Assembly (NCBI GenBank): GCA_015069165.1
Contig: SVJD01000008.1
Location: 1 to 62,355, forward strand
From: Oscillospiraceae bacterium
Lineage (GTDB): Bacteria; Bacillota; Clostridia; UBA1212; UBA1255
Length of the DNA stretch: 62,355 bases
Reading direction: 5' to 3'
Shown here piece by piece: positions 1 to 62,355 of the stretch. The translations under genes were made by a program, and so were the position numbers. A model generated the notes under the pieces. That model saw nothing but the letters and a program-made list of their open reading frames with translations, was not told where the DNA came from and searched no databases. The first letter of the stretch is position 1. Each line of letters begins with the position of its first letter.

Positions 1-136
1 ACGCCAAAACCAATGATGCCGTATATTTTTCTACTTCTATCGACGTTATGGTTTGACGTGTAACACCTACAGCTTGCGCCAATTCTTCTTGAGATATTTT
101 ATTTTCTTTTCGTAATTGAGCAATTTTAGTTTTCAT
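1..136 (-). CDS. XRE-family HTH regulator, 3' end off the window
   Basis: The reverse strand from the ATG at 136 reads MKTKIAQLRKENKISQEE, followed by LAQAVGVTRQTITSIE, a textbook Cro/C1-type helix-turn-helix. The recognition helix falls around residues 28-37. The frame is open to the window edge, so about 45 residues are visible. Family members of this compact type are usually 65-75 residues long and often repress their own promoter. The promoter and three operator-like boxes lie immediately upstream (163-220). The target genes are not visible here. Confidence in the fold is high; the precise role is unknown. Confidence 0.85.
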   Translation of the reverse strand, partial: MKTKIAQLRKENKISQEELAQAVGVTRQTITSIEVEKYTASLVLA

Positions 137-162
137 AAATGCGCCCTTCTTTGTAAAGTTAA

Positions 163-220
163 CTTTGCATTTTTAGTATAGTGTGCTTTGCATTTTTTGT
201 CAAGCATACTTTACATTTTT
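163..220. repeat. Three direct 12-bp boxes over the XRE promoter
   Basis: CTTTGCATTTTT occurs at 163-174 and 186-197, and CTTTACATTTTT at 209-220, a strict 23-bp period (about two helical turns). The boxes cover the region downstream of the -10, the spacer and the region upstream of the -35 of the leftward promoter. An autoregulatory operator bound on one DNA face is the simplest reading. A second pair, CTCATAAAAGTGTAAC (230-245) and CTCATAAAAATGTAAT (296-311), lies further right. Confidence 0.6.
175..203 (-). promoter_or_regulatory. Sigma-A type promoter of the XRE gene
   Basis: On the reverse strand, TTGACA (203-198) is followed by a 17-bp spacer and TATACT (180-175), about 40 bp upstream of the ATG at 136. 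It is embedded in the 23-bp box array, consistent with repression. Confidence 0.8.
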
Positions 221-316
221 ATCATTCCCTCATAAAAGTGTAACAAACACCCTGATATTCCCTGCAAAAAATGTAAAAGGCATCTGAATATTGGCTCATA
301 AAAATGTAATTTATTG

Positions 317-345
317 TTGTGTATTGCCTCGTTTTTGTATATAAT
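317..345 (+). promoter_or_regulatory. Probable promoter of the DUF4143-type ATPase gene
   Basis: TTGTGT (317-322), 17-bp spacer, TATAAT (340-345), about 30 bp upstream of the start at 377. The -10 is perfect and the -35 is weak. Confidence 0.5.
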
Positions 346-376
346 ACATTAGAAGATTGCACTTCGGGGGATATTT

Positions 377-1708
377 ATGTATTTAAAAAGAAAAATTGAT
401 GCCTATTTGGCAAATTGGAAAAACAGCAAAGATAAAAAACCGCTCATTGTAAAAGGACCTCGCCAAATTGGCAAAACAGCGTCTATAAATGAGTTTGCTA
501 AAAACAATTACAAACATATTATAGAAATCAATTTCGTAACTTCCGAGAAGTACAAAAAAATAACGGAAGATGGTTATAGTACAGACTCTATTATAAAAAG
601 TATTTCACTGATAGACCCCTCTCATAAGTTCGTTCCCGGCGAAACTCTGATATTTTTCGATGAAATTCAAGAATTTCCCGAAATTGCAACTTCTTTAAAA
701 TTTTTCAATATTGATGGTCGATTTGATGTGATTTGTTCAGGTTCTCTTCTCGGAATAAACTACAAGAGAATCGAAAGTAACAGTGTCGGTTATAAAACCG
801 ATTATACTATGTATTCACTTGATTTCGAAGAATTTCTCTGGGCAAAAGGTTATTCCTCTGAAGTTATAGATGATATGCTTACCCACATAAAAGAATCGAA
901 ACCCTTTTCAAACCTTGAACATTCGGTTTTTTCTTCTCATTTTTTAGATTTTTGCATTTTAGGTGGAATGCCTGCCGTTGTACGTGAATTTATTAAAAAT
1001 AAAACTTTTGAAGGAACTCTGGAAATCCAGAGGCAACTCCTCTCAGATTATAAAGAAGATATCCGAAAATATGCACAAGGTTTGGATCAAACACGCATAA
1101 CAAATGTTTTTAACAGCATTCCTGTTCAACTTTCAAAAGAAAACAAAAAGTTCCAACTCTCCATCGTTGAAAAGGGGGCGCGTTTTAAGGACTATCGTGG
1201 TTGTATCGAATGGCTCGAAGATGCCGGCATGGTTCATCTTTGTTATTGTTTGAATAACGCAGAGCTGCCTCTAAAGGGAAACTACGACATTAACAAATTC
1301 AAAATATATTTCTGTGATACAGGACTGTTTGTTGCACTTCTTGATGACGAAGCACAAGAAGATTTAAGAGCTAACAAAAACTTATCAGTATACAAAGGTG
1401 CATTATATGAAAGCATTGTTGGAGAAGCGCTTGTAAAAGCAGGATATCAGCTTTATTATTTTAGGCGCGAAGACTCCACCCTTGAAGAAGACTTTTTCGT
1501 TCGCACAGCAAACAATTTAATTCCTATAGAGGTAAAAGCAAGAAACAACAAAGCAAAATCTTTAATACAGCTTATTCAAAACAGTAAATATACAGATATT
1601 TCCTATGGTATTAAATTTTGCGCAGGAAATATCGGCTTTGAAAACAACATATATACATTCCCATACTATTGTACTTTTCTGTTGAAAAGATTTCTTAAAG
1701 AAATATGA
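377..1708 (+). CDS. AAA_14/DUF4143-family ATPase
   Basis: 443 residues. The N-terminal part (about 20-150) is a P-loop ATPase with Walker A GPRQIGKTA (residues 27-35) and a Walker B-like FFDEIQEFPE. The C-terminal part carries DUF4143-like features: a KGALYESIVGEAL segment and a nuclease-like tail with YYFRREDSTLEEDFF and IPIEVKARNN, where the E-x-K of IEVK resembles PD-(D/E)XK enzymes. A GGGGGA Shine-Dalgarno site sits 5-10 bases before the ATG. These widespread proteins have no settled role; many lie in accessory regions. It is followed 27 bp later by the lipid kinase gene. Family call is firm; function is unknown. Confidence 0.85.
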   Translation: MYLKRKIDAYLANWKNSKDKKPLIVKGPRQIGKTASINEFAKNNYKHIIEINFVTSEKYKKITEDGYSTDSIIKSISLIDPSHKFVPGETLIFFDEIQEFPEIATSLKFFNIDGRFDVICSGSLLGINYKRIESNSVGYKTDYTMYSLDFEEFLWAKGYSSEVIDDMLTHIKESKPFSNLEHSVFSSHFLDFCILGGMPAVVREFIKNKTFEGTLEIQRQLLSDYKEDIRKYAQGLDQTRITNVFNSIPVQLSKENKKFQLSIVEKGARFKDYRGCIEWLEDAGMVHLCYCLNNAELPLKGNYDINKFKIYFCDTGLFVALLDDEAQEDLRANKNLSVYKGALYESIVGEALVKAGYQLYYFRREDSTLEEDFFVRTANNLIPIEVKARNNKAKSLIQLIQNSKYTDISYGIKFCAGNIGFENNIYTFPYYCTFLLKRFLKEI

Positions 1709-1735
1709 TAAAAATAAAAAGGATGCAGCTTAATT

Positions 1736-2608
1736 ATGAGAGAAATTTCTATATACAACCCTGCCGCAGGCAAAGGAAAAACAAAAAATATTACCGAAAT
1801 TGGATACTGCACAAAATATCAAGGAGATTGCAAGCGTTTCGTAAAAGAAGAATGTTTGAAAGACCCTGATGTGCATTTTATCGTTTACGGCGGCGACGGC
1901 ACACTGAACGAAGCAATAAGCGGCATAATGGAGGCAGGAACGGAAAACATTTCCACAATTACGGTAATGCCGTACGGTTCGGGAAATGATACCATAAAAA
2001 CAATAGATACTCTTGCTTCTGACAAAAATGTTCAAGAATTAAAGCTTGATGTTATAAAATACAACAATAAATATTGCATAAATATGTTAAATATAGGTTT
2101 TGACTGCAACGTAGTTTCCAGTGCTTCCAAATTCAAGAAAAAACTCAAAATTGCAGGCAAACTCTCATACCTTTTAGGCGTTGCTACTGAATTTTTCAAA
2201 CCCTTCGGCGAAAATTTTACTATTGATGCCACTTGCGAAAACGGAGAGAAATTTACATATAGGGGTTCGTGTCTGCTCTGCGCAGTTTGCAACGGTGAAT
2301 GGTGCGGCGGAAGTTTCCACAACTCTCCCCCATCCGATATGACCGATGGCCTTATGGAAATGATTCTTGTAAAAAAATTAGGTAGGCTCAGCTTTATAAA
2401 ACTCATCGGCAAATACAAAAACGGCACTTTGATAGACCCGAAAACACTTAAGGTAACTACTCCCAAATATGCCGATAAAGTTGTATATTTACGTTTAAAA
2501 GATTTAAAAATCAGCGGAATGAAACAACTTTGTGCAGACGGAGAAGTGGAAGACTGCCAAAACGCAACAATTTCTATGATGCCCGCCGCAATTCAGTACA
2601 AAATTTAA
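1736..2608 (+). CDS. Diacylglycerol/lipid kinase family protein (YegS/DagK type)
   Basis: 290 residues, usual for the family. It starts REISIYNPAAGKGK, the nucleotide-binding start of DagK catalytic domains, followed by VYGGDGTLNEAISGI (the GGDGT motif, about residues 46-52) and MPYGSGNDTIKTI (the G-x-G-N-D motif). The C-terminal half has the beta-rich lid with VCNGEWCGGSFHNSP and MKQLCADGEV. It probably phosphorylates diacylglycerol or a related lipid with ATP at the membrane. It lies 27 bp after the ATPase gene on the same strand, and its stop overlaps the convergent birA stop. Confidence 0.9.
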   Translation: MREISIYNPAAGKGKTKNITEIGYCTKYQGDCKRFVKEECLKDPDVHFIVYGGDGTLNEAISGIMEAGTENISTITVMPYGSGNDTIKTIDTLASDKNVQELKLDVIKYNNKYCINMLNIGFDCNVVSSASKFKKKLKIAGKLSYLLGVATEFFKPFGENFTIDATCENGEKFTYRGSCLLCAVCNGEWCGGSFHNSPPSDMTDGLMEMILVKKLGRLSFIKLIGKYKNGTLIDPKTLKVTTPKYADKVVYLRLKDLKISGMKQLCADGEVEDCQNATISMMPAAIQYKI

Positions 2609-3348
2609 AACCCCCACTTTTTAAGGCTTATCTCTCCGCTTTGGAGAATATCGATAAATCCGCTATTTAATTCAACCGCAAGCCCACCGGTCTCTGTGAT
2701 TTCTACGGCAGTTCCACTATAGTGGTTGCCGTTTTTTTCATATTCTACTTCTTTTCCCAATACGACGGAATGTTCACGGTATTTTTTCAAGTCGCAAAAA
2801 GCTCCCGTTTTAATACTCAAAATATTTTCTGCCACTTTTTGACGAAGTTCATCGATTTTGGATTTTGCGAAAGCACTCTGCACGCCTAAAGAACCTGCTA
2901 TCTCCGAAAGCTCTTGCGGGAAATTTTCGGTAGAAACATTTATGCCCACTCCTATTATTAAATACCGCTCTGAATTTACAACAACGGATTCTGTAAGTAT
3001 TCCGCAAATTTTACGATTTCCCAAATAAAGGTCATTTACCCACTTTATTCCAACTCGAACACCTGTACATTCAAATATAGCTTCAGAAACAGCCATACTT
3101 GCCCTCACTGTAAGAAGCATGGCATCTTGTTCGTTTGCAGGAAACTTGTCCACTACGCTCATGTACAGTCCTGTGTTTCCGGGCGAAAAAAACGATTTTC
3201 CCTGCCTTCCTCTACCTTCTTCTTGTTTATCCGCAACAACTACAGCCGGCACTTTAAAACCACCACCGGAAATTCCGCCATTTTGCAGTAGTCTTTTTGC
3301 TTCTGTATTTGTAGAGTCAGTGGTGTCGTATTTGTAAAGCGCAAACAT
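2605..3348 (-). CDS. birA: Biotin--[acetyl-CoA-carboxylase] ligase, catalytic form without HTH
   Basis: 247 residues. Motifs are DTTDSTNTEAKRLL at the N-terminus, ADKQEEGRGRQGKSFFSPG (the biotinyl-AMP loop, GRGRQG) and GIKWVNDLYLGNRKICGILTE (the KWPND-like ligase motif). It attaches biotin to carrier protein lysines through biotinyl-5'-AMP. The N-terminal winged helix of bifunctional BirA repressors is absent, so this is a group I enzyme unlikely to regulate biotin genes. The ATG directly abuts the TAA of the upstream FTR-like gene, which indicates co-transcription. A short C-terminal domain is present (EISLKKWGF end). Confidence 0.93.
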   Translation of the reverse strand: MFALYKYDTTDSTNTEAKRLLQNGGISGGGFKVPAVVVADKQEEGRGRQGKSFFSPGNTGLYMSVVDKFPANEQDAMLLTVRASMAVSEAIFECTGVRVGIKWVNDLYLGNRKICGILTESVVVNSERYLIIGVGINVSTENFPQELSEIAGSLGVQSAFAKSKIDELRQKVAENILSIKTGAFCDLKKYREHSVVLGKEVEYEKNGNHYSGTAVEITETGGLAVELNSGFIDILQSGEISLKKWGF

Positions 3349-3546
3349 TTATTTTTCCTTATAGTAAAGCATACAATGGCAATAACCCTCAAAATCCGGG
3401 TCTTGTATTTGCTGACGGAATTGCTTGCACATACACTTTGTGTCTTCGCTTTTTTCCAAAACACAAGGGCAGTAACCGCCGCGTCGCTCCAAGCCTTCTT
3501 TTATTGTTTTAACAATTTCCTCATTCTCGTTATATCTGATTTTCAT
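3349..3546 (-). CDS. Ferredoxin-thioredoxin reductase catalytic-chain-like protein
   Basis: 65 residues from the ATG at 3546, chosen because AGGAG lies 7 bases upstream; the frame also opens at a TTG two codons earlier. The cysteine pattern GYCPCVLEKSEDTKCMC followed by GYCHCMLYY matches the FTR beta subunit, where CPC, C-x-C and CHC ligate a [4Fe-4S] cluster next to a redox disulfide. In plants and cyanobacteria this reduces thioredoxin with ferredoxin electrons; small clostridial homologues lack the variable subunit. No thioredoxin gene is adjacent. It is coupled to birA. Confidence 0.8.
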   Translation of the reverse strand: MKIRYNENEEIVKTIKEGLERRGGYCPCVLEKSEDTKCMCKQFRQQIQDPDFEGYCHCMLYYKEK

Positions 3547-3625
3547 AAACAAACTCCTAAAAAATCATATCGAGAGCATAGCAAATCATACTCGCAACAT
3601 AAATCATTTACTTTAAAAATTCCTT

Positions 3626-5311
3626 TTAGTTTTCTCTTTGAGAGCCGATTGGGTTCACAATACTGTATCCGACATTTACAAGATGGTCCGCAACACGCTC
3701 AAGCCCTGCAATTGTTGATGAATAATAAGGATTAACATCCATACTGCAGTTTCCTTCTGCAAGGCGCGCGAAATGGCTTGCTGTAAGCTGTTTTTTCATT
3801 TCGTCTATTTCTTCTTCCAACACTGTAAGCTCTGACAATCTTGTTCTGTTCAAATTATCAAAAGCATCTTTTGAAATATTAAGCATAAGCATAACTTTGT
3901 CTCGCATTTTTTTGATATCCGTCTGCGCATTTTCTGAAAACTTTATATTTTTAGAAGCCATTTCCGACGCAATATCATAGAAGTTTTCAGCGTGGTCACC
4001 GATACGCTCAAGATCATTAAGTACGTGGAAGTATGAACCGATAGCAATTTCTGCACTTTCTTCCACATTTGTTGAAGAAAGTTTAATAAGAAAACTTGTC
4101 GCCGCACCATTTGTAAAATCTATAACAGCTTCATTTTCCACAATTTTTTCTTTGCTTGCAAAAGTACCTGTTTCCATTGCTTCAAAAGAAAGAACTATAT
4201 TTTCCTCAACCAAGCTAAACATATAATCCATTTCTTTCTTCGCTTGCATAAGAGCTACGTGAGGCATTGTAAGAAGTCTTTCGTCAATATACTTGAGTGT
4301 ACGCACATCTTCTGTTATCTTTTTATCTTTAATAACCGTGCAAGAGTATTTAACCAACTGTGAAACAAACGGCAAAAGTACACACGTTGTCGTTACATTA
4401 AAAATAACATGGAATAAAGATACTCTCATCTGAAGCGACATGGCATCCTTCCCGGGGAAAACTGACATAAGAATATTTATTATCGGCTCTTTGAAAAGCC
4501 AAACAATCACTGAAAAAATAACCGATCCTACAACGTTAAATGTAAAATGTATGAGTGCAACTCTTTTTGAGTTTGCATTTGCACCTACTGAAGCAAGAAG
4601 CGCAGTAACGCAAGTACCGATGTTTGCACCGAGAATAATAAACAAAGCAAGATCAAGAGGAAGCACTCCTGTGCCTACCATTGTAATTACAACACCGGTT
4701 GCCGCAGAAGAACTCTGTATTAACGCTGTAAAAATCGCTCCAACCAAAATCAAAAGAATAGGTGAGTTAATAGTACTGAAAATACTTTGGAACATATCTT
4801 CAACTAAAGGATTTCCGAAAGCCGCTTCGCTGCTCATAACATTGAGGCCTACAAAAATGAGTCCCAAGCCACTGCACAAGAGACCTATAATTTTTATTTT
4901 TTCCTTTTTAAAGAAGCCCATCATAACTCCGGCAAAAGCGAAGAGATACATCAGCATATCAAAATAGTCATTTTTAAGAGCGACCAACACACCCGTTATC
5001 GTTGTACCGATGTTTGCACCCATAATAATCGGTGTTGCTTGCATAAGTGTCATAACTCCTGCATTAACCAAACCGATTACCATAACCGATGTCGCGGACG
5101 AACTTTGTATAATCGCCGTAACAGCCGCACCGATTCCGACTCCTGAAAAACGGTTATTGCTTATTCTTCCCAGAAGTCTTTTCATGCCTTCTCCGGCACT
5201 TTTTTCAAGAGCATCGCTCATAAAATTCATACCGACAATAAAAACACCGACGCCTGCAAGTAGCCAAATAAGGCTTTGTATAAGCTGCATTATTTCTTCT
5301 GCTGTTAACAT
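3626..5311 (-). CDS. Na+/phosphate cotransporter family protein with PhoU-like tail
   Basis: 561 residues. The N-terminal ~320 residues hold two inverted Na/Pi repeats. Each carries the QSSSA signature (AIIQSSSATSVMVIGL near residue 65 and ALIQSSSAATGVVITM near 197), and several hydrophobic helices surround them. The remainder is soluble and helical with PhoU-like motifs (ERIGDHAENFYDIA and LERVADHLVNVGYSIVN). The family moves phosphate or another anion inward with sodium, with the PhoU-like part presumably sensing or gating. A single gene with its own promoter (TTGCCA-17-TATAAT), divergent from dtd; AAGGAG lies before the ATG. Confidence 0.92.
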   Translation of the reverse strand: MLTAEEIMQLIQSLIWLLAGVGVFIVGMNFMSDALEKSAGEGMKRLLGRISNNRFSGVGIGAAVTAIIQSSSATSVMVIGLVNAGVMTLMQATPIIMGANIGTTITGVLVALKNDYFDMLMYLFAFAGVMMGFFKKEKIKIIGLLCSGLGLIFVGLNVMSSEAAFGNPLVEDMFQSIFSTINSPILLILVGAIFTALIQSSSAATGVVITMVGTGVLPLDLALFIILGANIGTCVTALLASVGANANSKRVALIHFTFNVVGSVIFSVIVWLFKEPIINILMSVFPGKDAMSLQMRVSLFHVIFNVTTTCVLLPFVSQLVKYSCTVIKDKKITEDVRTLKYIDERLLTMPHVALMQAKKEMDYMFSLVEENIVLSFEAMETGTFASKEKIVENEAVIDFTNGAATSFLIKLSSTNVEESAEIAIGSYFHVLNDLERIGDHAENFYDIASEMASKNIKFSENAQTDIKKMRDKVMLMLNISKDAFDNLNRTRLSELTVLEEEIDEMKKQLTASHFARLAEGNCSMDVNPYYSSTIAGLERVADHLVNVGYSIVNPIGSQREN

Positions 5312-5368
5312 AGCATTTCTCCTTCCAATGAAAGTACAATAGAAAACTATTCTCCCCCATTTTGAGTG

Positions 5369-5397
5369 ATTATATCATTCACAAGCTTTTGTGGCAA
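5369..5397 (-). promoter_or_regulatory. Promoter of the Na/Pi transporter gene
   Basis: On the reverse strand, TTGCCA (5397-5392), 17-bp spacer, TATAAT (5374-5369), about 60 bp before the ATG at 5311. Confidence 0.7.
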
Positions 5398-5417
5398 TAA
5401 ATAAAAATGCAGTTTTC

Positions 5418-5445
5418 TTGACACAAAAGTGTTTTTTTATATAAT
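5418..5445 (+). promoter_or_regulatory. Promoter of dtd
   Basis: TTGACA (5418-5423), 16-bp spacer, TATAAT (5440-5445), 45 bp upstream of the dtd ATG. It lies back to back with the Na/Pi transporter promoter. Confidence 0.75.
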
Positions 5446-5489
5446 GAACAAGAAATCACAAAAATAATACTTTCTTCGGAGGTTTTTAT

Positions 5490-5942
5490 ATGAAATTTGT
5501 AATACAGCGTGTAAATAACGCAAGTGTAAGTGTCGAAGGTAATACGATAGGGGCTATTGATAAAGGTTTTATGGTTCTTATAGGTATCGGCAAAGAAGAC
5601 ACAAAAAAAGAAGCAGATCGCCTTGTCGATAAAATGCTTAAAATGCGAATTTTTGATGATGCCGAAGGCAAAACAAACTTATCTCTTGCAGATGTAAACG
5701 GCTCGCTTCTCCTTATTTCACAATTCACTTTATATGCCGATTGCCGAAAAGGCAACCGACCTTCTTTTACAAATGCAGCTCCCCCGCAAGATGCTGAAGA
5801 TCTGTACGAATACATAATTTCAAAATGTAAAGAACACGTTCCCAATGTACAGACCGGTAGTTTCGGTGCTGACATGACAGTAAACTTATCAAACAGCGGA
5901 CCATTCACAATAGTTTTGGATTCTGCAATATTTGAGTCTTGA
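5490..5942 (+). CDS. dtd: D-aminoacyl-tRNA deacylase
   Basis: 150 residues, the standard DTD length. It begins [17 protein letters not shown], typical of DTD, and carries [17 protein letters not shown] (the SQFTL-x-A-D motif) and [11 protein letters not shown] (the cross-subunit Gly-Pro motif, GP). The enzyme hydrolyses D-amino acids, and glycine mischarged on tRNA-Ala, through a substrate-assisted mechanism in which the Gly-cisPro motif excludes L-amino acids. CGGAGG lies 9 bases before the ATG. The next gene follows after 55 bp on the same strand, so read-through is possible. Confidence 0.96.
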
Positions 5943-5997
5943 TATAAAAATAGATATATTGTAGAATATCGTTAATATATACTTGGAGGAGAAATAT

Positions 5998-8900
5998 ATG
6001 AATATTTACAAAGAATATCTCGCTTCACCTATCGGCACATTAGTTATAGAAGCCGATAATGAGGCAATTACTTCAATAAAAATTCTTCCTGCCGGCAAGG
6101 TTCCCGAGGAAGGCAATAAAACAAATATATTCACAGAGCTCTGCTGTATGCAACTAAATGAATATTTCAAAGGTGACAGACGTACTTTCGATTTTCCTTA
6201 CAGATTAAACGGCACAGATTTCAAAAACACTGTTTGGGCAGAAATCGCAAAAATTCCCCACGGCGAAACTATTTCTTGCAACGATTTGGCGGAACGTCTC
6301 AACAAGCCCCAGGCAGTACGCGCAATAGCAGAAGCAGCAAACGAGTGTAACATTATGTTTGCAATTCCGTGTCACAGGATTGTAGGCGGGGAAGGTGCTC
6401 TTTCGAGCTTTTCAGGCGGCATCAAAGTCCAAGAACAGCTTCTCGAATTTGAAAAAGAGCCTCAGTATTATACAAAATTCAATTTTGCCGATGCTCAAAA
6501 AAGACGCGGTAAAGTTCCTACAAACAGAATTACGGGAAGATTTATTTACGACATTACGGACACTGTGTTCGAAACAGAGCAAGACGAAGTTCTTTCCGCT
6601 CATAAAACACATACTTTCCCTGTTGGTTTCAGTTTAGAGGGATGTTCAGGTTTCACTCTCGAAGCAGATGCTTTTATGGTAAGAGAATATGAGCCTGTCG
6701 ATGTTCTTAAACAAGAAGTTGTAATCACATTCTACAACGCAGCTGAAACTTTCGTAACAAAAGCTATCCTTTCTCCCGGAGAAAACAAGCTTCACTACGA
6801 TATAAATGATATGACATTTTCAGATGTATATAAAATATCGATTTTCTCTGCGAAGCCGCTTCGTAACGTAAAGATTTCAAAACTCAATGTTCTTGACAAC
6901 TACTTCAGATATAAAGGACAGTTGCCTTTCTATACAACAAACGGTTGTACTCTTACAGAGAAAGATTACACTTTGGTATGTGGAATAGACGGTAAAGCAC
7001 AGTTGGAAAGCTATGTTTTCCCCGATAGTAAAAACTTCACATACAACATGAAAATGCCTATCAGAAATACTATTTTTGTAGTACTTAAAAATATGTCTAC
7101 TGCTACAAAAATGAAATTGTATTACAAAACAACCGTTAATACAGAGTACTGCGAAGAAAATTCCGTAGAACTCCCCATCAGCCGCTGTCCGGAATACAAA
7201 GCATACTACTTCAACTTGTCCGCTACACCCGGGCTTGAAGGCAGACTCATGCAGTTTATGTTAGAAACTAACGGTACAGGTGAAATTATAATTCGCGAAT
7301 ACTCTTTCGAAGAAGAAAAAGTAATTGCAGAAAATGCAGGCGACATCACTTCTTGCGTAGCACAAAATGATATAATTTCTCTTACAGGTTACGTAACTCC
7401 CTCATATATCGTTGACGGTGCGATGATTTCCGTTTACGCAACTGCTATGAGAAATGACAAGAGAGGTCCCGAGGGCAAAGAATTCCTTATAGAAGTACCT
7501 TTGTCAGATGCTGTAAACGGTACACTTAAAGACGGCAGTGCGCAGTTCAGCGTAACAGGCATTCCGTTCCAAAACGGCCCTATAACAAGACTTTCTTCAC
7601 AGTTTGTAGCATTTATTACAATCGGTGAAAAAATAATTCCTATCGGCGAGCGTTTCTATATTGAAAACTACGAGGATTTCCAGACAAATCCGTATTATTT
7701 CGAACTTCCCGATTACAGCGTTCGTGTAACAGACGCTCCCTTTAATGCGAAAGGTGACGGTTGCACAGATGATACAGATGCTATACAAGCAGCTATTGAC
7801 GCGGTTTGGAAACAAGGCGGTGGTAAAATCATCATCCCCGGACCTACAGCAGAAGACGACAAAGCAACTCAGTTCTACGGCAGACGTTTCAGAATTACAA
7901 ACATCTTGCTCAGAAGCAGAACAGAGCTTCATTTTGAAGACGGAGCTATTTTGTGGCAATCTCCTATTTACAGAGATTACAAATATATACCCGATTACGG
8001 TCACGATATTGACATCGGCGGAATTACTTGGTCACACGGCTTCCTCGTTTCCAACTTACCTACTGTACAGTGCGCTGACAGTGAGTATGTTAAAATAACA
8101 GGTTTCGGTAAGATTCGTTCTTATGACACAGGTGCTGAAGAAGGCGTTGTAATGCCTTTCTATTCCACAGGTTGTGCTGACAGAATTCACCAGGTGCCTA
8201 TCGCATTCTTCCAAGTAAATCATGTAGAGCTTAAAGATTTCGAACTTGTTCGTACAAATAATTACCATGCTCCTATTTACGGTTGCCGTTATGTGTACGC
8301 AGCAAATATGAAATTACACGAAGTTCGTTGCGTAAGCGGTGATGGTTTCGGTCTTTCACGGGGGACACACCATGCTGTACTTAACAGAAACTTCTTCCAG
8401 TCAAATGATGACGGTGTTGTTCTCGGCGGTTGCTATTTTGATCCGCGCGGTCTTGTTTGGTGGAAATCACGTCTCGGTAAGCACGGCGGCACACGCCACG
8501 TTAAGATAGTTCACTCTTATATGAACTCAGGCGGCGGAAAGGCTATCGCATTTATTCCTTGGGGTACAAGCGACCCGAATATTGAAATGCAGGAAATTTC
8601 CGACATTACTGTATATGACAACCATCTGGTTTGCGTAAATCCTGTAGGTGCTTGGTATGATAACCCGTATAACGGTAAATTCCCCTTCGATAACTCTGAA
8701 ACAGACGACTACTCACCGATTAAATCCGTAAGAGTTTTCAATAACATTTACGAAGGCGATACAAATATAGGACCTGTCCAAGCTACAGACTTTATTACTG
8801 ACTGTAACATTCACTCCACAGGCGATTTCCGCAACGGAGATTTTGAGCTCAGTAAGATTCCCGGTCTTGCGAACTGGTCTTATAAGCTTAACAAAAACAA

Positions 8901-9258
8901 AAATTCAGTTAAGGTTCGCTACATTAACGGCAGATATTGTGGCACCATGCAGTACTTTAACGAAGGCGACACAGCTCTTTATCAAGGTTTGTTCTTGCGC
9001 GCCGGTGTTCATAAGTGTTCTTTTGATATGATAACAGGAGAAACAGGGGCATATATATTTGCTCAAAATATCCGCACAGGTGAAATCATCGCAGAAAAGC
9101 ACGTTGTTGCTCTTGGTGATTTCCATACTCTCGATATTAAGTTGAACCTTAGTGAAGACACTGATTTATATATCGGTTTGAGACATCCTGCTGATACTAC
9201 TTCAGCTGATGAGTTTGTTGCTCTTGATAAGGCAAAAGTTGAAAGTGTAGAAGTATAA
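5998..9258 (+). CDS. Ogt-like O6-alkylguanine methyltransferase fused to beta-helix GH28/pectate-lyase-like protein
   Basis: 1086 residues from the ATG at 5998, preferred because GGAGGAG ends 7 bases upstream; an in-frame TTG at 5983 precedes the Shine-Dalgarno site. Residues about 1-155 match methylated-DNA-protein-cysteine methyltransferases: YLASPIGTLVIEA at the start, IPHGETISCNDLAERLNKPQAVRAI (helix-turn-helix region), then the acceptor motif IPCHRIVG (Cys125) and FSGGIKVQEQLLEFE. Residues ~160-570 are beta-rich and unrecognised. Around residue 580, FNAKGDGCTDDTDAIQAAID is the classic start of a pectate-lyase-3/GH28 beta-helix, with a SNDDGVV segment (Asp803-804) as candidate catalytic acids. 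The last ~170 residues may be a carbohydrate-binding domain. No signal peptide. The frame is uninterrupted, so the fusion is genuine unless misassembled. Confidence 0.85.
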   Translation: MNIYKEYLASPIGTLVIEADNEAITSIKILPAGKVPEEGNKTNIFTELCCMQLNEYFKGDRRTFDFPYRLNGTDFKNTVWAEIAKIPHGETISCNDLAERLNKPQAVRAIAEAANECNIMFAIPCHRIVGGEGALSSFSGGIKVQEQLLEFEKEPQYYTKFNFADAQKRRGKVPTNRITGRFIYDITDTVFETEQDEVLSAHKTHTFPVGFSLEGCSGFTLEADAFMVREYEPVDVLKQEVVITFYNAAETFVTKAILSPGENKLHYDINDMTFSDVYKISIFSAKPLRNVKISKLNVLDNYFRYKGQLPFYTTNGCTLTEKDYTLVCGIDGKAQLESYVFPDSKNFTYNMKMPIRNTIFVVLKNMSTATKMKLYYKTTVNTEYCEENSVELPISRCPEYKAYYFNLSATPGLEGRLMQFMLETNGTGEIIIREYSFEEEKVIAENAGDITSCVAQNDIISLTGYVTPSYIVDGAMISVYATAMRNDKRGPEGKEFLIEVPLSDAVNGTLKDGSAQFSVTGIPFQNGPITRLSSQFVAFITIGEKIIPIGERFYIENYEDFQTNPYYFELPDYSVRVTDAPFNAKGDGCTDDTDAIQAAIDAVWKQGGGKIIIPGPTAEDDKATQFYGRRFRITNILLRSRTELHFEDGAILWQSPIYRDYKYIPDYGHDIDIGGITWSHGFLVSNLPTVQCADSEYVKITGFGKIRSYDTGAEEGVVMPFYSTGCADRIHQVPIAFFQVNHVELKDFELVRTNNYHAPIYGCRYVYAANMKLHEVRCVSGDGFGLSRGTHHAVLNRNFFQSNDDGVVLGGCYFDPRGLVWWKSRLGKHGGTRHVKIVHSYMNSGGGKAIAFIPWGTSDPNIEMQEISDITVYDNHLVCVNPVGAWYDNPYNGKFPFDNSETDDYSPIKSVRVFNNIYEGDTNIGPVQATDFITDCNIHSTGDFRNGDFELSKIPGLANWSYKLNKNKNSVKVRYINGRYCGTMQYFNEGDTALYQGLFLRAGVHKCSFDMITGETGAYIFAQNIRTGEIIAEKHVVALGDFHTLDIKLNLSEDTDLYIGLRHPADTTSADEFVALDKAKVESVEV

Positions 9259-9267
9259 TAAAATTAA

Positions 9268-9690
9268 TTAACGAAAAGTTTTGGCTATATAGGCTGCTAT
9301 AATTCCGATAACAGCGCTTAGAAGATAAAATAGCAGCCATAAAATGGCCATAAAAGAAAATTCAACAAAAATCAAATATGTTAAAAGCAAAATAGCAGCG
9401 CCGGCGGCGAGATTCATTACAAGGTCCTTATTTAAAAGAACCGAAATGAAAGCGCCAATGAACGCTGCTATTGGTATTATTACGTACTTAGCATATATCG
9501 CTCTATCGTTTTCGTCTGAAACGGCTATAAACAAAAAAACAAAAAATATTGCTACTGTAATCGCATTAACAACAGCAGATGTAATCAGAATTCTTTTATT
9601 ATCATTCTGAACAGGTCGAACCTTTCTATTAGCTCTCTGAATGTTTTTATTGTTATTTCTGCTTCTGTTACTGCCGTATATAGAGCTCAT
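9268..9690 (-). CDS. Hypothetical four-helix membrane protein
   Basis: 140 residues. A basic, Asn-rich N-terminus (about 30 residues; SRNNNKNIQRANRKVRP) precedes four hydrophobic segments near residues 34-57, 67-84, 90-108 and 112-135. No recognisable family motif. AAAGGATTTG about 10 bases upstream serves as the Shine-Dalgarno site. It is the last gene of the ACT/HlyD-like/yggS/sepF operon, only 23 bp after sepF, so an envelope or division role is possible but inferred from position alone. Confidence 0.7.
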   Translation of the reverse strand: MSSIYGSNRSRNNNKNIQRANRKVRPVQNDNKRILITSAVVNAITVAIFFVFLFIAVSDENDRAIYAKYVIIPIAAFIGAFISVLLNKDLVMNLAAGAAILLLTYLIFVEFSFMAILWLLFYLLSAVIGIIAAYIAKTFR

Positions 9691-9713
9691 ATTAATTACA
9701 AATCCTTTATATA

Positions 9714-10304
9714 TTAAAACAAGAATGACTCGATACTGTCTTCTTCCTCTTCTGCTTCTGAAAAAATATCAACCTCACGAGGAGCTATTATGTAAATCAT
9801 CTCAGAAACACGCTGAATATTGCAATCAAGAGCAAAGCAACAACCGGAAACGAAATCGTATATACGACGTTTATCTGCGGCATTTCTTACAAGCTCAAGA
9901 TTAAGCACTACTGTCATGTGACCTTTAAGATGCTCGCCCACAATCTGGCAATCATCATATTCGTAAGGCTTTGAAAGAACAACTCTTAAATTTGAAGCTG
10001 CGCCCATATTAAGGATACGGCTTCTGTCAGAAACACTGCTTGAGCCTGCGTAACTTCCCGAAGAGCGACTTGTTTTTCTTGCTTTAGCGCCTGAAGCTGA
10101 ACCTGCAGAAGCATACGCAGAATAATCCGAAGAAGCAAAAATTTCATCGTCGGATTCATCATCATAATTTTCAATTTCATCAACTTGAGCTTCGTCGTAG
10201 AAAGCGTCGATGTCCTCATCAACGTACGAACTTGTGTCGCGAGCAACAGACTCTGTGCCGCCAAAACCTATAAGATCCTTGAAACGTGTCTTAAAATCAG
10301 CCAT
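9714..10304 (-). CDS. sepF: Cell division protein SepF
   Basis: 196 residues. An N-terminal amphipathic stretch (MADFKTRFKDLIGF) would target the membrane. An acidic, Ser-rich linker (about 15-100) follows, and the C-terminal ~85 residues form the SepF domain, with LRVVLSKPYEYDDCQIVGEHL and VVLNLELVRNAADKRRIYDFVSG followed by YIIAPREVDI. SepF polymerises into rings, binds the FtsZ tail and anchors the Z-ring. GAGGAGG precedes the ATG. The order yggS-sepF matches the conserved Gram-positive division cluster. Confidence 0.95.
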   Translation of the reverse strand: MADFKTRFKDLIGFGGTESVARDTSSYVDEDIDAFYDEAQVDEIENYDDESDDEIFASSDYSAYASAGSASGAKARKTSRSSGSYAGSSSVSDRSRILNMGAASNLRVVLSKPYEYDDCQIVGEHLKGHMTVVLNLELVRNAADKRRIYDFVSGCCFALDCNIQRVSEMIYIIAPREVDIFSEAEEEEDSIESFLF

Positions 10305-10353
10305 TATTAAGTTTCCTCCTCATCTTTTGCACTTAAAAAATCTTTTGTAAAAA

Positions 10354-11043
10354 TTAATGAAATATGCCTGTACCTACACGGACCATATTAGACCCTTCTT
10401 CTATTGCATAAGAAAAATCATTAGTCATTCCCATTGACAAGTAAGACATATTTACATTATGCCCTTTTTGCGAACCTATGTCAATATATTTTTTATGCAA
10501 TTTTGCAAAAATACTGCGTAATTCGCACTCATTTGCTTCGAAAGGAGCCATTGTCATAAGTCCTTTTAGGCATATATTGTCAAATTTGGTAAATTCTTCC
10601 ACAAATCTGTCAATTTCTTCGATTCCCACACCATGCTTGCTTTCTTCGCCGGAAACATTAACCTGCAAAAGGCAATCCATTTTAATGCCTTTTTTGGTCG
10701 CACATTTATTTATTTCTTCTGCAAGATGCATACTGTCTACCGAGTGTATAAGCGGTACTTTATCTATAATATATTTAACCTTATTTGTCTGAAGACTTCC
10801 TATGAGATGCCATTTGGCATCCTCAAAATTATACTGAGCCGTTGTTTCAAGCTTTTCAAGAAGACATTGCACTCTATTTTCTGCAAAAACGCGTTGTCCT
10901 GCATTGTACGCTTCGGCAACCTCCTCCGCTCCGACAGTTTTGGTTACTGCCACAAGAGTAATATCCTCTCTATTTCTGCCGCTCTTTTTAGCAGCCTCTT
11001 CTATCTTTTGGTTTATTTCAGCCAAATTTTCACGAATCGTCAT
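10354..11043 (-). CDS. yggS: YggS/PLPBP family pyridoxal-phosphate homeostasis protein
   Basis: 229 residues, the family norm. LVAVTKTVGAEEVAEAYNAGQRVFAENRVQ contains the PLP-lysine (VTK, Lys35) and the ENRVQ motif. WHLIGSLQTNKVKYI and LSMGMTNDFSYAIEEGSNMVRVGTGIF are the phosphate-binding signatures. It binds PLP as a single-domain TIM barrel and is thought to buffer free PLP; no catalytic reaction is established. GGAGGG lies before the ATG, and the gene follows the HlyD-like gene by 2 bp, so it is translationally close-coupled. Confidence 0.94.
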   Translation of the reverse strand: MTIRENLAEINQKIEEAAKKSGRNREDITLVAVTKTVGAEEVAEAYNAGQRVFAENRVQCLLEKLETTAQYNFEDAKWHLIGSLQTNKVKYIIDKVPLIHSVDSMHLAEEINKCATKKGIKMDCLLQVNVSGEESKHGVGIEEIDRFVEEFTKFDNICLKGLMTMAPFEANECELRSIFAKLHKKYIDIGSQKGHNVNMSYLSMGMTNDFSYAIEEGSNMVRVGTGIFH

Positions 11044-11045
11044 TT

Positions 11046-12701
11046 CTACCCTCCGATAATTTGTCCGTCCGACACTTTTTCGTGATTTACTATATAAATA
11101 TCATTTACACGCACACTCGTGATGCCCTCTGCTTCTTTATCCGCAAAACCGTTTGAAGGACTGATAATTGCATACTCCCCGTCTGTCGCAAGAACATTTA
11201 CATATACATATGTCACATAATTTGCTCTCAATATGGCAATTCTCGCCGTGAGTCCGGCTGAATCCCATTCAGAAAGGGCTCTTTTGGGCACTTTTAAGCC
11301 TTCCATGTGGTCAATTACAAGTTCTGCATCGATAACTCTTTGGGAAACAGAACCTACAAGGCCTGTTGAAGATTCCAGTAAAACATACGTCTTATCGCCA
11401 AATTTCAATGTTTCTTCCACTTTTGCTTCTACAGAGAAATCTCGCGTCTTTGCCCTTACTGTTATTTGTTTTCCCGGTTTGAATACGGAATAGTCAAGTC
11501 CGGTCACATCTGCTGTTATGTAATAAGTTACATCAGGTGTTATTCTTGCTACGGTTTGTCCCGCACTGACACTTGCTCCCACTGTGTAAGCTAAATCGGA
11601 AGCCTCAAATTTAAGCGCAAATTCCGAAATAAAGTTTCCTGTTTCGCCTTTTTTGCTTATATATTCTGAAATTTGAGAAACCTTTTGAGTTGCCTCTCCT
11701 GCTTTATTATCTGCATAAAAAGAAACTACACCTGCGTGTGAAGTTTTAACTTCTTGCATATAATTTTGTAAATTTGACAAAATTTGCTCTCTTTCGTTCT
11801 TTAAGCTCGTAATGTATGCATCTGTAGATTCCGCATTCATCATAATTTCGTGCTTTGTTTCAAAAAGCGCATTAAGTTCTCTCAAAGCAGAAGAATATTC
11901 CGACAAACCGGAAGAATCCGACGACATTCCGGAAAGTACAACAGTAAGGTTTGCTATTTCCTCATTCAGTGTACCAAACTCTGTATGTTGATTTTCCACA
12001 TAAGACGCAGCATTTTGCGCGGCATTAATTTTATCTTCTGTGTTGCGCAGAGAAACGAGTTCTTCTTCAAATTCAGGTTTTACGACATACCCGACAATCG
12101 CGCCTGCCGCAACTCTGTCACCATCATTAACTGCAGCGATTAATTTTCCGGAAAATTCAGCATTAACGCCGTGTTCCTCTCTGATTATTTGAGCTTTTGC
12201 ATTATAAACATTTTCAATAGTACCTGTAGACAAAAAGGCTTGCTCTATGCCGTTTTTTTTATCTCCTATGCTGAATATAAACAAGCACGCAACACCTGCA
12301 ATCAGCAAAAGCACCAACGCAACTTTTACGATGTTTGAAATATTTTTAACACGCTTCGGTTTTCTTTCCCTGATGCGTCTTTCATGAGGAGGCAATTCTT
12401 TTGTCGGAATTCTTGAATATAGCTTCTTTTTATGTGAAGCTTTATTCTCAGTTTTTGAAGGCTGCTTATCCGGTGTTTTTTTATTCGGCTCCTTAGCAGT
12501 CTCTTTTTTTATTTTTTGTTTTGTTTCGTTTTCTTTCTTCGGTGTTCTGTCCGAAACTCTTGTTTCTTTTTGAGGCACAGAAGTACTGACAGCAGGACGC
12601 GAGACAGGTTTTTCTATCTTATGTCCGTAGCTGTCGTATCTTTCGCTCGATTTTTCTCCGACTTTAACAAGAGTTCTTTTTCTTTTGTTATCTTCTGCCA
12701 T
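11046..12701 (-). CDS. HlyD-like single-pass membrane protein of the sepF cluster
   Basis: 551 residues. The first ~125 are highly charged, Lys/Pro/Thr-rich and presumably cytoplasmic. One membrane helix follows (IVKVALVLLLIAGVACLFIFSI, about 126-148, shown in part). The outside part has membrane-fusion-protein features: GKLIAAVNDGDRVAAGAIVGYV (a lipoyl-like hairpin), a coiled-coil middle, and a second half-motif GASVSAGQTVARITPD. No outer membrane is expected here, and no ABC partner is adjacent, so it is probably a structural envelope protein rather than an efflux adaptor. Its ATG overlaps the stop of the ACT gene by one base. Confidence 0.8.
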   Translation of the reverse strand: MAEDNKRKRTLVKVGEKSSERYDSYGHKIEKPVSRPAVSTSVPQKETRVSDRTPKKENETKQKIKKETAKEPNKKTPDKQPSKTENKASHKKKLYSRIPTKELPPHERRIRERKPKRVKNISNIVKVALVLLLIAGVACLFIFSIGDKKNGIEQAFLSTGTIENVYNAKAQIIREEHGVNAEFSGKLIAAVNDGDRVAAGAIVGYVVKPEFEEELVSLRNTEDKINAAQNAASYVENQHTEFGTLNEEIANLTVVLSGMSSDSSGLSEYSSALRELNALFETKHEIMMNAESTDAYITSLKNEREQILSNLQNYMQEVKTSHAGVVSFYADNKAGEATQKVSQISEYISKKGETGNFISEFALKFEASDLAYTVGASVSAGQTVARITPDVTYYITADVTGLDYSVFKPGKQITVRAKTRDFSVEAKVEETLKFGDKTYVLLESSTGLVGSVSQRVIDAELVIDHMEGLKVPKRALSEWDSAGLTARIAILRANYVTYVYVNVLATDGEYAIISPSNGFADKEAEGITSVRVNDIYIVNHEKVSDGQIIGG

Positions 12702-13132
12702 TACAGACTATATACCTCTTCATCTTTTAAAACCGTTATACCGGCTTGTGTCAATACTGTTGTTGCCGCAGGGATATCCTCAACACGGAATATTACAAGA
12801 GCTTTGCTCTGTGTCTTGCCAACGAACGCATAAATATAATCGACTCCGATTTGCTTGGAATTAAGTGCATCGAGAGCAACCGACAACGAACCTGCGGTAT
12901 CTTCTATTGCAATAGCCAAAACGGGTGTTGTAGTTACCGTAAAGCCTGCTTCGCGAAGAATCTTCTCTGCCATATCGGGATTGCTTACTATAAGTCGCAA
13001 TATACCGAAATGTGTAGTATCAGCAATAGAGATTGCGTTAATATCTATATTATTTGAACCCAAAACCTTAGTCACGTCAGCAAGTCTTCCCGCCTTATTT
13101 TCGAGAAAAACAGAAATTTGTTTTACACTCAT
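12701..13132 (-). CDS. Tandem ACT-domain amino-acid-binding protein
   Basis: 143 residues composed of two ACT repeats. The first starts QISVFLENKAGRLADVTKVL with DINAISIADT; the second contains VLAIAIEDTAGSLSVALDALN with VDYIYAFVG. Standalone double-ACT proteins bind small ligands, usually amino acids, and act as sensors. It is the first gene of the leftward operon, driven by the promoter at 13165-13193, and overlaps the HlyD-like start by one base. Just 73 bp separate it from the iorB stop upstream. Confidence 0.88.
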   Translation of the reverse strand: MSVKQISVFLENKAGRLADVTKVLGSNNIDINAISIADTTHFGILRLIVSNPDMAEKILREAGFTVTTTPVLAIAIEDTAGSLSVALDALNSKQIGVDYIYAFVGKTQSKALVIFRVEDIPAATTVLTQAGITVLKDEEVYSL

Positions 13133-13164
13133 GGTCGTGTACCCCTTTCTAATGTTTTTGTTTT

Positions 13165-13193
13165 AGTATAACACGTAATTTTCTTTATATCAA
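13165..13193 (-). promoter_or_regulatory. Promoter of the ACT-HlyD-yggS-sepF operon
   Basis: On the reverse strand, TTGATA (13193-13188), 17-bp spacer, TATACT (13170-13165), 33 bp before the ATG. A strong match. Confidence 0.75.
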
Positions 13194-13205
13194 CGAAGTT
13201 TACGT

Positions 13206-13790
13206 TTATACATTCAAACCCTTTTGCAATGCCTTTTCGTTAATGTCATATAATTTTGCAGGTATCACGCGTTTTAAACTTTCCGTCCAAATATCTTTTG
13301 AAACTTCCGGAAGTTTTGATGCCAAAACGCCGAGAAGTACAACATTTACCGCTTTTACGCTGCCGCATTCTTCTGCCATTTTTAAAGCATCCAATGTAAC
13401 CAACTCAATGTCGGATTTTTCAAGAACTTCCAAAATATTATCGGGGTATTTCGCAGCGCCGAAAACTACGGGCATCGGATTGATTTTCTGAACATTCGTA
13501 ATTACTGTGCCGCCTTTTTTCAAGTACGGGAGCCAGCGTATTGCCTCGAGTTGCTCAAATGCCAAAATAACGTCTGCCTCTCCTTCGTCAATTATAGGTG
13601 ATGCAATTTTATCGCCAATCTTAACGCAAGTAATAACACTGCCGCCTCTTTGGGACATCCCATGTACTTCTGAAACTTTAACGTCTTTGCCGCTCAAAGC
13701 CGCTGCCGCGCCCAAGAATTTAGAAGCAAGCAACGTACCCTGTCCGCCTACACCTACTATTAAAACGTTTAAACAGTCAAGATTTTTCAT
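13206..13790 (-). CDS. iorB: Indolepyruvate ferredoxin oxidoreductase, beta subunit
   Basis: 194 residues. NVLIVGVGGQGTLLASKFLG is the gamma-domain nucleotide-like start of 2-oxoacid:ferredoxin oxidoreductases, and VSEVHGMSQRGGSVITCVK is the conserved GMSQRGG motif. With IorA it decarboxylates indolepyruvate, phenylpyruvate and hydroxyphenylpyruvate to aryl-acetyl-CoA while reducing ferredoxin. It starts 3 bp after the iorA stop with GGAGGAG upstream, an obvious operon. Confidence 0.95.
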   Translation of the reverse strand: MKNLDCLNVLIVGVGGQGTLLASKFLGAAAALSGKDVKVSEVHGMSQRGGSVITCVKIGDKIASPIIDEGEADVILAFEQLEAIRWLPYLKKGGTVITNVQKINPMPVVFGAAKYPDNILEVLEKSDIELVTLDALKMAEECGSVKAVNVVLLGVLASKLPEVSKDIWTESLKRVIPAKLYDINEKALQKGLNV

Positions 13791-13792
13791 GC

Positions 13793-15541
13793 TTACTCCT
13801 CCTTACCTATAGCACCGAATGCACACATTTGCTCGCAAAGTCCGCATCCCAAACAAATTGATTTATCTATTTTATATACGCCGTCTTCGCAATAAATTGC
13901 AGGACAACCGAGTTTCATACAAGCTCCGCACTTTCTGCACTTTTCAGAATTTATATCTACCGGTGCGCCGTATTTTACGCTTTTAAGAAGTGCGCAAGGC
14001 CTTTGTGCAATAATTACAGAAGGCTCATCTGCTTCAATTTCCTCTTTAACTGCCGCTCTGAATTTTTTCATATCAAAAGGATCTTCGACTCTTACTCTCT
14101 TAACGCCTACAGCTTCTGCAAGTTTAACGAGATTTACAGCAGGAGCTTCTTCTCCTTTAATTGTATGTCCCGTTGTAGGATTCTGTTGGTGTCCCGTCAT
14201 ACCTGTAATAGAGTTATCGAGAATAATAACAGTCGATGTACCTTTATTATACACAATATCAATAAGTCCCGTGATACCTGAATGCATAAATGTGGAATCG
14301 CCAATCACCGCAACTGTCGGCAACTTCTCGCCGAACTGCGCGTCTGCCATGTTCATTCCGTGTGCCATACTTACGGAAGCTCCCATGCAGATACAAGTAT
14401 CAACTGCTTCGTAAGGTTTCATAGCACCCAATGTATAACATCCGATGTCGCCGGAAACTCTTACTTTCATATTTGAAAGTACATAGAACACACCTCTGTG
14501 AGGGCATCCGGGGCATAATACAGGAGGTCTTGCAGGTGCTTCCACTGCTTCTGCTGCCTGAGCGGAATCAGGTGTTTCACCTTTGTATGCTTTTCTGATA
14601 ATTGTAGTATTAAGCTCGCCTTGATTTGTGAAGTATTTTTTACCTTCAACTTTTGTGATACCCATTTGGCGTATGTAATTTTCAATAAACGGCTCTAATT
14701 CTTCTATAACAAGAAGTTCATCAACGCTTTCTGCAAATTCACGAATCAATTTGTCGGGAAGGGGATGTACCATACCGATTTTGAGAATTGATGCGTCAGG
14801 GAAAACTTCTTTTGTGTATTGATAACTGATACCCGATGTTATAATACCGAGTTTTTTGTCTTTGTACTCTACTGCATTTACACCTGAGCTTGCATCTTCT
14901 GCGAACTCTCTTAATTTTGCCGTTCTTTCGTCTACGATGATGTGGCGTTTCTTTGCCATACCGGGCATCATTACGTATTTCATTGTATCTTTTTTATACG
15001 GCTTTTTGCCCTGTTCTTTGCGGTCTGAAAGCTCTGCCAAGCTTCTGGCGTGTGCAATACGTGTTGTAAGTCTCAAAATTACCGGAGTGTCAAACTTTTC
15101 ACTTATTTCAAATGCCTTTTTTGTAAAATCTTTACATTCTTGGGCATCGGCAGGCTCTAACATAGGAACGTGTGCTGACAATGCGTAATATCTGGAATCC
15201 TGCTCGTTTTGTGAACTGTGCATTCCGGGGTCATCTGCAACAACAATTACAAGACCTCCGTTAACGCCTGTATACGCAACCGTAAACAACGGATCTGCCG
15301 CAACATTCAGTCCTACGTGCTTCATGCAGCACATGGATCTTGCCCCTGCAACTGCCGCACCTATAGCTACTTCTGCCGCAACTTTTTCGTTAGGGGCCCA
15401 TTCGCAGAAAACCTCGTTGTATTTTGCCATAACTTCTGTAATTTCCGTACTTGGTGTTCCCGGGTACGAGGAAACCACATTTACTCCTGCTTCCCACGCT
15501 CCGCGTGCAACAGCTTCATTACCTAAAAGTAATTCTTTCAT
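13793..15541 (-). CDS. iorA: Indolepyruvate ferredoxin oxidoreductase, alpha subunit
   Basis: 582 residues, the family length. The N-terminal pyrimidine-binding domain has SSYPGTPSTEITEVM. The thiamine-diphosphate domain has LCPGCPHRGVFYVL, GDIGCYTLGAMKPY and GDSTFMHSGITGLIDIVYN (the GDS motif). The C-terminus carries two ferredoxin-type clusters, CRKCGACMKLGCPAIYC and CLGCGLCEQMCAFGAI, each with four Cys ligands. It acts in anaerobic aromatic amino acid catabolism, generating reduced ferredoxin and aryl-acetyl-CoA. GGAGG lies before the ATG. Confidence 0.97.
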   Translation of the reverse strand: MKELLLGNEAVARGAWEAGVNVVSSYPGTPSTEITEVMAKYNEVFCEWAPNEKVAAEVAIGAAVAGARSMCCMKHVGLNVAADPLFTVAYTGVNGGLVIVVADDPGMHSSQNEQDSRYYALSAHVPMLEPADAQECKDFTKKAFEISEKFDTPVILRLTTRIAHARSLAELSDRKEQGKKPYKKDTMKYVMMPGMAKKRHIIVDERTAKLREFAEDASSGVNAVEYKDKKLGIITSGISYQYTKEVFPDASILKIGMVHPLPDKLIREFAESVDELLVIEELEPFIENYIRQMGITKVEGKKYFTNQGELNTTIIRKAYKGETPDSAQAAEAVEAPARPPVLCPGCPHRGVFYVLSNMKVRVSGDIGCYTLGAMKPYEAVDTCICMGASVSMAHGMNMADAQFGEKLPTVAVIGDSTFMHSGITGLIDIVYNKGTSTVIILDNSITGMTGHQQNPTTGHTIKGEEAPAVNLVKLAEAVGVKRVRVEDPFDMKKFRAAVKEEIEADEPSVIIAQRPCALLKSVKYGAPVDINSEKCRKCGACMKLGCPAIYCEDGVYKIDKSICLGCGLCEQMCAFGAIGKEE

Positions 15542-15553
15542 TGTTTACCTCCG

Positions 15554-16846
15554 TCATTGATTTCTTAAATCGTGTACTCTCTTTGCTTTGCCATTGATAT
15601 AACGCTCTAATGATTTGGGCTCTGCCAATGTAATTTTAGCGTCTATCAAAAGATTTGATCTTACTTTTTCTCTGATTTTATTTGTAAGTGCTTCAAGTTC
15701 TCCGTATTTTTCAAGCAGTGCCGAATCTGCAAGTTCAACTTTTAACTCAAGCTGATCCATATATCCTTTTTTTGTTACTATAATCTCATAATGCGGTCCG
15801 ATATGCGGCATTCCCAAAAGCAAACTTTCTATCTGGCTGGGGAAAACATTTACGCCTTTAATTATGAGCATATCGTCTGAACGGCCTTTTACTTTTGCCA
15901 TTCTTGCAGAAGTTCTGCCGCACTTACACGGTGCAAAATTGATAGAAGTTATGTCTTTTGTTCTGTATCTCAAAACAGGTACGCCTTCTTTTGTAAGGGT
16001 TGTAAGTACGAGTTCGCCTTCTTCCTCGGGATTTTTTACCTCCAGTGTGTCGCTGTCAATAATTTCATACAAGAAACTGTCTTCGTTGATGTGCATTCCG
16101 TCATGCTCCAAACATTCGCCGGAAACGCCGGGGCCTTGTACCTCTGTCAAACCGTAATTCTCCGTACACTCGATTCCCCAAAGTTTTTCGATTTGGCGGC
16201 GCATTTCTGCTGTGTGGCCTTCTCCTCCGAAAAGTCCTACTCTGACTTTGTGCTGTAAGTTTCTTTCCTGTACCAATTCGCCTAAGTGGAGTACATAAGA
16301 AGGAGTTCCTACAAGCACCGTAACACCGAAGTCTTCTATAAACATAAGTTGTCTTTCGGAATTTCCCGATGATGCCGGTACTACTGTTACTCCCATGTTT
16401 TCAAGACCTTGGTATAAACCAAAACCACCCGTAAACATTCCGAAGCCGAATACTATCTGTGCAATGTCTTCATGCGTAACGCCTGCCATTGCGGCAATTC
16501 TGGAAATATTTTCCTTCCACACATCCATATCGTTCTTTGTGTAGCCGAAAACAACCGGTTTACCTGTTGTACCGGAACTTGCGTGAAGTCTTACAATCTT
16601 GCTCATAGGCTCTGCGAAAAGCTTAAAAGGATAGTTTTCTCTCAAGTCAAGCTTTGATGTGTAGGGGATTTTTTCAATATCCTTAAGCGTCTGTATGTGC
16701 TCCGGTTTTAAACCGATTTTATCAAAACGATCTCTGTAAAATTGTACGTTTTCGTACGCTCTTTTTACGGTCCATTTTAATCTTTCCAATTTAATTTCAT
16801 CGTATTCTTTTCTTGAAAGGCATTCCTTGCCGGGATTCCAAATCAT
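15554..16846 (-). CDS. paaK: Phenylacetate-CoA ligase family protein
   Basis: 430 residues. Adenylate-forming enzyme with LHASSGTTGKPVVFGYT (P-loop), VQGPGVSGECLEHDGMH (the PaaK-specific GPGV region), RTKDITSI and GRSDDMLIIKGVNVFPSQIE. Next to IorAB it most likely interconverts arylacetates and aryl-acetyl-CoA, and in this direction could harvest ATP from the CoA thioester. Twelve bp separate it from iorA. AAGGAGTTG provides the Shine-Dalgarno site. Confidence 0.93.
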   Translation of the reverse strand: MIWNPGKECLSRKEYDEIKLERLKWTVKRAYENVQFYRDRFDKIGLKPEHIQTLKDIEKIPYTSKLDLRENYPFKLFAEPMSKIVRLHASSGTTGKPVVFGYTKNDMDVWKENISRIAAMAGVTHEDIAQIVFGFGMFTGGFGLYQGLENMGVTVVPASSGNSERQLMFIEDFGVTVLVGTPSYVLHLGELVQERNLQHKVRVGLFGGEGHTAEMRRQIEKLWGIECTENYGLTEVQGPGVSGECLEHDGMHINEDSFLYEIIDSDTLEVKNPEEEGELVLTTLTKEGVPVLRYRTKDITSINFAPCKCGRTSARMAKVKGRSDDMLIIKGVNVFPSQIESLLLGMPHIGPHYEIIVTKKGYMDQLELKVELADSALLEKYGELEALTNKIREKVRSNLLIDAKITLAEPKSLERYINGKAKRVHDLRNQ

Positions 16847-16882
16847 TGACTACAACTCCTTATTCGAACTTCTGAAATTTTA

Positions 16883-18361
16883 TTATATATTTTTATCTTC
16901 GTCAACCTTGCTGTAACAAGCAAAGCACTGTTCTATGTGCTGTGTATCAGGCTTTTTAGTGAACAAACTGACTACAGGAACAACCACCAATGTTAAAAGC
17001 ATCGCAACCGCACCTGCAGATGTTCCCGGCATTAAACCGACAAACATATTAACAACTATAAAGCCTATTCCTACGACAAATCCCGCCCACACAGAAGTGT
17101 TTGTGATTTTCTTTGAATAGAGTCCGTACATAAACGGTGCCAAGAATGCACCTGAAAGCGCACCCCATGAAATTGCCATTAAATTGGTAATCAATGTTCC
17201 CGGGAACAAAGCCAATACCAAAGAAACGGCTACAAATATTACGCAGAAAATTCTTGTAAAAATCATCTGCTGACTATCTTTCATATCTTTTTTAATAAAG
17301 CCTTTTACAAAATCCACCGTCATTGTGGAAGCTGATGATATTACAAGGGAAGAAAGTGTGGACATAGAAGCCGAAAGCACCAGAACCACAACGAGTCCCA
17401 TAAGAATATCAGGCAAAACGCCGTTAAGCATATTAGGCATTATTTCATCAAAAGCAATGCTCGGCTTGCCGCCCTCGCCTGCTGCTACGTAAAGTCTGCC
17501 GAAACCGCCTATGAAATATGAACCGCCTGCAACAACTAATGCAAATATTGTTGAAATAATCGCACCTTTTTTTATGGATTTTTCACTGTCTATAGTATAA
17601 AACTTATGTATCATTTGCGGAAGTCCCCAAGTACCTAAACTCGTAAGTATCATTACTCCGATAAGATTTAAAGGTTGAGGTCCGAAAAGCGATGTGTAAT
17701 CACTGCTGATTTCGGAAAGGGATTTAACTGCTTGCGTGAAACCGCCTTTTCCGTTCAAAACTGCCACTACGACCGCTACAATTCCGCCCAGCATTATAAT
17801 TCCTTGCACAAAATTATTCGCTGCAGCCGCCATATATCCGCCGAGAACTACGTACACACACGTAAGCACGGCCATTCCTATAATACAATACTTGAAATCA
17901 ATGCCGAACGCCATGGAAAATATTCCCGACAATCCTTTGTAAACAGATGCGGAATACGGTATGAGAAATACAAATATTATAAGTGCTGATGCAAACTTAA
18001 GAGCTTTACTGTTGTATCTTTTCGCAAAAAAGTCGGGCATTGTTGCAGCGCCTAAATGCTTGGTCATCGTTCTGGTTCTTTTTCCCAAAACAGTCCAAGC
18101 CGCCAAACTTCCTATAAGTGCGTTTGCTATACCTATCCAAAATGCCGAAATACCGAATTCCCAACCAAATTGGCCCGAATATCCTATAAATACAACTGCT
18201 GAAAAATAAGAAGTGCCGTACGAAAAAGCTGTTAGCCACGGTCCGATACTGCGACCGCCCAATACGAAATCATCCATACTGTGGATTTTTTTCTTGTAAA
18301 AAACACCAAGTGCTAATGTGACTGTAAAAAACAGTACTAAAAGGGTAACCTTTGCTACCAT
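16883..18361 (-). CDS. Sodium:solute symporter (SSS family)
   Basis: 492 residues from the ATG at 18361, chosen because GGAGG ends 8 bases upstream; the frame also opens at a TTG that overlaps this site. It begins at TLLVLFFTVTLALGVFYKKK and carries the SSS signatures DFVLGGRSIGPWLTAFSYGTSYFSAV and YTIDSEKSIKKG. About 12-13 hydrophobic segments are visible. These carriers take up organic anions, amino acids or proline-like solutes with sodium. Being first in the operon with paaK-iorAB, uptake of an aromatic acid or amino acid is plausible but inferred. Confidence 0.92.
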   Translation of the reverse strand: MVAKVTLLVLFFTVTLALGVFYKKKIHSMDDFVLGGRSIGPWLTAFSYGTSYFSAVVFIGYSGQFGWEFGISAFWIGIANALIGSLAAWTVLGKRTRTMTKHLGAATMPDFFAKRYNSKALKFASALIIFVFLIPYSASVYKGLSGIFSMAFGIDFKYCIIGMAVLTCVYVVLGGYMAAAANNFVQGIIMLGGIVAVVVAVLNGKGGFTQAVKSLSEISSDYTSLFGPQPLNLIGVMILTSLGTWGLPQMIHKFYTIDSEKSIKKGAIISTIFALVVAGGSYFIGGFGRLYVAAGEGGKPSIAFDEIMPNMLNGVLPDILMGLVVVLVLSASMSTLSSLVISSASTMTVDFVKGFIKKDMKDSQQMIFTRIFCVIFVAVSLVLALFPGTLITNLMAISWGALSGAFLAPFMYGLYSKKITNTSVWAGFVVGIGFIVVNMFVGLMPGTSAGAVAMLLTLVVVPVVSLFTKKPDTQHIEQCFACYSKVDEDKNI

Positions 18362-18423
18362 ACTACCATCCTCCAAAATACTACATTACCTACTATTGTG
18401 TATCAACGCAAATACACCGGTAC

Positions 18424-18452
18424 ATTGTAATATGAAAGAGAATAAATTGCAA
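18424..18452 (-). promoter_or_regulatory. Promoter of the symporter-paaK-iorAB operon
   Basis: On the reverse strand, TTGCAA (18452-18447), 17-bp spacer, TACAAT (18429-18424). A second possible pair (TTGATA/TAGTAT) lies so close to the Shine-Dalgarno site that it is less likely. Confidence 0.6.
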
Positions 18453-18456
18453 CCTT

Positions 18457-19866
18457 TTAATATTTACCTGCTATTTCAATAACCTCAAGATACCATTTCT
18501 CGAAATTTTCTTCTACACATACTTGATTCACTGCTTCTTCATGAATCAACCCTTTGTTTTCAAGGTCTTTTACTTGCAAAAGGCCCTCTTTTGCTGCCTG
18601 TGTTAAAGAAGAAGTCAATTCTTCGCAAAAATCATCATAACCTATAAAGCCGGTGGGCGCATAAGAATTACCCAAAGTAACTTGCTTTACTGACGTATTA
18701 AGCATACAATACTTTGCATAATCCAAATCAGAAAGCTGTTTGAAATAATCCTTTGTGGATTTTTTATTATATATTGGTTGATACGATGAAATCTCGTTAT
18801 TTGCTGCACTGAATTGTATTACATTCTCACTTGAACAAAACCAATGAAGAAAGTCATAACATTCTTTATTGACAGTATCGCCGTAATCAAAAACGCACAC
18901 GCCTGCACCGCTGTGAGGCGCCGTATTTCTCGACTCGTCAATACACGGATACCCAAATGCCGTTATTCTGAGAGAATCTTCCTCCCCGTCCAAAGTCTTA
19001 TAAACAGGCGGAAAATATGAACTGTCGTGAGGACTTCCTATGTACGCAACAATATCACCGTTTTCAAGCGATTCTATAATGTTTTCTGTTTGCAATATAT
19101 AGCCGTTCACGACACCTTCATAGTAAAAATCCCATATTTTTCTTAACGTTTCTTTATTCGTATTAATTTTGACTTCTTTATTTCCTGTTTGTATCATAGC
19201 AGGCAAATGTTGAGCAGAATATGCAAAAATATAGTCCTGCACAGATTCTATCGCAATAAACGCCTTACCCTCTGTCCAATCGTAGTAACGTGAAGCAAGA
19301 TCGGAAATGCCTTTCCAAGAATTCCATTGGTTAAAATCCACTTTGTTATCTATATAAAAGCTTCGCCACAAAAAGTCGTTTACCACCGTTACTGCAGAAG
19401 TTTTTGAAATCGGGAAAATATACGTTTCTCCCGTTCCGGTAATTTTTCCTTCTTGCATAAAACCATCCAAATAACCGTCAAGCTCTTGTTTTGAAAGATA
19501 TTTTTCTGCATTTACTATTAAATTATAGTTTTTAGCTTTACATGCAAGTTCGTCGGAAACAACTGCCATTTCGGGATAATCAAAATTTTGTTCTGATGAA
19601 GAAAAAGAATCGTTAAAATATGTTTCTATAAAATCTTCTGTTTTGTATTCAGGTAAAATTTCAACATTTCTTTTTTGTCCCTCTGTTGCGTTATAAGTAG
19701 CTACAAGCATATCGAGAATACTTTGCTGTTTCCCCGAAAAAGTATGCCAAAAACGAATCTGAGTCGGTTGATTTTTGGCAACAGGAGCACAGCCCGTCTG
19801 CCCCACAAGACAGAAAGACAACACTAAGCACAAAAATAATAATGCAAAAATTTTTTTAAACCTCAA
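18457..19866 (-). CDS. Extracellular solute-binding lipoprotein (ABC type)
   Basis: 469 residues from a TTG start with AAGGGGA upstream; no better start is present. A signal peptide (IFALLFLCLVLSFCLVG) ends in the lipobox QTGC. The mature protein starts with QIRFWHTFSGKQQSILDMLVATYN, typical of sugar-binding SBP_bac_1 proteins, and has IAYIGSPHDSSYF and SGAGVCVFDYG later. It would sit on the outer face of the membrane and deliver a sugar or glycoside to an ABC permease. No permease genes are adjacent, so it is an orphan. Confidence 0.88.
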   Translation of the reverse strand: MRFKKIFALLFLCLVLSFCLVGQTGCAPVAKNQPTQIRFWHTFSGKQQSILDMLVATYNATEGQKRNVEILPEYKTEDFIETYFNDSFSSSEQNFDYPEMAVVSDELACKAKNYNLIVNAEKYLSKQELDGYLDGFMQEGKITGTGETYIFPISKTSAVTVVNDFLWRSFYIDNKVDFNQWNSWKGISDLASRYYDWTEGKAFIAIESVQDYIFAYSAQHLPAMIQTGNKEVKINTNKETLRKIWDFYYEGVVNGYILQTENIIESLENGDIVAYIGSPHDSSYFPPVYKTLDGEEDSLRITAFGYPCIDESRNTAPHSGAGVCVFDYGDTVNKECYDFLHWFCSSENVIQFSAANNEISSYQPIYNKKSTKDYFKQLSDLDYAKYCMLNTSVKQVTLGNSYAPTGFIGYDDFCEELTSSLTQAAKEGLLQVKDLENKGLIHEEAVNQVCVEENFEKWYLEVIEIAGKY

Positions 19867-19964
19867 AACAGTCCCCTTATAATTTAAAAACTTTAATTAT
19901 TACATATTACCTGCTTTATGTTAGTAAAATTATGTGACTTTTATAAGTTTAATAAATTAACAAA

Positions 19965-20009
19965 AAAGCAGAAAATATTAATATTGCGTAAATTAATACT
20001 TTCTGCTTT
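19965..20009 (-). terminator. Terminator after spoVS
   Basis: Long inverted repeat: AAAGCAGAAA plus TATTAAT on one side and ATTAATA plus TTTCTGCTTT on the other, followed by T-rich sequence on the reverse strand. It lies 22 bp after the spoVS stop. Also able to act rightward. Confidence 0.75.
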
Positions 20010-20030
20010 GTTTTGCAAAATCAAATTTTA

Positions 20031-20309
20031 TCAGATTGCATAACCTAAATCCGTGCTCTCTACCACGAAACGAAGTGCTGTGCGTTCCATTCCGTTAATG
20101 AACACATCGGAAAACGCAGGAATGCATACTATATCCTTACCTGAAATTGCCAAATAACCTCTTGCAATAGCTATTGCTTTCATTGTCTGATTCACCGCAC
20201 CTGCTCCTATAGCTTGAAGCTCGGCACCACCTTCTTCTTTTACGACAGCAGCAAGCGCAGATGCTACCGAAGCAGGGTTTGATTTTGATGAAACTTTTAA
20301 TACGTCCAT
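20031..20309 (-). CDS. spoVS: Stage V sporulation protein S
   Basis: 92 residues, nearly the universal SpoVS length. It begins MDVLKVSSKSNPASVASALA and contains IGAGAVNQTMKAIAIARGYL, the family core with an Alba-like fold. In Bacillus, SpoVS is needed for efficient spore coat assembly and septation; the family also occurs in some non-spore-formers. GGAGG precedes the ATG. It is separated from ymdB by 181 bp with paired hairpins in its leader. Confidence 0.96.
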   Translation of the reverse strand: MDVLKVSSKSNPASVASALAAVVKEEGGAELQAIGAGAVNQTMKAIAIARGYLAISGKDIVCIPAFSDVFINGMERTALRFVVESTDLGYAI

Positions 20310-20377
20310 AGAAAAGTCCTCCTAAAAAATATATTTAACGACGATTATTGTAACTTCAAAGCAAGCAAAAATCTATT

Positions 20378-20417
20378 ATTTCCCACACTGGAAATCATTG
20401 GAAAACCACATTTTTCC
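20378..20417 (-). other. Paired short hairpins in the spoVS leader
   Basis: ATTTCC/GGAAAT (20378-20383 and 20390-20395) and GGAAAA/TTTTCC (20400-20405 and 20412-20417) are two 6-bp stems with 6-nt loops, separated by 4 nt. They lie 70-110 bp upstream of the spoVS ATG. No U-tract follows, so they are not classical terminators. Function unknown. Confidence 0.4.
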
Positions 20418-20490
20418 GCTACGTTAAGGGCTTTTCTTTGTATTAAATTTTTTTATACATACTTCCCAAAAGCTTTTTTATTTCCCGGGC

Positions 20491-21273
20491 TTATAAGGCA
20501 ATACTTATTCTTTTAATCGTCTGTGCTCTGCCGGTTTCGGTATCAGCTTCTATAAACACAGCATGCAATTTACCGCATCCTTCTGCCGGCTTAAATTTTT
20601 GAGGAACACATCTTACAAACTTATTAACCACAGCACCCCTATCCATTCCTATTACGCCGTTATGAGGACCTGTCATACCTACATCCGAAATATAAGCCGT
20701 TCCGCCTTGCAAAATTTGTTCGTCTGCCGTCTGAACGTGTGTATGCGTACCTACTATCGCCGTAACAAGTCCGTCAAGATAATAACCCAAAGCCGTTTTT
20801 TCTGCCGTTGCCTCCGCATGAAAATCCAGAAGTATAACAGAAGTACTGCTGCGAAGTTTAGAAACTTCTTCATAAGCAACTTCAAAAGGATTATCGCAGG
20901 GATCCATATAAACCCTTCCTTGCAAGCTGATTACTCCTATAGGACAAGGACCGCCTTCTAAAAGCAAAGAACCTCTTCCGGGAAGATCTTTTGCAAAATT
21001 AGCGGGACGAATAACTGCATAATCGTCAATATATTGATAAATGTCATTGTTATCCCATGTGTGATTTCCCATTGTTATGCAATCCGCGCCTGCCATGAAC
21101 AATTCATCGGCACATTGCATAGAAAGACCTCTGCCGTGCGATGCATTTTCACCGTTTACAATACAGTAGTCTATTTTGTATTCAGACAACAGCCCGGGAA
21201 GTATCTCCGACAAAGTCTCCCTTCCTGTGCGTCCGAATACATCTCCCACAAATAAAATATTTACTTTTCCCAT
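20491..21273 (-). CDS. ymdB: YmdB-family metallophosphoesterase
   Basis: 260 residues. NILFVGDVFGRTGRETL is the metal-binding start (GDVFGR), followed by NGENASHGRGL, MGNHTWDN (GNHTWDN) and DFHAEATAEK, with GTHTHVQTADE near the end. In Bacillus YmdB hydrolyses 2',3'-cyclic nucleotides and tunes biofilm versus motility. It follows rny as in B. subtilis. GGAGG precedes the ATG. Confidence 0.95.
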   Translation of the reverse strand: MGKVNILFVGDVFGRTGRETLSEILPGLLSEYKIDYCIVNGENASHGRGLSMQCADELFMAGADCITMGNHTWDNNDIYQYIDDYAVIRPANFAKDLPGRGSLLLEGGPCPIGVISLQGRVYMDPCDNPFEVAYEEVSKLRSSTSVILLDFHAEATAEKTALGYYLDGLVTAIVGTHTHVQTADEQILQGGTAYISDVGMTGPHNGVIGMDRGAVVNKFVRCVPQKFKPAEGCGKLHAVFIEADTETGRAQTIKRISIAL

Positions 21274-21316
21274 TTAATTCCTCCGAAATCTAAAAACTCT
21301 CTCCGATAAATTAAAA

Positions 21317-21344
21317 GACTCCGGGAAGAAAACTTCACGGAGTC
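21317..21344 (-). terminator. Terminator after rny
   Basis: Reverse-strand hairpin GACTCCGTGAAG, TTTT loop, CTTCCCGGAGTC, then TTTTAATTT. It starts 15 bp after the rny stop and 44 bp before the ymdB ATG, so ymdB may be attenuated relative to rny. Confidence 0.75.
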
Positions 21345-21358
21345 AATTTTGTTGAAAA

Positions 21359-22948
21359 TTATTTTGCGTAATCCACCGATCTTGTTTCACGAATCATTGT
21401 TACCTTAATCTGTCCGGGATATTCCATCTCGTCTTCGATTTTTTTAACAATCTCTCGTGATTTGAGTACCATCTCATCATCAGAAATAGCATCAGGTTTA
21501 ACCATAATACGAACTTCACGACCGGCCTGAATGGCATACGTTTTCTCAACACCTTCGAAAGAATTTGCAATTTCTTCCAATTTTTCAAGTCGTTTGATGT
21601 ACGACTCAAGTGTTTCACGTCTCGCACCCGGTCTTGCAGCGGAAATAGCATCTGCTGCTTGTACGAGTACCGCAATTATCGACTCAGGCTCAACATCACC
21701 ATGGTGTGCCATAATAGAGTTAATAACCACAGGTGACTCTTTATACTTTCTGGCAAGATCCGCACCGATTTCAATGTGTGAACCTTCCATTTCAAAGTCA
21801 ACCGCTTTACCGATATCGTGTACAAGTCCCGCACGTTTAGCAAGTGCAACATCTACACCGAGCTCTGCAGCCATAATTCCGGCAAGACGAGATACTTCTA
21901 TTGAATGAATAAGAACGCTCTGTCCGTAACTCGTTCTGTATTTCAAGCGGCCGAGCAACTTAACAATCTCAGGATGCAAACCATATACACCTGTTTCATA
22001 AGTAGCATTTTCGCCCTCTTGCTTAATAACATGCTCGACTTCTTTCTTTGCTTTTTCAACCATTTCTTCGATACGTGCCGGATGAATACGTCCGTCAATT
22101 ATCAATTTTTCCAAAGCAACACGAGCAACTTCACGTCTTACCGGGTCATAACCCGACAAAATTACAGACTCCGGTGTGTCATCTATAATCAAGTCAACAC
22201 CTGTCAATGTTTCCAAAGTACGAATATTTCTGCCTTCACGGCCGATAATTCTGCCCTTCATATCATCATTGGGCAATGCAACAACAGAAATTGTAGCTTC
22301 TGATACGTAATCTGCCGCACATTTCTGAATGGCACTTGCAATAATTTCTCTTGCTTTTTCTCTGGCTTCGTCTTTTAACTTAGCCTCATAGTCTTTTATA
22401 AGGACTACTGTTTCTCTTTGAAGCTCGCTTTCAACATTTGCAAGGAGCATAGCTTTTGCTTCTTCCTTAGTCATACCGGCAACTTTTTCAAGTTCTGCCG
22501 TCTGTTTCTCATAAGCTTCTTTAACTGCTTCTTCACTCTTGACAATTTCTGTCATTCTCAACGCAATCTGCTCTTCTTTCTGTTCGAGCAATTCCTGCTT
22601 TTTATCAAGAGTATCTTCTTTTTGTATTAATCGTCTTTCTGTGCGCTGAATTTCGTTGCGCCTGTCCTTAATTTCCCTTTCCAGCTCAATTCTGGTTTTG
22701 TGTATTTCTTCTTTAGCTTGGAGCAAACACTCACGTTTTTTATTTTCGCCCTCTTTTACGGCTTCGCTAACGATACGTTTACCCTCAGCCTCTGCACTTC
22801 CAAATACTGCCTCCGCTTCTGCTTTACGAGCCTCGTATCCTTTGAGATACGATTTCTTGCCCGCCAAACGCCAGCAAAGAGCACAACCGCATGCTGCTAT
22901 CAAAATTAAGGGGATTACTACAAGTAAAAATAGTTCAATACCAATCAT
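21359..22948 (-). CDS. rny: Ribonuclease Y
   Basis: 529 residues from the ATG at 22948, chosen because AAAGGGGAA lies 10 bases upstream; the frame opens at a TTG 9 bases earlier. It has an N-terminal membrane helix ([20 protein letters not shown]), a long charged coiled coil (about 35-210), a KH domain with [15 protein letters not shown], and an HD domain with [12 protein letters not shown]. It is the membrane-anchored endoribonuclease that starts decay of many mRNAs in Firmicutes. Own promoter at 23049-23078. Confidence 0.97.
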
Positions 22949-23048
22949 AATGAACAATTCCCCTTTCCATAAATTTAATTTTCAAAGTACGACATTTATA
23001 TAACATTTATATATGACAAAAAATGCGTATACTTTCTACATAAGGTTT

Positions 23049-23078
23049 ATTCTACAACACCTTTGCTTTATGTGTCAA
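23049..23078 (-). promoter_or_regulatory. Promoter of rny
   Basis: On the reverse strand, TTGACA (23078-23073), 18-bp spacer, TAGAAT (23054-23049). The -35 lies only 6 bp after the ftsK stop. Confidence 0.75.
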
Positions 23079-23084
23079 GTGTTT

Positions 23085-25526
23085 TTATCCCTCGTTGTTC
23101 GGCATTTCGCTTATTAAAACACGTCTTGGGTTATTCCCGTCACGTGCGCTGATATAACCTTTTTCTTCCATTTGATCTATAATTCTCGAAGCTCGGTTAT
23201 ACCCAAGTCCCAACTTTCTTTGAAGGAAAGATGCCGAAATTTGTTTAACATCAATTGCAATTTGCAAAGCATCATAGAAAAGGTCATCAACATCTGAATC
23301 CCCTCCCGATGCGGCTCCGGCAGCATTGCCTTTTTTACCTTTTTCCGGAAGTTTTGCCTTTTCAACTTCTTCACTGATTTTTTGGTCGTATTCTGCTTCT
23401 CCGTAAGTTGCCTGCAAATATTTCACAACATTTTCAATTTCCTCATCGGAAACAAAACCACCTTGAGCACGAGTCGAATACAACGCCCCCACAGGATGAT
23501 AAAGCATGTCACCCTGACCTCGTAACTTTTCTGCACCTGCAAAATCCAGTATAGTTCTCGAATCTACTTGAGATGCCACTTTAAAAGCAATTCTCGACGG
23601 AATATTTGCTTTGATAAGTCCCGTTACTACGTCAACCGACGGTCTTTGTGTAGCTACGACCAAATGAAGTCCGGCCGCACGAGCTTTTGCCGCTATACGA
23701 TTTATCGAGTCCTCAACAGAATCCTTTGCCACCAACATCAAATCCGCAAGCTCATCAATAATTATGAGAATTCTCGGCATTTTATCTAATCCCTTATCGT
23801 AAGCATACACATTATAAGCAGAAATATCTCTCAAACCGAATTTCGCAAACTGTTTGTATCTGTTCTCCATTTCCTGAACAGCCCAAGCCAAAGCTGCAGC
23901 AGCTTTTTTCGGCTCCGTTACAACAGGAATAAGCAAATGCGGCGCACCGTTATACACTCCGAGCTCAACAACTTTCGGGTCAATCATAATCATTCTTACA
24001 TCATCGGGCGATGCTTTGTAAAGAATACTCATAATCATACAGTTTACGCACACACTTTTACCCGAACCTGTAGAACCGGCAATTAAAAGGTGAGGCATCT
24101 TTGCAATATCTGCGATAATCGGTTTGCCCGAAATCTGCTCGCCGAGACAAAAAGCAAGGCTGGATTTGTGATTAAGGAATGTGTCCGTTTCTATTAAATC
24201 TCTCAAATAAACTGTTTGCACCGATTCATTCGGAATTTCAATTCCTATCGCCGCTTTTCCCGGTATGGGAGCTTCGATTCTTATTCCCGGTGCCGCAAGA
24301 TTAAGTGCAATATCTTCGGCAAGGTTCTTAATACGGCTTACTTTTACGCCTGAATGGGGTTGAAGCTCATATTGAGTTATTGCCGCGCCCCTTGAAATGT
24401 GTATCACTTTTGCTTCTATTCCGAAGCTTTTCATTACTTCTTCCAATTTTCTGGCAACTCTCGCTGCTTGTCTTTTATGTTCTTCATGCATATCTTCCGT
24501 TTCTCCATTTGCATTGAGAAGAGAAAACGGCGGAGCATCATAAATTGTATCAAATTTACTTGTTGTAAATTTGATTTCACCTTTTAAAGCCTCCGGCGGA
24601 ATTGTTTCTACGGTTTCATCCATTCCCGGCAAAACTGTTTTTATTATTTCGGGATCTTCTTCTCTGTGAATATCTTCATTTTCCTCTTTAGCTTTGCGTT
24701 TATTTCTGTTGGCCGCAGTTTCAAACTCAAAGTCCATACGGTACAAGTCGTCCATTCCTTCCAGGCTTGTCTCCATTACTTCCTCCGTGTCATTGGGCTG
24801 CACAATTTCTTCTTCTATCAATTTTTCTTTTTTACGTACTTTTTCTTCTCTTTTACGCGGAGTTTTTTCCGGTTCATTAAATCTCTTTTTTACACCTTTA
24901 ATCCACCCGCTGACAGTTCTCACGCCCCCGGCAGATTTTTCGGCAATTCTCATAACAGAAATCGAGAAAAGTAAAATAGCAACAACTAACAACGCCGGAA
25001 TCAAAATAACAAGCGCACCTGCTTTTTCGAAAAATCTTTGCAAAATGCAGCTTATACCACCGCCGATTACGCCTCCGAGTTGCGTTTTCCAAAGTTGGCT
25101 TATCGTTTCTATAAAACTGAGCGATGCATAATCTTTTGCATAATTACTTCCGATGGTATGCAAAAACGCAGATAAAAACAGCACGAAACATACGAAAAGC
25201 ACCATTTTCTTTGTTTCAAGAGAAGGTCCTTTTCCCCGTCTTATAAGTTGCCATGCAATAACAAAAAGCGCAATCATAATTACAATTGCCGCAGCACGTC
25301 CGAAAAGACCGTAAAAAATCGCTGTCAAAAATCTTCCTATCGGACCTGTTTTATTAAAAATAGAAAAAAGCATAAATACACCTATGCCGCAAAGCACAAT
25401 CGCCGCAATTTCCTTACTTTTATTTTCATCTTTTACTGTAACGGAACTTTTTCTTCTATTTGTATTTTTTGTTTTATCTGCAGGTTTACTGCTGTTTCCG
25501 CTTATCTTTCGTTTGCCGTCGCTCAC
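23085..25526 (-). CDS. ftsK: DNA translocase FtsK/SpoIIIE
   Basis: 813 residues from a GTG start with GGAGG upstream. Four membrane segments occupy about residues 38-200, then a charged linker (215-310), then the motor. Motor motifs are IAGSTGSGKSVCVN (Walker A), RILIIIDELADLMLV (Walker B) and HLVVATQRPSVDVVTGLIKANIPSRIAF. The gamma winged helix at the C-terminus (ISASFLQRKLGLGYNRASRIIDQMEEKG) reads polarity sequences. It pumps chromosomal DNA across the division or sporulation septum. Confidence 0.96.
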   Translation of the reverse strand: MSDGKRKISGNSSKPADKTKNTNRRKSSVTVKDENKSKEIAAIVLCGIGVFMLFSIFNKTGPIGRFLTAIFYGLFGRAAAIVIMIALFVIAWQLIRRGKGPSLETKKMVLFVCFVLFLSAFLHTIGSNYAKDYASLSFIETISQLWKTQLGGVIGGGISCILQRFFEKAGALVILIPALLVVAILLFSISVMRIAEKSAGGVRTVSGWIKGVKKRFNEPEKTPRKREEKVRKKEKLIEEEIVQPNDTEEVMETSLEGMDDLYRMDFEFETAANRNKRKAKEENEDIHREEDPEIIKTVLPGMDETVETIPPEALKGEIKFTTSKFDTIYDAPPFSLLNANGETEDMHEEHKRQAARVARKLEEVMKSFGIEAKVIHISRGAAITQYELQPHSGVKVSRIKNLAEDIALNLAAPGIRIEAPIPGKAAIGIEIPNESVQTVYLRDLIETDTFLNHKSSLAFCLGEQISGKPIIADIAKMPHLLIAGSTGSGKSVCVNCMIMSILYKASPDDVRMIMIDPKVVELGVYNGAPHLLIPVVTEPKKAAAALAWAVQEMENRYKQFAKFGLRDISAYNVYAYDKGLDKMPRILIIIDELADLMLVAKDSVEDSINRIAAKARAAGLHLVVATQRPSVDVVTGLIKANIPSRIAFKVASQVDSRTILDFAGAEKLRGQGDMLYHPVGALYSTRAQGGFVSDEEIENVVKYLQATYGEAEYDQKISEEVEKAKLPEKGKKGNAAGAASGGDSDVDDLFYDALQIAIDVKQISASFLQRKLGLGYNRASRIIDQMEEKGYISARDGNNPRRVLISEMPNNEG

Positions 25527-25589
25527 TTTGGTTATCCTCCTAATATTTGTCTTTTTATTATACTACACTAAATTTTCAGGCGCAACACA

Positions 25590-27611
25590 CTACAATTGCA
25601 CTCTGTCAGGATATTTTTTGTTCATAAAGTCCAAAAAACCGCCAAATTTTTCCTTATTTTCCAAAATATATCTTGCAGCATCTCCGGCCGTCTTTAATAT
25701 TTCTGTATCTTGATAAAGGTTTGCTATTTTAAAAGGAGGTAAACCATGTTGCTCCACACCAAAAAAATCTCCGGGACCGCGAAGAACAAGGTCTTGCTCG
25801 GAAAGCTCAAAACCATCTGCCGTTTCTTCCGTAATTTTCATTCTTTCGGTAACTTTTTCCGAAAAAAGCACGCAGTATGACTGAATTTTTCCTCTGCCTA
25901 CTCGTCCTCTCAATTGGTGCAGTTGCGCCAATCCAAATCTTTCCGCATTTTCCACAACCATGAGAACCGCATTCGGAACATCCACGCCTACTTCCACAAC
26001 AGTAGTAGAAAACAAAATTTGTATTTTTCCGTCTTTAAACTCTCGCATTACGCTTTCTTTTTGCGAAGAAGACATTTTACCGTGAAGCAAACCGCATTTA
26101 ATGTTGGCAAAAACACCTTTCGACAGAGTGTTATATCTTTCTGTAACGCTTTTCAGCGGTGTTTCTTCGTTTTCTTCTATAACGGGATAAACCATATACA
26201 CTTGTCTGCCCTCTCCCGCAAGCCTTATAATCCATTTACATATTCTGTCATACATGGAATATTCCAAAGCGTATGTTTTTATGGGAAGTCTGCCGTTGGG
26301 CAATGTCCGAAGTGTTGAAACGTCTAAATCCGCATATAAAATCAAAGCTAAAGTCCTCGGAATGGGCGTTGCCGTCATTACAAGCACATCCGGTGTATGC
26401 TCCTGCTGTGCAAGCATTGCTCTTTGACGCACTCCGAAGCGGTGTTGCTCATCTGTTATTGCAATTCCCAAATTCCCATATATCACATCAGGCTGAATCA
26501 AAGCGTGAGTTCCGATTATACACTTTGCATCTTCGTTTTTGATAGCTTGCAAAGCTTCTCTTTTTTCCTTTGCCGTAAGCGAGCCTGTTACAAGATACGG
26601 TTTTATGCCGAAAGGTTCAAGCATTTTGCTTACCGATTCATAATGTTGTTCTGCCAAAACTTCTGTAGGAGCCATAAAAACAGCTTGATATCCGGCAAAA
26701 ACAGCTTTTAGCATCGCAAGCACTGCCAAAACGGTTTTTCCCGAACCAACATCACCTATTACAAGGCGGTTCATAGCCTTTTTTTCATCCATATTTGCAG
26801 AAATCTCTCCCCAAACCTTCTTTTGCCCCTCTGTCAGCTCAAACGGAAGCATCGAAATAAATTGCGCTATTTTACTGTCAGCATCGGCATTTTTAAAAGA
26901 AATACCATTTGTAATTTTTGTTTTCACATCTTTTAACTTCAAAAGCATAAGCTGCAAAGTAAAAAGCTCTTCAAATTTAAATCTGTATCTGCTTTTTTCT
27001 GCCATTTCCGCATTTTGAGGAAAATGTAAATTTTTCAAAGCTGTATCTCTGCGCAAAAGACCGTATTTTTCCAAAATTTCTTTTGGCATTGTTTCATAAG
27101 ACGGCGGCGCTACTTTTAATGCCTCTGCCACCATTTTTCTTAACACATTTTGCGTAAGTCCTTTTGTAAGAGGATAAACCGGTTGAATCGAAAAAAAATT
27201 ACTGTCCCACTCTCCGTGATACTCACTTATTACGGGATTTGTCATGCTCGCCCCATATTGATTTTTAGTGACCTTGCCGTAAAAAGCGTACAGACCGCCT
27301 ATCTTAAACTGATATTCTCCGTATTTTCCAAAAAATACAGAAATTCTCATATTTGCCTGTTCATCACTGATTTTTACATTTAAAACAGATAACTGTCTGT
27401 TGACTTTTTTTACATCTGTCTGCTGAACATATCCGCACACCGTAACTGTTTCCCCGTCTTGCAATTGCGAAATTTTACGCACAATACTGCGGTCTTCGTA
27501 ACTTCTCGGAAAGAGCTCATAAAGTTCATCAATCGTACAGACACCCAACTTTGCAAGTTGCGCGGCTCTTACTGATTTTACTCCTTTTAAGAATGTAACG
27601 GGAACGGACAA
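25590..27611 (-). CDS. recG: ATP-dependent DNA helicase RecG
   Basis: 673 residues from a TTG start at 27611, the position expected from RecG proteins (SVPVTFLKGVKSVRAAQLAKLG) and preceded by AAGGAAGAGGTG. The frame opens 45 codons further up, but that part overlaps the rsmD promoter. Wedge/OB domain: DGETVTVCGYV. Helicase motifs: LVIGDVGSGKTVLA, AITDEQHRFGVRQR, VMTATPIPRTLAL and QLRGRVGRGKIQSYC. It remodels stalled forks and R-loops. Confidence 0.95.
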   Translation of the reverse strand: MSVPVTFLKGVKSVRAAQLAKLGVCTIDELYELFPRSYEDRSIVRKISQLQDGETVTVCGYVQQTDVKKVNRQLSVLNVKISDEQANMRISVFFGKYGEYQFKIGGLYAFYGKVTKNQYGASMTNPVISEYHGEWDSNFFSIQPVYPLTKGLTQNVLRKMVAEALKVAPPSYETMPKEILEKYGLLRRDTALKNLHFPQNAEMAEKSRYRFKFEELFTLQLMLLKLKDVKTKITNGISFKNADADSKIAQFISMLPFELTEGQKKVWGEISANMDEKKAMNRLVIGDVGSGKTVLAVLAMLKAVFAGYQAVFMAPTEVLAEQHYESVSKMLEPFGIKPYLVTGSLTAKEKREALQAIKNEDAKCIIGTHALIQPDVIYGNLGIAITDEQHRFGVRQRAMLAQQEHTPDVLVMTATPIPRTLALILYADLDVSTLRTLPNGRLPIKTYALEYSMYDRICKWIIRLAGEGRQVYMVYPVIEENEETPLKSVTERYNTLSKGVFANIKCGLLHGKMSSSQKESVMREFKDGKIQILFSTTVVEVGVDVPNAVLMVVENAERFGLAQLHQLRGRVGRGKIQSYCVLFSEKVTERMKITEETADGFELSEQDLVLRGPGDFFGVEQHGLPPFKIANLYQDTEILKTAGDAARYILENKEKFGGFLDFMNKKYPDRVQL

Positions 27612-27651
27612 TTTTATCACCTCTTCCTTATTATAAAGGATTGCTTTGTCG

Positions 27652-27680
27652 TTGACAAATATTTTAAGCGGTTTTATACT
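27652..27680 (+). promoter_or_regulatory. Promoter of rsmD-coaD
   Basis: TTGACA (27652-27657), 17-bp spacer, TATACT (27675-27680), 22 bp before the rsmD ATG. A near-consensus match. Confidence 0.8.
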
Positions 27681-27701
27681 GTTTCGGAAGAGGTGTGTTA
27701 T

Positions 27702-28262
27702 ATGGTAAGAGTCATCTCCGGTACTGCCGGCGGACTTAAATTGCAAACATTGGAATCAGAATCCACAAAACCTACTCTCGACAGAGTAAAAGAGGCTGCT
27801 TTCAGTATGTTAAAAGATGATATATACGGAGCAACCGTACTTGATTTGTTTTCGGGAAGCGGGGCTCTCGGTATCGAAGCTTTAAGCAGAGGTGCTGAAA
27901 AATGCTGTTTCAATGACAAAAACAAGGCGTGTTGCGACCTTATACGCAAAAACTTATCCCACACCAAATTAGAGCATTGTGCCGAGATTTTTTGTTCTGA
28001 TTATACTGAAATAATTACATTTTTCAGAAAAAAAGATTTAAAATTTGATTTAATTTTGCTCGATCCGCCGTATGCAGGTGGTTTTTACGAAGAAGCAATA
28101 GAGCTCATAAGTAAAAACCACATATATTCCGACTACGCAACAATATATTGCGAGCATAGGGCCGCAGATGAACTGCCGGAGGAAATCGGTGTATTCAGTA
28201 AAGTAAAAACAAAAAAATACGGAACGGTTGCCGTTTCAATATTCCGAAACGAGGTTGATTGA
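27702..28262 (+). CDS. rsmD: 16S rRNA (guanine966-N2)-methyltransferase
   Basis: 186 residues from the ATG at 27702, which has GGAAGAGGTG 7 bases upstream; the frame also opens at a GTG inside that site. [14 protein letters not shown] and [16 protein letters not shown] are the RsmD N-terminal signature, [20 protein letters not shown] is SAM motif I, and [15 protein letters not shown] is the DPPY catalytic motif. It modifies G966 of 16S rRNA. coaD follows after one base, the usual arrangement. Confidence 0.96.
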
Positions 28263-28263
28263 T

Positions 28264-28755
28264 ATGTTTAATTCAAGCAAGAAAATTGCAGTATATCCCG
28301 GTAGTTTTGACCCTCTTACAAACGGGCATCTCGACATAATCCACAGAGCATCAAAGCTTTTTGACCATTTAATCGTGGGAGTACTTACAAACAGTGCAAA
28401 ATCTCCCATTTTTACCAAAGAAGAGCGTGTAGAACTCATTCGAAAATGTACCTCTGAATATGAAAATGTCGAAGTTAAAATGTTTGACGGATTACTTGTT
28501 GATTTTGTACGCGAGAACAAGGCTGTTGCTATAATAAAAGGCTTGCGAGCCGTTTCCGACTATGAATACGAGCTTCAAATGGCAGCTTTAAACAAACATA
28601 TTGACCACGAAATAGAAACTGTTTTCTTGATGGCGGACATTCAGAACTCATTCTTAAGCTCCAGCATTGTAAAAGAGCTCGCAAAAAACGGAGGAAACAT
28701 AAAAGGTCTTGTTCCCGACAAAATAATTGATGACATAATGAAGAAAATGTATTAA
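28264..28755 (+). CDS. coaD: Pantetheine-phosphate adenylyltransferase
   Basis: 163 residues from the ATG at 28264. [21 protein letters not shown] holds the nucleotidyltransferase T/HXGH motif (NGHL), [19 protein letters not shown] is the conserved RAVSDYEYE segment, and [19 protein letters not shown] is the ISSS-type motif. It converts 4'-phosphopantetheine and ATP to dephospho-CoA. The start lies 2 bp after the rsmD stop codon, so it is translationally coupled. Confidence 0.97.
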
Positions 28756-28793
28756 AATATATATTGCATTTAACGAAGAAGGAGATTTGCACT

Positions 28794-29333
28794 ATGGAAC
28801 TTCATACTATTGAATTATTAAACGAATTGGAAGGCATGATAGAAAACGGCAAAAAGTCACTTATAGGCGGCCGCGTTTCTGTTGAGAAAAACGAGCTTCT
28901 CGCAATTATAGACGAATTAAGAGATCTTCTCCCGAGAGAAATGATGCACGCAAACGATTTTTATAACGACAGCCGCGATGTTCTCGAGTCTGCACAAGCC
29001 CAAGCTGATGATATTATCGAAAAAGCCGAGAAAGAAGCTGACCAGACAATAGCCGGTGCTCATGAAGATGCTGCCGCAATCAGAGATGAAGCTAACACAG
29101 AAGCTGATGCAATTGTAAAAGAGGCTCTTCAAAAGCAAAGCGAACTCGTTGCAGCTCACGAAATTACAAAAATTGCCAATCAGGAAGCAAAACAGATTAT
29201 TACAAGAGCCGAACAACGTTCTACAGAAATAAAAGTTGCTACAAAAAATTATCTTGAAGACAAGCTCAGCTATGTTGCTGATGTCCTTGCAAAGACTTAT
29301 TCAGAAATCAACGAAAACAAAAAAGGTCTTTAA
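28794..29333 (+). CDS. Coiled-coil protein downstream of coaD
   Basis: 179 residues from the ATG at 28794 (AGAAGGAGA upstream). The first ~60 residues (ELLNELEGMIENGKKS) resemble a DivIVA-like or ATPase-like helical start. The rest is a long acidic coiled coil (ADDIIEKAEKEADQTIAGA, ITRAEQRSTEIKVATKNYL) of the kind annotated as an ATP synthase subunit-like protein in Clostridia. It is conserved after rsmD-coaD. The function is not known; a structural role at the membrane or septum is a guess. Confidence 0.75.
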   Translation: MELHTIELLNELEGMIENGKKSLIGGRVSVEKNELLAIIDELRDLLPREMMHANDFYNDSRDVLESAQAQADDIIEKAEKEADQTIAGAHEDAAAIRDEANTEADAIVKEALQKQSELVAAHEITKIANQEAKQIITRAEQRSTEIKVATKNYLEDKLSYVADVLAKTYSEINENKKGL

Positions 29334-29358
29334 TTTATTTTACTTAATTTGTTTTAAG

Positions 29359-29388
29359 AGTGCGGTTTTTTATATCCGCACTTTTTTT
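29359..29388. terminator. Bidirectional terminator between the coaD operon and sigK
   Basis: AGTGCGG (29359-29365), TTTTTTATAT loop, CCGCACT (29376-29382), then a T7 tract rightward. It lies 25 bp after the coiled-coil gene and immediately after the sigK 3'-half stop, so it can serve both strands. Confidence 0.85.
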
Positions 29389-29761
29389 ATGCCAATCCAA
29401 ATGCCGTTCTTAATTTCTCAATAGCGCGTTTTTCCAATCTGGAAATATACGAACGGGAACAATTGAGAAGTTTACCGACTTCACGCTGTGTCAATTCTTT
29501 TTTCTCTTTTTCGCTTTCCCCCAAGCCGTATCTTAAACAAAGTATTTCTTTTTCTCTCTTGGTAAGCACTCCGGACATTACTGTGTGCAACTTTGCAGCT
29601 TGAAAATGCGCATCAATATCTTCAAGCATTTTAGAATCATCATCACAGAGTAAATCCATAATAACAATTTCATTACCCTCTCTATCCGTTCCTATAGGAT
29701 CATTTAACGAAACTTCTCCGCTGTACTTTTTCCCGGAGCGTATGTACATAAGTATTTCATT
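29387..29761 (-). CDS. sigK: sigK 3' half (sigma-K regions 2-end to 4), separated from its 5' half by the skin-like element
   Basis: From the core the frame reads NEILMYIRSGKK, then VSLNDPIGTDREGNEI (region 3) and ELTQREVGKLLNCSRSYISRLEKRAIEKL, the region 4.2 HTH that recognises -35 elements. It has 124 residues including the shared Asn and no start of its own. It matches the C-terminal part of mother-cell sigma-K. Joining at the AATG core gives RCIDNEILMYIRS, an uninterrupted region 2 to 3 transition that agrees with B. subtilis RCIENEILMHLR. Upstream in-frame codons come from the element and are not sigma sequence. It cannot be expressed as a functional sigma factor until excision. Confidence 0.95.
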   Translation of the reverse strand, partial: NEILMYIRSGKKYSGEVSLNDPIGTDREGNEIVIMDLLCDDDSKMLEDIDAHFQAAKLHTVMSGVLTKREKEILCLRYGLGESEKEKKELTQREVGKLLNCSRSYISRLEKRAIEKLRTAFGLA

Positions 29762-31565
29762 TGCTATCCTCGCCCCAATGGGTTTTAGTCTCAGGACCAA
29801 AATCCGATAAGGAATCTTCGTCCATATCCTCCCCGATAAAGGGCACAAGCTCCTCGTCGTCCTCGGTTTCGGCGATGGAATCCTTCATCAGATGGGAAAT
29901 GTCGGGGTATTCAATGTCCTCGCCCTCTGCGCCGAAGAGAACGATGTGAGCATTCTCACCGTCCCAGATGATGCGGCGCACCACAGTACGAATGGCAACC
30001 CGCTTTTGCTCGTAGCTCATTTCATCAATGCCGTTTTTGAACATGGTCAGCATTTCGCGCATCACATCAAACTCAATATCGCTGAATGCGTGTTCGGATG
30101 CAATGCTGACCAACTCTTCGATACCCATGCTGAGCTTGTCGATCTCCAAATTCATTTCGCCCATGCGGTTAATGATATACCGCTTGGCAGCACCGTCTTC
30201 GGTATCAGCCAAAGTGTCTACCAAAGAGCTGACCTTTCTCTCAAGGTCGGCTTTTTCTTTGCGCATACCGGCAAGGCGGCGTTCGTACTCCTCCCGATTG
30301 CCGGAGTAGAACATCTTGCCCTTTTCTATCTGTCGGACGAAATCGCTCTTTTCGTCCCCAAGACGTTTCAACTGCTCGATGATCGCCGTGTCCAAAGTGT
30401 TACCGTTGGCGTTGCGGCGCTTGCAAAGTTCCTTCTTACTCCGTTCCTTCATCTTGCAAACGTAGGTGTAGATAGGTTCGCCGTCGGCAGTCTTCCGCTT
30501 GGACAGACGGGGGTACATCCGATTGCCGCAGGCACAGAATACAAGGCCGGTGAGCAGCGCCTCATTCTTGCGGGGACGGCGGTAGGATTTACTCTTGTTT
30601 CGCTCCAAATTGTCCTGTACCGCTACCCATACCTTGCCGGGGATGATGCCGGGGTGTTTGCCCACCGACACGATCCATTCGTTTACAGGATTGAACACAG
30701 TGGCTTTGCCCTTCTCCTGATCGGTGCGGTTGTAGGCGAGAATGCCACGCACGCCGTCAAACTCTTCCCGGGACGAAAACACCTCGGATTCCTTCAGACG
30801 AAAATACTCAAAAGCATCCTCGTCGGCGATCATATAGACGGGATTTTGCAGGATGGCCTTGATGGCAAAGCGGGTGAACTGGTTCTCGTTTTTGGTCAGC
30901 AGCCTGCGCTTTAACAGCTCCGCTTCGGTCATAGTCAGTGAGCCGGTCTGGGTGAACAGGTCGAAAATCGTCTTGACGATCTCCGCCTCTTCGGGAATCA
31001 ACTTCAGCTTGCAGGCTTTCTTGGTCTTGCCGTCCATAGTGATGCTCTTGACGCTTTCGCTCTTGTAGCCCGTGGGGGTGTTGCCGCCCAACCAACGACC
31101 CGTCTTGGCAAGCTCGTGCATGTTGTCCCGAATTCGCTCGGCGATAGTCTCCCGCTCCAGCTGGGAGAATACCGATGCGATCATCATCATAGCGCGTCCC
31201 ATAGACGTGCCCGTATCGAACTGTTCGCGAATGGATACAAAAACAACGCCTTTGCGCTCCAGTTTCTTCATCATTATCGAAAAGTCGCCCACGTTACGGC
31301 TTGCACGGTCCAGGCGGTACACAACCATCATTTTGATCTCGTTCTTTTCGATCTGATCCATCATCCGCTGGAAAGCAGGGCGGTTGATATTGCCGCCGGA
31401 AAAGCCCTCGTCCTCAAATACAATGGCTTTCTCCGCTTCTGCGTCACCGTAGTGCAGACGAATATACTCCCGGCACAGATCCACCTGATTGCCGATACTC
31501 TCGCCCTTTCCTGTAAACTTCGATTTTCGTGAATAGATTGCAATAACACCGTTTTCATTTTTCAT
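29757..31565 (-). CDS. Large serine recombinase of the sigK intervening element (SpoIVCA-like)
   Basis: 602 residues from the ATG at 31565 with AAGGAGG upstream; upstream in-frame sequence runs through a terminator and was rejected. The catalytic domain starts at about residue 7, with IAIYSRKSKF (Ser nucleophile near 11), VYRLDRASRNVGDF and VFSQLERETIAERI. The recombinase domain and a zinc ribbon (FCACGNRMYPR and CKRRNANG) follow, then a coiled coil around 480-560. It would cut both junctions at AATG and rejoin sigK during sporulation. Its TGA stop uses T and G from the core and A from host sigK. Base composition is GC-rich (30 of 60 in the line from 30961) compared with the host. Confidence 0.95.
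   Translation of the reverse strand: MKNENGVIAIYSRKSKFTGKGESIGNQVDLCREYIRLHYGDAEAEKAIVFEDEGFSGGNINRPAFQRMMDQIEKNEIKMMVVYRLDRASRNVGDFSIMMKKLERKGVVFVSIREQFDTGTSMGRAMMMIASVFSQLERETIAERIRDNMHELAKTGRWLGGNTPTGYKSESVKSITMDGKTKKACKLKLIPEEAEIVKTIFDLFTQTGSLTMTEAELLKRRLLTKNENQFTRFAIKAILQNPVYMIADEDAFEYFRLKESEVFSSREEFDGVRGILAYNRTDQEKGKATVFNPVNEWIVSVGKHPGIIPGKVWVAVQDNLERNKSKSYRRPRKNEALLTGLVFCACGNRMYPRLSKRKTADGEPIYTYVCKMKERSKKELCKRRNANGNTLDTAIIEQLKRLGDEKSDFVRQIEKGKMFYSGNREEYERRLAGMRKEKADLERKVSSLVDTLADTEDGAAKRYIINRMGEMNLEIDKLSMGIEELVSIASEHAFSDIEFDVMREMLTMFKNGIDEMSYEQKRVAIRTVVRRIIWDGENAHIVLFGAEGEDIEYPDISHLMKDSIAETEDDEELVPFIGEDMDEDSLSDFGPETKTHWGEDSK
29758..29761 (-). other. Recombination core at the sigK 3'-half junction
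   Basis: AATG on the reverse strand, identical to 42427-42424, with ATAG also shared 6 bases upstream at both ends. The B. subtilis skin core is AATGA. Element-side flank: AAAACCCAT, then GCGAG, before the core. Confidence 0.8.
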
Positions 31566-31605
31566 GACGAAAATTCCTCCTTCATTTGTGTTATGTATAT
31601 GTAGG

Positions 31606-31634
31606 TGTATACCATAAAGTAACACCCCATACAA
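31606..31634 (-). promoter_or_regulatory. Possible promoter of the recombinase gene
   Basis: On the reverse strand, TTGTAT (31634-31629), 17-bp spacer, TATACA (31611-31606), about 40 bp before the ATG. It resembles a vegetative promoter rather than a mother-cell one, which is unexpected; sigma-E elements could not be assigned with confidence. Confidence 0.35.
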
Positions 31635-31692
31635 TAGATCAATTTTCGTCCGCAAGATTTTCTGTGAACTTTTTGTAAACAATCGCAAAAAA

Positions 31693-31740
31693 GCCCCCAA
31701 TGCCGTTTGATTCCCATCTGGAATCGTCAGCATCGGGGGC
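31693..31740 (-). terminator. Terminator after the TIR/NDT-like gene
   Basis: Reverse strand: GCCCCC...GGGGGC outer stem with nested GATTCC...GGAATC, followed by TTTTTT. It starts 6 bp after the stop at 31747, separating the cargo from the recombinase transcription unit. Confidence 0.85.
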
Positions 31741-31746
31741 ATAATG

Positions 31747-32667
31747 TTATTTCTTGCCCTTATTAAGTTTGTCGGAAATCTCCACTAATTTCATGAACCC
31801 ATCTGGATTCTGCATTAATCCACTGATTAACTGCATTTGCAACGCTGTGTCAGGAGACACCTGCGGTTGAGTGGGCTGCATACTCTTGATTACCGTTCCG
31901 ATAGTCTCAGTAGAGAAGTTTTTGACTTCATTTTTCAGTTCACCCATTGTATCAAGAATTTGATACAACAAAGGCATAATTGCGGAATGTGCATTTTCGG
32001 GCAAAACATCTTCTTGGGTTTCTTCGTTTGTTGGTTCATTGTACTGGAAGGACTCAATAGTTTTCTTTAATCTGTCCTTGATTTCTTCAACACTATCCAA
32101 ATCGGTTAGGTCATATTCAAATGTGCGAATAGCAGTAATATCAAACGGCAGATTCTCGCCTTTCCTTCTTAAATGAATCATCGGTTTTTTGGTTCTTGCT
32201 CTGTACCCCATTTCATAGAACACATTAGGGTTATGTCCGGTAATATCGGCAATTACCAAATCAGCATTATCCAATGCTTCTATGATAGACTGCGTAATTG
32301 AATTGGCATCGTTTCGCTTGTCTATGCGTTCAGCTTCAAAGCCACACATTTCACATACAGGTGCGATTATGTATTTCAGTAACTTATCTGAATTGGTGCG
32401 TACCTCCGTACCTTCCTCACCGATAGGGCAAACAACAAAACACTTTCTCATATCCTCACTCCTTTTTCCTATTGCATATACCCCTCTATCCAGTTTTTTA
32501 ATAGAACCGTTTCTCAGTAACGTATTAATGGATCCGGCAAATTGACCTTCGGTATAATCATCAACACCACTTTGTGCCAAAAACGCCTTGATCTCCTGTA
32601 CGCTATGATTCTCTTTATCCGAAAGAAAACCAACGATCATTTCTTGTAATTTTGCGCTTGTAATCAT
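31747..32667 (-). CDS. Winged-helix plus TIR/nucleoside-2-deoxyribosyltransferase-like protein
   Basis: 306 residues, GGAGG before the ATG. Residues ~1-68 look like a winged helix (VQEIKAFLAQSGVDDYTEGQFAGSI, in two parts). Residues ~73-205 have the NDT/TIR-like fold: KCFVVCPIGEEGTEVR, then ADLVIADITGHNPNVFYEMG, where the D-x-T-x-x-N-x-N-V-x-Y-E-x-G pattern carries the likely catalytic Glu. The C-terminus (240-306) is helical. Relatives appear in anti-phage systems as NAD- or nucleotide-cleaving effectors, but others are metabolic; the activity here is inferred. It is the last gene of the leftward cargo and has its own terminator. Confidence 0.75.
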   Translation of the reverse strand: MITSAKLQEMIVGFLSDKENHSVQEIKAFLAQSGVDDYTEGQFAGSINTLLRNGSIKKLDRGVYAIGKRSEDMRKCFVVCPIGEEGTEVRTNSDKLLKYIIAPVCEMCGFEAERIDKRNDANSITQSIIEALDNADLVIADITGHNPNVFYEMGYRARTKKPMIHLRRKGENLPFDITAIRTFEYDLTDLDSVEEIKDRLKKTIESFQYNEPTNEETQEDVLPENAHSAIMPLLYQILDTMGELKNEVKNFSTETIGTVIKSMQPTQPQVSPDTALQMQLISGLMQNPDGFMKLVEISDKLNKGKK

Positions 32668-32723
32668 TTTTTCGACCTCCTTTTCCTAAATATTACCACA
32701 CAAAAATCATTTTATCAATAGTA

Positions 32724-32765
32724 AAAGCACAAGAAATGCAAGATTTTCTTGCTTTCTTGTGCTTT
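32724..32765 (-). terminator. Terminator-like hairpin after the GIY-YIG fragment
   Basis: AAAGCACAAGAAA and GCAAGA pair with TCTTGC and TTTCTTGTGCTTT around a TTT loop with one bulge, giving a stem of about 19 bp. It ends the cargo operon upstream of the TIR-like gene. The U-tract is short. Confidence 0.6.
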
Positions 32766-32849
32766 ATAGCTATTTGTGTCGGTTCTGTTTTTAGATTTCA
32801 ATCATTGAGCACCGGTTGCGAAGTGCCAATTATTTCAGAAATTGTTCTG

Positions 32850-32954
32850 TTAGGACCACGACCGTACATACACATTATCGGCATAGCCGATCTTTACATA
32901 TTGAGGGAATGACAGGTTTGTAAGAATATATATTACGCCTTTGTTTGCGTCCAT
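32850..32954 (-). pseudogene. GIY-YIG (T5orf172-like) nuclease N-terminal fragment
   Basis: From the ATG at 32954 (GAGGAGCC upstream) the frame reads MDANKGVIYILTNLSFPQYV then KIGYADNVYVRSWS and stops after 34 residues. IYILTN...KIGYA is the start of GIY-YIG-type domains, which normally run to 80 residues or more with a catalytic Arg and Glu. Those residues are absent. The shifted frame continues as MYGRGPNRTISEIIGTSQ and ends at LND, not recognisable as GIY-YIG, so this looks like a deletion scar joining two genes. Too short to be active. Confidence 0.6.
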
Positions 32955-32955
32955 A

Positions 32956-33587
32956 TTAAGGCTCCTCACTTTTGCTTATTCTTTCTATGTCTGTTAATGC
33001 TTCTTCAAGCATCATATCACGATCCTCCACAGGAAGGCTCGCTATGTATTTATCCCAATCCAAAATAGAGTAATTAAAAAATGTGAACTTCTCTTTGTTC
33101 TTATTATAATAGGACTCTGCCGCCAAACACAGTATCAAACAAAGTCTCCTAACACTGACACTATATTCCCGATGCTCTATGCCATTATTATCAATGGTTA
33201 AGGTTCCTGCTTCTCCGCGTATATTTTATAAGGCTTCTCAGTCTCAACAACAATTTCGAAGTGTTCAATAGGACACTCTTTTTTATTGCGCTTTTTATAT
33301 TCGCCATTATCCAGGTTAGGATTTCCTTGATGGAAAAGCGAGCTTCTGAAATTATATACTATTTCGCCACTCAAATAAGGCATGTCCGGAACCCCGTCAA
33401 TAGGTGGAGATTTTTCATATTGTCCGATATACTCGTCATACCAAAGTTTGTAGCGGCTTGTAGAGCCTTTTTCTGGATACTCTGCTTTTCCACATATATC
33501 AGGGAGAGTAAGTGCCAATGATAATGCAGCAAAATATAAGTTATTAGATAAAGCTTCGTTGATTTCTGTAATAAGCTTTTTTATCAT
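32956..33587 (-). pseudogene. Conserved hypothetical gene broken by one frameshift
   Basis: From the ATG at 33587 (AGGAGGTG upstream) the frame gives about 129 residues, including LALTLPDICGKAEYPEKGST, WYDEYIGQYEKSP and MPYLSGEIVYNFRSSLFHQG, then stops at 33198. The next frame picks up without a gap as GTLTIDNNGIEHREYSVSV, RRLCLILCLAAESYYNKNKE and KFTFFNYSILDWDKYI, ending at 32956. The whole would be about 210 residues. The shift lies near 33200-33210 (GAAGCAGGAACC). It could be a real inactivating indel, a sequencing error, or rarely programmed. The family is a widespread unknown often seen in accessory regions. Confidence 0.7.
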
Positions 33588-33614
33588 AAGCACACACCTC
33601 CTTGCTATTTAGGT

Positions 33615-34442
33615 CTATTTTATAGATTCAGATAAAACTGGAATAAGAATGCTTGCTGCCGCGATGCCTTGTTCAACAAGCCATTTCATCACTTCTTTTG
33701 CTTTGCCCCAGCGTTTTCCCTCACTCTCTTTACTCTTGGCTATTTCTTCTAATTCTAACAACTTATCGAACAGTTCCTGTGTCTGTGCATCGGATAACCC
33801 TGCATCTTCAATTTGCTGTCGTGCATTATCAAACACTGCTTCTATGGTTATATTAGTCTCGTTCTTAGTTTCAATGTTTATCTGTGGCTGAAAATTAATT
33901 TCTTGCTTATTTTGAACAGAAGGAGCGTTATTCTCGGCAGATTGTTTTGGGGCACTTAGGAATGTTGCATATGCTTTAAGCTTGGTTATAATGCCATCAA
34001 TCATTTCCTCTGATACTTGATACATACTAAAATTTAATACTTCTTGAGGTGCAGTAGCAATAGCCTCGGTCATTTTATCAAAGGTGATTTTATCCGAATA
34101 TGAGTAGAAGACTTTAGAGACATACTTCTCTCGCAATTCTTCGTTGCTTTTTGCTTGCATACCTTCTTCAATTAGATTCAAGATGTCAATTACAGCAAAG
34201 GCATTTATATCCTGTGCAAGTAATGCCTCAAGGAAACTTCGAATAGATATTTTGTCAGTTTTCTCATACACTTGAGAATATGTATCTGTTGTATTCCAAG
34301 TCGTTATTTTCAACCTTGTTGTAAACTCATCTCCGTAAAATGCTGATACTTCGGAAGCAAGCTCTTGCATCTCTCTTAACCCATTTGCAGAATCAATTTT
34401 TGATAATAAACTTCTTGTTTTTTCAATTTGTTTGAATGTCAT
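33615..34442 (-). CDS. Hypothetical helical protein in the restriction-like operon
   Basis: 275 residues, GAGGTTA before the ATG. Mostly helical, with an N-terminal ~150-residue domain (FKQIEKTRSLLSKIDSANGL, FYGDEFTTRL), a Gln/Asn-rich linker (QKQEINFQPQINIETKNETN) and a C-terminal acidic coiled coil ending in a small hydrophobic helix (WLVEQGIAAASILIPVLSES). The end helix could touch a membrane. I do not recognise the family. It sits 15 bp downstream of the 114-residue gene and 27 bp upstream of the broken gene, in one leftward operon. Confidence 0.65.
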   Translation of the reverse strand: MTFKQIEKTRSLLSKIDSANGLREMQELASEVSAFYGDEFTTRLKITTWNTTDTYSQVYEKTDKISIRSFLEALLAQDINAFAVIDILNLIEEGMQAKSNEELREKYVSKVFYSYSDKITFDKMTEAIATAPQEVLNFSMYQVSEEMIDGIITKLKAYATFLSAPKQSAENNAPSVQNKQEINFQPQINIETKNETNITIEAVFDNARQQIEDAGLSDAQTQELFDKLLELEEIAKSKESEGKRWGKAKEVMKWLVEQGIAAASILIPVLSESIK

Positions 34443-34457
34443 AACGGTAACCTCACT

Positions 34458-34802
34458 TTAATTGCTTGTGGCTATCAGCGTTTCAATAAACTTGATTTCT
34501 TCTTTAGGCAAACGCTGAACGTAATTTTTAACTGTTTTTGTTATTATCTTAGCGCCTTGCATTTGCAAAAAGTTCTCGGCGTTGATGTAGGATTGCTCAA
34601 CAGTTGTCGGTTGAGAAGCGTTTGCCGTGTTCCACATAATAGTTTCAACAAGATACTTATTCATCAGCTTGCGAATATGATCCTGCATTTGAGAATATTG
34701 CTGTGTAGCGTAATAATGTCGGAGGAGGATTACATCGTCGATGTAATCCATAACCTCTTTGACATCTTTGAATTTTTCGTATATTTTTAAGTAATCTGTC
34801 AT
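34458..34802 (-). CDS. Hypothetical 114-residue protein, partner of the helicase-methylase
   Basis: The ATG at 34802 is chosen because GGAG lies 5 bases upstream, within the end of the preceding gene; the frame also opens at a GTG two codons earlier. The protein is all-helical: DYLKIYEKFKDVKEVMDYID, then LLRHYYATQQYSQMQDHIRK and an end IKFIETLIATSN. It starts 2 bp after the helicase-methylase stop codon, so translational coupling is likely. No family recognised; a small accessory or immunity-type subunit of the restriction-like system is an inference from position. Confidence 0.65.
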   Translation of the reverse strand: MTDYLKIYEKFKDVKEVMDYIDDVILLRHYYATQQYSQMQDHIRKLMNKYLVETIMWNTANASQPTTVEQSYINAENFLQMQGAKIITKTVKNYVQRLPKEEIKFIETLIATSN

Positions 34803-34804
34803 TT

Positions 34805-37800
34805 TCACTCCATCGGCTTAATCATAGATTCGATAAATGCGATTTCTTCCTCGGTCAGTCCATACTTAGCGTACAGATCTTCGTCAGTCCATGCTCTTGA
34901 AAAGTCTTGCGTAGGAACAAAACGATATGTTTTGGATGTTCCGTGCTGGCTGATTTTTGCCATACTTAACAAGAAACGAGCAAATCGTGTGCGCAAATAG
35001 TTCGAAAGATTTGTTGCAGACGCCTCATCAAGATCCATGTCCATTCCGGCAATCAAGAAGGTTTCCGTACAGATAGACTTCGGTGCAACTACGAAGGTGT
35101 TTTGGTTATCATCGTTTAATTCCGTACCGATATTGTTTGCATAAGGCATAAATACCTTCCATTTGTCAATCCATTCGGTGTGGGAGGGGATGTTCGAGCG
35201 TTCAACGTATCCTACTGTTTTAGCTTTTCCATAGCATTTTACAGGATCGGTCATGCCTGTTACTTCTTTTTTGAAGTCTGCAGTTTTAATAAAGTTACCA
35301 TCCAAGCCGAACGGTCTACGAGGGGAAATGTGATGTTCCATCGTATCAACAGTTTCATCAACGATCACTTTATTCAAAATGCTTATTGCTTCACTATTTC
35401 TGATAAAAATGTCGAGATCTTTATATCTTAATTTTCTTGTGGAAGTTTTAACAACACCATTGCCTTCATGAGAAACAATTCGAACATCGGAATCTGTTTT
35501 TTCGTGCTTATGATCCCAAAGCAGATAACAAACACCACCGCGGTTATTTGTATCTGGGAACACCTCTTCGGGATGCAAGAAGTCATGTAGCTCCGCGATA
35601 CTTGTATCGTTGAGCATGTCATTTCTGAACTCGTCTAATCCCTTGCCGCCTGCATACCAACGGGTAGGCATAATCAAGGACATAAACGAAGGCTCAACCT
35701 TCTTTGAGATATCCACAAAGTTATGATAAATCGGACGAGCACTTGCCTGTGCACCTCCATCGCTAACTTGGTAAGGAGGATTACCTAATACTACATCAAA
35801 ATTCACTATCTCATCTCCTTCTCTAATTTCATCGTTCATTGTAATGTTGTCAAACGGTTTGTTCTGTCGTAACAATGCCGCTATCTTTGGATAGTCAATA
35901 TCTCCGTCCTCGTCCTTAACCTCCAAAAGGCTATAAGAGGTAAACTTGGAAGCGATATTATCCACATTCAATCCCAAAATCTCGTATATCATACGGGTAA
36001 ACTCATAGGTGATACCTGATGTGGGGATGGTGTAAATCGCATCCTTCAATGCTTCCTTATCATAGCCCAAAGCAATATACTTTTCAAACACGGCAAGGGC
36101 GAACTCGCCTGCCTTACCTGCAATATCAAGCACCTTGCTTCCGCTATCCATTACGGCTCTCAAATCGGCATCTTCAATCATATCGATCATATCCTTGCAG
36201 ATATGCTTCGGTGTGATAACCTCGGATTCTCCGAGCTTTCCGAATTTCTGCACGGATACGGATGCGCGTGTGATAGGCTCAACGCTGTCGTCGTGCGAAA
36301 GCTGATTGAGGTTGTGGATTTTATAATCCAAACGGCTGAGAACAAACTTATCGGCATTCTCCAACATTCCTTGAAGCACAACCTTGCTGATGCCAAGATT
36401 TCTTGCAATACGCGCGTTATTCGGTTCATCGATGCAGTCAATAATATCGCTCAAAGATATAACCGTATTTTTAGTGAGGAAAGCAAAGAACAGAATTCTC
36501 GCATAGTAAGACCTGAACTGCTTTACGGCATCCTTGGTCTTTTCTTCTGCCTGTGTTGTGTCGGCAGGCTCATCGGTCGGTGAATCCGTTCCTGTAGCCG
36601 TGTCTGTTCCACCTGTGGTATCGGTCGATTCATTATCATCGGGGGTATCCATGTCATCGCCATCACCATCTGCGCCTTTGATGGTAAGACCTGCTTTTGA
36701 GCCAAGCTCGTTTTCTCGCTCAATGGCTGCACGAATAGCGGCAATATCAAGCAAGGATATATCTACGGGGATTTCAACGGTTTCTTCCGCTACGCCACGC
36801 GATTTGGAGTACTCGCTAACAGCCTTCAGTATATCCGTTGCCGTGATCTGAACGATCTTGTCCTTGTTCATCACGATAACGGGAGAGATACGCAGTTCTT
36901 CCTCAATACGCTCACGGAGCTTGCTGTTTCCGGCTTCGTCGGTATTGACATTATAGACCTGCGCCTTTTGCTCTTGCATGACGAAAACACGGTCAGGATC
37001 AAAGTCAACGAGAATGGTTTGAGGCTTCATGTTGTATCTGATCGTTTTACCGTCATCGCCCACATACTCTCTTATGTATTGGTTCTGCAAACGGAATACT
37101 GCCTGATCGTATTCCTGCGGAGAGGAAGTATCTTTGAGGAACAGCATAGTATCCCATTCAGGAACAGTACTACCCGTCAGCATGCGGTTAACCGTCAAGG
37201 TGATGGTTTTCTTGCCCTGTGCTTCACAGGCACTGATAGCTCTCTTGATGTCGCTCGGTTTCTTGTATCTGTTGGGGTTATCCACGCCGGAGATGTTGAT
37301 AATCTCGTAGTCGTTCAAATTCTTGAATTTATCGGTGTTACCTCTGATCAACGCTTCCAGCGCATCGCAAGAAGCACAGTACGGCAGAACAACAACGATA
37401 TGACGACACATTTTGCCGTCCTTGATTTTTTCGTAATCGAGGAATCCGAGCAGTTCTTCATCTTCCTTGCTACCGTCAATAACTTCAAGCAATTCAAGGA
37501 TTTCCTGTCCGTGAACGAACAGTTTGTGACTTCCGTCATCAACTCTGCCAATAGATTTAGGCTTGAAGAGCGCGGAGAAAGCATCCGACATACCGCTTTC
37601 ACGCAAAGCGGCCATACGCTTGCGTGCGGACTCATTCGGATTGAACGCAAATCTTATCATCTGAGGGAAGCCGAAATAAGGATTCTCCCATTCGTCCTTC
37701 GGCTCGTCCTTTGAGAAGTTATCTCTATCCCATTCCTCTTGCTCACAAACGATGTCGGTGAACTGATAGAAGGCAATCAAGTCTTGCTCTCTGTCAAATT

Positions 37801-38848
37801 CATCGCTCATCAAGATACGGTAAGGCGTACCCGAAAGGTGAACGGTTACATTAACATCGAACTCCTTGGTGCTTTCCAAGACATCCTCAACGGCATACTT
37901 TTCTTCCTTGGACAGCTTTTCTCCTTGGCTTGCGCGAAGCACAGCACCGTATTTCTCGGCTCTTGCGCCGAAGTGCGTTTCGTCGACAAGAAGAAGGTCT
38001 ATTTTGCGGCCGAAAATTTGAGTGTGCTTGTCCTTAATATTCTCGCCCTGAAGATCCTGCAAAGTCAAGAATACAACGACATTTTTCGGATCGGTGGGAT
38101 GGTCAAGCGTATCCGTGATAATGCTATAATTGTTCTCCAAGTCGGCAGAAGAGAAAAATTCATAATCGTTTCTAAAGTTCTCGGCACTCTCTACCGTCTT
38201 ACGCCACTCATCGCGCACGTCGGCTTTTGCAGACACAACGACAACGAGTTTTGCTCCCATTTCCTTCGCACAACACATAGAGGTGAAGGATTTGCCGAAA
38301 CGCATAACTGCGTACATAAGCAGATGCGTTCTTCCGTTTGCTACGGCTCTCTTAAACGCATCTATGGTTGCTTGTTGATTCGGGCGAGGAAACCACATTC
38401 CAGTGGAAGCGTATTTTTCGGTAGTTGGCAATTGCGTAGTCGCATCATAGTAATGATATTTGCCTGCCTTCTCCCTATAATCTTCGTTTATGTCCTCTAT
38501 TGCTTCTCTTACGTCATCAACGGTGGCTGCTTTGAAAAACTCCTTAGAATAGTAAATTCCCGCAGGAAGCTCTTCGGATTGAAGACGTGTTCTGTCCCTA
38601 TCGGTCTCCAAGAATTGGTGCACGGCAAAATCACGAAAATACACATCGTCTGTAATTTTTGCACTGCCTTCAAACTTCTTTTCGAGGTTTGGAAAATGAT
38701 CTCGCCATTCGTTAAGCCGTTTGGATACCGGACGATAAGTATCTCCAACCTTTAAACAATTCGGAATAGTGTTTGTGGTAAAAGCATATATATGAGGTTC
38801 TACACGACCTGTTATCAAGCTGTCAAGTATACTTAAATCTTTCATCAT
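34805..38848 (-). CDS. GIY-YIG-like / SF2 helicase / Eco57I-type adenine methylase fusion (single-chain restriction-like enzyme)
   Basis: 1347 residues. Residues ~18-60 (YAFTTNTIPNCLKVGDTYRP and VSKRLNEWRDHFP) resemble a GIY-YIG/T5orf172 domain. Residues ~170-660 form an SF2 helicase: LMYAVMRFGKSFTSMCCA (modified Walker A), LLLVDETHFGA (DEAH-like DETH), VHLSGTPYRIL (motif III) and FRLQNQYIREYV (motif VI-like). A Thr/Asp/Gly-rich linker follows (~735-780). The methylase has GESEVITPKHICKDMIDMI, VLDIAGKAGEFALAVFEKY (motif I-like) and VVLGNPPYQVSDGG (NPPY, adenine-N6). This resembles type ISP/IIG enzymes, though the usual nuclease was not seen unless the GIY-YIG part serves. A protective or restrictive role is inferred. 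Confidence 0.85.
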   Translation of the reverse strand: MMKDLSILDSLITGRVEPHIYAFTTNTIPNCLKVGDTYRPVSKRLNEWRDHFPNLEKKFEGSAKITDDVYFRDFAVHQFLETDRDRTRLQSEELPAGIYYSKEFFKAATVDDVREAIEDINEDYREKAGKYHYYDATTQLPTTEKYASTGMWFPRPNQQATIDAFKRAVANGRTHLLMYAVMRFGKSFTSMCCAKEMGAKLVVVVSAKADVRDEWRKTVESAENFRNDYEFFSSADLENNYSIITDTLDHPTDPKNVVVFLTLQDLQGENIKDKHTQIFGRKIDLLLVDETHFGARAEKYGAVLRASQGEKLSKEEKYAVEDVLESTKEFDVNVTVHLSGTPYRILMSDEFDREQDLIAFYQFTDIVCEQEEWDRDNFSKDEPKDEWENPYFGFPQMIRFAFNPNESARKRMAALRESGMSDAFSALFKPKSIGRVDDGSHKLFVHGQEILELLEVIDGSKEDEELLGFLDYEKIKDGKMCRHIVVVLPYCASCDALEALIRGNTDKFKNLNDYEIINISGVDNPNRYKKPSDIKRAISACEAQGKKTITLTVNRMLTGSTVPEWDTMLFLKDTSSPQEYDQAVFRLQNQYIREYVGDDGKTIRYNMKPQTILVDFDPDRVFVMQEQKAQVYNVNTDEAGNSKLRERIEEELRISPVIVMNKDKIVQITATDILKAVSEYSKSRGVAEETVEIPVDISLLDIAAIRAAIERENELGSKAGLTIKGADGDGDDMDTPDDNESTDTTGGTDTATGTDSPTDEPADTTQAEEKTKDAVKQFRSYYARILFFAFLTKNTVISLSDIIDCIDEPNNARIARNLGISKVVLQGMLENADKFVLSRLDYKIHNLNQLSHDDSVEPITRASVSVQKFGKLGESEVITPKHICKDMIDMIEDADLRAVMDSGSKVLDIAGKAGEFALAVFEKYIALGYDKEALKDAIYTIPTSGITYEFTRMIYEILGLNVDNIASKFTSYSLLEVKDEDGDIDYPKIAALLRQNKPFDNITMNDEIREGDEIVNFDVVLGNPPYQVSDGGAQASARPIYHNFVDISKKVEPSFMSLIMPTRWYAGGKGLDEFRNDMLNDTSIAELHDFLHPEEVFPDTNNRGGVCYLLWDHKHEKTDSDVRIVSHEGNGVVKTSTRKLRYKDLDIFIRNSEAISILNKVIVDETVDTMEHHISPRRPFGLDGNFIKTADFKKEVTGMTDPVKCYGKAKTVGYVERSNIPSHTEWIDKWKVFMPYANNIGTELNDDNQNTFVVAPKSICTETFLIAGMDMDLDEASATNLSNYLRTRFARFLLSMAKISQHGTSKTYRFVPTQDFSRAWTDEDLYAKYGLTEEEIAFIESMIKPME

Positions 38849-38858
38849 AATGCTCCAA

Positions 38859-39836
38859 TCAATCTTTTTTTAGCAAGGACACGAATGTGACCTTTTTGTT
38901 GGCCTTCCAATCCTTTATGATACAGTAAATACCGGTGTGAGCGTAGGGATCGTTCTTGGCACATCCGGGACAAGGCTGCTTTTCGGTATTCATATCAAAT
39001 AGCGTAAGCTGACCTTCTTCTACCTCTTCACAACTTTCGGGAATGACGAATTTCAATCCGTCCATCTGCCATATATTCCACGAAAGGATTTCAGCAATCT
39101 TCTTGAGAGTATCGATATCGGGTTCTTTATCAAACTTGGCTTTATAGTAATCGATAAAGGTAAAGAGCAGATTCTCGCGTGCCAAAAGCACATTGTCGCC
39201 TTGCCAATCGTAGCCATAGATATTCTGAAAGGACTTGATTGCCCATTTCAGCCATTCTTTTTCTGTTTGTGTATTCTCACTCACGACACGAAGCTTTCTA
39301 TCCAGCAATCCGATACGCTGTGAAAGCTCTATCATGTATCCACTGACGGTATCATAACGGCTGACAAGGTACGGTGCTTCGCCGCAGGTGATCTCCAAGC
39401 GAACATCGTTGATATAGTCTTGCCATGTCTTACCCGTTGAAGAGGGGAATAAAATCGGCTCAGTAGTTGCTATCCAAGTCTTATCAGTTTCTTCGTTAAA
39501 GACAAAATCCGTTCCGAACCATGCATTATCGACAAGATTATTCTGTTTGTTGCAAATCCAAGAAGGGGTAAACACCTCCGCTTTGTCGCGAATACGGTCT
39601 GTTTGTTCCTTTTTGGATTTTTCGGTTCTCGGTTTTATAATATTGCCGTGGTAACCTGTAATTGCTTCGACGGTTATGTGGTCATAGCTTTGGTATCCAA
39701 ATCCGCGCGAACTATAGTTATCGGTTGCCCAGATAATATTCTTGCCTGACGACCTGTCTCGCAAAAGGACGCTCAGGAGCTCATTATCTAAACGATAAAT
39801 ATAGTTTTCTTTTATGTCGATCTTGTTCTTTTCCAT
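38859..39836 (-). CDS. Restriction-modification associated protein, methylase-like without NPPY
   Basis: 325 residues. RIRDKAEVFTPSWICNKQNN has the (V/T)FTP motif that opens many N6-adenine methylases, followed by EITCGEAPYLVSRYD and LRVVSENTQTEKEWLKWAI. NPPY is absent, so it is not likely to be an active methylase alone. The C-terminus holds CPGCAKNDPYAHTGIYC, which might be a metal site. It precedes the helicase-methylase by 10 bp. The pair recurs in Clostridia and Bacteroidetes from memory, so a specificity or clamp subunit is plausible. The Shine-Dalgarno site is weak. Confidence 0.7.
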   Translation of the reverse strand: MEKNKIDIKENYIYRLDNELLSVLLRDRSSGKNIIWATDNYSSRGFGYQSYDHITVEAITGYHGNIIKPRTEKSKKEQTDRIRDKAEVFTPSWICNKQNNLVDNAWFGTDFVFNEETDKTWIATTEPILFPSSTGKTWQDYINDVRLEITCGEAPYLVSRYDTVSGYMIELSQRIGLLDRKLRVVSENTQTEKEWLKWAIKSFQNIYGYDWQGDNVLLARENLLFTFIDYYKAKFDKEPDIDTLKKIAEILSWNIWQMDGLKFVIPESCEEVEEGQLTLFDMNTEKQPCPGCAKNDPYAHTGIYCIIKDWKANKKVTFVSLLKKD

Positions 39837-39912
39837 ATTTACTCACTTCTAGTTGCTTATATTTTGCTTCACTTGTTGACCAAAAAATAGGATCCAAAAA
39901 GATGTTTTGTTT

Positions 39913-39958
39913 CAAAGTATCAATTTGACACTTTGGAATCCCATAATTGACACTTTGG
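39913..39958. promoter_or_regulatory. Inverted and direct repeats upstream of the restriction-like operon
   Basis: TTGACACTTTGG occurs at 39925-39936 and 39947-39958 (22 bp apart), and CAAAGTATCAA (39913-39923) pairs with the first copy in an 11-bp arm with one mismatch. It lies between the end of the DUF3990 operon and the methylase-like gene, so a cargo regulator may bind here. Confidence 0.5.
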
Positions 39959-39962
39959 GATT

Positions 39963-40385
39963 TTATGCCTCGTTCCTCTGGCGGTATATTTCCTTCAAAT
40001 CCTCAATAGCCACTTCGGGGGCGAGGGAGTGGAAGATAAACCAATTGCGGTTCATGGTTTCAGCGGGGGCTTGCTTGTAGATCTCCTTGCTGTCCTCGCC
40101 GGTGGTAAAGTGCCAGAAACGGTACAGATAACCGCTCCAATAGAGAGCCTCTCTATCGAACACATTACCGGTCTTGGTCAGTTCAACCGTCTCTGCAAGC
40201 TCAGCAAGGAGGTATTCTTCTCCCGCCCACTGCATACGGTTAAACTTGGAATCCAGTCCCTTAGCGACCTCAGAGGTCATAAACGCCTTGATAAAGGTGG
40301 CGCTGTCGTAACCCTTCTTGCCGGACAGTTCAAACAGTCTGCCCTGAATATCACACAGTTTAAATTCCAGTTCATTCATACTCAT
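39963..40385 (-). CDS. Partner protein of the HTH-DUF3990 gene
   Basis: 140 residues. Features are MNELEFKLCDIQGRLFELSG, FNRMQWAGEEYLLAELAE and ALYWSGYLYRFWHFTTGEDS. Its ATG overlaps the TGA of the DUF3990 gene (ATGA), typical of toxin-antitoxin pairs. No family name recognised, but it recurs with DUF3990. A role as partner in an ADP-ribosyltransferase-fold TA-like pair is inferred from coupling. GC-rich compared with the host. Confidence 0.7.
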   Translation of the reverse strand: MSMNELEFKLCDIQGRLFELSGKKGYDSATFIKAFMTSEVAKGLDSKFNRMQWAGEEYLLAELAETVELTKTGNVFDREALYWSGYLYRFWHFTTGEDSKEIYKQAPAETMNRNWFIFHSLAPEVAIEDLKEIYRQRNEA

Positions 40386-41245
40386 TTCGCCTCATCCAAA
40401 ATTTCATCAAAGAAGTTTCCTTCACGGCGGTAATTCTTGCAAATATCATTGGCAAGTGCGATGCCCTTTTGACGGTTAGCGTCGCTCTCGTCCTGCAGGA
40501 AGCGGCGTTCCATCATAGACAGAGGAATTTCCCGCTCGATGCGAACAGCGGCGCAGGCCTTCTCTGTGGTCGCCACATACTGCTTGCCCAGTTTCAGAGC
40601 AGACAGACTGTTCACCAGCGCCATATCCGTAATATTCCCCATAAAGAAGTTATCCAGCACGTAGAACATTCTGTCGTTGGCGATGCTGCCGATCACGAGA
40701 TCCTTGCCAGCATCGATACGGCTGTACTTCTCGTAGAAGGATGTTCCCTTGATCTTATCCATTCTGCCTCTGTGGAAAGCAACCAGCATTGCCCAATCCA
40801 GGTCGGCTTTGATCTCTACGGTGTCGAGGGCATTTGTGTCGATGGACACGATGTAAAACTTGGACTTTTCAAAATCGCAGATCAGCGTCAGCGGCTGTCC
40901 CGGCTCGGTGCCCATATAGAAGCCCTTACCGAAGTCGCACATTTCACGGCTCTTGGGCGCAATATCTCCCACGATGCCGGACTTGGAGCCGTGGTACAGC
41001 AGAATCCGTCCGTCCTCTAATTTGACAGATGCGGCTTCGTTTGCGATTTTATCCAGTACGAATTGATAGACCGGAACGCCCTGCTCCTTGCAATAGTCGT
41101 ACAGCTTCGCCTGGGCAAGCTTGGTGGGGATGGCTCTGCCATTTTCCCAGCGATTCACCGTGGCGAAGTTCACGCCAAGCTTTTCGGCAAAGTCTGCCTG
41201 GCTCAACCCCAGATAGTCTCGTATATGTTTGGTCAGCTTTTGCAT
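40382..41245 (-). CDS. XRE-HTH fused to DUF3990 (ADP-ribosyltransferase fold)
   Basis: 287 residues, AAGGAGG before the ATG. Residues ~1-65 are a Cro/C1 HTH (YLGLSQADFAEKLGVNFATV and NRWENGRAIPTKLAQAKL). Residues ~75-220 are DUF3990: LYHGSKSGIVGDIAPKSRE, FGKGFYMGTEPGQPLTLI, then AFHRGRMDKI and DLVIGSIANDRMFYVLDNF. The YHGS start, FGKGFY centre and D-x-V-x-G-x-x-A-N/D end fit the ART fold, as in toxins that ADP-ribosylate. The C-terminus holds the partner-facing region. A strong promoter lies at 41285-41313 and palindromes lie upstream of it, so autoregulation is likely. Confidence 0.85.
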   Translation of the reverse strand: MQKLTKHIRDYLGLSQADFAEKLGVNFATVNRWENGRAIPTKLAQAKLYDYCKEQGVPVYQFVLDKIANEAASVKLEDGRILLYHGSKSGIVGDIAPKSREMCDFGKGFYMGTEPGQPLTLICDFEKSKFYIVSIDTNALDTVEIKADLDWAMLVAFHRGRMDKIKGTSFYEKYSRIDAGKDLVIGSIANDRMFYVLDNFFMGNITDMALVNSLSALKLGKQYVATTEKACAAVRIEREIPLSMMERRFLQDESDANRQKGIALANDICKNYRREGNFFDEILDEAK

Positions 41246-41284
41246 AATAAGCCTCCTTGTGATATAACAAGTATTATTATTTGT

Positions 41285-41313
41285 ATTATAGCCAATGTTA
41301 TATGCTCCGTCAA
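41285..41313 (-). promoter_or_regulatory. Promoter of the DUF3990 pair
   Basis: On the reverse strand, TTGACG (41313-41308), 17-bp spacer, TATAAT (41290-41285), 40 bp before the ATG. Confidence 0.8.
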
Positions 41314-41356
41314 TGGGTTTTGCGTAAAAGTTTCAAATTGTTCAAGAATTTCGGAG

Positions 41357-41401
41357 TTTGGGATATCCCAAAACGGGCAAAGTCGGAATATCCCGACTTT
41401 G
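41357..41401. promoter_or_regulatory. Two adjacent palindromes between the divergent genes
   Basis: TTTGGGATATCCCAAA is a perfect 16-bp palindrome (41357-41372). CAAAGTCGG (41378-41386) and CCGACTTTG (41393-41401) are perfect arms around AATATC. They lie 44-116 bp upstream of the DUF3990 transcription start region and 166-210 bp before the 73-residue gene. Likely operators for an element regulator. The intergenic stretch 41246-41566 holds nothing else I can call. Confidence 0.6.
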
Positions 41402-41566
41402 GTATGAAGGGACCGTTTTACAGACGAGAAGGAAGTTTTCAAAATGAACTCCAAGGATATGTAGAAAGGTTGCAGAAATGCATACTCAAAGATTGTGGCA
41501 GGCAGGATTTAGGTATAGCGGACAACCATCCCCGCATATGGTAGGTACAAAGGGGAGGTACTCGGT

Positions 41567-41788
41567 ATGAAGACATTTGCACCGATTAACATAGTTGTCC
41601 ACTATCCCAAAACGGAAGAAGGGTGGCGGGAACTGAGACGCCGTATGGCGATCATTCACGCAGATGCGGTACTTAACAGCATATCCAAACTAAACTGTCC
41701 TGCGTCACAAAAGGAAAGACTGCTGCAGGCGATCATCGACGATACGAAAGCACAGATCAAAGCCGAAAACGCAGCAAAATCAAACTAA
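41567..41788 (+). CDS. Small conserved element protein (73 residues)
   Basis: GGGGAGG lies 8 bases before the ATG. The sequence opens MKTFAPINIVVHYPKTEEGW, then MAIIHADAVLNSISKLNCPA and ends in a charged helix. Proteins starting INIVVHYPKTEEG are common in clostridial integrative elements, usually unnamed. It is the only rightward gene in the element and lies next to the regulator end, so it could be a directionality factor for the recombinase, but nothing in the sequence proves this. Confidence 0.75.
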   Translation: MKTFAPINIVVHYPKTEEGWRELRRRMAIIHADAVLNSISKLNCPASQKERLLQAIIDDTKAQIKAENAAKSN

Positions 41789-41790
41789 GG

Positions 41791-41818
41791 TAAAGCCGCT
41801 CCACCCGGAGCGGCTTTA
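41791..41818. terminator. Bidirectional terminator after the 73-residue gene
   Basis: TAAAGCCGCTCC, ACCC loop, GGAGCGGCTTTA: a perfect 12-bp stem between the convergent ends of the small protein gene and the double-HTH gene. Confidence 0.8.
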
Positions 41819-41822
41819 CTGT

Positions 41823-42437
41823 TTATGTAGAGATTCTGTCTTTGAAATATTTCTCCCAAGACTTCAAACTGACCACCTTTCTGCCGCTTTCCCAATCCTG
41901 CAGGCATCGGATAGGGATGCCCATCTGTCGGGCAAAGGGCTTCTGTCCCAAGCCGTAGGCCGCCCTATATTCTTGAATCTGTCGGACTTGTCCATCACAC
42001 AGAAAGCGGTTATATCCGTCCAATAAATCATATACGGGAATTTCAAAGATCGTTGCCAGCTTGTACGCAGTGGTCTTGTTAAAAGAATTGAGATTGCCGG
42101 TTTCCAAATTGATATATGTATTGCGGGAGATCCCCACCATCCGTGCCACCTCCTTCTGCATCAGCCCAAGACGGTGACGGCAGAAGCGCAGACGGTCAGG
42201 GATATTGTCGATGTCCTCGTAGCTCCCGTACTGCTTGTTGAAAAGCTGAGCCTCCAAAAGCTTGCGCGGCGCCATCAGACGAAACGTATGTATGTAAAGG
42301 AGGGCGTGTCGAAGCTTACCGTCCTCCCGGCAGGTCATAATGTACACGCCATCACCCAAAGGGTGCAAGATATGCCACTTACACCTAACCTTTTGGTTCA
42401 AAAACCCATCCGCGAGAGGGTTGCATTGTCTATGCAT
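41823..42437 (-). CDS. Double helix-turn-helix (XRE-type) element regulator, start uncertain
   Basis: 204 residues if read from the ATG at 42437, which lies inside the sigK 5' half. Later in-frame ATGs are at 42338 and 42275; none has a convincing Shine-Dalgarno site. The body from about residue 55 (MAPRKLLEAQLF) has an XRE HTH (RLRFCRHRLGLMQKEVARMV then GISRNTYINLETGN) and a second HTH-like repeat (IQEYRAAYGLGQKPFARQMG then IPIRCLQDWESGRK). The first ~50 residues look like open coding sequence running up to the junction. In the excised circle this frame is joined without a stop to the recombinase, giving an 802-residue fusion. Confidence 0.8.
   Translation of the reverse strand: MHRQCNPLADGFLNQKVRCKWHILHPLGDGVYIMTCREDGKLRHALLYIHTFRLMAPRKLLEAQLFNKQYGSYEDIDNIPDRLRFCRHRLGLMQKEVARMVGISRNTYINLETGNLNSFNKTTAYKLATIFEIPVYDLLDGYNRFLCDGQVRQIQEYRAAYGLGQKPFARQMGIPIRCLQDWESGRKVVSLKSWEKYFKDRIST
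42424..42427 (-). other. Recombination core at the sigK 5'-half junction
   Basis: AATG on the reverse strand, matching 29761-29758. The element-side flank is CAACCCT, then CTCGC and ATGGGTTTT. Confidence 0.8.
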
Positions 42438-42718
42438 CTAACTGCATAAGTTCCTATTTTATTGCCTTTTTCTGCCTTGAAAGTGGACACTGCCTTTATG
42501 AGGCCAATCGTTCCGACGGAAATCAATTCTTCCATGGGCAGTACCGGCGATACGTACTTTTTGGCAACGTGCGCAACAAGGCGCAAATTGTGTTCTATAA
42601 GTATATTTCTTGATTGTTCGCGTTCTTTTTCTGTGCCGTTAAAGTATTTATCTATGCAATTTGCTTCTTCTTCGTCACTTAAAGGTTTAGGGAAAAGATT
42701 GTTGCCCGAATAATTCAT
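42424..42718 (-). CDS. sigK: sigK 5' half (sigma-K regions 1.2-2.4 start), interrupted
   Basis: From the ATG at 42718 the frame gives 98 residues up to the core: MNYSGNNLFPKPLSDEEEAN, then NILIEHNLRLVAHVAKKYVS and ELISVGTIGLIKAVSTFKAE, ending at YAVRCIDN. These are sigma region 2 motifs. After the core the frame reads ATLSRMGF and stops, which is element sequence. The hydrophobic pro-sequence of B. subtilis sigma-K is missing: the start is at the equivalent of the mature protein, and an in-frame TGA lies upstream with only a GTG (42730) as another start. Sigma-K without a pro-sequence is known from C. difficile, where excision is the main control. GGGTGAG lies close before the ATG. Confidence 0.95.
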
Positions 42719-42826
42719 GTGCTCACCCACAAAACATTCTCTATAGGCAATATATGAATAACTCAGACTTGTTTGTGTCTGTCAGAATGTAAAAACAATC
42801 GCAAAAGAGTATAAAATATAGTTAAA

Positions 42827-42862
42827 AATTAGGTTGTATTTATCCTAATTCCGGGATATAAT
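42827..42862 (+). promoter_or_regulatory. Promoter and operator of phd-doc
   Basis: AATTAGG (42827-42833) and CCTAATT (42844-42850) form a perfect 7-bp inverted repeat with a 10-bp spacer, overlapping the -35 TTGTAT (42834-42839); TATAAT is at 42857-42862 after 17 bp. Consistent with autorepression by the antitoxin. Confidence 0.75.
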
Positions 42863-42881
42863 AATAACAGAGGTGATAAAA

Positions 42882-43133
42882 ATGATGGTTAACACTAATT
42901 ATTTAGTTCCCATGACTGAGGCCAATCAAAATTTTTCAAGAGTCGTTCGAATCGTTGATGAAAGCGGTTTGGCTGTTATTTTGAAAAATAATAAACCAAA
43001 ATATGTTGTTGTTGATTTTGATGAGTATGATAATATCGCGTCTGCCATGCAAATGCGTAAAGCAATAATTGACGGTATTGCAGACAATATCATCGATGAA
43101 AATATGGAAGCCTTTTTGGAGTTGGCTAAATAA
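42882..43133 (+). CDS. Phd/YefM-type antitoxin
   Basis: 83 residues from the ATG at 42882 (AGGTGA 5 bases upstream; the adjacent ATG at 42885 is equally possible). PMTEANQNFSRVVRIVDESG and LAVILKNNKPKYVVVDFDEY are Phd family motifs: the N-terminus dimerises and binds DNA, and the tail neutralises Doc. The stop overlaps the toxin ATG by one base. It lies just outside the skin-like element, divergent from the sigK 5' half. Confidence 0.88.
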   Translation: MMVNTNYLVPMTEANQNFSRVVRIVDESGLAVILKNNKPKYVVVDFDEYDNIASAMQMRKAIIDGIADNIIDENMEAFLELAK

Positions 43134-43510
43134 TGATACTTTTAACTGTAGAAGAAATAACCGCACTCCACAACAAACTGATTGACCGTACAGGTGGCAC
43201 TCATGGACTTCGCGACCAAAGTTTATTAGAGTCTGCGATTTATAGTGCTATATCCGGTTTTGATGGTAGCGAAGCATATCCAACCATTGAGGAAAAAGCA
43301 GCTCGTCTTATGTACTCACTTACTAATAATCACGCTTTTGTAGATGGAAATAAGCGCATTGGTGTATTTACAATGTTGATGACTTTACAACTCAACAACG
43401 TAAAAATTAATTACACACAAGCCGAACTAATTTCTCTTGGACTTTCGCTTGCAGAGGGAAAAACCGGATATATCGAAATTCTTGATTGGATAACAAAACA
43501 CAAAATTTAA
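43133..43510 (+). CDS. Doc-type death-on-curing toxin (Fic fold)
   Basis: 125 residues. LTVEEITALHNKLIDRTGGT is the Doc start, and NNHAFVDGNKRIGVFTMLMT carries the HxFxDGNKR catalytic motif with intact His, Asp and Lys. Doc toxins phosphorylate EF-Tu with ATP and arrest translation. It pairs with the upstream antitoxin. Its end overlaps the convergent RluD-type gene by 4 bp. Confidence 0.92.
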   Translation: MILLTVEEITALHNKLIDRTGGTHGLRDQSLLESAIYSAISGFDGSEAYPTIEEKAARLMYSLTNNHAFVDGNKRIGVFTMLMTLQLNNVKINYTQAELISLGLSLAEGKTGYIEILDWITKHKI

Positions 43511-44418
43511 TACTCTCCCCACTCCTCTGGCGGCTCTACTTCAAACACCATTTTTTCCTTTAAAATCGGGTGTATAATTTCTATTTTATATGCATGGAGC
43601 AACTGATGCGGCGCGCTGAAATCATTTCCGTAAAGCGTGTCGCCGATTATCGGGAAGCCGGAATAACTGCTATGTAATCTGATTTGGTGTGTGCGACCTG
43701 TTTCAAGCAGATATTCAACTATCGCATATTCAGAATTCTTCTGAAAATCACAGCGCACGCCGAGAGTTTTGTAGTGAGTTACCGCCCGGGCTCCCCCAGG
43801 ATCTATTTTCCTTTTAATTATGCTGTCATAATCTCTCATAATCGGCGCATCTATAGTTCCGGAAGGCTTTGCAGGTGCCGGACTGACTGTCGCTAAATAA
43901 TATTTTTTCATTATTCCTTGCTGGCTCTGGAGTTTTAAAGCCTCTTGAACATATCCGTTTCGGGCAATTATCACAATCCCCGTAGTGTCCTTATCAAGTC
44001 TTCCCACAAGGTGCGCATCTGTAAAAATACCCTTTTTTTGCCAATAATGTAAAAGGTAATTAAGTAATGTGCCGCTTTGATGGCTGCAGGTTGGATGAAT
44101 TACCATATTCGCAGGTTTATTCAGAACTATAAAAGCATCATCCTCATACAAAATGTCAAGCTCGCCTTCCTCCGGTTTTATCTCCGGCGGAACAATATCC
44201 GGCATACTTTCAAGACAATTTAAAAGAGCAACAACCGTCTGACCCGCCGAGACTTTTGCCGTACCCCAAACAACTTCGCCGTCAAGCAATATACCTCTGT
44301 TGTATTTGAGCACTTTAATCATTCCGGCGGCAATACCAAGACGCTCTTTTAACAATTCTTGAACTTCAAGCCCTTCGTCTTTTTCCTCTGCAACGTATAT
44401 AAGCCTATCCGTACACAT
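43507..44418 (-). CDS. RluA/RluD-family pseudouridine synthase
   Basis: 303 residues from the ATG at 44418 (overlapping the rqcH TGA). An S4-like N-terminus (IKVLKYNRGILLDGEVV) precedes the catalytic domain with DDAFIVLNKPANMVIHPT and HLVGRLDKDTTGIVIIARN, where the Asp of GRLDKDTTG is the conserved catalytic residue, and YLLETGRTHQIRLH. It isomerises uridine in rRNA or tRNA; the precise site cannot be told from sequence alone. Confidence 0.92.
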   Translation of the reverse strand: MCTDRLIYVAEEKDEGLEVQELLKERLGIAAGMIKVLKYNRGILLDGEVVWGTAKVSAGQTVVALLNCLESMPDIVPPEIKPEEGELDILYEDDAFIVLNKPANMVIHPTCSHQSGTLLNYLLHYWQKKGIFTDAHLVGRLDKDTTGIVIIARNGYVQEALKLQSQQGIMKKYYLATVSPAPAKPSGTIDAPIMRDYDSIIKRKIDPGGARAVTHYKTLGVRCDFQKNSEYAIVEYLLETGRTHQIRLHSSYSGFPIIGDTLYGNDFSAPHQLLHAYKIEIIHPILKEKMVFEVEPPEEWGEY

Positions 44419-46178
44419 CAATTTTCGCCCTCCGGTGCATCACTGGGACGAATGGTGATAGTTTTATAATTTACATAATTTACCATTCCCGGTCTTCCTC
44501 CGGGTTGTTTTTTAACATGTTTGACCCTCGTATAATCCACGTCTGTCTTACTCGTGTTTCTTGCACTGCTGTACCATGCGGCCAAACTGGCGGCACATTC
44601 TACACTGTGTGCCGTAATTTGTCCCGAATGTTCGCTTGTACATAAAATAACGTGGGAACCGGGTGCATTTTTAATATGAAACCACACATCGTCAGGTTTA
44701 GCTGTTTTACACGTAAGTTTTTCATTTTGAAGATTGTTTTTACCGATTAAAATCGTATATCCGTCTTTGGTACAATACTCTTGCGGTCGGCTTATCGGTG
44801 CACTTTCTTGGCGTTTTTTGGAATTTTTACCGTTTTTTTCTCGTTTTATATAACCTTCCTCCGTAAGCTCACGACGAATTTCGTCAATTTCCGCCACATC
44901 TGTATTATTCTCAAGAAGTACCGCAACACTTTGCAAGTATTCCGTTTCATTCAAACATTCTTCAAGGTATTTTTCTGCATTTTCATTTGCAGATTTGTTT
45001 TTTCTGTACTTTTTAAAGAACATTTGAGCATTTTGCGACACGGTTTTGTTTTTATCAAGCTCAATAATAACTTCCGGCATGCTTTCTTCGTAATAATTTA
45101 TCGCAGTTACTTTTTCTTCATATTCAGAATACCGATACATATTGGCTGTCAAAATTTCCCCGAATTGTTTATATTTCTCAAAATCGGCAGTTTCTTCGAT
45201 AGTTTTGCTGTGAATTTGTATTTTTTTACTGCATTTTTCCATGGCGGAATTAACATTTTTCATTACTGCCGCGCGTTTTTGTTTTAACCTGTCATCGCTG
45301 TCTTTTTCTGTATAAAAATCATCCAGCATTAAATTCACAGTACTGTATTTTTTTACTGAAGAAGCCTTTTGCTCGGCTGTTTCAAGAACGACTTGCGCAC
45401 AATGAAAGTCTTTACCGTCAATTATAACCGGTTTGTATTCTTTTTTGCTGATATTACTGCAACAAAAAGCAACTTCGCCATTCAAGGAAGAAATTTCCTC
45501 ATCTGTCAAATCGCCGTAATTTTTATTATGCAAAACACCTGCTTTTTCGCAAATCGCCTTACAAAGCATGGGACTGAATCCCGAAATTTGATTTAATATT
45601 GCTTTACTTGCCGAAATACTGCTTTGATTTTCTTTTTCTGTATCTATTTGTGTAAATTCTTCCGGTTTAATTTTATTTTGCTTGGGCGGGAACATATATA
45701 TTCTTCCCGGCATTACTTCACGCACCGAGCTCATATCTTCGTCAACGCGCTTGATTGAGTCAAAAATAGTGCCGTTTTCCGAAGTTAAAATTATGTTACT
45801 GTATTTTCCCATTATTTCGGCAATCAGTTTTTTTGTTACTATATCTCCCATTTCATTGTGAGTTTCCACCGTGAGCGTAACAATTCTGTCATAACCCTCT
45901 TGAGTAAGTGCCAAAATTTTACCGCTTTGTATGTGTTTACGCAAAACCATCGCAAAAGGCGGCGCTATCAAAGGATTTTCTTTTTTGCTTTTAGTAAGAT
46001 GTATTCGCGGATTTTCAGGATTTGCGCTGATTAAAAGTCTGTATTTTTCCCCACGCGAATGACACAGCAGCGTTATTTCGTATCGCCCTGTTTGAAAAAC
46101 TTTTTCTATTCTGCCGCCTTCGAGCAGACCGTTTATTTCCCAAACGGCCCCACTGAGTACGATTCCGTCAAATGGCAT
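44418..46178 (-). CDS. rqcH: Rqc2 homologue RqcH (NFACT family, formerly FbpA)
   Basis: 586 residues, AGGAGG before the ATG. It begins MPFDGIVLSGAVWEINGLLE, the NFACT-N signature, and carries KYRLLISANPENPRIHLTKS, a central coiled coil (~280-430) and NFACT-R with DVWFHIKNAPGSHVILCTSE and GRPGMVNYVNYKTI. RqcH binds stalled 50S-peptidyl-tRNA and adds C-terminal alanine tails that mark the nascent chain for degradation. It is coupled to the RluD-type gene. Confidence 0.95.
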   Translation of the reverse strand: MPFDGIVLSGAVWEINGLLEGGRIEKVFQTGRYEITLLCHSRGEKYRLLISANPENPRIHLTKSKKENPLIAPPFAMVLRKHIQSGKILALTQEGYDRIVTLTVETHNEMGDIVTKKLIAEIMGKYSNIILTSENGTIFDSIKRVDEDMSSVREVMPGRIYMFPPKQNKIKPEEFTQIDTEKENQSSISASKAILNQISGFSPMLCKAICEKAGVLHNKNYGDLTDEEISSLNGEVAFCCSNISKKEYKPVIIDGKDFHCAQVVLETAEQKASSVKKYSTVNLMLDDFYTEKDSDDRLKQKRAAVMKNVNSAMEKCSKKIQIHSKTIEETADFEKYKQFGEILTANMYRYSEYEEKVTAINYYEESMPEVIIELDKNKTVSQNAQMFFKKYRKNKSANENAEKYLEECLNETEYLQSVAVLLENNTDVAEIDEIRRELTEEGYIKREKNGKNSKKRQESAPISRPQEYCTKDGYTILIGKNNLQNEKLTCKTAKPDDVWFHIKNAPGSHVILCTSEHSGQITAHSVECAASLAAWYSSARNTSKTDVDYTRVKHVKKQPGGRPGMVNYVNYKTITIRPSDAPEGEN

Positions 46179-46265
46179 TGTCGCGCCCTCCTGAAAACCT
46201 TAATAATAAATAAAATTATAGCACAGTAATACATAAATAGACAATTCTATTTTGCGGCGAGTTAT

Positions 46266-46299
46266 CTTTTTGTCCCTTTTTCGTTTTCGAGACAAAAAG
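46266..46299. repeat. Dispersed hairpin related to the 53-bp tandem repeat
   Basis: CTTTTTGTCCC (46266-46276) and GAGACAAAAAG (46289-46299) pair over 11 bp with one G-T wobble, with a 12-nt T-rich loop containing TTTTTCGTTTTC. It matches the TTTTGTC...GACAAAA hairpin repeated at 51518-51758. It is in the 228-bp gap between rqcH and the glycerophosphodiesterase. Confidence 0.7.
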
Positions 46300-46407
46300 T
46301 ATAAAGTTACTTAAATTTTAAATTTTCCAAGATTTATTTTGCACTATCTGATACAATATAGTATATACTAAAAGTAGTCTTTCCCATTTAAGAAAGTAGG
46401 TGTTTGT

Positions 46408-47139
46408 GTGCAAAATTTATTGAAATGGGACTATGCCCACAGAGGTCTTCACGACAAAAGTGCCGGCATTCCGGAGAACAGTCTTGCTGCTTTTAAAGCC
46501 GCCTGCGATTCAGGCTACGGAGCCGAACTTGATGTTCATCTTTTAAAAGATAATTCGTTGGCGGTAATTCACGATTCTTCATTGCTTCGTACAACGGGAA
46601 AAGACGGAAATGCAGAAGATTTAACACATTCCGAATTAAAAAACTATTTTCTTGAAGGTACAACGGAAACTATTCCTGCTTTTGAAGACGTACTTTCAAT
46701 TTTTGAAGGACACGCACCGCTTATTATCGAATTGAAAACCTCCGGCAAAAATACCGCACAGTTATGTAAAGCAGTATGTGAAGTGTTAGACAATTATAAA
46801 GGAGTTTTTTGCATAGAATCTTTTGACCCTCGCTGTCTAAGGTGGCTCCGCCGCCACAGGCCTCATTTTTTGCGCGGTCAATTATCACAGAATTTTATTA
46901 AAAGGCCCTCAGGTTTTGGTAAAATTGTCGATTTTTTACTGACATTGTTAGTTCCGAATATTTTTACGCGCCCGGATTTTATCGCTTATCACCACAGTGA
47001 TACAAAGGATTTCGGATTCCGTTTGGCAACAAAACTTTTCAAAAAACAAGGTGTAGTGTGGACTGTCACAAAGCGTTCCGACTACGAAAAAGCCAAAAAA
47101 GAGAAATATATGGTAATTTTTGAAGGGTTCAAACCGTAA
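46408..47139 (+). CDS. Glycerophosphodiester phosphodiesterase family protein
   Basis: 243 residues from a GTG start with AGTAGGTG upstream. WDYAHRGLHDKSAGIPENSL carries the HRG and PEN motifs, followed by GYGAELDVHLLKDNSLAVIH (E-x-D and the H of VIH). These are metal-binding and catalytic residues of GDPD enzymes, which hydrolyse glycerophosphodiesters to glycerol-3-phosphate and an alcohol. No signal peptide, so cytoplasmic. Its end overlaps the convergent antitoxin-like gene by 11 bp. Confidence 0.92.
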   Translation: MQNLLKWDYAHRGLHDKSAGIPENSLAAFKAACDSGYGAELDVHLLKDNSLAVIHDSSLLRTTGKDGNAEDLTHSELKNYFLEGTTETIPAFEDVLSIFEGHAPLIIELKTSGKNTAQLCKAVCEVLDNYKGVFCIESFDPRCLRWLRRHRPHFLRGQLSQNFIKRPSGFGKIVDFLLTLLVPNIFTRPDFIAYHHSDTKDFGFRLATKLFKKQGVVWTVTKRSDYEKAKKEKYMVIFEGFKP

Positions 47140-47374
47140 AGGCAAAATCTTCATCACATTTTAATGTTCTACTCACAAAAGCTTCATCTTTAGCTGCCTC
47201 TTGCATCATTGCCGTATATTTATTTTTCCTTATTTGCACAAGATAAGATTCAACGGCTTGGTAAATTGCCAAATCAATAGAAGCAACTTGTTCAGTTTGC
47301 ACAAGTTTTTTTAACTCATCAACAAAGGATGCAGGTAAAGTTAAGGCACATTGTGTCATTTCTGTAGGATTCAT
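47129..47374 (-). CDS. Small antitoxin-like (ribbon-helix-helix) protein, solitary
   Basis: 81 residues, AGGAGATGA before the ATG. TQCALTLPASFVDELKKLVQ and TEQVASIDLAIYQAVESYLV fit a ribbon-helix-helix DNA-binding start, followed by a charged, toxin-facing tail. No toxin gene lies on either side, so it may be an orphan antitoxin or a plain regulator. Family call tentative. Confidence 0.6.
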   Translation of the reverse strand: MNPTEMTQCALTLPASFVDELKKLVQTEQVASIDLAIYQAVESYLVQIRKNKYTAMMQEAAKDEAFVSRTLKCDEDFAFTV

Positions 47375-47523
47375 TATATCTCATCTCCTCTATGATGATT
47401 TTTTTGATGCATTTTTACGCATCTTTTTGTGACATCGTTGTGCAAAATTAGGTTATTTACTTTATGCCATAAATATGGTTTAATGTCAGTAGATAAACTT
47501 AAATTTAATGAGGGGGCTTCTGT

Positions 47524-47889
47524 ATGAAAAAATTTACAGTATGTGCATTGGTATTACTCTGCGTTATATCTATGACAAGTTGCAACAATATATCTGAATA
47601 CTTGACAGAAGACGAAGGTATTCAATTTCTTATTTTGCCGATTTCCAAATCTCGTGTGCGAATTGACGAACAACACAAGGAACACATAGACGATATTGAT
47701 ATAGATATGCTGATGGCAGCAGAAGAAAAAATCAATGAACAAGTTTCCCGACATCCTGAAAATTCAGCAATTTTTTTATCAATAAACGACGAAGGATATC
47801 TGTGTCTTTGTGCGGAGATAATTGTGGAAAACCCATCTTCAGCCTTAGGCCATGAGCACAAGTTTTTTCGCGAACGAATAACAAAATAA
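47524..47889 (+). CDS. Small putative lipoprotein
   Basis: 121 residues. MKKFTVCALVLLCVISMTSC is a lipoprotein signal with the lipobox SMTSC (Cys20). The mature part is acidic (HKEHIDDIDIDMLMAAEEKI) with no recognised domain. GAGGGGG lies before the ATG. Extracytoplasmic and membrane anchored; function unknown. Confidence 0.7.
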   Translation: MKKFTVCALVLLCVISMTSCNNISEYLTEDEGIQFLILPISKSRVRIDEQHKEHIDDIDIDMLMAAEEKINEQVSRHPENSAIFLSINDEGYLCLCAEIIVENPSSALGHEHKFFRERITK

Positions 47890-47915
47890 AGTAACAAACA
47901 CTCTCTTTCAGCGTA

Positions 47916-48713
47916 TTATCCTTGTTGGCGGCTCCAATTTTTAGGAGAAACGCCGTATTGCGCCTTGAAACTTTTAGAAAAATAAAGGGGTTCTTTATAT
48001 CCGCACAGCGTAGCGAGGTCGTTTGTGTTGGTAATGCCGCTTTCTATTAAGGAGACAGCATAGCTCAGACGTTTTATTTTAAGGTATTCAGAAAAGTTAA
48101 TTCTTACCATTTTCTTGAAAGCAGCAGAAAAATATTTGGGGTTATATGAAAATTTTTCGCTTACAGTTCTTAAATTTATATCGCTGTCCGTGAAATTCCG
48201 GTCTACATATTGTTTTGCCCGAATTATGTTATTAGTCTTGTCGGAATAATCGCTTTCTTCGTTATTACGGCACACATAGCCGAATACATTTAAAATAAGC
48301 GCTTCACAGAAAAGGTCGCAATTAGTGTCGGTCGAAATATTTAATATATGTTCCCAATTTTCTGCAAGAAATTCGAAATTATGATACACCGGCTGCGTGT
48401 ACGAAACATTCAGACGTTGTAACAACGCTTGAGTACGAAGTCCTGTAAAACTGATGTACATATACTGCAATTCCTGTAAATTCTCAATGTAATATGCCTT
48501 TGCAGAGAATGTAAAAAAAATGTCGCCTTTGTTTATAGAAAAATCGCCGGAATGAGTGTGAAGAACGCCTTTTCCGTTTGTAACCAACCCAATAGTATAG
48601 GTAGAAGTGAGGATAAATTCTTGCTTAAAATTCGCTTCCTTTTCGTATACGAAATTTATAATATTCAAGCTGTCGTTATGTTTTTGTGTTCCTATAAATT
48701 TACAGATATTCAT
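47916..48713 (-). CDS. AraC-family transcriptional regulator
   Basis: 265 residues from the ATG at 48713, which follows GGTGATTG; an in-frame ATG 12 bases upstream has no such site. An N-terminal cupin-like sensor (~1-150: LHTHSGDFSINKGDIFFTFS) precedes two AraC HTHs in the last ~100 residues (INLRTVSEKFSYNPKYFSAA and NTNDLATLCGYKEPLYFSKS, ending KAQYGVSPKNWS). It is divergent from the Gfo/Idh gene, with matching half-sites between, so it probably controls it in response to a sugar. Confidence 0.92.
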   Translation of the reverse strand: MNICKFIGTQKHNDSLNIINFVYEKEANFKQEFILTSTYTIGLVTNGKGVLHTHSGDFSINKGDIFFTFSAKAYYIENLQELQYMYISFTGLRTQALLQRLNVSYTQPVYHNFEFLAENWEHILNISTDTNCDLFCEALILNVFGYVCRNNEESDYSDKTNNIIRAKQYVDRNFTDSDINLRTVSEKFSYNPKYFSAAFKKMVRINFSEYLKIKRLSYAVSLIESGITNTNDLATLCGYKEPLYFSKSFKAQYGVSPKNWSRQQG

Positions 48714-48765
48714 ATCAATCACCATAGTAAATATATCAAAGATACGAGTTTAATTCAATAAAAAT

Positions 48766-48792
48766 ATGGATTTTTTTCTTATTTTAATGGAT
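48766..48792 (+). promoter_or_regulatory. Pair of AraC-like half-sites before the Gfo/Idh gene
   Basis: ATGGAT occurs at 48766-48771 and 48787-48792, exactly 21 bp apart (two helical turns), with AT-rich flanks; an inverted TCCAT follows. The spacing suits a dimeric AraC regulator. Found in the 149-bp gap between the divergent genes. Confidence 0.4.
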
Positions 48793-48862
48793 ATTTTCCA
48801 TTTTCAAAGACATAAATTTAATGCATAATAAAGGTATAGAATAATTTTGAGAGGCGAAACAT

Positions 48863-50113
48863 ATGACAAAGAAAAAGATTAGAGTAGGATTATTCGGTGT
48901 CGGCAGAGGTATGTTCCTTTGGAAATACTGCAAAAATTCCGAAAATGCCGAATTGGTTGCTATTTGCGATAAAAGCGAGATAGGTATTGCAAAGGCCAAA
49001 GAGCAAATAGCAGACAGCTCTGTAACATATTACAACGACTTCGATGAATTTATAAAGCATGATATGGATGCTGTATTTCTTGCAAACTACGCTACAGAGC
49101 ACGCACCTTTTGCCATAAAGGCAATGGAAGCAGGCAAAGATGTTGCCAGCGAAGTACTTCCCGTGCAAACAATGGCTCAAGCTGTTGCTCTCATTGAATG
49201 TGCAGAAAGAACCGGCAAAAAATACTGCTATTCCGAAAACTACTGCTATATGATAGGCCCTTATGAAATGAAAAAGCGTTATAAAAACGGTGATTTGGGC
49301 GAGTTTGAATACGGCGAAGGAGAATACATGCACAACTGTGAACCTGTATGGCACGAAATAACCTACGGTGAGCCCGACCATTGGAGAAATACAATGAGTG
49401 CATTTTTCTACTGTACTCATTCTGCAGGTCCTCTTTTACATATCACCGGGCAAAGGCCTGTCAAAGTTGTTGGTGTTGAAGGTCCGTTTAACGCACGTAT
49501 GGCGCGTATGGGTGCAAAAGCCGGAAATATGGCAATTGAAATTGCCACTTTGGAAAGCGGAGCAGTAATAAAGAGTATTCACGGCGTTGGTCCTTCCAAA
49601 AATTCAGTGTGGTATTCGATTTACGGAGCAAAAGGCCGCCTTGAAAATCCCAGAGAAGATGCGAAAAACGAAGGCGTTGTATACGCTGCATTAGATAAAA
49701 CCGAAGGCATAAGCGAAGGCGAAGTTCTCTGTTATAAGCCTGAGGACGAATTTTCCGAAAAGAGAGCTGCTTTTGATCACTGCGGCAGTGATTATGTTTG
49801 CTTGTGGAATATTTTCGAGCATTTTTTGGGTAACAAAGATGCCGATATAATCGATGTTTACGAAGCTATAGATATGTGGATGATTGGCTTTTTCGGCTAC
49901 ATTTCAGCAATGAACAATTCTGCAGCACAGGAAATTCCCGATCTTCGCCAAAAAGAAATGCGCAATATTTACAGGGATGACCGCCGTTGCACCAACCCTG
50001 AAATTGCTAAAGAACAACTTCTCCCGTCTTATTCTAAAGGAGAAATTGATATTGCACCCCAAATTTATACAGGACACAGAGAAAAATGGTTAGAAAAAAT
50101 TAACAAGGAGTAA
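48863..50113 (+). CDS. Gfo/Idh/MocA-family oxidoreductase
   Basis: 416 residues. KIRVGLFGVGRGMFLWKYCK is a Rossmann NAD(P) site (GVGRG), followed by DAVFLANYATEHAPFAIKAM and AGKDVASEVLPVQTMAQAVA with a KXXP-like EVLPVQ in place of EKP. GPEGPF-type and PDHWRN elements occur in the C-terminal domain. The family oxidises or reduces sugars and sugar alcohols. No signal peptide. GAGAGG before the ATG. The acetyltransferase starts 4 bp later, and AraC is divergent: a small sugar-responsive unit. Confidence 0.88.
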   Translation: MTKKKIRVGLFGVGRGMFLWKYCKNSENAELVAICDKSEIGIAKAKEQIADSSVTYYNDFDEFIKHDMDAVFLANYATEHAPFAIKAMEAGKDVASEVLPVQTMAQAVALIECAERTGKKYCYSENYCYMIGPYEMKKRYKNGDLGEFEYGEGEYMHNCEPVWHEITYGEPDHWRNTMSAFFYCTHSAGPLLHITGQRPVKVVGVEGPFNARMARMGAKAGNMAIEIATLESGAVIKSIHGVGPSKNSVWYSIYGAKGRLENPREDAKNEGVVYAALDKTEGISEGEVLCYKPEDEFSEKRAAFDHCGSDYVCLWNIFEHFLGNKDADIIDVYEAIDMWMIGFFGYISAMNNSAAQEIPDLRQKEMRNIYRDDRRCTNPEIAKEQLLPSYSKGEIDIAPQIYTGHREKWLEKINKE

Positions 50114-50117
50114 AACT

Positions 50118-50651
50118 ATGGCACAACTTATAATGAATTGGAAAAATGATGGAACACCGGTTACGGAAATAGCTCTTCCTGAGGGAGTAGAGGTTGTAGC
50201 TTTCCCTAACCTCGAAAACGCACTTAGTGCATGGGCAGACATTATCCCGTATCTTAATCCGGATGGCAACATGGATAAACCTGAAGATTATTATCAACAT
50301 TCTATGGTGGAATATCCTAATTATAATGATAATTTTTGTTTCTTTGTATTGGTAGACAACCGCCCTGCTGCCACACTTACGGTAATTTGTGATTACAAAA
50401 AGAACAAAGGATACATTCATAATGTGGCTTGCAAACCGGATTTCAGAGGAAAAGGTCTTGGAACCCTTTTAAACAGCGTTGCAGTTAATGTTTTGAAAAA
50501 AGAAGGTATGGAGGGCGCATATCTTACTACTGACGATTGGCGCATTCCTGCAATAAAAAGCTACCTCAGAGCAGGCTTTGCCCCCGATACTGTTTCGGAG
50601 CCCGATTTCAAGGAACGCTGGGAAAAAATATATTCTATAATTGGCAAATAA
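50118..50651 (+). CDS. GNAT-family N-acetyltransferase
   Basis: 177 residues, AAGGAG before the ATG. KGYIHNVACKPDFRGKGLGT holds the acetyl-CoA-binding (Q/R)xxGxG/A motif (RGKGLG), followed by MEGAYLTTDDWRIPAIKSYL, and RAGFAP is the usual C-terminal motif. Acetyl acceptor unknown. It sits 4 bp after the Gfo/Idh gene and is followed by a terminator. Confidence 0.9.
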   Translation: MAQLIMNWKNDGTPVTEIALPEGVEVVAFPNLENALSAWADIIPYLNPDGNMDKPEDYYQHSMVEYPNYNDNFCFFVLVDNRPAATLTVICDYKKNKGYIHNVACKPDFRGKGLGTLLNSVAVNVLKKEGMEGAYLTTDDWRIPAIKSYLRAGFAPDTVSEPDFKERWEKIYSIIGK

Positions 50652-50680
50652 ATCCGAAAAGTTATAACTACAAAATAACA

Positions 50681-50710
50681 AAGGCACTCACCATTTCGGC
50701 TGAGTGCCTT
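50681..50710. terminator. Bidirectional terminator between acetyltransferase and rubrerythrin genes
   Basis: AAGGCACTCA (50681-50690), CCATTTCGGC loop, TGAGTGCCTT (50701-50710): a perfect 10-bp stem between convergent genes. Confidence 0.8.
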
Positions 50711-50734
50711 AACTTTATCTGTTCGGTTATTTTT

Positions 50735-51283
50735 TTATCCAAAGTATCTCTTCAAAAGTCCTTCGAAGCCTTTGCCGTGTCGAGCTTCGTCTTTTGCCAT
50801 TTCATGTACTGTGTCATGGATAGCATCGAGATTCAATTTCTTTGCCAATGTAGCAAGGTCTTTTTTGCCCTGTGTAGCGCCGTGCTCAGCAGCAACGCGA
50901 AGTTCAAGATTTTTCTTTGTGCTGTCTGTTACGCACTCGCCGAGAAGCTCTGCAAATTTAGCAGCGTGTTCAGCCTCTTCCCAAGCAGCCAGTTTATAGA
51001 AAGCACCGATTTCCGGATAACCCTCTCTTTCAGCAACACGTGCCATTGCAAGATACATACCAACTTCTGTGCATTCACCTTCGAAATTAGCTCTCAAACC
51101 CATAATAACTTCATCATCTACACCTTTAGCAACGCCAACAACATGCTCGTCAGCCCAAACAAGAGCTTCGTCACTTGCCTGCTCTTTGAATTTCTCTGCC
51201 GGTTGCTTACAAATCGGGCAAAACTCCGGTGCACTATCTCCCTCGTGAACATATCCGCATACTGAACATACAAATTTTTTCAT
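50735..51283 (-). CDS. Rubrerythrin with N-terminal rubredoxin domain
   Basis: 182 residues. A rubredoxin domain comes first ([20 protein letters not shown] then ICKQP; CxxC...CxxC), followed by a ferritin-like di-iron domain with [31 protein letters not shown] and [11 protein letters not shown] (E and H ligands). The order, rubredoxin first, is that of reverse rubrerythrins, which reduce H2O2 and O2 in anaerobes. A Fur/PerR-like box overlaps the promoter. Confidence 0.93.
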
Positions 51284-51336
51284 TTTAAATTACCTCCGTA
51301 AAAATTATTTTCTGATTGTGGCAGTAATAATAAATC

Positions 51337-51355
51337 AATAATGATAACTATTACT
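51337..51355. promoter_or_regulatory. Fur/PerR-like box at the rubrerythrin promoter
   Basis: AATAATGATAACTATTACT agrees with the Fur-family consensus dyad at 14 of 19 positions by my count. It lies just downstream of the -10, a position that would block initiation. In Clostridia, rubrerythrins are commonly PerR controlled. Confidence 0.55.
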
Positions 51356-51361
51356 GTTTTT

Positions 51362-51389
51362 AGTATATCATAAAATTTCCCCCTGTCAA
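51362..51389 (-). promoter_or_regulatory. Promoter of the rubrerythrin gene
   Basis: On the reverse strand, TTGACA (51389-51384), 16-bp spacer, TATACT (51367-51362). Confidence 0.75.
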
Positions 51390-51517
51390 TACTTTTATAA
51401 AAAAATTTTTTATAAATGAGTGAAAATTTAATTTCTACTGTGAATAGTGTCAAGTTATTCTTAGGATTTTAAAAGTCCGCCACTTCTACTTTTAGAAAAA
51501 GCACTTTGCTGCGCTGG

Positions 51518-51758
51518 TTTTGTCTCGTTTTTCATTTCAGGACAAAACCCTCAAACAGCGGCGCGGTGCTTTTTGTCTCATTTTTCATTTCGGGACAAAA
51601 CCCTCAAACAGCGGTGCGGTGCTTTTTGTCTCGTTTTTCATTTCGGGACAAAACCCTCAAGCAGCGGCGCGGTACTTTTTGTCTCGTTTTTCATTTCGGG
51701 ACAAAACCTCAAGCAGCAGTGCGGTACTTTTTGTCTCGTTTTTCATTTCGGGACAAAA
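51518..51758. repeat. Five tandem 53-bp units, each with a hairpin
   Basis: TTTTGTC starts at 51518, 51571, 51624, 51677 and 51729 (periods 53, 53, 53, 52). Each unit has TTTTGTCTCG, a loop TTTTTCATTT and CGGGACAAAA, a 10-bp stem with a G-T wobble, then a 22-23-base GC-richer spacer containing CTCAAACAGCGG or a close variant. The last copy lacks its spacer. Open frames across the array are repeat artefacts. The 673-bp gap 51284-51957 otherwise holds the rubrerythrin promoter and nothing else I can call. Confidence 0.9.
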
Positions 51759-51957
51759 CCGCTCTCCATCTACTGCTCTTTACAATTATTACTTTATCAC
51801 TTTTGGAATGGCTTGATGTACACCTCTGTCTCAGTAGCCTAAAAACAATCCTATGAGCGTAAAACTAAAATTTTTATATACATAAACTATGTACATTTTA
51901 TGGTTTTTTTGGTAAACTTAAAAAAATATCATTTTCGAAAGGATGCGCAGCAGCACC

Positions 51958-52458
51958 ATGGCAGAGAAAAAACAAATCAGATTTATGATAAACGGAAAAG
52001 CATATACATTACGTCATGACGAGCCGGAGGAATACATTCACAGAATCGAACACTTCCTTAATACAAAGGTAGCTGCGGCGGCGAAGGCAGACCTTCGTCT
52101 TGAGCAACAAACAGCCATAGTAATGGCAGCTATTTCAATTACAGACGAGCTTTTCAAAACTCAAAAGAATTTTAATACGCTTAAAAATGAAATAAAACGT
52201 ATGATGGACGAGTATGACCGCTTAAAAATCGAAAAGCAAGATTTGGACGAGCAGCTTTCAAGGGCGGAGCAACAAATCGACACACTTTCAAAACAGCTTT
52301 TGCTTGCAAGACACGGCGCGGTTCCCACTCCCGATGATTTCATTTCAGCAAATTACTCAAATAACGAAAGTTTAAATAATTCTTCTGAATCTTTCGGCGG
52401 CGGTATCGGCGGAGACGCTTTCTTCCCTGCAGGGGATGACATTTACGATGAACTCTAA
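51958..52458 (+). CDS. zapA: Cell division protein ZapA
   Basis: 166 residues from the ATG at 51958 (MAEKKQIRFMINGKAYTLRH), which fits ZapA homologues. The ATG at 51943 directly abuts AAAGG and is a poor start, though AAAGGA is then 15 bases from the chosen ATG, so the start is not certain. ALVMAA-type core: LEQQTAIVMAAISITDELFK. A coiled coil (~75-115) and an unusual acidic, Asn/Gly-rich tail extend it beyond the ~100-residue norm. ZapA crosslinks FtsZ filaments. The U32 gene overlaps its end by 11 bp. Confidence 0.88.
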   Translation: MAEKKQIRFMINGKAYTLRHDEPEEYIHRIEHFLNTKVAAAAKADLRLEQQTAIVMAAISITDELFKTQKNFNTLKNEIKRMMDEYDRLKIEKQDLDEQLSRAEQQIDTLSKQLLLARHGAVPTPDDFISANYSNNESLNNSSESFGGGIGGDAFFPAGDDIYDEL

Positions 52459-54889
52459 TTTTAATTTTAACTCTTATACCAAGCCGGAGCTTCTTGCTCC
52501 GGCCGGTTCTTTTGATTGCTTAAAAGCGGCAGTGCAAAACGGTGCAGATGCCGTTTATCTCGGTTTAAAACAAGGCAGCGCTCGTATGGGTGCTGATAAT
52601 TTTTCCCTTTCAGAGCTAAAAGAAGCTGTTTCTTATGCCCATACACGCGAAGTGCGTGTTTATTTGGCAATTAACACACTTATGTTTGACAACGAGCAGG
52701 ATTTTGCCTACCAAATGGCAAAAGAAGCAGATGCCATAGGTGTAGATGCCCTTATTTTACAAGATTTGGGATTAGCAAAAAAAATACTCCAAAACAAATC
52801 CTCTTTCAATTGCGAAATACACGCCAGCACTCAAATGAGCGTTTATAATTCCGAAGGCGTAAAAATGCTCAAAAAGCTCGGATTCGACAGATGTATAACA
52901 GCACGCGAGCTTTCCTTAAAAGAAATAAAGGAACTTTGCAACTCAAATATAATGGAAATTGAAGTTTTCTGCCACGGCGCACTTTGCATATCACTTTCCG
53001 GTCAATGCCTTTTGAGCAGTTTTATAGGAGGCCGCAGCGGAAACCGCGGAACTTGTGCCCAACCTTGCAGAAAAAAATATTCTCTATGCACAAACGGCAA
53101 AGAATCTTCTGCCGCATACAGAATAAGTCCCGCAGATTTCGCGGCACTTCCCCATATAGAAGAACTTATCGCCGCAGGCGTACATTCCCTTAAAATAGAA
53201 GGCCGTTTAAAATCCCCGGCATACGTTGCGGCAGTTACCAAAAGTTACCGCGAAGCAATTGACAGCTTTTTCGACGGCAAAACTTTTGACATATCAAAAA
53301 ATATACGGAATATGCAGCTTCTTTTCGGCCGCGGCGATTTTACTTCCGGATATTTAAACGGGAAACTCTCTTTTAATGACATAACATTTCGCTCTGCCGG
53401 CAGAGTAGGTTTGCCAATAGGTACAACAATTGGTAAGCCTGTCAAAATGCCCGCGCCCAAAAACTTGCCGGCAAACCTTTCGAGATTTCGTATAGAAGCC
53501 AAAACCGAAAGCAAAGCCAAAATAAGCGTAGGTGACGGCATAACAGTTTACGCCATGATAAATGACGAACAAAAAATTATTTGCGGCGGTACTGTTAATC
53601 AAATAAACAAAAAAACACCTGCACAAACAGAAATAATTGCAGTGGGTAAACTTTCAAACGAAAATTACGGCAACGCGCAAGCTGTTCTTACATTAACAGA
53701 CGATGCAAAGCTTCGCGAAAATATCGAAGCTATTACAAAAGCAGAAAACAAACGGGTGCCTGTTTTTATGCGTTTTAAAGGCTTTACAGGCGATTTTCCG
53801 GAATTGGAATTATTTGACGATTTAGGTAATTCATGTTCCGCAAAAGGCTCTGAACCCCTCCAAAACGCACTAAAATCAGCGACAGCAGCAGAAGATGTCA
53901 AAAAACAACTTTCAAAGTTGGGAGATACACCTTTTTACGCTTCCGAGATTGAAATTCAATTAGGCGAAAACATCTTTGTTCCTGTTTCTGTTTTAAACTC
54001 AATGCGCAGAGAATGTACTTCCGCACTTATAAAATTGAAAGCCGCAAGAATTTGCACAGAAAAAAATGAAGTCAAATCTTTTTCAAACACCAAAATGTTC
54101 ACTTCAAAAACATTATCAGGCGGTATATCGTTGTTTTTCTATAAAATCGCAAGCTTCTTAGATTTTTCACCTGAAAATTTGCCCGATATTCTCCGTCCGT
54201 ATAAAAACGAAGAGTTGACTTGTTATATACCGATGAATGTTTTTTACAGCCATATGCAAAATTCCGAGATATTAGCTCGCACACTTGAAAAAATCAGTAA
54301 TATAAAAAATCAAAAAACGAAAATAATTGCTGTTTTCCCTTTTGTTTCTTTAGGAATGGCTCTTGAAAAATCCAAAAATAACATGGATTACATCTGTGAA
54401 AATTATTTAGGAAAATATATAGATGGTTTTATGTGTGAAAACATCGGAGATTTTGAATTATTAAAAAACACAAACACTTTTGTTTGCGCTGATTACAGTT
54501 TAAATATAGCTAACCGTGAAAGTTTGACAGTTTTGGAAGATTTTGGTGTCAGCCGTGCTACATTATCAGTAGAGCTCAATGCTTCTGATACAGGGAAATT
54601 TTTCAACACAGAAATAAATCAAGAAATAGTTGTAGGCGGTCCTATAGTTCTCATGCGCAGCCGTCATTGCTATATCGACGAAAATGACTGCAATGGAAAA
54701 TGTGCTAAATGCGCAAAAGCTTCTTATTCTTTAAAAGACTCTTTTGGTTGCGAATTCCCCATAATCACCCAAAAAGATGATTGTTGCAGTATTTTGCTCA
54801 GCCACAAAAATCTTTCTTACACCAAAGAAGAAATAAAAAAATTACGCAGCAAAAACCCCAGGTTTACGCTGCGCGTGAATATTTTATAA
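52448..54889 (+). CDS. U32-family peptidase-like protein with DUF3656-type tail
   Basis: 813 residues from the ATG at 52448 (AGGGGA 11 bases upstream; an ATG at 52436 abuts this site). KPELLAPAGSFDCLKAAVQN and GADAVYLGLKQGSARMGADN are the U32 start, and EVFCHGALCISLSGQCLLSS, GNRGTCAQPCRKKY and SLKIEGRLKSPAYVA are the core motifs. The conserved Cys residues (CHGALCIS, GQC, CAQPC) bind an iron-sulfur cluster in relatives such as RlhA, which hydroxylates 23S rRNA, so peptidase activity is doubtful. A long C-terminal region includes CNGKCAKCAKAS. Coupled to zapA. Confidence 0.9.
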   Translation: MNSNFNFNSYTKPELLAPAGSFDCLKAAVQNGADAVYLGLKQGSARMGADNFSLSELKEAVSYAHTREVRVYLAINTLMFDNEQDFAYQMAKEADAIGVDALILQDLGLAKKILQNKSSFNCEIHASTQMSVYNSEGVKMLKKLGFDRCITARELSLKEIKELCNSNIMEIEVFCHGALCISLSGQCLLSSFIGGRSGNRGTCAQPCRKKYSLCTNGKESSAAYRISPADFAALPHIEELIAAGVHSLKIEGRLKSPAYVAAVTKSYREAIDSFFDGKTFDISKNIRNMQLLFGRGDFTSGYLNGKLSFNDITFRSAGRVGLPIGTTIGKPVKMPAPKNLPANLSRFRIEAKTESKAKISVGDGITVYAMINDEQKIICGGTVNQINKKTPAQTEIIAVGKLSNENYGNAQAVLTLTDDAKLRENIEAITKAENKRVPVFMRFKGFTGDFPELELFDDLGNSCSAKGSEPLQNALKSATAAEDVKKQLSKLGDTPFYASEIEIQLGENIFVPVSVLNSMRRECTSALIKLKAARICTEKNEVKSFSNTKMFTSKTLSGGISLFFYKIASFLDFSPENLPDILRPYKNEELTCYIPMNVFYSHMQNSEILARTLEKISNIKNQKTKIIAVFPFVSLGMALEKSKNNMDYICENYLGKYIDGFMCENIGDFELLKNTNTFVCADYSLNIANRESLTVLEDFGVSRATLSVELNASDTGKFFNTEINQEIVVGGPIVLMRSRHCYIDENDCNGKCAKCAKASYSLKDSFGCEFPIITQKDDCCSILLSHKNLSYTKEEIKKLRSKNPRFTLRVNIL

Positions 54890-54891
54890 TC

Positions 54892-56175
54892 TTATAAGAA
54901 TGCTTTAAACAATTTCCTCATTTGGTAAATATCCTCTGTGCCGCCAAATTCTCTTACGGAATGCATTGCAAGCATCGGATTTCCGATATCTACCGTCATT
55001 ATGCCGCCCATGGCAGAAATCATCGGCCCGATTGTACGTCCGCCGCGCGAAGTGCTTCTGTTTACATACTCTTGGTACGGAATTCCGTTTTCCTTGCACA
55101 TCTTTTTGAAAAACGCACTACCTGCAACAGATGTAGCATACGATTGATTGGAATTTATCTTTACAACAGGCCCTTTATTAAGACTAACAATAGTATTCGG
55201 ATCGCTTTTACCCATATACGACGGATGTGTTGCGTGTGCCATATCAGCCGAAAAAACAACACTTTTTGCCATAATTCTGCTAAAATCTTCTCTGTTATAC
55301 CCAAATTTACGGCAAATTCTTTCCAGCAAATCAGGCAACATATTACTTTGCGCGCCTCGGTCACTGGCAGAACCACATTCTTCGTGGTCATAAATGAACA
55401 CCGCAAATGAGTTATCTGCCAATTCAGTCGAAGTAATGGCAGAAATTAACGTATATGCCATTTCGCAGTCATCCAAACCGGGAGAAGAAATAAACTCCTC
55501 ATTTATTCCGACATATTCCGCAGGTGCAGCATCGTACAACATCATATCAAAACTTAAAATGTCAGCCACATCCACACCGGCATCATCGGCAACATAGCGC
55601 AAAAATTCTCCGCATCCCTCTTCAGGTTGTCCCACAAACGGACGAATTTCAGTTTGTAAATCAAATTTTGCTCCGTCATTTACATCAGGAACCATGTGAA
55701 TCGCCGCACTTGGGATAACTGCAACAGGCTTTTGCAAATCAAAGTCAACAAAATCAGTGCCTATTACACTGTTATAATAAATTCTTCCTGCGCACGAAAG
55801 CGGTCTGTCCAGCCAACCGTGATGAATCAAGCCGCCATAAGGCTCCAGGGTAAGTCTTTCATATCCGCCGTCCACAGTAGAAACGGCAGGTTTTACGTGA
55901 AAACCGGGGACATCGTGATGGGCCGCCGCTATTCTGAAACCGCTTTGCAAAGGCATATTCTCTGAACTAATGCGAAAAACTGATAAAAGCGTGCCGTTTC
56001 GCACAACATAGTAAATCCGGTCAGGCTCAATGTCCCACTCTTGTTCTTCATAAAGCCTGCAAGCCCCTGCCTGCTCCAAAATTTCCGAAAAATATGTCGC
56101 ACTATGGTATGGTGTGTGGCATCTGTCTATATATTCTATAAATCCGTCGCACACTCTTTTTACGTCATGTTTCAT
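54892..56175 (-). CDS. M18-family aminopeptidase
   Basis: 427 residues from the ATG at 56175 (GGAGGCG 9 bases upstream; the frame continues further up but has no such site). FRIAAAHHDVPGFHVKPAVS carries the first zinc ligand (AHxD), AVFIYDHEECGSASDRGAQS gives the catalytic Glu pair and AKSVVFSADMAHATHP supplies ligands. It belongs to the aspartyl/DNPEP-type aminopeptidases, cytoplasmic zinc enzymes that trim N-terminal residues. Convergent with the U32 gene, 3 bp apart. Confidence 0.92.
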   Translation of the reverse strand: MKHDVKRVCDGFIEYIDRCHTPYHSATYFSEILEQAGACRLYEEQEWDIEPDRIYYVVRNGTLLSVFRISSENMPLQSGFRIAAAHHDVPGFHVKPAVSTVDGGYERLTLEPYGGLIHHGWLDRPLSCAGRIYYNSVIGTDFVDFDLQKPVAVIPSAAIHMVPDVNDGAKFDLQTEIRPFVGQPEEGCGEFLRYVADDAGVDVADILSFDMMLYDAAPAEYVGINEEFISSPGLDDCEMAYTLISAITSTELADNSFAVFIYDHEECGSASDRGAQSNMLPDLLERICRKFGYNREDFSRIMAKSVVFSADMAHATHPSYMGKSDPNTIVSLNKGPVVKINSNQSYATSVAGSAFFKKMCKENGIPYQEYVNRSTSRGGRTIGPMISAMGGIMTVDIGNPMLAMHSVREFGGTEDIYQMRKLFKAFL

Positions 56176-56213
56176 TAAAGTTCGCCTCCGAATATTTTTT
56201 CTCACTTTATATT

Positions 56214-58085
56214 TTAAGTACTTTTTATCACATTTCTGCTGTCATGACAACAAAAATAAATAATTTGTCTGTCCTTTGACGCCATTCTTACTGCTTTGGA
56301 TATTTTTTCCATATTATCCTTGTCAAGGCTTATAAACGGATCATCAAGAATAACAAAAGGTTTTTCTTCACCATACATACTGTCTGCCAATGCCATTCTG
56401 AAACAAAAAGCCAACACTGCTTTTTGTCCGCAACTTAAATGCTTGTAACTTTTCTGTTGTCCCATAATTTCAAAATAAACATTAAATTCATCATCAATTA
56501 TGATTTTTTCGCCTATAACTTCTTCTGCAATTTCTGAATACTTTTCAAAACGCGCCTTTATAGGTGCCGCATATTTGTTTTTTATGTTATTTTCCGCTTC
56601 TTGCAAAGCGTTTAGTGCCGCCTCAAACACAAAAAGAGATTCTTTGTATTTTGTCAACAATTCTTCCGCTTCCTCAAGTTGATTTTGCCTGTCAGCCAAA
56701 TCTTCCATTTCTGCCTCATCTCGGTAAATTTGTCTTTCCAAATTTGCCATTTCCTGTTTAAGCCTTGCCATTTCTCGCTCCGACTGTATTGAATCCGCGT
56801 TTTTCATTCCCATTTCGCTCTTAATTTCGGAACGCCTAAGTTCAATTCGCTGATGTTCTTCTTTTTCGCGTAAATACTTCTCTGCTGCTTCTCGAATGAT
56901 TTCTACTTCTCTTTTCAAATCCGATTCATTGTAGTTCGTTTTATACGCTCTTACAAATTCTATTATCTCCTGCAAACAAAACTCATATCTCAACGTAAGT
57001 TTTCGTCTTTCTTGCTGTAAAACCTCTGCTTGTTTTAACTTCTTCGCCGACACACATAAGTAAACTGCCAAAATTCCTGCCATTCCCACAGTAACCACTG
57101 CCCCGATAATCTGTCCGACACCAAGCAAAACCGCCGCGGTTATTATCAAAAACGCCTCTACAGTAAGCAACAATTTATTCATCTTCGCTTTATTCAAAAT
57201 CTGTTGTTGCTGCTCTTTCAATTGCGAATCCTTTTCATCAAGCTCTTTAAATTCATCAAAACATTTATTAATTCTTTCAAAATCACTTTTTTGCGGAACT
57301 CCTGTAATAAACATATCCGACAATGCCGCAAATTCCCGTTCTTTGTTTGCCGGCACAACGTATTCTTCTAATTTCGACTCCAAAACAAGGCTTTTTTTAA
57401 TTTCTTCCTCTTTTTCTTTAATTTCCTCTTTAATCTGTTCTCGCCTTTCGTATAGCGTTTGCGTACGTTCCTGTATGCTTTCCAAGCGGTACGCTTCTTC
57501 TCTTAAAGTGCGAACAAGTTCTTGTTGATTTGGTATCAACCCGTTTTTTCCTCGTTGCGGCTGTAACTTTTTGATTTCTTCTTCCAACAATTTTTTTGCT
57601 GTACTGCCCTCGTCGGAATTCTGAATTTTCGCTTCTATTCCGGCAGGTGTATATATTTCAATATCCTCGGCATTAAAGAAAACTGTTTTTTCAAAAGATT
57701 CTTTGTCAATGCCAAAAACGGACTTTCCTATGTCGTCGCCCAATTCGTCAGTCAAACCGCCATTTTTATACACTTTCACTTCGTCTTTCACAGAGCTTTT
57801 CTTGTCAAAAAATCTTTCTATTTTAAACTCTGTCCCATTTAATTCAAAAACAATCGAGCCGCCGAAGCTTCCCTTGTCAAAGGGGTAAAAATGTTGTCTG
57901 TCCTCAAAGCTTTTTGTATTAGCCTTAACAGAGGGTATTCCGTAAAACATAGCCTTTATAAAAGATGCCAATGTCGTTTTTCCTGCTCCGTTTTCCCAAT
58001 TAAAAGATGCAATATCGGAATCAAAATAAAAATCTTTTTTCGTAAATTTACCGTAATTCTCTATATGACATGAAATTATTTTCAC
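56214..58085 (-). CDS. SbcC/YhaN-like AAA ATPase
   Basis: 623 residues from a GTG that overlaps the stop of the partner gene. MKIISCHIENYGKFTKKDFY is the start, Walker A is NWENGAGKTTLASFIKAMFY, and the end has LSCGQKAVLAFCFRMALADS (ABC signature) and PFVILDDPFISLD (Walker B). A coiled coil (~200-270 and ~375-490) flanks a hydrophobic stretch (LLTVEAFLIITAAVLLGVGQ and on), as in YhaN proteins. With the next gene it probably forms an SbcDC-type nuclease that trims DNA ends or hairpins. Confidence 0.88.
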   Translation of the reverse strand: MKIISCHIENYGKFTKKDFYFDSDIASFNWENGAGKTTLASFIKAMFYGIPSVKANTKSFEDRQHFYPFDKGSFGGSIVFELNGTEFKIERFFDKKSSVKDEVKVYKNGGLTDELGDDIGKSVFGIDKESFEKTVFFNAEDIEIYTPAGIEAKIQNSDEGSTAKKLLEEEIKKLQPQRGKNGLIPNQQELVRTLREEAYRLESIQERTQTLYERREQIKEEIKEKEEEIKKSLVLESKLEEYVVPANKEREFAALSDMFITGVPQKSDFERINKCFDEFKELDEKDSQLKEQQQQILNKAKMNKLLLTVEAFLIITAAVLLGVGQIIGAVVTVGMAGILAVYLCVSAKKLKQAEVLQQERRKLTLRYEFCLQEIIEFVRAYKTNYNESDLKREVEIIREAAEKYLREKEEHQRIELRRSEIKSEMGMKNADSIQSEREMARLKQEMANLERQIYRDEAEMEDLADRQNQLEEAEELLTKYKESLFVFEAALNALQEAENNIKNKYAAPIKARFEKYSEIAEEVIGEKIIIDDEFNVYFEIMGQQKSYKHLSCGQKAVLAFCFRMALADSMYGEEKPFVILDDPFISLDKDNMEKISKAVRMASKDRQIIYFCCHDSRNVIKST

Positions 58086-59119
58086 TTTGACACCCCCACT
58101 CCTTTAAAAGCTCTGATTCCTGCTGAGATAATGCGTTCCCTTTCTTCTTCACTGTATCTTTTGTCAGCAAGAACAGTTCTTACGAACTCACCCTTCAAAG
58201 AAATTTCTTCTGCAAGCTGTTTTATATCAATTTTCTCTGTCGTTTTGTTTTTTACATAAACGAAAAAGCATTTTTCTCTCATATATTCTGTAATATCTTC
58301 TGCCAAAGAACTTCCGTCAAAGGTAATTTCTCCGCATACATTTATCAAACACAGATTATCTTTTCCCAAATTTATTTCATTGCAGATAATTTTATATGCT
58401 TCGTACGAATCCGCCGCATTACTTACATCTACCGTATATTCTTCTGTAATGCGTACGGAATTTTTCATAAATTCAAAATTCATCGTGTCCGTATCAAGCA
58501 CAACAAAACCTTTAACGCCAATTTCATCAAAACCGCGACCTTCAAGGCAACCGCTGTAAATGCTTCGGCCACGTATATTGAGTTTTGCTTCCGAGAAACT
58601 GTGAATATGTCCGAGAGCCAAATAATCTATATTTTTTTCGGCAAGTTTCGGAAGTTCTTCTATACTGCCATGCAGCATTACAATATTTTTGCTGTCTATC
58701 GGCAAATGCAATGCACAACTTATTTCCGCTTTGTTGTTTTGAGAAATTTCCACTCCTGAAATCGTAACATCCTCATAAAAATACGTTTTCCATTCCCTTG
58801 AAAACTTTTTTAAATTTGCCGGTTCTTCTTGGTCATAACCCTCCAAAGAGTCATGGTTGCCGCGCAAATATATAAAATCTATACCAGGGTTGTTTTTAAC
58901 GACACTGTAAAAAAAATCTTTATCTTTTTTCAAAGGCCTTGCTGAATCAAATAAATCACCTGATATGAGAATAATTTTTATTTCATTCGCATTTGCATAA
59001 TCCACTACTTTATTAAAAGCTTGTCTGACTTCTGATTTTCTGATTTGTGCTTTATCTTTAGGTAATTTTGATTCTATTTTTGAGCCAAGATGCACATCTG
59101 CCAAATGTATTATTTTCAT
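58082..59119 (-). CDS. DNA repair exonuclease, SbcD/YhaO-like
   Basis: 345 residues from the ATG at 59119 (GAGGAAC upstream; a GTG in frame five codons earlier is less likely). MKIIHLADVHLGSKIESKLP (DxH), ILISGDLFDSARPL (GDLFD), YLRGNHDSLEGYDQ (GNHD) and DYLALGHIHSFSEAKL (GHIH) are the calcineurin-type metal ligands in order. It supplies the Mn-dependent nuclease for the following ATPase, whose GTG overlaps its stop by 4 bp. Confidence 0.93.
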   Translation of the reverse strand: MKIIHLADVHLGSKIESKLPKDKAQIRKSEVRQAFNKVVDYANANEIKIILISGDLFDSARPLKKDKDFFYSVVKNNPGIDFIYLRGNHDSLEGYDQEEPANLKKFSREWKTYFYEDVTISGVEISQNNKAEISCALHLPIDSKNIVMLHGSIEELPKLAEKNIDYLALGHIHSFSEAKLNIRGRSIYSGCLEGRGFDEIGVKGFVVLDTDTMNFEFMKNSVRITEEYTVDVSNAADSYEAYKIICNEINLGKDNLCLINVCGEITFDGSSLAEDITEYMREKCFFVYVKNKTTEKIDIKQLAEEISLKGEFVRTVLADKRYSEEERERIISAGIRAFKGVGVSK

Positions 59120-59160
59120 TGAAATGTTCCTCACTACTCTTTGTTTTTGACTCTTTTTAA

Positions 59161-59190
59161 AAAAGGCATTTCCTCTCGGAAATGCCTTTT
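59161..59190. terminator. Bidirectional terminator after the zinc-ribbon gene
   Basis: AAAAGGCATTTCC, TCTC loop, GGAAATGCCTTTT: perfect 13-bp stem, flanked by A-rich and T-rich ends. It separates the zinc-ribbon gene from the YhaO/YhaN operon. Confidence 0.9.
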
Positions 59191-59210
59191 AATTCCTATG
59201 GGATACTTTA

Positions 59211-60098
59211 TTAGTCGAGCAAATCTGAAAGATCTCCCAAACCGTCAAGTGCAGAACCTAAATCTTTAAGGTCAGCCATACCTTTTACAGTTGATACGAT
59301 TTCTTCTGCCATGAATCTGCCACTCGCTGTGCAAAGATACCAATCTCCGTCAATTTCAACGGCATACATAGTCATTTCATCTTCCTCTTCATCGTCATCG
59401 CCTTCAATTACAGTCTCAATTTCGATTTCGATAGCATCTCCAACATCCTTACGCGGAATATCGTAAGTTTCTTTCAATGTATCTTTAATTTTGTCAAGTT
59501 TAGATTCACTGAGCTCGTCAGTGTCTTTTATGTCATAAGAAACACTAACATCATCACCAACCATCGCTTCCAATAATTTCATCATTGCATCAAAAGCATC
59601 TTCTTCATAAATTTCTTCTATCTCGTCAAGTTTAAGGTCTTCTTTATCTTCAACATATTCCCAATATGCTTCCGGTGCAAGATCTTCTATCAAACTTGCT
59701 TTGCCTTTAAAAGATACTTTCATGTAATTATCAACTGCGTCCTCATATCCGCCACCCGAAAGTGCGATTGCGAGAACAAATAAAACGATAACACTCAAAA
59801 GTACGCCGGCTGTTATCAAGAGTGTATTTTTGTCTTTGTTCTTAAGCTTTGCAATGAAACCGTTAACTACGCCCGCAACACCTGATTCTTTTGCGTCTTC
59901 TGTTGCTTGAGTTTCACAATCAGCGTTGCACTCAGCACACTCACAATTTGCGCTTTCATCAGCCGGAGCTGCAGTTTCAACCTGTTCACTTGCCGGAGCT
60001 GTCTCTTGTATAACATCTTCTACTTTTGTACCGCAATCTTTACAAAAAACTGCTTCGTCAGCTAATTCTGTACCACAATTTTTACAAAATTTACTCAT
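59211..60098 (-). CDS. Zinc-ribbon membrane protein
   Basis: 295 residues. FCKNCGTELADEAVFCKDCG is a double CxxC zinc ribbon at the N-terminus. An Ala/Glu-rich linker with a further Cys group (CECAECNADC) follows, then one membrane helix (ITAGVLLSVIVLFVLAIALS, about 95-116) and an acidic extracytoplasmic domain (~118-295) with predicted alpha/beta structure. Such proteins are common in Clostridia without a known function. AGGAGGAAG before the ATG and its own promoter. Confidence 0.8.
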   Translation of the reverse strand: MSKFCKNCGTELADEAVFCKDCGTKVEDVIQETAPASEQVETAAPADESANCECAECNADCETQATEDAKESGVAGVVNGFIAKLKNKDKNTLLITAGVLLSVIVLFVLAIALSGGGYEDAVDNYMKVSFKGKASLIEDLAPEAYWEYVEDKEDLKLDEIEEIYEEDAFDAMMKLLEAMVGDDVSVSYDIKDTDELSESKLDKIKDTLKETYDIPRKDVGDAIEIEIETVIEGDDDEEEDEMTMYAVEIDGDWYLCTASGRFMAEEIVSTVKGMADLKDLGSALDGLGDLSDLLD

Positions 60099-60138
60099 TT
60101 CTTTCTTCCTCCTGTATATAAATACAAATTACTATATT

Positions 60139-60167
60139 ATATTATCATATACGGGCATTTTTTACAA
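60139..60167 (-). promoter_or_regulatory. Promoter of the zinc-ribbon gene
   Basis: On the reverse strand, TTGTAA (60167-60162), 17-bp spacer, TAATAT (60144-60139). Confidence 0.55.
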
Positions 60168-60186
60168 CAAAATCATATAAAAAAGA

Positions 60187-60221
60187 GCACGAGCAAACAA
60201 TTCTGATTTGTTTACTCGTGC
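60187..60221 (-). terminator. Terminator after the 47-residue gene
   Basis: GCACGAG and AAACAA pair with TTGTTT and CTCGTGC, one mismatch between the two parts, followed on the reverse strand by TCTTTTTT. Confidence 0.85.
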
Positions 60222-60260
60222 ACCATAAACTATTTGTCAGTCCAAAATAACATCAAGTTA

Positions 60261-60404
60261 TTAGATAATAATAGGACCGCTGCCATCAGGCATAATGCTT
60301 ATATCTGTATCCTGTCCATAGAACGGATCACCACTTGTGCAAATAATGTCTTCACTCTGGAAGGCAATCAATTCAACAACGGGTAAATCAAATACTTTTT
60401 TCAT
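60261..60404 (-). CDS. 47-residue peptide of unknown function
   Basis: AGGAGC lies 10 bases before the ATG at 60404. The sequence begins MKKVFDLPVVELIAFQSEDI, then ICTSGDPFYGQDTDI, and ends with a Gly/Pro/Ile tail (DGSGPIII). Clostridial genomes often contain tiny proteins opening MKK-x-(Y/F)-x-x-P-x-(V/I)-E with an E-D-I-(I/L) segment, so a real gene is likely. It follows the large beta-helix protein gene by 22 bp on the same strand and is closed by a terminator. Confidence 0.7.
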   Translation of the reverse strand: MKKVFDLPVVELIAFQSEDIICTSGDPFYGQDTDISIMPDGSGPIII

Positions 60405-60426
60405 AGTCAATTGCGCTCCTTCCTAA

Positions 60427-62355
60427 TTAAAGTGAATTAACATAATTTGTTGCAGCTTCACCGTACAACCACAAAGCTTTAACAAGGTCATTAATAGTGC
60501 CTACAGGCTCTACCAAACCAACGCTGTCATATTCAAAGTCACGATTCTCGTTATCGTTCATTGATACATAACCTCTGATACTGTAGTTGAGGAAGTTAGC
60601 CAACTTATTGCCTTGTTCATCATAAACACTCAAAAGGTAATCTGTTTGGAACTCTGTAGGAAGTATGTCATCAAAAACGATTTGATAAATATTGTTACCC
60701 AAATCTGTAATCTCATGTCTGATGTTAGGTGTTACACCGTCTTCATTTGTGTAGAGAACATATGAAGGAGTTGCTGTAACTTCATTTGTAGTGCTGGTAG
60801 TAAATGTTATAATAAGCTTATGTGTATCGCCAAAGTAAACATTTGCTGTTCTCCAAACATATTGAGCTTTGAAACCTCTTTCTCTTGCAACTGTAGCTGC
60901 ACCACGCCAAGGAATATAGTTAGTAGCTATATCTTTCTCAGCTTCTGTAAGACCAGCATTTGCAGGTGTGCTTACTTTGTAGTTTTTGAATACTTGAGAA
61001 GCAGTAGCATAGTTAAGAACTGCTTTTGCAAGCTTAACGAGTTCTGCAGAAGAGTTTGTATCATCGATTACATCATAGCAGTATTGTTTTACACTGTATG
61101 TCAATTCTTCAACTTTAGCACCGTCAGCATAAAGCTCAGCTGTGATATCATCACCAATAGCTTGAGGTCCGAAGTCAGCAACAGAGAATATATACATACC
61201 TGCGTACTCGCCTGTGCCAGCTACACCACTGATTTGGTTGCCTTTAACTACGATGTAGTCATCTGCATCTACGCCTTCAGCGATGAAGTTAAGAGCGATA
61301 CCGCTTGTCAAAGTTACTGATGCACCAACGAAAGCAGGATCACCTGCAGGAACTGTATATGTGTATGTCATATCAGTGTATCTGTAAGATGTGTTAGAAG
61401 TGAATGTTGCATCTGCTGTGTATGAAACTGTAACATTTTCACCTGTTGTAACAGAAGCAGCAAAAGTATTTGTGTGACCATCTCTTGCAATAAGTCTGTT
61501 TACTGTAAAGTCGATATCACCATTCAAAGTAACTGTAGCGTTAGCTCTGAATTCGATAGCACAGTTTCTTTCATCTGCAGGAGTTGAATCTGTAGCCGGG
61601 AAAGTAGCAAAAGTACCACCGTTAACTGTAACTGAAGCAGAAGGGCTTGTTACGTCGATAGCTGCTTTACCAGCGCAAAGAATACTGTTGTTTGATACAA
61701 CTGTACCGCCTGAAACGAAGAGTGCATCGCCTGAACCAAAACCACCGATTACTTTAACGCCATCCAATGTGATTTTACCACCGCTTACATCAATACCATC
61801 GCCCATATTTGTAGCATCAAACACACCTGTTTTGCCTGCACTTGAGTCCATGATAGTAACATCAGCCGTACCTGAAACAAAAAGTTGTCCTGTCCATTTG
61901 TAGCCGGCAAGGTCGATTACGTATGTGCCGGAAGAAATACTCTTTCCACCTGCGATATCTGCGCCCAATACGCTAGTACCTGCAGCAATAGCATCCACAG
62001 TTGTAACTGTTGTACCACTTACAGGGGGAGTTGTGCTGCCGCCACCTGAAACATTATCACCTACAAGTTTAATACCTGTAACCCAAGCACCGTTAGTAGC
62101 ATTCTCTTGGATTTGCAAGTGATATGTTGTTGTTGTTGCTGTAATGCTGCTTACATCGATAGAAGCTTCTGCTGTTGTGCCCCAGTTACCTGTACCTTTA
62201 AGGTCAAAAGTACCATAAGTTGTTGCATAATCAGCACTCTTAAGCATTATGTCTGAAGACTCTGAACCAGCAGCTACGCCATTTCTGTAAGTAATTACCA
62301 TTGTGTCGCAACCGCTAAGGTCGAGAGGAATATCAACAACATTTCCGTTTGTTAC
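60427..62355 (-). CDS. Large beta-helix (surface/secreted) protein, 5' end off the window
   Basis: The frame is open to the right edge (about 642 residues visible), so the start is missing; the internal ATG at 62301 is not the start. The first ~110 residues look like a carbohydrate-binding beta-sandwich (VVDIPLDLSGCDT, then SSITATTTTYHLQIQENATN). Next come a Gly/Ser/Thr-rich linker and a parallel beta-helix (ISSGTYVIDLAGYKWTGQLF, DVTIMDSSAGKTGVFDATNM, ISGGKITLDGVKVIGGFGSG-like turns, in part). A further ~330-residue region contains SVTLTSGIALNFIAEGV and AVLNYATASQVFKNYKVS. Many Thr/Ser repeats. Substrate likely a polysaccharide, inferred. Confidence 0.75.
   Translation of the reverse strand, partial: VTNGNVVDIPLDLSGCDTMVITYRNGVAAGSESSDIMLKSADYATTYGTFDLKGTGNWGTTAEASIDVSSITATTTTYHLQIQENATNGAWVTGIKLVGDNVSGGGSTTPPVSGTTVTTVDAIAAGTSVLGADIAGGKSISSGTYVIDLAGYKWTGQLFVSGTADVTIMDSSAGKTGVFDATNMGDGIDVSGGKITLDGVKVIGGFGSGDALFVSGGTVVSNNSILCAGKAAIDVTSPSASVTVNGGTFATFPATDSTPADERNCAIEFRANATVTLNGDIDFTVNRLIARDGHTNTFAASVTTGENVTVSYTADATFTSNTSYRYTDMTYTYTVPAGDPAFVGASVTLTSGIALNFIAEGVDADDYIVVKGNQISGVAGTGEYAGMYIFSVADFGPQAIGDDITAELYADGAKVEELTYSVKQYCYDVIDDTNSSAELVKLAKAVLNYATASQVFKNYKVSTPANAGLTEAEKDIATNYIPWRGAATVARERGFKAQYVWRTANVYFGDTHKLIITFTTSTTNEVTATPSYVLYTNEDGVTPNIRHEITDLGNNIYQIVFDDILPTEFQTDYLLSVYDEQGNKLANFLNYSIRGYVSMNDNENRDFEYDSVGLVEPVGTINDLVKALWLYGEAATNYVNSL

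Follow-up and report, generated by a model that had tools for sequence, protein, structure and literature searches.

The DNA-repair proteins of the Ogt/AGT family (TIGR00589) include the OGT of M. tuberculosis (4wxc) and the C-domain of E. coli Ada (1sfe). Base flipping by AGT is driven by Tyr114 together with an Arg finger, an Asn hinge connects the helix-turn-helix motif to the active site, and in some AGTs Phe occupies position 114 (PMC10779285). Therefore, position 114 is not absolutely fixed. Fusion proteins are also known in this family, namely AGT-EndoV of Ferroplasma acidarmanus, Ada (MPT-AGT), and AGT-2 of C. elegans (PMC10779285). In these proteins the AGT domain is one module in a larger protein, and its partners are DNA-related.

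The gene described here is located in a 62,355-nucleotide stretch of DNA (the whole stretch analyzed, hereafter the window) and likewise encodes an AGT as a module of a larger protein. In contrast to the known fusions, it unites an entire AGT, N-domain included, with an enzyme of the carbohydrate type. The gene is a single open frame of 1086 codons for 1086 amino acids (Table 1). A preliminary description, made from the sequence alone, had proposed an Ogt domain, a middle beta-rich region and a GH28-like beta-helix in one frame, and the open reading frame, the Pfam matches and an AlphaFold2 model (mean pLDDT 86.5) agree with this layout. That description had also remarked that DNA alkyl repair and polysaccharide cleavage are not known to be linked. 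The combination is indeed odd, and nothing relevant on an Ogt fused to a glycosidase was found in the searchable literature. Among the known AGT fusion proteins, Ogt plus a carbohydrate-type enzyme is a new domain combination, which is restricted to one genus.

Table 1 Features of the fusion gene and its upstream region in the window. Residue numbers in brackets refer to human AGT; G001 to G004 are the other genomes of the genus.
Feature	Position	Strand	Basis or remark
Sigma-70-like promoter TTGACA-16-TATAAT, upstream of dtd	5418..5445	+	12/12 consensus match alone
dtd, D-aminoacyl-tRNA deacylase	5490..5942	+	PF02580, E 1.7e-60
Ribosome-binding site GGAGGAG, ahead of Ogt ATG	5985..5991	+	Sequence
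Fusion gene (Ogt, linker, beta-sandwiches, GH28-like beta-helix)	5998..9258	+	ORF, Pfam, AlphaFold2 model
Ogt N-terminal ribonuclease-like domain, Methyltransf_1N PF02870, residues 3-67	6004..6198	+	29.1 bits, cut-off 21
Ogt DNA-binding/active-site domain, DNA_binding_1 PF01035, residues 74-153	6217..6456	+	80.9 bits, cut-off 27
Codon Cys94 (Tyr114 position)	6277..6279	+	Alignment; Tyr in G001, G003, G004, Cys also in G002
Codon Arg108 (Arg128 finger), kept	6319..6321	+	Alignment
Codon Cys117 (Asn137 hinge position)	6346..6348	+	Alignment; Asn in G001, G002, G003, G004
PCHR motif, residues 124-127	6367..6378	+	Sequence; acceptor Cys125 (Cys145), codon 6370-6372
Linker (joint), residues 157-174	6466..6519	+	pLDDT under 50, predicted disordered
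First beta-sandwich of enzyme half, residues 183-300	6544..6897	+	Model; fold assignment weak
Carbohydrate-binding-module-like jelly-roll, residues 298-443	6889..7326	+	Resembles CBM29 and further CBMs in fold only (Z 11-12)
Ig/FN3-like sandwich before helix, residues 448-548	7339..7641	+	Secondary structure; assignment weak
GH28-like right-handed beta-helix, residues 562-939	7681..8814	+	AlphaFold2 model and structural matches
Codon Asp782 (GH28 NTD aspartate equivalent)	8341..8343	+	Alignment; invariant in 23 homologues
Codons Asp804-Asp805 (GH28 DD pair equivalent)	8407..8412	+	Alignment; invariant in 23 homologues
Codon Lys848 (GHG His column of secreted paralogues)	8539..8541	+	Alignment
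C-terminal beta-sandwich, residues 961-1086	8878..9255	+	AlphaFold2 model

The full-length fusion was present in all five available genomes of the genus, i.e., that of the window and G001 to G004, and the four orthologues share 75, 74, 62, and 58% identity with the window protein. The spacing from the PCHR motif to TGRF, the most N-terminal conserved motif in the enzyme half, was 53 residues in four of the proteins and 50 residues in the fifth, where the gap falls inside the Ogt; the joint itself is free of insertions or deletions in all five. The assemblies of the genus are fragmented (50-180 contigs) and probably metagenomic, and G001 carries an in-frame stop, which could raise the suspicion of an assembly join or a missed stop codon; the recurrence of the same joint in five separate assemblies at 58-75% protein identity makes such an artefact extremely improbable. 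The assembly error at the joint that had been considered earlier, like an assembly chimera in general, is excluded by the four orthologous fusions, and the fusion is neither an assembly error nor recent. The stop in G001 (L064, G001:C19) is a TAA in place of a Tyr codon at fusion codon 558, within the enzyme half, and both flanks are otherwise open. It represents either a sequencing error or the beginning of decay, and unless it is a sequencing error it counts against the enzyme half always being kept. Beyond the genus, none of the 26 other genomes of the order contained the fusion, and none was found among the matches listed for 391 evenly sampled genomes of the class; in both sets, separate genes encode the parts. 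The suggestion that homologues might always occur as separate genes thus holds outside the genus and fails inside it.

A GGAGG-type ribosome-binding site precedes the Ogt start in all five orthologues. Independent translation of the enzyme half was considered and rejected, as no conserved internal start with a ribosome-binding site exists near the joint. In the window, dtd lies 55 bp upstream of the fusion gene on the same strand, and the candidate promoter ahead of it would be the probable start of a dtd-fusion transcript. On the 3' side, the same convergent small hypothetical gene, sepF, and yggS were found in all five genus genomes. A Card1-like nuclease gene is located between dtd and the fusion gene in G001 and G003 (L064 7051-8346, L065 9763-11058) and is missing in the window, and only in G002 and G004 does a gene for a VTT-domain membrane protein overlap the beginning of the fusion gene (L066 11254-12048, L067 5281-6012). 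Elsewhere in the window's genome, the start of a Cas9-like protein was recognized by eye from its N-terminus only (L113, G000:C35, 8894-10786).

In the phylogenetic analysis, the fused enzyme parts grouped as a single clade (100/100). The sisters of this clade come from other herbivore-gut Clostridia, are not fused, and have no signal peptide; more distant paralogues, including one in G004, carry signal peptides. The window's genome also encodes a second, distant beta-helix paralogue of 978 amino acids without a signal peptide (L069, G000:C20:36955-39108; 34% identity), which is common to G001 and G003. The unfused relatives begin with MARYLVKDKYTYEK... and align from about fusion residue 153 onward, and the C-terminal end of the fused Ogt, ...LLEFEK, is the usual end of free Ogts. 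Because both the start of the unfused enzyme and the end of the free Ogt are preserved, the fusion most likely united two whole genes end to end without truncating either. The fused Ogts also form a single clade (100/99), which falls outside the clade of the order's native Ogts (100/99), and vertical descent of the fused Ogt from the native one was rejected based on this placement. Its closest sampled relative (99/90) belongs to G105, a member of another family. This sister lineage likewise resides within a larger protein, but there the partner is a NYN nuclease-like domain and a beta-helix is lacking. The G105 gene (L077, G105:C153:8200-11500; 984-3299, minus strand) encodes this NYN-Ogt fusion, which also has a long acidic tail. 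The chance gene fusion invoked in the preliminary description is the likeliest origin of the window gene, but the fusion has since been retained through the genus.

The Ogt half resembles described Ogt/AGT proteins in that both of its domains score over the Pfam cut-offs, the model corresponds to 4bhb and 4wxc with a TM of 0.8 of the target, and the catalytic Cys, the His, the Arg finger, and the Glu are kept, which in the window are Cys125 (Cys145), His126 (His146), Arg108 (Arg128), and Glu152 (Glu172). It differs in being followed by 930 further residues of another enzyme and, in the window, in lacking the conserved Tyr/Phe114 and the Asn137 hinge (Tyr114 to Cys and Asn137 to Cys, with the Asn137 position set by an ungapped count from the PCHR Cys). 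Hence, the intact PCHR motif noted earlier is present, but the active site as a whole is not intact, because both of these positions are Cys. Since Tyr114 drives base flipping and the Asn hinge links the helix-turn-helix motif to the active site, the activity of the window Ogt is likely reduced; by descent and fold the domain is a member of the family, but its activity is in doubt. The copies of G001, G003, and G004 retain Tyr114, Arg128, Asn137, Cys145, and the Glu. In G002, Cys145 is replaced by Val and Arg128 by Ala, Tyr114 is lost, and a small deletion has occurred; judging from its sequence, this Ogt half appears to be dead. The window copy has the lowest PF01035 score of the four Cys-keeping copies (86.6 bits; 95-108 in the others), and the number of unique sites in the Ogt C-domain was 19 in the window versus 6-7. 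A relative-rate test of the window Ogt against the rest of the protein was not significant (Fisher p 0.37-0.48), and as the rate excess is not significant, a relaxed constraint on Ogt is indicated by the identity of the changed residues and not by their rate.

G002 also possesses a free Ogt of the canonical kind and, as its third PF01035 protein, a smaller one. The other four genomes contain the fused Ogt alone, and no second Ogt was found in the window's genome, which is 88.7% complete. The Lrp-aminotransferase pair at the site of the free ogt in G002 occurs in the other four genomes too, without an adjacent ogt, and this absence is not an assembly gap because the contigs run on past that point. 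The dead fused Ogt and the free Ogt of G002 look like a complementary loss, which carries little weight because G002 is the sole example and 7 of the 11 other genomes in the family lack Ogt altogether. Retention of Ogt is, therefore, not obviously required. One could propose that the Ogt of the window species no longer repairs DNA and now serves the enzyme half as a cap for folding or solubility, in line with its two Cys replacements, its low PF01035 score, and the dead Ogt that G002 has retained without frame damage. We regard this as unlikely, given that the window still has Cys125, His126, Arg108, and Glu152, that another Ogt was not found in its incomplete genome, and that the Phe at position 114 of some AGTs argues against a strict requirement for Tyr (PMC10779285).

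The enzyme half covers about residues 175-1086 and has the architecture of a carbohydrate enzyme; the best structural matches of its predicted helix were the galacturonidase 5olp (Z 30.9, 3.2 A over 309 residues) and the exopolygalacturonase 3jur (Z 30.6). It shares with 5olp, 3jur, and 2uve the right-handed beta-helix, an N-terminal D-D-T..AIQ..GGG motif, and an Asp triad in register; when family profiles were aligned to 3jur and 5olp, Asp782, Asp804, and Asp805 fell in the GH28 catalytic positions. In contrast to these enzymes, the fusion protein scores below the PF00295 and equivalog cut-offs, has Lys in place of the GHG His and no RIK seen, lacks a signal peptide, and carries CBM-like sandwiches on the N-terminal side. 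A GHG His and an RIK motif are sequence marks of GH28. At the Lys848 position, Lys occurs in the fused proteins and their unfused, signal-peptide-free sisters, and the secreted paralogues show GGHG; the RIK motif was not seen by eye in the homologue alignment. The Pfam search with PF00295 gave no match to the window protein, while 13 of 23 relatives matched (up to E 1.3e-9), and the C-terminal half matched rhamnogalacturonidase and PF12708 profiles only below cut-off. Because the PF00295 cut-off is not reached, we refer to the enzyme half as GH28-like and not as GH28; by its modeled fold and Asp triad it is of the GH28 clan, failing the GHG and RIK marks. Among the sandwiches in the middle region, no firm fold could be assigned to the first and the third. 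Synonymous sites were saturated in most pairs when dN/dS was calculated by domain. For this reason only amino acid identities were used, and these peak in the helix for every species pair.

No signal peptide was apparent on the fusion protein by hydropathy, as the preliminary description had stated, and its proposal that the beta-helix acts on a cytoplasmic sugar fits better than its other proposal, DNA binding. A beta-helix with DNA or a nucleotide sugar as its ligand or substrate, within a protein devoted to DNA repair as a whole, might be expected from the repair domain at its side and from the nfo-like gene that overlaps or adjoins unfused relatives in G011 and G013. However, no such neighbor was present in G010, G015, or the other loci read, and the CBM-like jelly-roll, the invariant Asp triad, and the secreted paralogues indicate carbohydrate, so that a DNA-directed role has a very slim chance of being correct. 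The nfo-like gene (AP_endonuc_2) overlaps or directly trails the unfused beta-helix gene (L070 8187-9029, plus strand; L071 7205-8035, minus strand; G011/G013), and a DNA-repair operon was discarded as an explanation of this neighborhood based on the same restricted occurrence.

The two halves could also be coupled, with the Ogt Cys as a sensor. Its alkylation, through DNA damage or by alkyl groups generated when gut polysaccharides are broken down, would then modify the sugar enzyme or lead to its turnover. The constant joint, the retention of the fusion throughout the genus, the full Ogt active site in three of the five species, and the sister Ogt that likewise occurs in a fusion are consistent with such a sensor. 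It is nevertheless improbable, because the enzyme half is conserved even though the Ogt active site has been lost in G002 and is impaired in the window, because the disorder predicted for the linker argues against a rigid contact between the halves, and because shared pathway genes near the fusion were absent from the loci compared. That the protein is an alkylation-responsive carbohydrate enzyme, in which the one-shot alkylation of the Ogt Cys reports alkylating stress to, or ends, a cytoplasmic polysaccharide-cleaving enzyme, appears quite improbable.

We favor, with a probability of about 0.62, the reading that two complete genes were fused in this genus alone, that the two halves are independent, and that the fusion is held mainly by the enzyme half while the Ogt is free to decay. 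The independence of the halves is suggested by the failure of the Ogt half in lineages where the enzyme half stays conserved. In the ancestor of a single genus of herbivore-gut Clostridia, the end of an entire ogt would have become joined to the start of an entire gene for a cytoplasmic carbohydrate enzyme of the GH28 clan. Since then, one protein would have been translated from the Ogt start, with a flexible linker tethering two modules that act independently. Where its active site is whole, the Ogt half would perform a one-shot removal of alkyl groups from O6-alkylguanine in DNA. The Asp triad of the helix half may cleave an imported or internal oligosaccharide, perhaps containing uronate, assisted by the CBM-like sandwich. 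As it is mainly the enzyme half that would hold the fusion, the Ogt half could drift, and key residues were lost in two of the five species. The join would need no functional reason and may have been kept since the protein tolerates it. Altogether, the protein resembles a durable gene fusion whose parts have different jobs more than a novel machine with coupled activities, although its persistence across five species may also be a sign that the link brings a benefit.

These results suggest that a suicide DNA-repair protein can ride on an unrelated metabolic enzyme for the lifetime of a genus. The five species would provide a natural series for the decay of a fused repair domain, with three copies intact, one impaired, and one dead in a genome that has another Ogt. 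If the halves do influence each other, the protein would connect alkylation damage with carbohydrate use in a novel way, and if it is an alkylation-responsive enzyme, the chemistry of DNA damage would be tied to sugar use in gut Clostridia.
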